Source of the DNA: Sandarakinorhabdus sp. | GTDB lineage: Bacteria; Pseudomonadota; Alphaproteobacteria; Sphingomonadales; Sphingomonadaceae | Assembly: GCA_025458465.1 (NCBI GenBank) | Contig: JALOSK010000013.1 | Span: 1 to 15,581, forward strand | DNA length: 15,581 nt | Reading direction: 5' to 3' | Shown: piece after piece, positions 1 to 15,581 of the stretch | Numbering within the stretch: the first letter of the stretch is position 1 | How the letters are laid out: each line of letters starts with the position of its first letter | The notes under the pieces: model-generated | Told to the model about the DNA's origin: nothing | Database searches by the model: none | Seen by the model: only the letters and a program-made list of their open reading frames with translations | Program-made: the position numbers and the translations under genes

Positions 1-1563
1 GGCGGCATCGCCGGGCTGGCCAGCCGGGATCTGCGGCTGGGGGTGATCGCCTCGTGGGAGGAGGGCGGCGACACGCGCTTTCCGGGCGGGCGCATCGCCG
101 GCACCAGCTATCGCCGCGGCGTCTATGGCGTTCACGCCGGGGTGCGCGCCGGGCCGGGCACGGTTTCCTTCGAATATCGCCGGCAGGAAACCGGCACCTC
201 CGGCAACCCGCCGTTCGCCATGGACATCATCTATTTCCACACCGATTTCGCCCGGCTGGGGTTCGAAGGTGATGTGGCAGATGGCGTGCAGCTGGCCGTC
301 CATGCCGATCATACCGCCGTGCGCCACCGCATGAACAATTTCACCCTGCGCCCGGCCCCGGCCACCGCGATGCGGCGCGAAACCGACACCTATGCCAACA
401 CGCTGGGCGCCGATCTGTCGCTGCGCTTCGGCAGCGAACGGCGCCACCTGCGCATTGGCGCCGATCTGCAGCAGGTGGACAATGGCTATGTGATCACCAA
501 CCCGGCGATGCCGGCCTTCTTCGTCCACGCGCTGGACAATGGCCGGCGTGAACGCATCGCGGGCTTTGCCGAATGGCGCACCGGCGCCGGCCCCGTCGAG
601 GCGGAACTGGGCCTGCGGGTGGACCAGCACCGCGCGAGCGTCGCCGCGCCGCGCCTTGGCCCCGGCGTGCCGGCTGGCCCGGCCAATCTGGCCCGCGCCT
701 TTGCGGGTGGCCTGCGTGACTGGCAGGGCACCACCGTGGATGCCGCGCTTCGCCTTTGGGCCGAAACCGGCGCCATCACCCCGCGCCTGACGCTGGCCCG
801 CAAGACCCGCGTGCCCAGCCTGATCGAGCGATTTTCCTGGCTGCCCACCGAAGCCAGCGGCGGGCTGGCCGATGGCAACATCTATGTCGGCGATCCCGGC
901 CTGAAACCGGAAACCGCCTGGATCGCCGAGCTTGGCTTCGACTGGCAATCATCCACCGCCTATGCCCGCCCGGTTGTCTATTACCGGCGGGTCGATGATT
1001 TCATCCAGGGCGTGCCGTTCGACGCCACCCCCGGCATCATCAACAGCCCGGTGGAGATGGTGTCGGCTGCCAATGGTGATGCAACGCCGCTGCGCTTTGC
1101 CAATGTCGATGCCGAACTCTGGGGTGCAGACATTGCGTTCGGCACGCGCATCGCCGGGCCGCTGCGGCTGGACGGGGTGGCCAGTTACGTGCGCGGGCGC
1201 CGCCGCGACGTGGCAGACAATCTCTATCGCATCGCGCCCCCCAATGGCCGGCTGGCGCTGGCCTGGGATGCGACAGACTGGATGGTCGCGATCGAGGTGC
1301 AGGGCTTTGCCGCGCAGACCAATGTTTCCACCACCAACAGCGAGGCGACAACGCGCGGCTATCTGCTCGCCAGCCTGACCGGCAACTGGCTGATCCGCGA
1401 TGGCCTGCGCATCGATGCCGGCATCGAAAACCTGTTCGACCGCCAGTATCTGGAGCATCTGGCGGGATACAACCGCATTGCCGGATCGGATGTGCCGGTG
1501 GGCGCGCGCCTGCCGGGGCCGGGACGTTCGGCGTTCATCCGGCTGCGCTGGGCGCTGAACTGA
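1..1563 (+). CDS. TonB-dependent receptor, C-terminal part (copper-receptor-like), 5' truncated
   Basis: This is the barrel part of an outer-membrane TonB-dependent receptor. The reading frame is open from base 1, so the gene begins outside the window; the in-frame GTG at 43 is not taken as the start. About 520 residues are visible, with alternating beta-strand character and many short aromatic-rich strands. Near the end are 'ENLFDRQYLEHLAGYNR' and 'VPVGARLPGPGRS', the usual penultimate-strand and C-terminal region of these receptors. From memory, the pattern HLxGYNR...VPVGxRLPGPGRS, together with 'MNNFTLRP' further upstream, resembles OprC/NosA-type copper receptors. That substrate assignment is an inference. 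The plug domain, TonB box and signal peptide are not in view. Its stop is 33 bases from the end of the convergent Lrp gene, and nothing links it to the catabolic genes downstream. Confidence 0.85.
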   Translation, partial: GGIAGLASRDLRLGVIASWEEGGDTRFPGGRIAGTSYRRGVYGVHAGVRAGPGTVSFEYRRQETGTSGNPPFAMDIIYFHTDFARLGFEGDVADGVQLAVHADHTAVRHRMNNFTLRPAPATAMRRETDTYANTLGADLSLRFGSERRHLRIGADLQQVDNGYVITNPAMPAFFVHALDNGRRERIAGFAEWRTGAGPVEAELGLRVDQHRASVAAPRLGPGVPAGPANLARAFAGGLRDWQGTTVDAALRLWAETGAITPRLTLARKTRVPSLIERFSWLPTEASGGLADGNIYVGDPGLKPETAWIAELGFDWQSSTAYARPVVYYRRVDDFIQGVPFDATPGIINSPVEMVSAANGDATPLRFANVDAELWGADIAFGTRIAGPLRLDGVASYVRGRRRDVADNLYRIAPPNGRLALAWDATDWMVAIEVQGFAAQTNVSTTNSEATTRGYLLASLTGNWLIRDGLRIDAGIENLFDRQYLEHLAGYNRIAGSDVPVGARLPGPGRSAFIRLRWALN

Positions 1564-1596
1564 CGCGCCGGATCGGAGCCGCGCGCCGGCGTCGCT

Positions 1597-2076
1597 TCAG
1601 CCTTTGCCGGCCGGCGCCAGCAGGGCGGGCGGCGCCGGCCGCGACACCACTTCGCGCAGGCTGAACAACGAGTGCATGCGCGCCACCGACGGCAGCTCGG
1701 CCAGTTCCTCGCGGTGGATGCGCGCGAAATCGGCCAGATCGCGGGCGCGCAGCGTCACCAGATAATCCTCGCTGCCCGACAACAGGTGACAGCTGGTGAC
1801 GGACGGGCACCGCGCCACCGCCGCCTCGAAGGCGTCGAGTGCATCCTGGCTCTGCCGGTCAAGCTGGATCAGCACCATCACCAGCGTGCCATGGCCAAGG
1901 CGCTGGAAATCCAGCTGCGCGCCATAACCGCGGATGAAGCCGCTTTCCTCCAGCAGGCGCTGGCGACGGCCCGCCGCAGGGCCGGAGAGGCGCGCCGCCT
2001 CGCCCAGTTCGGCCTGCGTGGCACGGCCATCAACCAGCAGACGCGACAGGATGGCAAGATCGAATTGATCGAGCAT
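1597..2076 (-). CDS. Lrp/AsnC family transcriptional regulator
   Basis: This 159-residue protein has the normal length of the Lrp/AsnC family. Residues 1-50 form the winged helix-turn-helix: 'LDQFDLAIL' opens it, a recognition helix lies about 29-44, and 'RLLEESGFIRGYGAQLD' is the usual linker. Residues 60-145 fit the RAM ligand-binding domain, including 'GSEDYLVTLRARDLADF' (the G-x-x-D-Y-x-L pattern) and the closing 'SLREVV' strand. Such proteins form DNA-wrapping oligomers that sense amino acids. It diverges from alanine dehydrogenase, a common pairing in which the regulator activates ald in response to alanine; that role is inferred here. The ATG at 2076 has no strong ribosome binding site, but it places the first residues as usual for the family. 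Confidence 0.9.
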   Translation of the reverse strand: MLDQFDLAILSRLLVDGRATQAELGEAARLSGPAAGRRQRLLEESGFIRGYGAQLDFQRLGHGTLVMVLIQLDRQSQDALDAFEAAVARCPSVTSCHLLSGSEDYLVTLRARDLADFARIHREELAELPSVARMHSLFSLREVVSRPAPPALLAPAGKG

Positions 2077-2218
2077 GATGCGTTTTGAAAGCTTTCGGGC
2101 GGATATGTTTTCAGATTGATCACTTTTCCGCGCAAAATACCCCTATTGCAATCAGATTTTGCACAGATGCTTGCGTAAAATCCTCGCAAGACTGGGCCAG
2201 AGAATTGGGGAGATTGTC
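2077..2218. promoter_or_regulatory. Divergent lrp/ald control region with inverted repeats
   Basis: This 142-base stretch is clearly more AT-rich than its surroundings. It holds a perfect 10-base palindrome GAAAGCTTTC (2087-2096); an inverted repeat GCAAAAT (2132-2138) / ATTTTGC (2156-2162) with 17 bases between; and CTTGCG (2170-2175) / CGCAAG (2185-2190) with 9 bases between. Lrp-type regulators bind several degenerate AT-rich palindromes over about this length, so these are candidate operator sites. I could not identify a convincing -35/-10 pair in either direction. Confidence 0.55.
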
Positions 2219-3331
2219 ATGCTGATCGGGGTGCCGAAAGAGATCAAGCCGCAGGAAGGCCGGGTTGGCCTGACGCCGGAGGCCGTGCAGGAATATGTGG
2301 CGCATGGCCATGACGTGATGGTGCAAACCGGTGCCGGTGCGGGCATCGGCGCCGATGATGATGCCTATCGCGCCGCCGGCGCCCGCATCGCGCCCGATGC
2401 CGCCAGCATTTTCGCGGTTGCCGGCATGATCGTGAAGGTGAAGGAACCGCAGCCGGCCGAATGGACGATGCTGCGCGCCGGCCAGATATTGTTCACCTAT
2501 CTGCACCTTGCGCCCGATCCGGCGCAGACGCGGGGCCTGCTGGCCAGCGGCGTGACCGCGGTGGCGTATGAGATGGTGGGCGATGGCCACGGCCTGCCGC
2601 TGCTGACCCCGATGAGCGAAGTGGCCGGCCGGCTGGCCATCGAGGCCGCAGCCATTGCCTCGCGCGGGCACATGGGCGGCAAGGGCCTGTTGCTGGGCGG
2701 GGTTCCCGGCGTGGCGCCGGCGCGCGTCGTGGTGCTGGGTGGCGGGGTGGTGGGCACCCATGCGGCGCGCATGGCCGTTGGCCTGGGCGCCGAAGTGACC
2801 ATCCTTGATCGGGCGCTGCCGCGCCTGCGCCAGCTGGACGAGCTGTTCCAGGGCCGGGTGCGCACCCGCTATTCCAGCCGCGCCGCCATCGAGGCGGAAA
2901 TCCGCGCTGCCGATGTGGTGGTTGGCGCCGTGCTGGTGCCGGGTGCCGCGGCGCCGCGGTTGATCACCCGCCAGATGCTGGCGCTGATGGCGCCGGGCAC
3001 CGTGCTGGTGGACGTTGCCATCGATCAGGGCGGCTGCTTTGAAACCAGCCGGCCGACAACCCACGAGGCGCCCACCTATGTCGTGGATGGCATCATCCAT
3101 TATTGCGTGGCCAACATGCCGGGCGCGGTGCCGCGCACATCATCCCAGGCGCTGAACAATGCCACGCTGCCCTATGGCCTGGCGCTGGCCGATGGCGGGC
3201 TGGCGGCCATCGCGGCCTCGCCCGCGCTGCTGGCCGGCCTGTCGGTGCATCGCGGCCATCTGACCAGCGCACCGGTGGCCGAAGCCCTGGCCCTGCCGTT
3301 CACGCCGCCACAGGACGCGCTGGCGCTTTAA
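2219..3331 (+). CDS. ald: Alanine dehydrogenase
   Basis: The enzyme catalyses the reversible NAD-dependent oxidative deamination of L-alanine to pyruvate and ammonia in the cytoplasm. The ATG at 2219 is chosen over the upstream in-frame TTG at 2159 because it follows a strong GGGGAGA (2206-2212) and gives the family N-terminus 'MLIGVPKEIK'. The resulting 370 residues match the usual length of about 371. Visible are R15 in 'EGRVGLTP', K75 in 'KVKEP', H96 in 'YLHLA', the Rossmann motif GGGVVG (174-179) followed by an acidic residue at 197, and D269 in 'VAIDQGG'. These correspond to the known substrate and catalytic residues. It diverges from the Lrp-type regulator, its probable controller. Its stop codon overlaps the stop of the convergent DUF885 gene (shared TTAA, 3328-3331), leaving no room for a terminator between them. 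Confidence 0.96.
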   Translation: MLIGVPKEIKPQEGRVGLTPEAVQEYVAHGHDVMVQTGAGAGIGADDDAYRAAGARIAPDAASIFAVAGMIVKVKEPQPAEWTMLRAGQILFTYLHLAPDPAQTRGLLASGVTAVAYEMVGDGHGLPLLTPMSEVAGRLAIEAAAIASRGHMGGKGLLLGGVPGVAPARVVVLGGGVVGTHAARMAVGLGAEVTILDRALPRLRQLDELFQGRVRTRYSSRAAIEAEIRAADVVVGAVLVPGAAAPRLITRQMLALMAPGTVLVDVAIDQGGCFETSRPTTHEAPTYVVDGIIHYCVANMPGAVPRTSSQALNNATLPYGLALADGGLAAIAASPALLAGLSVHRGHLTSAPVAEALALPFTPPQDALAL

Positions 3332-4971
3332 TCGGGGATCGGCGGGCGCGCGAACAGGGCCTGGGCCATGGTTTCGTCGCCCGTCATCTCGTACCGGATC
3401 AGCGCCATGGGGATGCGGCCACGGCGGATGAAATCGTCGTGGAAGGCCTTCAGATCGAAGCGGTCGCCCAGTTGCCGGCGGCGCGCGGCCAGCAATTCCC
3501 ACATCTGCACATTGCCCATCGTGTATTCGAGGCCGTGGCCCGGCAGCGCGCGGATATGGGCATATTTGCGCGCCACGTCGGCATCAAGGAACGGCGTCAC
3601 CTGCTGCCACCAGTCGGCGGTTTCGGTGGCGGTCAATTCGTTGCGCTGGTTGCGGATGTCGCCCACGCTGCGCGCCGCCCGCCAAAGGCCGAAGATGTAG
3701 ATCAGTTCCTTCACGCGCGGCCGATCATCGAAGAAGCCCGCCTGCAGCGCAGCTTCCTCCAGATAGACCGCCCAGCCCTGCCAGCGCGCGCCGTCGTTCA
3801 CGGCGCGGCGGATCGGATTGGGATGGGCATTGGCCAGCATCAGATCCATGCGGTGGCCGGGGATCACGGCATGCAGGTGATCGGGCGAGGGATCGCGAAA
3901 CTGCACCTGTTCCCAGAAATTGGGCGGCGTTGGCCGGCGCACGAAGGGCACGTTGTACGGCTCGGCATAGGGGGGCACCACCATGCCGGCCAGGGTCTTC
4001 GGGATGGCCGGCGGGATGGTCATGAAGCCGCCTTCAAGAAAGCGCCGCACACGGGCATCGGTGTCGGCCACGCGCGCCTTGTAGTCGGCATCGTTGCTGG
4101 CCATTTCCAGCTTTGACAGTGCCTTGCTGCGATGCTCGGCGATGGCGGTGAAGGCCATCATGCGATCAAGCTCGCGCTGGCTGATGGCAAGGGCGGCGGC
4201 GCTGTCCCACGGCATCTGCAGGGCGTGGCGCAGATACCAGTCAAGCCGCGCGGTGCCGACGCCGGCGCGCGCCGTGATGCGCGGCTGCCGTTCGACCAGC
4301 CAGCCACGATAATCCTCCAGCGCCGCCAGTGCCGCATCGATGGCGGGCAGCAGATTGGGCTGCCGGGCTTGCGCCCGCGTCCGCAGATCGCGGAACCAGC
4401 CGATCACGCCGGCCGGTGCGACGGTCCGCGCCGGATAGCCATCCTCCACCCCGTCGGACTGGGTGAGCGAACGGATGGCAAGATCGACATGATCGCGCGC
4501 CATGTCGTCCAGCGTGACGCGTGAACCAGCAAGGATGGCGGGCACGCCAGCCAACCGCGACGCGAGGCCAGGATCGGGCAATTCGGCAAAGGCCATGCGC
4601 TGCAGGGGCTCCAGATAGAAGCCGGGATCGCGCGCCCACGGCCGTGTCACCTTCAGCAGGAATTCGGCGCGATCCAGTTCCGAACGCACCACCAGCCAAT
4701 CCACCTTGGCCTCGCGCGGCCAGGTGGCGACAGGCAGGGCGGCATGGCGTTGCTGAAGGGCGGCCAGCGCCGCCAGTCGGCGATCCATGGCGGCCTTGCC
4801 ATAGTCGCCCGACAGACCGCGCTGCCAGGCCTGGAATTCGCCGAACAATGCCAGCAGGGCGGCCTGCGGCTGGGCCGCCTTGTCTGCCGCAGGTGGTGAT
4901 GGTTGCGCGGTGGCGACAGCTGGCAGCGCCAGCAACATCGCCAGGGCCAGTGTGGTGAAGCGCCGTGCCAT
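3328..4971 (-). CDS. Secreted DUF885 family protein with altered metal-site motif
   Basis: This 547-residue protein has a clear Sec signal peptide (MARR, then a hydrophobic run to AVATA), so it probably acts in the periplasm. The ATG at 4971 follows GGGGGAGGAC at good spacing; a longer in-frame reading from 5040 would start inside the operator-like palindrome and spoil the signal peptide. The rest is a full-length DUF885 protein, a family of putative metallopeptidases or hydrolases. From memory the family has HExxPGH followed by EGWAxYxE. Here these read H367-A-V-I-P-G-H373 and Q398-G-W-A-V-Y-L-E405, so both expected glutamates are missing while both histidines remain. It may be a divergent or inactive member. 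It diverges from the ABC/dehydrogenase operon across a palindromic operator candidate, suggesting co-regulation and perhaps substrate release in the periplasm. It is homologous to the DUF885 gene at the right edge. Confidence 0.85.
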   Translation of the reverse strand: MARRFTTLALAMLLALPAVATAQPSPPAADKAAQPQAALLALFGEFQAWQRGLSGDYGKAAMDRRLAALAALQQRHAALPVATWPREAKVDWLVVRSELDRAEFLLKVTRPWARDPGFYLEPLQRMAFAELPDPGLASRLAGVPAILAGSRVTLDDMARDHVDLAIRSLTQSDGVEDGYPARTVAPAGVIGWFRDLRTRAQARQPNLLPAIDAALAALEDYRGWLVERQPRITARAGVGTARLDWYLRHALQMPWDSAAALAISQRELDRMMAFTAIAEHRSKALSKLEMASNDADYKARVADTDARVRRFLEGGFMTIPPAIPKTLAGMVVPPYAEPYNVPFVRRPTPPNFWEQVQFRDPSPDHLHAVIPGHRMDLMLANAHPNPIRRAVNDGARWQGWAVYLEEAALQAGFFDDRPRVKELIYIFGLWRAARSVGDIRNQRNELTATETADWWQQVTPFLDADVARKYAHIRALPGHGLEYTMGNVQMWELLAARRRQLGDRFDLKAFHDDFIRRGRIPMALIRYEMTGDETMAQALFARPPIPD

Positions 4972-5090
4972 GATTTCGTCCTCCCCCGTTTTGCGGCAGC
5001 ATATCGCGCAGATGGCCACAATGCGAACATTTGTTCGCAAATGGCCATTTTCGGCTTTGCGGCTGGCCGTGGATGTGCCAGCAAGGGCCC
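4972..5090. promoter_or_regulatory. Divergent control region between DUF885 gene and catabolic operon
   Basis: These 119 bases separate two divergent start codons. The central feature is an 18-base inverted repeat listed separately. It is flanked on both sides by the self-complementary word TGGCCA (5013-5018 and 5042-5047; both copies are preceded by A), whose centres lie 15 and 14 bases from the palindrome centre. No promoter with clear -35 and -10 boxes could be assigned on either strand. Confidence 0.5.
5022..5039. promoter_or_regulatory. Operator candidate, copy 1: TGCGAACATTTGTTCGCA
   Basis: Two perfect 8-base arms, TGCGAACA and TGTTCGCA, are separated by TT. The centre lies about 60 bases from each of the two divergent start codons (4971 and 5091), as expected for a shared operator. 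The same 18-mer recurs with 16 identities at 12390-12407, in the other divergent region of the window. The regulator is not in the window. The arms also fit CGAAC-N4-GTTCG, the LexA box of Gram-positive bacteria, but no SOS gene is near. Confidence 0.6.
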
Positions 5091-5861
5091 ATGCTGACGG
5101 ATCTGACTGGCAAGACGGTGCTGCTCACGGGCGCATCCAAGGGGATTGGCGCAGCCACCGCCGCCGTGCTCGGCGCTGCCGGGGCCCATCTGATCGCCCA
5201 TTATGGCAGTGATCGCGCCGGGGCAGAGGCCGCAACCGCCGCCATCCCGCCGGAACGCTGCCGCCTGATCGGGGCCGATCTGGCCGATCTGGATGCGGTG
5301 GAACGCCTGTGGGACGAGGCCGTGGCGTGGCGCGGGCGCGTTGACGTGCTGGTCAACAATGCGGCGGTGATGGATTTTTCCGGCGGCATCGATGCCCCGC
5401 TGGAGGAATGGGACGCGGTGTGGGAACGCGCCCTGCAGGTGAATGTGAAGGCGCCGGCCCGGCTGATGCGCCGCGCCGTGCAGCATTATCTGGCCCGGGG
5501 TGGCGGCAGCATCATCACCATCAGCAGCTGGGCCGCCCAGCGCGGCGTGAGCAACCCGGCCACCATTGCCTATGGCGCGTCCAAGGCAGCGGTGCGTTCG
5601 GCCACACAATCCATCGCCCGCACCTATGCCAAGGCCGGGATCATGGCCTACATCGTCGCCCCCGGCGTGGTGCGCACACGGCTGTCCGAACAATTCGCCG
5701 CCACGCAGGGTGGGGAGGCCATCGTCTCTGCCGGCCTTGCCAGCGGTGAATGGGTGACGCCCGATGAACTGGGCCGGCTGGTGGCCTTCATCGCCACTGG
5801 CGCGGTGCCGCAGCTTTCGGGCGGCACCATCGATGTCAACGGCGCTTCCTACATCCGCTGA
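5091..5861 (+). CDS. SDR family oxidoreductase (first gene of catabolic operon)
   Basis: This is a 256-residue classical short-chain dehydrogenase/reductase. Visible are the cofactor motif TGASKGIG (13-20), NNAA (89-92), the structural N118, the catalytic S145 or S146 in 'ITISSWAAQ', Y161 and K165 in YGASK, 'PGVVRT' (191-196) and a C-terminal 'GGTIDVNGASYIR'. The start at 5091 is preferred although its AAGGG (5083-5087) is only three bases away: an upstream in-frame TTG at 5031 lies inside the operator palindrome and adds a non-family extension. The stop overlaps the next start by one base (TGATG at 5859-5863), indicating translational coupling. The substrate cannot be read from sequence. Its place at the head of the operon suggests oxidation of a hydroxyl, or reduction of a ketone, on the imported compound or a product of it. 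Confidence 0.88.
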   Translation: MLTDLTGKTVLLTGASKGIGAATAAVLGAAGAHLIAHYGSDRAGAEAATAAIPPERCRLIGADLADLDAVERLWDEAVAWRGRVDVLVNNAAVMDFSGGIDAPLEEWDAVWERALQVNVKAPARLMRRAVQHYLARGGGSIITISSWAAQRGVSNPATIAYGASKAAVRSATQSIARTYAKAGIMAYIVAPGVVRTRLSEQFAATQGGEAIVSAGLASGEWVTPDELGRLVAFIATGAVPQLSGGTIDVNGASYIR

Positions 5862-7576
5862 TGCGCGTTGATCTGCCCGGGATCGATCGCAGCGGGACCG
5901 GCTTCCACTTCCGGTTTGCCGGCCGGCCGGTGCAGGCCTTTGCCGGCGAAAGCCTGGCCGCCGCGTTGACCGCTTCTGGCGAGCTTGTGACACGCACCAC
6001 GGCGGCCGGAGACGGACGCGGCATCTTCTGCGGCATGGGCGTGTGCGGGGAATGTGCCGTGCTGGTGGATGGCGAGATGCGCCGCGCCTGCATGACCGCC
6101 GCAGCGCCCGATCTGGCCGTGGAACCCGCCCCGGCCCTGGCCCAGCCGCATGTGAGGGAGGCGGGTGAAGCCCATGCCCTTGCTTGTGATCTGCTGGTGA
6201 TCGGCGCTGGCCCGGCCGGGCTGGCCGCCGCCGAGGCAGGCCGGGCGGCCGGGCTGGACGTGGTGCTGATCGACGAGCGTTCGCAGCCGGGCGGGCAGTA
6301 TTTCAAGCAGCCGGGCAAGGGCTTTGCCGTGGATGCCGGCCGCATCGATGCCCAGTTTGCCGAGGGCCGGGCGCTGGCGGCGCGGGTGGCCGCATCGGGC
6401 GCCAGGCTGCTGGCCGGCACGCTGGCATGGTCGGCCCGGCAGGAGGCCGGCGCCGTGCTGATCGATGCACAGGGGCCAGACGGGGCAATCAGCATCCGCG
6501 CCCGCCGGCTGGTGATTGCCGCCGGGGCCATGGAAAAGCCGTGGCCGATGCCGGGCTGGACCTTGCCCGGCGTGATGACAACCGGCGCCGGCCAGACGCT
6601 GCTGCGGGCCGGCCTGGTGGCCCCCGGCGCCCGGGTGCTGGTGGCCGGCAACGGCCCGCTCAACCTGCAGCTTGCCGATGAACTGGTGCGGGCTGGTGTG
6701 CGCGTGGTGGCGGTGGCCGAACAGGCGCCGCGGCCCGGCCCGGCGCATCTGGGCGCGGTGGCGGCCATGCTGATGGGCCATCCGGCGCTGGTGGCGGCCG
6801 GGGCTGTGCAACTGGCGCGGCTGGCGCGGGCCGGGGTGCCGGTGCGCCATGGCCATGTCGTCACACAGGCTGCAGGCGATGGCCGGGTGGAGCGGGCGAT
6901 GATCGCGCCAGTTGGCCGCGATGGGCGGCTGGGCGAAGGCCAATGGCTGGAGATTGACGCGCTGTGCATCGGCGCCGGGTTCCAGCCGCAGGCGGAAATC
7001 GCCCGGCTGCTGGGCTGTGCGCTGGCGTGGCGCGACGGCGGCCCGGTGGTTGTGCGGGATGATGATGGCCGCACCAGCGTGGATGCGGTGTTCGTGGCCG
7101 GCGATGGTGGCGGGCTGGGCGGGGCGCGGGCGGCGCTGGCGCAGGGCTGGCTGGCCGGCGCGGCAGCAGCGCGTGATCTGCTGGGCAGCCTGCCGGCGCC
7201 GCTGCTGGGCGAAATGGCCCGCCGGCAGGCGGCATTGGCCCGCGCCCGGCGTTTCCAGTCCGGCCTTTGGCGGCTGTTCGCGCCCGTCCCGCTGGCGGTG
7301 CCCCTCGCCACCGCCGATACAGTGCTGTGCCGCTGCGAAGGCGTGCGCTTTGGCGCGGTCGATGCACTGATCACGGCCGGCAACAGCGATCCCGGCAGCA
7401 TCAAGCGGGCGACCCGGCTGGGCATGGGCCGCTGCCAGGGCCGCTATTGCGGGCCGTTGCTGGCAGCACGGCTGGCCCAGCAGGCCGGGCGCCCGGCCAC
7501 CGCCGATGATCTGTTCGCGCCGCGCCCGCCGTTCAAGCCAACAACGCTTGCGGCCATCGCGGCGGCCGCGAAATGA
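5861..7576 (+). CDS. Fused [2Fe-2S]/FAD/BFD-type amino acid dehydrogenase subunit (HcnA-HcnB-like)
   Basis: This 571-residue protein joins three modules. Residues 1-100 are a ferredoxin-like [2Fe-2S] domain with C57, C62, C65 and C77, as in HcnA or LhpE-type small subunits. Residues 108 to about 450 are a two-dinucleotide-binding flavoprotein with GAGPAG (115-120), 'IDERSQPGGQY', 'AGNGPLN' for the second nucleotide site and 'VFVAGDGGG' near the end. Residues 486-535 are a BFD-like Cys cluster (C490, C492, C525, C530). Relatives are subunits of hydrogen cyanide synthase, octopine/nopaline oxidase and D-hydroxyproline dehydrogenase. They pass electrons from a DadA-like partner that oxidises the amino acid C-N bond. 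The obvious partner is the FAD gene at 11193-12362, on the opposite strand. Both junctions overlap neighbours (TGATG upstream, ATGA downstream). Fusion of the small and large subunits is the notable trait; the substrate is inferred only from context. Confidence 0.88.
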   Translation: MRVDLPGIDRSGTGFHFRFAGRPVQAFAGESLAAALTASGELVTRTTAAGDGRGIFCGMGVCGECAVLVDGEMRRACMTAAAPDLAVEPAPALAQPHVREAGEAHALACDLLVIGAGPAGLAAAEAGRAAGLDVVLIDERSQPGGQYFKQPGKGFAVDAGRIDAQFAEGRALAARVAASGARLLAGTLAWSARQEAGAVLIDAQGPDGAISIRARRLVIAAGAMEKPWPMPGWTLPGVMTTGAGQTLLRAGLVAPGARVLVAGNGPLNLQLADELVRAGVRVVAVAEQAPRPGPAHLGAVAAMLMGHPALVAAGAVQLARLARAGVPVRHGHVVTQAAGDGRVERAMIAPVGRDGRLGEGQWLEIDALCIGAGFQPQAEIARLLGCALAWRDGGPVVVRDDDGRTSVDAVFVAGDGGGLGGARAALAQGWLAGAAAARDLLGSLPAPLLGEMARRQAALARARRFQSGLWRLFAPVPLAVPLATADTVLCRCEGVRFGAVDALITAGNSDPGSIKRATRLGMGRCQGRYCGPLLAARLAQQAGRPATADDLFAPRPPFKPTTLAAIAAAAK

Positions 7577-9045
7577 TCCGGCTGCTGGCCTTGCTGTGGC
7601 TGCTGCTCGCAGCCCCGCTGCTTGCGCGTGATCTGGCCGAGATCCGGGCCAGCGGCACGCTCAAGGTGGGCGTCAATCCCAACTTCCCGCCGATGTCCAG
7701 CTATGGCCCCGGCGGCGTGTTGCAGGGTTTCGATGTGGCGGTGGCGCAGGAACTGGGCCGCCGACTGGGCGTGAAGGTGGAACTGGTGCCCACCGAGGCC
7801 GCCAGCCGCGTGCCGTTCCTGGTCTCTGGCCGCATCGATCTGTCGCTCGGCGCGCTCACCATCACGCCGGAACGCCGGGCGCTCATCGATTTTTCGGTGC
7901 CGCTGCATTCGGAATCGATGGGCGTGATCACCACCGATCGTGTGTCTGCCGCGCGCTGGCAGGAGCTTGATCGCCCCGGCATCACGCTGGTCAACATGCG
8001 GGGCAACCAATCGGTTTCCGTGCTGGAAGAGCTGTTGCCGCGCCCGCGCCGCCTGCTGGTGGACGGCAATGCCGATACCATCCGCGCGATTGCGCAGGGG
8101 CGCGCCGATGCGCTGGTGGAAAATGTCGATTTCTTCATCGGCTTCACGAAGAATTATCCCGATGTGCGCTGGCGCGTGCTGCCCGATCCGATCTTCACCG
8201 CCTGGTGCGGCGTGGGGCTGGCCAAGGGCAATGAGCCGCTGCGCGCCGCGGTCGATACGGCGCTGATCGCCATGCACCAGGATGGCACGGTGAACCGGCT
8301 GTGGCAGGCGGCCTATGGTGCGGCGATGACGGTGCCGGTGGGCGCCGAACAGTTGCAGCGTGCGGCCTCCAGTGGTGCCGGCGGCTATCGCTTCGATTGG
8401 CAGCCGGTGCTGGCGGCGCTGCCCTATCTGGCCGGCGGCGCGCTCATCAGCCTGCAGATCGCCCTGGTGGCCTTTGCGGCGGGTAGCATCATCGGGCTGG
8501 CGGCGGCGCTGGCGCGGCTGCATGGCCCATCCTGGGCGGCGCGCACGGCGGGTTTCTATGTGGGGGCGATCACCAACACGCCGGCGCTGGTGCAGATCTT
8601 CCTGCTTTATTACGCGCTGCCGGAAGTGGGCATCATGCTGCCCGGCATCGTGGCGGTGATGCTGGGCCTCACCCTCAATGCCGGCGGCTATCTGGCCGAC
8701 ATATTGCGCGCCGGTATCCAGTCCGTCCGCCCGTCAGAGATGGAGGCGGCCGACGTTCTGGGCCTGTCGCGGCTGGACAAGCTGCGCCATGTCATGCTGC
8801 CGCACATCGTGGCCACCGTGTATCGCCCGCTGGCCAATTTCTTCATCGTGCTGGTGCTGGGCAGCTCGATGGCGGCGCTGTTCGGCGTGGAGGAACTCAC
8901 CGGCCGTGCCATCAACATCTCCACCGCCAATCTGCGCACCATCGAGACCTTTGCGGTCACCGGCCTCATCTACATCGCGCTCACCCTCATCGCGTCGGCC
9001 CTGCTGGCGCTGGCCGGGCGGCAGTTGTTCCGGGTGCGGGCATGA
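7573..9045 (+). CDS. ABC importer: substrate-binding protein fused to permease (polar amino acid family)
   Basis: This 490-residue protein combines two parts normally made separately in Gram-negative bacteria. Residues 1-18 are a hydrophobic export signal or anchor. Residues 20-255 form a family-3 solute-binding domain: 'SGTLKVGVNPNFPP', 'GFDVAVAQELGRRLG', 'LTITPERRALIDFSVP', 'GRADALVENVDFF' and 'MHQDGTVNRLW'. Residues 275-490 form a HisM/GlnP-type permease with about five membrane segments and the EAA loop that contacts the ATPase ('EAADVLGLSRLDKLRHVMLP', 391-410). It should import an amino acid-like compound with the second permease and the ATPase that follow. The ATG overlaps the previous stop (ATGA, 7573-7576) and the next gene also overlaps by ATGA (9042-9045). 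The same fusion layout is known from Gram-positive GlnP-type transporters, where the binding domain is tethered to the membrane. Confidence 0.92.
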   Translation: MIRLLALLWLLLAAPLLARDLAEIRASGTLKVGVNPNFPPMSSYGPGGVLQGFDVAVAQELGRRLGVKVELVPTEAASRVPFLVSGRIDLSLGALTITPERRALIDFSVPLHSESMGVITTDRVSAARWQELDRPGITLVNMRGNQSVSVLEELLPRPRRLLVDGNADTIRAIAQGRADALVENVDFFIGFTKNYPDVRWRVLPDPIFTAWCGVGLAKGNEPLRAAVDTALIAMHQDGTVNRLWQAAYGAAMTVPVGAEQLQRAASSGAGGYRFDWQPVLAALPYLAGGALISLQIALVAFAAGSIIGLAAALARLHGPSWAARTAGFYVGAITNTPALVQIFLLYYALPEVGIMLPGIVAVMLGLTLNAGGYLADILRAGIQSVRPSEMEAADVLGLSRLDKLRHVMLPHIVATVYRPLANFFIVLVLGSSMAALFGVEELTGRAINISTANLRTIETFAVTGLIYIALTLIASALLALAGRQLFRVRA

Positions 9046-9693
9046 ACGGGGCCGCCGAATTCTTCACCACCGACACTGCCGCCTTCCTGGCCGGCGCGCT
9101 GGGGCGCACCTTGTGGATGACGCTGCTGGGCTGCACGCTGGGCTTCCTGCTGGGCGGCGTGCTGGCGCTGGTGCGGCGCACGCGGCAACCGCTGCTCGCC
9201 CCGGCGCGGCTGCTGGCCGGCCTTTATGTCGAAACCTTCCGGCGGCTGCCGTTCCTGGTGATCCTGATCCTGGTGCTGTTCTCGGTACAGGCGGTGGCGC
9301 CGGGCCTGTCGCTGCTGGGCATCGCCACCATCGCCGTCACGCTGGCAGCCACCGCCTATCTGGCAGAGATCATCCGCGCCGGGCTGGATGCGGTGCCGCG
9401 CCCGCAGGTGGAAGGCGCCGAGGTTCTGGGCCTTTCCGCGCTCGACCGGCTGCGCTTCGTGGTGCTGCCGCAGGCCTGGGGGGTGATCCTGCCGCCGGCC
9501 GCCGCCTTCATGGTGATGTTCGTGAAGGATACCGCACTGGCCAGCCACCTTGGCGTCGTGGAGCTGGCCTTTGCCGGCAAGATCCTTGTGAACAAGGGGT
9601 TTTCCCCCACGCTGGGCTTTGGGGCCGTGCTGGTTCTCTATGCCCTTGTCAGCTGGCCGCTGGGCCGCGCCGCCGCACATCTGGAGAAGAAAC

Positions 9694-9716
<23 letters not shown>
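9042..9716 (+). CDS. ABC transporter permease, polar amino acid family
   Basis: This 224-residue HisM/GlnP-type membrane protein is of the usual length. Hydrophobic segments lie near residues 13-43, 66-88, 91-112, 140-165 and 185-210. The EAA loop reads 'EGAEVLGLSALDRLRFVVLP' (124-143), closely parallel to that of the fused permease upstream, so the two form the heterodimeric channel. Unlike its partner it carries no binding domain, so the assembled importer should have one tethered receptor per complex. Its start overlaps the upstream stop (ATGA). Its last 23 bases overlap the ATPase gene in another frame. Confidence 0.92.
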
Positions 9717-10431
<715 letters not shown>

Positions 10432-10446
10432 GGAGGCGCGCGACAC

Positions 10447-11196
10447 ATGGACAACACTGGAGGCCGACTGGCAGGCAAGCAGGCGTTCATCACGGCAGCC
10501 GGGGCCGGCATCGGCCGGGCCACCGCGCTGGCCTTCGCGCGGGAAGGCGCGCAGGTGATGGCCACCGACATCGATACGCCGGCGCTGGCCAGCCTGAAGG
10601 CCGAGGCCCCGTCGATCCAGACCGCGCAACTGGACGTGCGGGACGCGGCGGCCGTGGCGGCGGCGCTGGCCGGCACGGCGCCCGATGTGCTGTTCAACTG
10701 CGCCGGCTTCGTGCACCAGGGCAATATCCTGGAACTCAGCGACGCGGACTGGGCCTTTACCTGGGATCTGAACGTGACGGCGATGATGCGCAGCATCCGC
10801 GCCGCGCTGCCGGGGATGCTGGCGCGCGGCAGCGGCACCATCATCAACATCGCGTCGGTCGCCTCCTCCATCAAGGCCTGGCCGAACCGCTGTGCCTATG
10901 GCGTGACCAAGGCGGCGGTGATCGGCCTCACCAAGTCGGTTGCGGCCGATTTCGCCGGGCGCGGCATCAGGGCCCATGCCATCTGCCCCGGCCCCATCGA
11001 GACACCGTCGCTGCTGGCCCGCATGAACGCCCAGCCCGATCCGTCCGCCACGCGCGCCGCGTTCATCGCCGGCCAGCCGATGGGGCGGCTGGGCCGGGCG
11101 GAGGAGGTGGCGGCGCTGGCGGTCTATCTGGCGTCGGACGAGGCAAGTTACACCACCGGCCAGACCCACATCATCGACGGCGGCTGGTCCGGTTAG
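10447..11196 (+). CDS. SDR oxidoreductase of DHRS6/BDH2 clade (4-oxoproline reductase or 3-hydroxybutyrate dehydrogenase-like)
   Basis: This 249-residue short-chain dehydrogenase is strikingly like human DHRS6 (recalled sequence): TAAGAGIG (16-23), D41 in 'ATDID' (NAD preference), NCAG (84-87), N109, 'NIASVASSIK' with S137, 'NRCAYGVTKAAVIGLTKS' with R148, Y151 and K155, 'CPGPIETPSL' and the C-terminal 'IIDGGWSG'. DHRS6 was first described as a cytosolic 3-hydroxybutyrate dehydrogenase and later shown to reduce 4-oxo-L-proline. Bacterial 2-keto-3-deoxyfuconate dehydrogenases share much of this pattern, so the substrate stays open. Of the three arginines lining the DHRS6 substrate pocket, the first two align with R148 and R192, but the third aligns with G209. 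A GGGAGG ends 10 bases before the ATG. Its TAG overlaps the stop of the convergent FAD gene by four bases. Confidence 0.9.
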   Translation: MDNTGGRLAGKQAFITAAGAGIGRATALAFAREGAQVMATDIDTPALASLKAEAPSIQTAQLDVRDAAAVAAALAGTAPDVLFNCAGFVHQGNILELSDADWAFTWDLNVTAMMRSIRAALPGMLARGSGTIINIASVASSIKAWPNRCAYGVTKAAVIGLTKSVAADFAGRGIRAHAICPGPIETPSLLARMNAQPDPSATRAAFIAGQPMGRLGRAEEVAALAVYLASDEASYTTGQTHIIDGGWSG

Positions 11197-12362
11197 GGAC
11201 GTTTGGGCGCAAAGCTGTCCGGGGGCAGATCGAAGAAGGGCGGGCGGCCCAGGATCCGATCGGCCGTCAGCCGGGCCGCCGCCGGGCCACCGGTGAAGCC
11301 CATCCACGGCACGAAGCAGACATGGGCATCGGGATGATCGGGCAGCGGGCCGATGATCGGCAGCCAATCATCGGTACCGTTCACGAAGGCGGCCCAGCTG
11401 CGCACCAGGTTCAGGCTGCCCAGCGCCGGCACCATGTCGAGCGCCACCTTGAGATTGGCGGCCAGATTGGCGGGATCGACCTGTGGGCGCCCCTGTTCAT
11501 CCAGCCGCGCATCCCAGCCGCCGCCGATCAGCAAACTGCCATTCTTCGCCTGCTTGAGGGTAAGCTTCTGGCTGGCGCAATAGACAAGATGTGGCACCAG
11601 CGGCGCGGCCGGTTCGGTCACACTCACCTGGATGGCCACGGCATCGATGGCCAGCGGCGTGCCCAGCTGGGCGGCCAGCCGCCCGCTTTCGGAACCCGCC
11701 GCAATCACGATGCGCGGCGCGCGCCAGCGCTGATTGCCGGCCGCAACGACATAGGTGCCGCCGTCTGCCGCGATGCTGGCCGGGCCGGCGCCGCTGATGA
11801 TCGTCACCCCGGCGGCGCGGGCGGCTGCGGCATAGGCGGGCGCCACCAGCAGCGGGTTGGCCTTGCCCTCGATGCCGGCAAAGGCGCCGCCGACCGCCCT
11901 TTCGGACAGATAGGGGGCCAGATCGCGCAAGGCCTTGCGGCCAATCAGATCAACGCCCAGCCCGGCCTCGCGCTCGATGGCGGCCTTGGTCTCGATCTCG
12001 GCCATTTCCGCCTCGTTCACCGCCACGAGGAGCCCGCCGCCAAAGCGGATATCAAGATCCGCACCCAGATCGGCCTCAAGCCGTTGCCACAGGCCGATCG
12101 AGGCGATGAACAGCCGGATCGCCGGCTGGAAGCGCCGGGCCCAATCGGCCCCAAGCGTGCGGAACGGATCGTGCGGGATCTGCGCGTGCAGGCTGCCGGC
12201 ATTGGCCGAAGAGGCCTGCGCGCCCGGCACGCCGGCCTCCACCAGCGTCACCGCCATGCCGCCCCGCGCCAGGTCCAGCGCAGTGGCGAGGCCGGCGATG
12301 CCGCCGCCAACAATGATAACGTCTGCGTGCATCACCGGTTGTTCTGCTTCCTTGTGCCCCAT
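11193..12362 (-). CDS. DadA-like FAD-dependent amino acid oxidoreductase (putative beta subunit)
   Basis: This 389-residue DAO-superfamily flavoprotein has the FAD motif DVIIVGGGIAG (14-24), followed by 'TLVEAG' and 'ASSANAGSLH', the latter typical of D-amino acid dehydrogenase DadA and its relatives. The C-terminal part has 'LLIGGGWDAR', 'VRSWAAFVNGTDDWLPIIGPL' and 'GFTGGPAAARLTADRI', the substrate/FAD closing region. Relatives are the catalytic subunits of octopine oxidase, HcnC and the beta subunit of D-hydroxyproline dehydrogenase. These work with an FAD/[2Fe-2S] partner such as the one at 5861-7576. The start may instead be the internal ATG at 12332, which fits the usual family N-terminus ('MHADVIIVGGG'); neither has a good ribosome binding site. 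The gene diverges from the DapA-family gene across the second operator copy and converges on SDR 2 with a four-base stop overlap. Confidence 0.88.
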   Translation of the reverse strand: MGHKEAEQPVMHADVIIVGGGIAGLATALDLARGGMAVTLVEAGVPGAQASSANAGSLHAQIPHDPFRTLGADWARRFQPAIRLFIASIGLWQRLEADLGADLDIRFGGGLLVAVNEAEMAEIETKAAIEREAGLGVDLIGRKALRDLAPYLSERAVGGAFAGIEGKANPLLVAPAYAAAARAAGVTIISGAGPASIAADGGTYVVAAGNQRWRAPRIVIAAGSESGRLAAQLGTPLAIDAVAIQVSVTEPAAPLVPHLVYCASQKLTLKQAKNGSLLIGGGWDARLDEQGRPQVDPANLAANLKVALDMVPALGSLNLVRSWAAFVNGTDDWLPIIGPLPDHPDAHVCFVPWMGFTGGPAAARLTADRILGRPPFFDLPPDSFAPKRP

Positions 12363-12389
12363 GGCTTGCCACGGCTAAAGTGGGCGCTA

Positions 12390-12407
12390 TGCTGACATTT
12401 GTTCGCA
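12390..12407. promoter_or_regulatory. Operator candidate, copy 2: TGCTGACATTTGTTCGCA
   Basis: The site matches the palindrome at 5022-5039 at 16 of 18 positions, including an unbroken ACATTTGTTCGCA of 13 bases. The differences are both in the left arm, so this copy is an imperfect palindrome. Such an AT-containing word is unlikely to repeat by chance in DNA this GC-rich, and both copies sit in divergent intergenic regions. It overlaps the -35 box and spacer of the promoter candidate, which would suit repression. Confidence 0.6.
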
Positions 12408-12420
12408 TTTCGCATATTCT
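12392..12420 (+). promoter_or_regulatory. Sigma-70-like promoter candidate for the DapA-family/OYE operon
   Basis: CTGACA (12392-12397, five of six to consensus) and TATTCT (12415-12420, four of six) are separated by 17 bases, the preferred spacing. Transcription would start near 12427, leaving a leader of about 80 bases before the ATG at 12506. It is the best promoter match I found in the window. Confidence 0.45.
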
Positions 12421-12505
12421 GGGCACCAACAACAGCATCAACCGGGGCTAAAATCGCATCAACTCGAAGGGGCGATGCGCCTTCCATCCAGCAAAAGGCA
12501 GGTTC

Positions 12506-13477
12506 ATGACAGTGGAATTCCGGGGCAGCCATACCGTGGCCGTGACGCCGTTCAACAATGATGGCAGCGATATCGATATCGGCCGTCTGAACGCCTTCCT
12601 TGATTGGCAGGTGGAATGCGGGGTGCCGGGCGTGATCATGCTGGGCACCACCGGTGAATTCCTCACCATCAGCGATGATGAACGCCGCCGGCTGGTGGAA
12701 GCGACCGTGCGCCATGCCGCCGGCCGCTATCAGGTGATGGTGGGCACGATGAACGCCTATACCCCCAACGCCGTGCGCTACAGCCGCGAGGCACAGGATC
12801 TGGGCGCCGATGGCCTGATGATCATCCCGCCTTATTACTACACCCCCACCGACGACGAGATCTTCGAATATTACCGCGCCATCTGCGAGGCGGTTTCGAT
12901 CCCGATCATGCTCTACAACAACCCGGTGACATCGAACCGCGACATGTCGGCGGCGCTGGTGGCACGGTTGACATCGGCCTTCGAACAGGCCCGCTACATC
13001 AAGGAAGCCAGCATGGACGTGGCCCGCGTCTATGACATCGTGGAGGCCACGGGCGGCGTGATGAACGTGTTCGCCGGGGAGCGCCCGGTGGAAAGCTTCC
13101 TGCTGGGCGCGGTGGGCTATGTGAACCCCTATGGCAATTATCTGCCCTATCAGACGCGGCGGATGTGGGATCTGCTGGTGGAAGGCCGCGTGCACGATGC
13201 CGCGCACATCCAGGCGCTGGTCCACAAGTTCGACAAGATCATTGCCGAAGGCCACCCCACCTATGGCCACCAATGCTATTCCAAGGCGCTGGCCGGCGCG
13301 CGCGGCTATCCGGTGGGCGATGTGCGCGCACCGCTGACCAAGTTTGCCAGCCTGGGCGAGGAAGGCCGCACCAAGCTGAAGCAGATCCTGGGCGTGTTCG
13401 ACGAGATTGATGCCCTGATGGCCGATATCGATGGCCGCAGCATCGATAGCCACGCCCACCGCGCGCACGCGGCCTGA
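12506..13477 (+). CDS. DapA-superfamily (dihydrodipicolinate synthase/NAL) lyase or deaminase
   Basis: This 323-residue class I Schiff-base TIM-barrel enzyme has the carboxylate-binding GTTGE (47-51), Y137 in 'IMLYNNP', and the Schiff-base lysine K166 in 'RYIKEAS'. The position of the DHDPS arginine (YNVPSR in E. coli) is T142 here (YNNPVT), and the protein is about 30 residues longer than DapA. It is therefore probably not the lysine-pathway enzyme but a catabolic member, such as a keto-deoxy sugar acid aldolase or a pyrroline-4-hydroxy-2-carboxylate deaminase (LhpC/HypD type). The company of amino acid dehydrogenase subunits favours the deaminase, by inference. The ATG at 12506 follows an AAGGCAGG region at good spacing. 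The Old Yellow Enzyme gene starts three bases after its stop, so the two are co-transcribed. Confidence 0.9.
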   Translation: MTVEFRGSHTVAVTPFNNDGSDIDIGRLNAFLDWQVECGVPGVIMLGTTGEFLTISDDERRRLVEATVRHAAGRYQVMVGTMNAYTPNAVRYSREAQDLGADGLMIIPPYYYTPTDDEIFEYYRAICEAVSIPIMLYNNPVTSNRDMSAALVARLTSAFEQARYIKEASMDVARVYDIVEATGGVMNVFAGERPVESFLLGAVGYVNPYGNYLPYQTRRMWDLLVEGRVHDAAHIQALVHKFDKIIAEGHPTYGHQCYSKALAGARGYPVGDVRAPLTKFASLGEEGRTKLKQILGVFDEIDALMADIDGRSIDSHAHRAHAA

Positions 13478-13480
13478 CAC

Positions 13481-14581
13481 ATGTCCGATATTGCCCTGTT
13501 CACGCCGCTGACCATCCGCGGCGTCACCTTCCGCAATCGCGTGGTGCTGGCCCCGATGTGCCAGTATCGCGCGATCGATGGCGTGGCGCAGCGCTGGCAT
13601 CGCAGCCACCATGGCCGGCTGGCGCTGGGCGGGCTGGGCGGCGCGCTGCTGGAAGCCACCGCCGTGGCACCCGAAGGCCGCATCACGCCGGGCTGCCTTG
13701 GCATCTGGACGGATGATCATCTGCCCGGTCTGCAGGAACTGGTGGCCATCTATCATGATGAAGGCGTGCCGGTGGGCATCCAGCTTGCCCATGCCGGCCG
13801 CAAGGCGTCGGCCGCGACGCCGTTCGAAGGCGCGCAGCCGCTGCCGGCCGGGGATCCGCGTGGCTGGCAGAGCGTGGCGCCCAGCGCGATCCCGTTCGGC
13901 CCCGGCTGGCAGACGCCGCGCGCGCTGGACGAGGCGGGCATTGCCGAGGTGATCGAACAATTTGCCGCTGCTGCCCGCCGCGCCGTGGCCGCCGGCTTCG
14001 ATTTCGTCGAGGTGCACGGTGCCCATGGCTATCTGATCAACAGCTTCATCTCGCCGATCAGCAACCAGCGGGATGATGGCTGGGGCGGCGAAAACCGCTT
14101 CCGGCTGGCCGTCGAGATCACCCGCGCCGTGCGTGCCGCGGTGGGCGAGGCAATGCCGGTGTTCTACCGCACCTCCAGCGTGGACGGTGCCGACGGCGGC
14201 ATCACCATGGCGGACACGGTGGCACTGGCCGCCGCGCTGAAGGCCGCCGGAGCGGACGTGATCGATTGTTCAACCGGCGGCGTGCTTGGCCCATCCGGGG
14301 TCGCCTCCGTGCCGCCATCGCCGGGCTATCTGGTGCCCTATGCGGCGCAGGTTCGGCGCGAGGCCGGGGTGGCGAGCATGGCCGTCGGCCTGATCATGGA
14401 CGGCGCCCTCGCCAACCGCATCATCACCGATGGCGAGGCCGATCTGGTGGCGGTGGGCCGGCAGTTGCTGGCCGATTCCGCCTTCGTCCACCGCGCCGCG
14501 CAGGAACTGGGCCATCCGCAGCCGCACCGGCTGCTGCCGCAGGGCCTGGGCTTCTGGCTGGAACGGCGCAAGTTCAGCTGA
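13481..14581 (+). CDS. Old Yellow Enzyme family NADH:flavin oxidoreductase (YqjM-like)
   Basis: This 366-residue FMN-dependent TIM-barrel ene-reductase belongs to the classical short (YqjM-like) group. It has 'NRVVLAPMCQY' with C27 and Y29, 'QLAHAGRKAS' (101-110), the substrate-binding pair H179 and H182 in 'VHGAHGYLINSFISP', and 'VGRQLLADSAFV' near the phosphate-binding end. It lacks the C-terminal Fe-S/FAD extension of dienoyl-CoA reductases and N-methylproline demethylases, so it is not one of those two-domain enzymes. Such proteins reduce activated C=C bonds or, in some cases, handle cyclic amines. Its start lies three bases after the DapA-family stop, so a role in the same pathway is likely, but the reaction is unknown. 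It ends three bases before the stop of the convergent DUF885 gene. Confidence 0.92.
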   Translation: MSDIALFTPLTIRGVTFRNRVVLAPMCQYRAIDGVAQRWHRSHHGRLALGGLGGALLEATAVAPEGRITPGCLGIWTDDHLPGLQELVAIYHDEGVPVGIQLAHAGRKASAATPFEGAQPLPAGDPRGWQSVAPSAIPFGPGWQTPRALDEAGIAEVIEQFAAAARRAVAAGFDFVEVHGAHGYLINSFISPISNQRDDGWGGENRFRLAVEITRAVRAAVGEAMPVFYRTSSVDGADGGITMADTVALAAALKAAGADVIDCSTGGVLGPSGVASVPPSPGYLVPYAAQVRREAGVASMAVGLIMDGALANRIITDGEADLVAVGRQLLADSAFVHRAAQELGHPQPHRLLPQGLGFWLERRKFS

Positions 14582-14584
14582 GGA

Positions 14585-15581
14585 TCAGGGGTTTGCCACG
14601 GGGATGGGGGGTGCCTGCCACATCCCCTTCACCTGATCATCGTTGCCGGTCATCTCCCAGCGCACCAGCGTGATCGGCATGATGCCGCTGGCGATGAAGC
14701 GATCATGGAAGCGGCCCAGATCGAAGTTGCGGCCTTCCTTCAGCGCCACTTCGGCCAGAAGCTGTTCCAGCTGCATCTTGCCGAAATAATAATTGATGCC
14801 CAGCCCCGGCTGCCGAAGATAGAGCGCCATGTCATACAGCGCGGTGTCGTCGGTCTTTTCCATCCAGTAGGGCGTGCGGGTGGTGAGCGAGGTCAGCGCC
14901 TCGTCGAAGCTCCATTCATTGGCGTGCACCTTCAGTTCCGGCAGCAGCCGCGCGGCGCGGTTGGCCATCAATGTATAGTGGATTTCGCGCGCCTTGGGCC
15001 GCGCATCCAGGAAGCCGGCCTGCACCACCATCTCTTCCAGATAGAAGGCCCAGCCCTCGATGCGCTGGCTGTCGATGAAGTTCAGGCGCGCATCGCGGCG
15101 GATCGGGCGGGAGTCGCGGCTGCGATACGCCATGTCGAAGATGTGGCCGGGCAGATTGTGGGCGCGCAACGTGCGCGGATCGCGATCCTCGGCCTCGCGG
15201 AAGAAGTTGCGCCCTTCCGGCGTGAACAGGCCGGGCGCCGCCGGATCGCGGTTCATCGGCATCACGTAGGGGCCCTCCGGCGGCGGCACCACCAGCCAAT
15301 CGGGCACGGTCATGATGCCCTTGGCCTTCAGGAAGGCCAGCAGATCGCTGTCAGCCTCGCGGCGCAGGGCTTCAAAGCCGGCGAGATCGCCCACCATGGG
15401 CAGCATCGGCGTGGCGCGATGCTCGTGCTCTTCCATCTTCAGGAAGGCCATGGTGCGTTCCCACTCGCGTTCGCCCAGTGCCCGCATCTCGCTGTAATCA
15501 TACGGGTACAGCAGCACATGGCGCATGTACCATTCAAACGCCGCGCGGCCGATGCCCGCTGCGCCGTCGGCCTTCTGCGCC
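14585..15581 (-). CDS. DUF885 family protein, second copy, N-terminus outside window
   Basis: The frame stays open from the in-frame ATG at 15526 to the right window edge. Those codons read a family-like 'GIGRAAFEWY' directly before 'MRHVLLYPYDY', so the gene continues beyond the window and 15526 is not its start. About 332 C-terminal residues are visible. They align with the DUF885 protein at 3328-4971 (for example WYMRHVLLYPYD with WYLRHALQMPWD, and FHDRFIASGIMPITLVRWEMTG with FHDDFIRRGRIPMALIRYEMTG). The usual HExxPGH is replaced by AHNLPGH, with only the last histidine in register, whereas EGWAFYLEE keeps the glutamate lost in the other copy. Putative hydrolase. Whether it has a signal peptide cannot be seen. 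Confidence 0.85.
   Translation of the reverse strand, partial: AQKADGAAGIGRAAFEWYMRHVLLYPYDYSEMRALGEREWERTMAFLKMEEHEHRATPMLPMVGDLAGFEALRREADSDLLAFLKAKGIMTVPDWLVVPPPEGPYVMPMNRDPAAPGLFTPEGRNFFREAEDRDPRTLRAHNLPGHIFDMAYRSRDSRPIRRDARLNFIDSQRIEGWAFYLEEMVVQAGFLDARPKAREIHYTLMANRAARLLPELKVHANEWSFDEALTSLTTRTPYWMEKTDDTALYDMALYLRQPGLGINYYFGKMQLEQLLAEVALKEGRNFDLGRFHDRFIASGIMPITLVRWEMTGNDDQVKGMWQAPPIPVANP

Follow-up and report, generated by a model that had tools for sequence, protein, structure and literature searches.

Two copies of a palindromic motif as candidate operators of an IclR-family regulator of a scattered catabolic regulon in Sandarakinorhabdus

The 15,581-nucleotide stretch of Sandarakinorhabdus sp. 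DNA analysed here (the window) carries one palindromic motif in two divergent promoter regions, and both copies are very probably operators of a single IclR-family protein of the PcaR/PcaU/PobR subfamily, encoded on another contig (C250) of the same genome, which would control a scattered catabolic regulon, most likely by repression. Computation showed the sites and how they are conserved, the gene of the regulator, and that regulator and sites are present or absent together. The relevant features of the window are:

3328..4971, minus strand: DUF885 protein (PF05960), with a signal-peptide-like start by eye
5013..5039, plus strand: predicted operator 1, with boxes TGCGAACA (5022-5029) and TGTTCGCA (5032-5039) and, to their left, a weak third box, TGGCCAC (5013-5019)
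5091..5861, plus strand: SDR1, short-chain dehydrogenase, first in the plus-strand operon (homologs in 65 of 80 loci)
5861..7576, plus strand: [2Fe-2S]/FAD oxidoreductase (Fer2_4, Pyr_redox_2, Fer2_BFD, SO_alpha_A3; best PDB relative 1y56_A)
7573..9045, plus strand: amino-acid ABC transporter, one ORF joining a solute-binding domain and a permease (PF00497 + PF00528)
9042..9716, plus strand: ABC permease (PF00528)
9700..10431, plus strand: ABC ATPase (PF00005), start codon uncertain
10447..11196, plus strand: SDR2, short-chain dehydrogenase
11193..12362, minus strand: DAO-family FAD oxidoreductase, beta-type catalytic subunit (PF01266; related in the PDB to glycine oxidase and sarcosine oxidase beta)
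12366..12393, plus strand: sigma-70-like promoter TTGCCA-16-TATGCT of the DapA-like gene, its -10 hexamer (12388-12393) overlapping operator 2
12381..12407, plus strand: predicted operator 2, with third box TGGGCGC (12381-12387) and boxes TGCTGACA (12390-12397) and TGTTCGCA (12400-12407)
12506..13477, plus strand: DapA-family lyase/deaminase (PF00701; 168.5 bits, missing the dapA equivalog cut-off of 206.15)
13481..14581, plus strand: Old-yellow-enzyme-family oxidoreductase (PF00724)
14585..15526, minus strand: another DUF885 protein, truncated where the contig ends (PF05960, C-terminal part only)

The first copy of the motif, TGCGAACATTTGTTCGCA (5022-5039), is a perfect palindrome of two 8-base arms flanking TT (8+2+8), placed 50 bases from the start of the DUF885 gene (4971) and 51 bases from that of SDR1 (5091). 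The second, TGCTGACATTTGTTCGCA (12390-12407), agrees with it at 16/18 positions; the DAO start (12362) is 27 bases away and the DapA-like start (12506) 98. At up to three mismatches the window holds the motif at these two places only, against a mean of 0.01 in 200 shuffles, and across the entire genome (2.5 Mb, a MAG of about 76% completeness) just two more appear, each at three mismatches, with none for the reversed control. The claim of the first-pass annotation that the same 18-base motif stands in both divergent promoter regions was thus confirmed: the window shuffles and the genome count with its reversed control rule out a chance palindrome, as do the permuted-palindrome controls and site placement given below.

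Close orthologs of the FeS/FAD protein were found in the window's genome only, among 149, no other near-full-length match exceeding 40% identity; footprinting within the window's own family therefore failed, and named loci were used instead. Across 80 ortholog loci there were 3, 11, 41 and 102 sites at up to 0, 1, 2 and 3 mismatches, whereas 200 permuted half-site palindromes scanned over the same loci averaged 0, 0.01, 0.29 and 4.86, none of the 200 reaching the observed count. Counting the window, 82/104 sites at up to three mismatches stand upstream of a recognised gene start and outside genes and 8/104 inside genes; for the permuted palindromes, 49/478 stand upstream of a recognised start and 263/478 inside genes. 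Related sites precede homologous genes in alpha- and gammaproteobacteria and, more weakly, in betaproteobacteria. Five Caballeronia/Paraburkholderia loci had no site at up to three mismatches, only 4-mismatch sites, and five of the eight loci with actinobacterial titles had none at up to three. Among 38 sequences with the divergent DAO/DapA-like pair, the best site had at most four mismatches in 23, with none such in 15, and in 22 ortholog DAO|DapA intergenic regions the site occupies the same position in a form similar to operator 2. In Rhodobacteraceae sites also occur between the IclR and SBP genes, and in Acuticoccus one directly precedes IclR (L053, same place as L153).

The 18-mer is best read as two boxes of a longer, three-box IclR operator, TGTTCGC-TAT-GCGAACA-NN-TGTTCGCA. 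The unit exceeds the 18 bases first proposed, a third box extending it to the left (weak at 5013-5019, with three of seven mismatches; at 12381-12387 with two). This box is found at up to two mismatches in 79/100 family sites versus 89/4500 control 7-mers, and at NADK|GcvPA in 2/11 sites only. Three-box IclR operators were described by Suvorova and Gelfand 2021 for 32 orthologous groups (PMC8222616), and such sites are known from PcaU, PobR and HmgR. The likeness lies in the alternating boxes, in the IclR-family regulator and in one pair of the GAACA-N2-TGTTC type beside a probable one of the GTNCG-N5-6-CGNAC type, and the difference in the pathways, which there are mainly aromatic and sugar and here form a scattered amino-acid-like catabolic regulon. 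The core of site 1, GAACA-NN-TGTTC, agrees with the group 2 pair TGRAACA-N1-2-TGTTYCA; site 2 keeps the right arm TGTTC, and its left arm reads TGACA. The outer bases (TGC-/-GCA) depart from the published group 2 consensus, and a third box that would form the group 1 pair (GTNCG-N5-6-CGNAC) is present with two mismatches at site 2 and three at site 1. The left pair, TGTTCGC-TAT-GCGAACA, also fits the PcaR site of Corynebacterium glutamicum, GTTCGC-N3-GCGAAC (Table 1 of PMC8222616), although that site serves protocatechuate genes, and here other genes are served and an outer box is added.

The likely regulator of both sites is an IclR-family protein (HTH_IclR + IclR_C) at G000:C250:564-1319, which scores 406 bits to A1, the next IclR protein of the genome reaching 211 bits; judging by the protein of locus L096 (284.9 bits, cut-off 284.75), the closest family model is PcaR/PcaU/PobR. 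Since its gene is unlinked to the window and the MAG is incomplete, the connection of regulator and sites rests on orthology. IclR lies within the fetched stretch in 41/81 sequences, and a protein of this family occurs in 25/25 cluster-bearing genomes scanned for the motif (pooled 11+2+11+1), 24/25 of which have a site at up to two mismatches, G150 having the regulator and no such site. These 25 genomes hold 73 sites at that threshold versus 20 for the reversed control, so that some single sites are due to chance; in the Pseudomonas (2 vs 3), Paraburkholderia (1 vs 1) and Martelella (1 vs 4) genomes they do not exceed the control.

A profile, R1, was trained without the window. With 150 of 493 first-look candidates scored in the window's genome, it found four places, namely both window sites, a place on the contig of the regulator and another catabolic operon, all at catabolic gene sets; the best match was 5014-5039 (21.3 bits), followed by operator 2 (17.7 bits). 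Few genomic matches and conservation upstream of orthologues, both named as support by the first-pass annotation, were borne out. R1 also matched 5/5 carrier genomes, and 0/3 genomes with a DapA-like gene of 67-69% identity (150 of 763-1002 first-look candidates scored); these three have only distant IclR proteins (best 139-181 bits) and no ortholog of the C250 regulator. Class-wide, among 289 genomes, the DapA-like ortholog occurs in 4, IclR at E <= 1e-85 in 13, and the motif at up to one mismatch in 9 versus 4 for the reversed control, which places the motif near background outside the carriers. The three class genomes with DapA-like besides the window's own are absent from the 13 with IclR and the 9 with the motif, and the class-wide contingency test of the three elements is weak. 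One genome, G374, has an IclR match (335 bits) and a 1-mismatch site, with no DapA-like match at E <= 1e-85. The earlier proposal, a single regulon whose regulator gene stands outside the window, is well supported. Of the partners predicted with it, the regulator was found, as was an aldehyde dehydrogenase, whose gene adjoins that of the regulator and whose Polymorphobacter counterpart exceeds the succinate-semialdehyde dehydrogenase cut-off; an epimerase does not regularly accompany them (PF05544 over cut-off in 2/9 genomes).

Other regulators could be imagined at these sites. The Gram-positive LexA box is CGAAC-N4-GTTCG, a consensus that the core CGAACATTTGTTCG fits. That the sites are SOS boxes is nevertheless extremely improbable: the four R1 matches in the window's genome all lie at genes other than SOS genes (150/493 candidates scored), the annotatable ortholog sites are mostly at catabolic, transport and IclR genes, and neither the third box nor the joint presence and absence with IclR would be expected of LexA. 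On the sites so annotated, a part of those in the 25 genomes, we reject LexA; a match set made of SOS genes was among the outcomes that the first-pass annotation named as refuting. Only marginally less remote is binding by another local regulator, such as the Lrp/AsnC protein at 1597-2076. It is the sole regulator gene recognised in the window, but its homologs are restricted to 3/81 sequences (the window, L038 and L039), on which ground we reject it; the sites are general, and IclR has the distribution given above.

How the IclR protein acts is a separate matter. PcaU and PobR are able to act as activators, and both the closest family model and the three-box sites known from PcaU, PobR and HmgR (PMC8222616) would suit a protein that mainly activates and leaves promoters unoccluded. 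We consider this unlikely, though a serious minority view, given the overlap between operator 2 and the DapA-like -10 hexamer. Binding itself, repression over activation and the existence of an inducer are what we infer: the protein would bind three alternating boxes about one helical turn apart and thereby control uptake, peptidase-like and oxidoreductase genes together with the DapA-like lyase. Without inducer, repression would be most likely, because the -10 hexamer serving DapA-like/OYE is overlapped by operator 2, and operator 1 is centred between two divergent starts; the protein would then be released or re-positioned by a pathway metabolite.

The promoter overlap is conserved. Promoter-like sites were found twice versus 0.1 expected, and TANNNT at the -10 place occurs in 17/23 DAO|DapA sites versus 0/77 sites at other promoters. 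Likewise, T replaces G at position 4 of site 2 in 20/23 DAO|DapA sites versus 1/77 elsewhere, counting the best site per locus and promoter class at up to four mismatches of a palindrome with G there, a choice that works against T. Since T is the rule in this class, decay of site 2 was rejected for position 4; G for A at position 5 is common only to the window, L035, L037, L040 and L041. The conserved asymmetry of site 2 fits an embedded -10 element (TATGCT) and suggests repression. This is a clear case of a probable -10 element that forms part of an operator arm and has been retained in two classes, with a loss of symmetry.

The regulon appears to serve the use of an amino-acid-like compound. 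By its domains, the 5861..7576 protein is a subunit of D-hydroxyproline/opine dehydrogenase type in which gamma and alpha parts are fused. The window resembles the flavin D-hydroxyproline/opine dehydrogenases OdhABC / D-HypDH (PMC4575208) in that a DAO beta subunit goes with FeS/FAD partners and has amino-acid ABC transporter genes close by; it differs in having gamma and alpha joined in a single ORF and a beta gene divergent to DapA-like. This subunit resemblance, with the DapA-family enzyme and a semialdehyde-dehydrogenase-like ALDH among the linked genes, would favour classical trans-4-hydroxy-L-proline catabolism (LhpA-LhpG type). We hold that route to be improbable: the PF05544 epimerase family exceeds its cut-off in 2/9 carriers, some of the nine being incomplete MAGs (one further match, at 19.8 bits, is under the cut-off), and in the window's genome it lies on C343, off the regulon contigs found. 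To our knowledge, SDR1, OYE, GcvPA/GcvPB, 3HCDH-like and PuuE-like genes are no steps of the trans-4-hydroxy-L-proline route. The heteromeric flavin dehydrogenase and DapA-family deaminase are family-level matches, from which specificity is not readable.

Somewhat more plausible, and offered tentatively, is that the operator marks, through its scattered targets, an undescribed pathway, its cluster present in alpha-, beta- and gammaproteobacteria. The substrate, opine-like or an N-substituted amino-acid compound and perhaps peptide-borne and glycine-releasing, would enter through TonB and ABC systems and be attacked by the heteromeric flavin dehydrogenase, DapA-like lyase and old yellow enzyme, with glycine passing to a dedicated GcvPA/GcvPB. 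Our literature search returned nothing joining IclR with mycosporine, and nothing joining at least three of IclR, hydroxyproline, dihydrodipicolinate synthase and sarcosine oxidase; matches listed for IclR with TGTTCGCA look unrelated. No mention of the regulon occurs among the matches listed; it may already have been predicted in print. For this catabolic system there are now a candidate regulator, a defined operator and a list of targets in several operons, and with these in hand the search for the substrate can be put to the test: the pathway would be identified by the inducer of a single IclR protein together with the phenotype of a single knockout in a carrier that can be cultured. One candidate idea for the substrate is the mycosporine-like amino acids.

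Both 18-mers that the first-pass annotation had placed between divergent genes were found at their proposed positions, 5022-5039 (site 1) and 12390-12407 (site 2), and gene calls around them agree in outline with the layout it described:

3328-4971, minus strand: DUF885 gene, flanking site 1
5091-5861, plus strand: short-chain dehydrogenase gene (SDR1), flanking site 1
11193-12362, minus strand: DAO-family flavoprotein gene, flanking site 2
12506-14581, plus strand: DapA-family protein gene with old yellow enzyme (OYE) gene, flanking site 2

No third place within 3 mismatches of the motif was found in the window (shuffled sequence gives 0.01). The genome-wide scan also gave the few matches that had been anticipated, with only two places beyond sites 1 and 2 in the 2.5 Mb MAG, at 3 mismatches each.

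Using the DapA-like protein as query, we fetched 80 named loci (1,403,217 bases in total) spanning Sphingomonadales, Rhodobacteraceae, Hyphomicrobiales, Caballeronia/Paraburkholderia, Pseudomonas, other gammaproteobacteria and a few records with actinobacterial titles. The palindrome TGCGAACA-NN-TGTTCGCA has 3, 11, 41 and 102 sites in these loci at up to 0, 1, 2 and 3 mismatches, respectively, as compared with means of 0, 0.01, 0.29 and 4.86 and maxima of 0, 1, 7 and 51 for 200 permuted half-site palindromes. The motif is indeed conserved upstream of orthologues, as expected if the proposed operator is real. In the loci and the window together, 82 of 104 sites lie outside genes and no more than 300 bases before a recognised start, in stretches making up 9% of bases, and 8 lie inside recognised genes, which make up 59%; the corresponding numbers for permuted palindromes were 49 and 263 of 478. 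Promoters with sites include those of SDR1 paired with a 3HCDH-like or DUF885 gene, DAO paired with DapA-like, the ABC operon, a NAD-kinase-like gene together with GcvPA/GcvPB, IclR, and an SBP_bac_1 gene that stands opposite IclR. The signal is uneven: Caballeronia/Paraburkholderia loci have 4-mismatch sites only, and five of the eight loci with actinobacterial titles have no site within 3 mismatches. The divergent DAO/DapA-like pair is present in 38 sequences, 23 of which have their best site within 4 mismatches.

When sites were aligned by promoter, a third box emerged, and TGTTCGC-TAT-GCGAACA overlaps TGCGAACA-NN-TGTTCGCA, in either orientation. This box was found within 2 mismatches at 79 of 100 sites, versus 89 of 4500 control 7-mers, and is mostly missing in the NADK|GcvPA class (2 of 11 sites). 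The predicted architecture matches the three-box operators described for the IclR family by Suvorova and Gelfand, who distinguish group 1 and group 2 box pairs, count 32 orthologous groups with three alternating boxes, name PcaU, PobR and HmgR as earlier three-box cases, and list a C. glutamicum PcaR consensus of GTTCGC-N3-GCGAAC (PMC8222616).

Between the DAO and DapA-like genes most orthologs have TGCT or TGGT in the left box. T occupies position 4 in 20 of the 23 sites there versus 1 of 77 at other promoters, and the full TANNNT occurs in 17 of 23 versus 0 of 77. An independent promoter scan of the window returned TTGCCA-16-TATGCT at 12366-12393, and no promoter-like match at site 1. Judged from these patterns, the best explanation for the asymmetry of site 2 would be a -10 hexamer embedded in the operator, an arrangement that would place the regulator over the promoter; binding there would repress transcription, and an inducer would relieve it. 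Such a switch is of a known kind, although we found no description of its regulated content.

The regulator had been proposed to lie outside the window, and an IclR ortholog is encoded on another contig of the same genome (C250:564-1319; 406 bits, the next IclR protein there scoring 211 bits), with ALDH, DUF885, TonB receptor, methyltransferase and PuuE-like deacetylase genes as neighbours. The IclR-type family is encoded within the fetched stretch of 41 of the 80 loci, one of its members (L096) being barely over the PcaR/PcaU/PobR subfamily cut-off, and a protein of the regulator's family occurs in 25/25 cluster-bearing genomes (pooled from separate searches: 11 + 11 + 2 + 1). In a class sample of 289, three alphaproteobacteria have the DapA-like gene (67-69% identity), but their IclR proteins are all distant ones, the best scoring 139-181 bits. 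None of the three gave a profile match with 150 of 763-1002 candidates scored, an empty answer that alone shows nothing; the same model matched 5/5 carriers. We are highly confident in a predicted operator with a matching regulator gene and a coherent regulon, slightly less so because betaproteobacterial sites are weaker and profile searches scored only part of the candidates.

Of the 25 cluster-bearing genomes, 24 contain one or more sites within 2 mismatches. These contain 73 such sites versus 20 for the reversed pattern, and part of the 73 are therefore background; in the Pseudomonas, Paraburkholderia and Martelella genomes scanned, motif counts were not over the reversed-pattern background. 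All fetched far sites with a recognised partner precede pathway genes: TonB receptor genes (L150, and L139 in the closest relative, where the site is perfect), DUF885, NADK-GcvPA-GcvPB, ABC, M20 amidohydrolase and S15 peptidase genes, an ALDH-IclR pair and IclR. The sites in L147-L149, L151 and L156 had no adjoining partner among the pathway queries. In L142, L145 and L152 this operator stands at a gene set in which GcvPA and GcvPB come after the NAD-kinase-like gene, which we take to be AcoX-like.

A sequence-only profile, R1, trained on 38 sites of relatives including sphingomonads and excluding the window, matched four places at E <= 1 in the window's genome, where the search scored 150 of 493 first-look candidates:

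Site 1: 21.3 bits
Site 2: 17.7 bits
C322:13920-13942: 16.5 bits
C250:8001-8027: 16.4 bits, on the regulator's contig, shortly before the PuuE-like gene

As the MAG is incomplete, the genome may contain further targets. C322 (L252) carries a second operator-bearing catabolic operon, with an SBP_bac_1 transporter (ABC system), a LysA-like decarboxylase, two SDR-like genes, a TonB-receptor-like gene and another DapA-like gene, the second in this genome. A second DAO gene adjoins the operon, as does part of a second FeS/FAD gene. The same search in four relatives placed most matches at the cluster; others include G154:C50:2702 and G158:C2:2588647. In Polymorphobacter a strong match (G154:C32:15882-15907, L253 about 5883; 19.9 bits) immediately precedes an alanine dehydrogenase gene homologous to the one at 2219-3331 in the window. 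In the window, alanine dehydrogenase and a divergent Lrp/AsnC regulator (1597-3331) may form a separate unit, given that only 2 of 80 related loci have a homolog of this Lrp.

Judging by its genes, the regulon probably serves to take up and oxidise an amino-acid-like compound. GcvPA from L065 (419 bits, cut-off 364) and GcvPB from L044 (509.9 bits, cut-off 441) pass their curated cut-offs, which hints that glycine may be produced. The classical hydroxyproline pathway is not well supported, because PF05544 is over cut-off in just 2 of 9 carriers. The window's genome has a PF05544 proline-racemase-family gene (G000:C343:3780-4745), on a contig without a profile match. Two window genes are fusions: 5861-7576 joins gamma-type [2Fe-2S] and alpha-type FAD/BFD parts in one protein that resembles opine/hydroxyproline dehydrogenase (best PDB relative 1y56_A), and 7573-9045 joins an SBP_bac_3 solute-binding domain and an ABC permease domain in one ORF, these being separate genes in several relatives, e.g., L044, L065 and L069.
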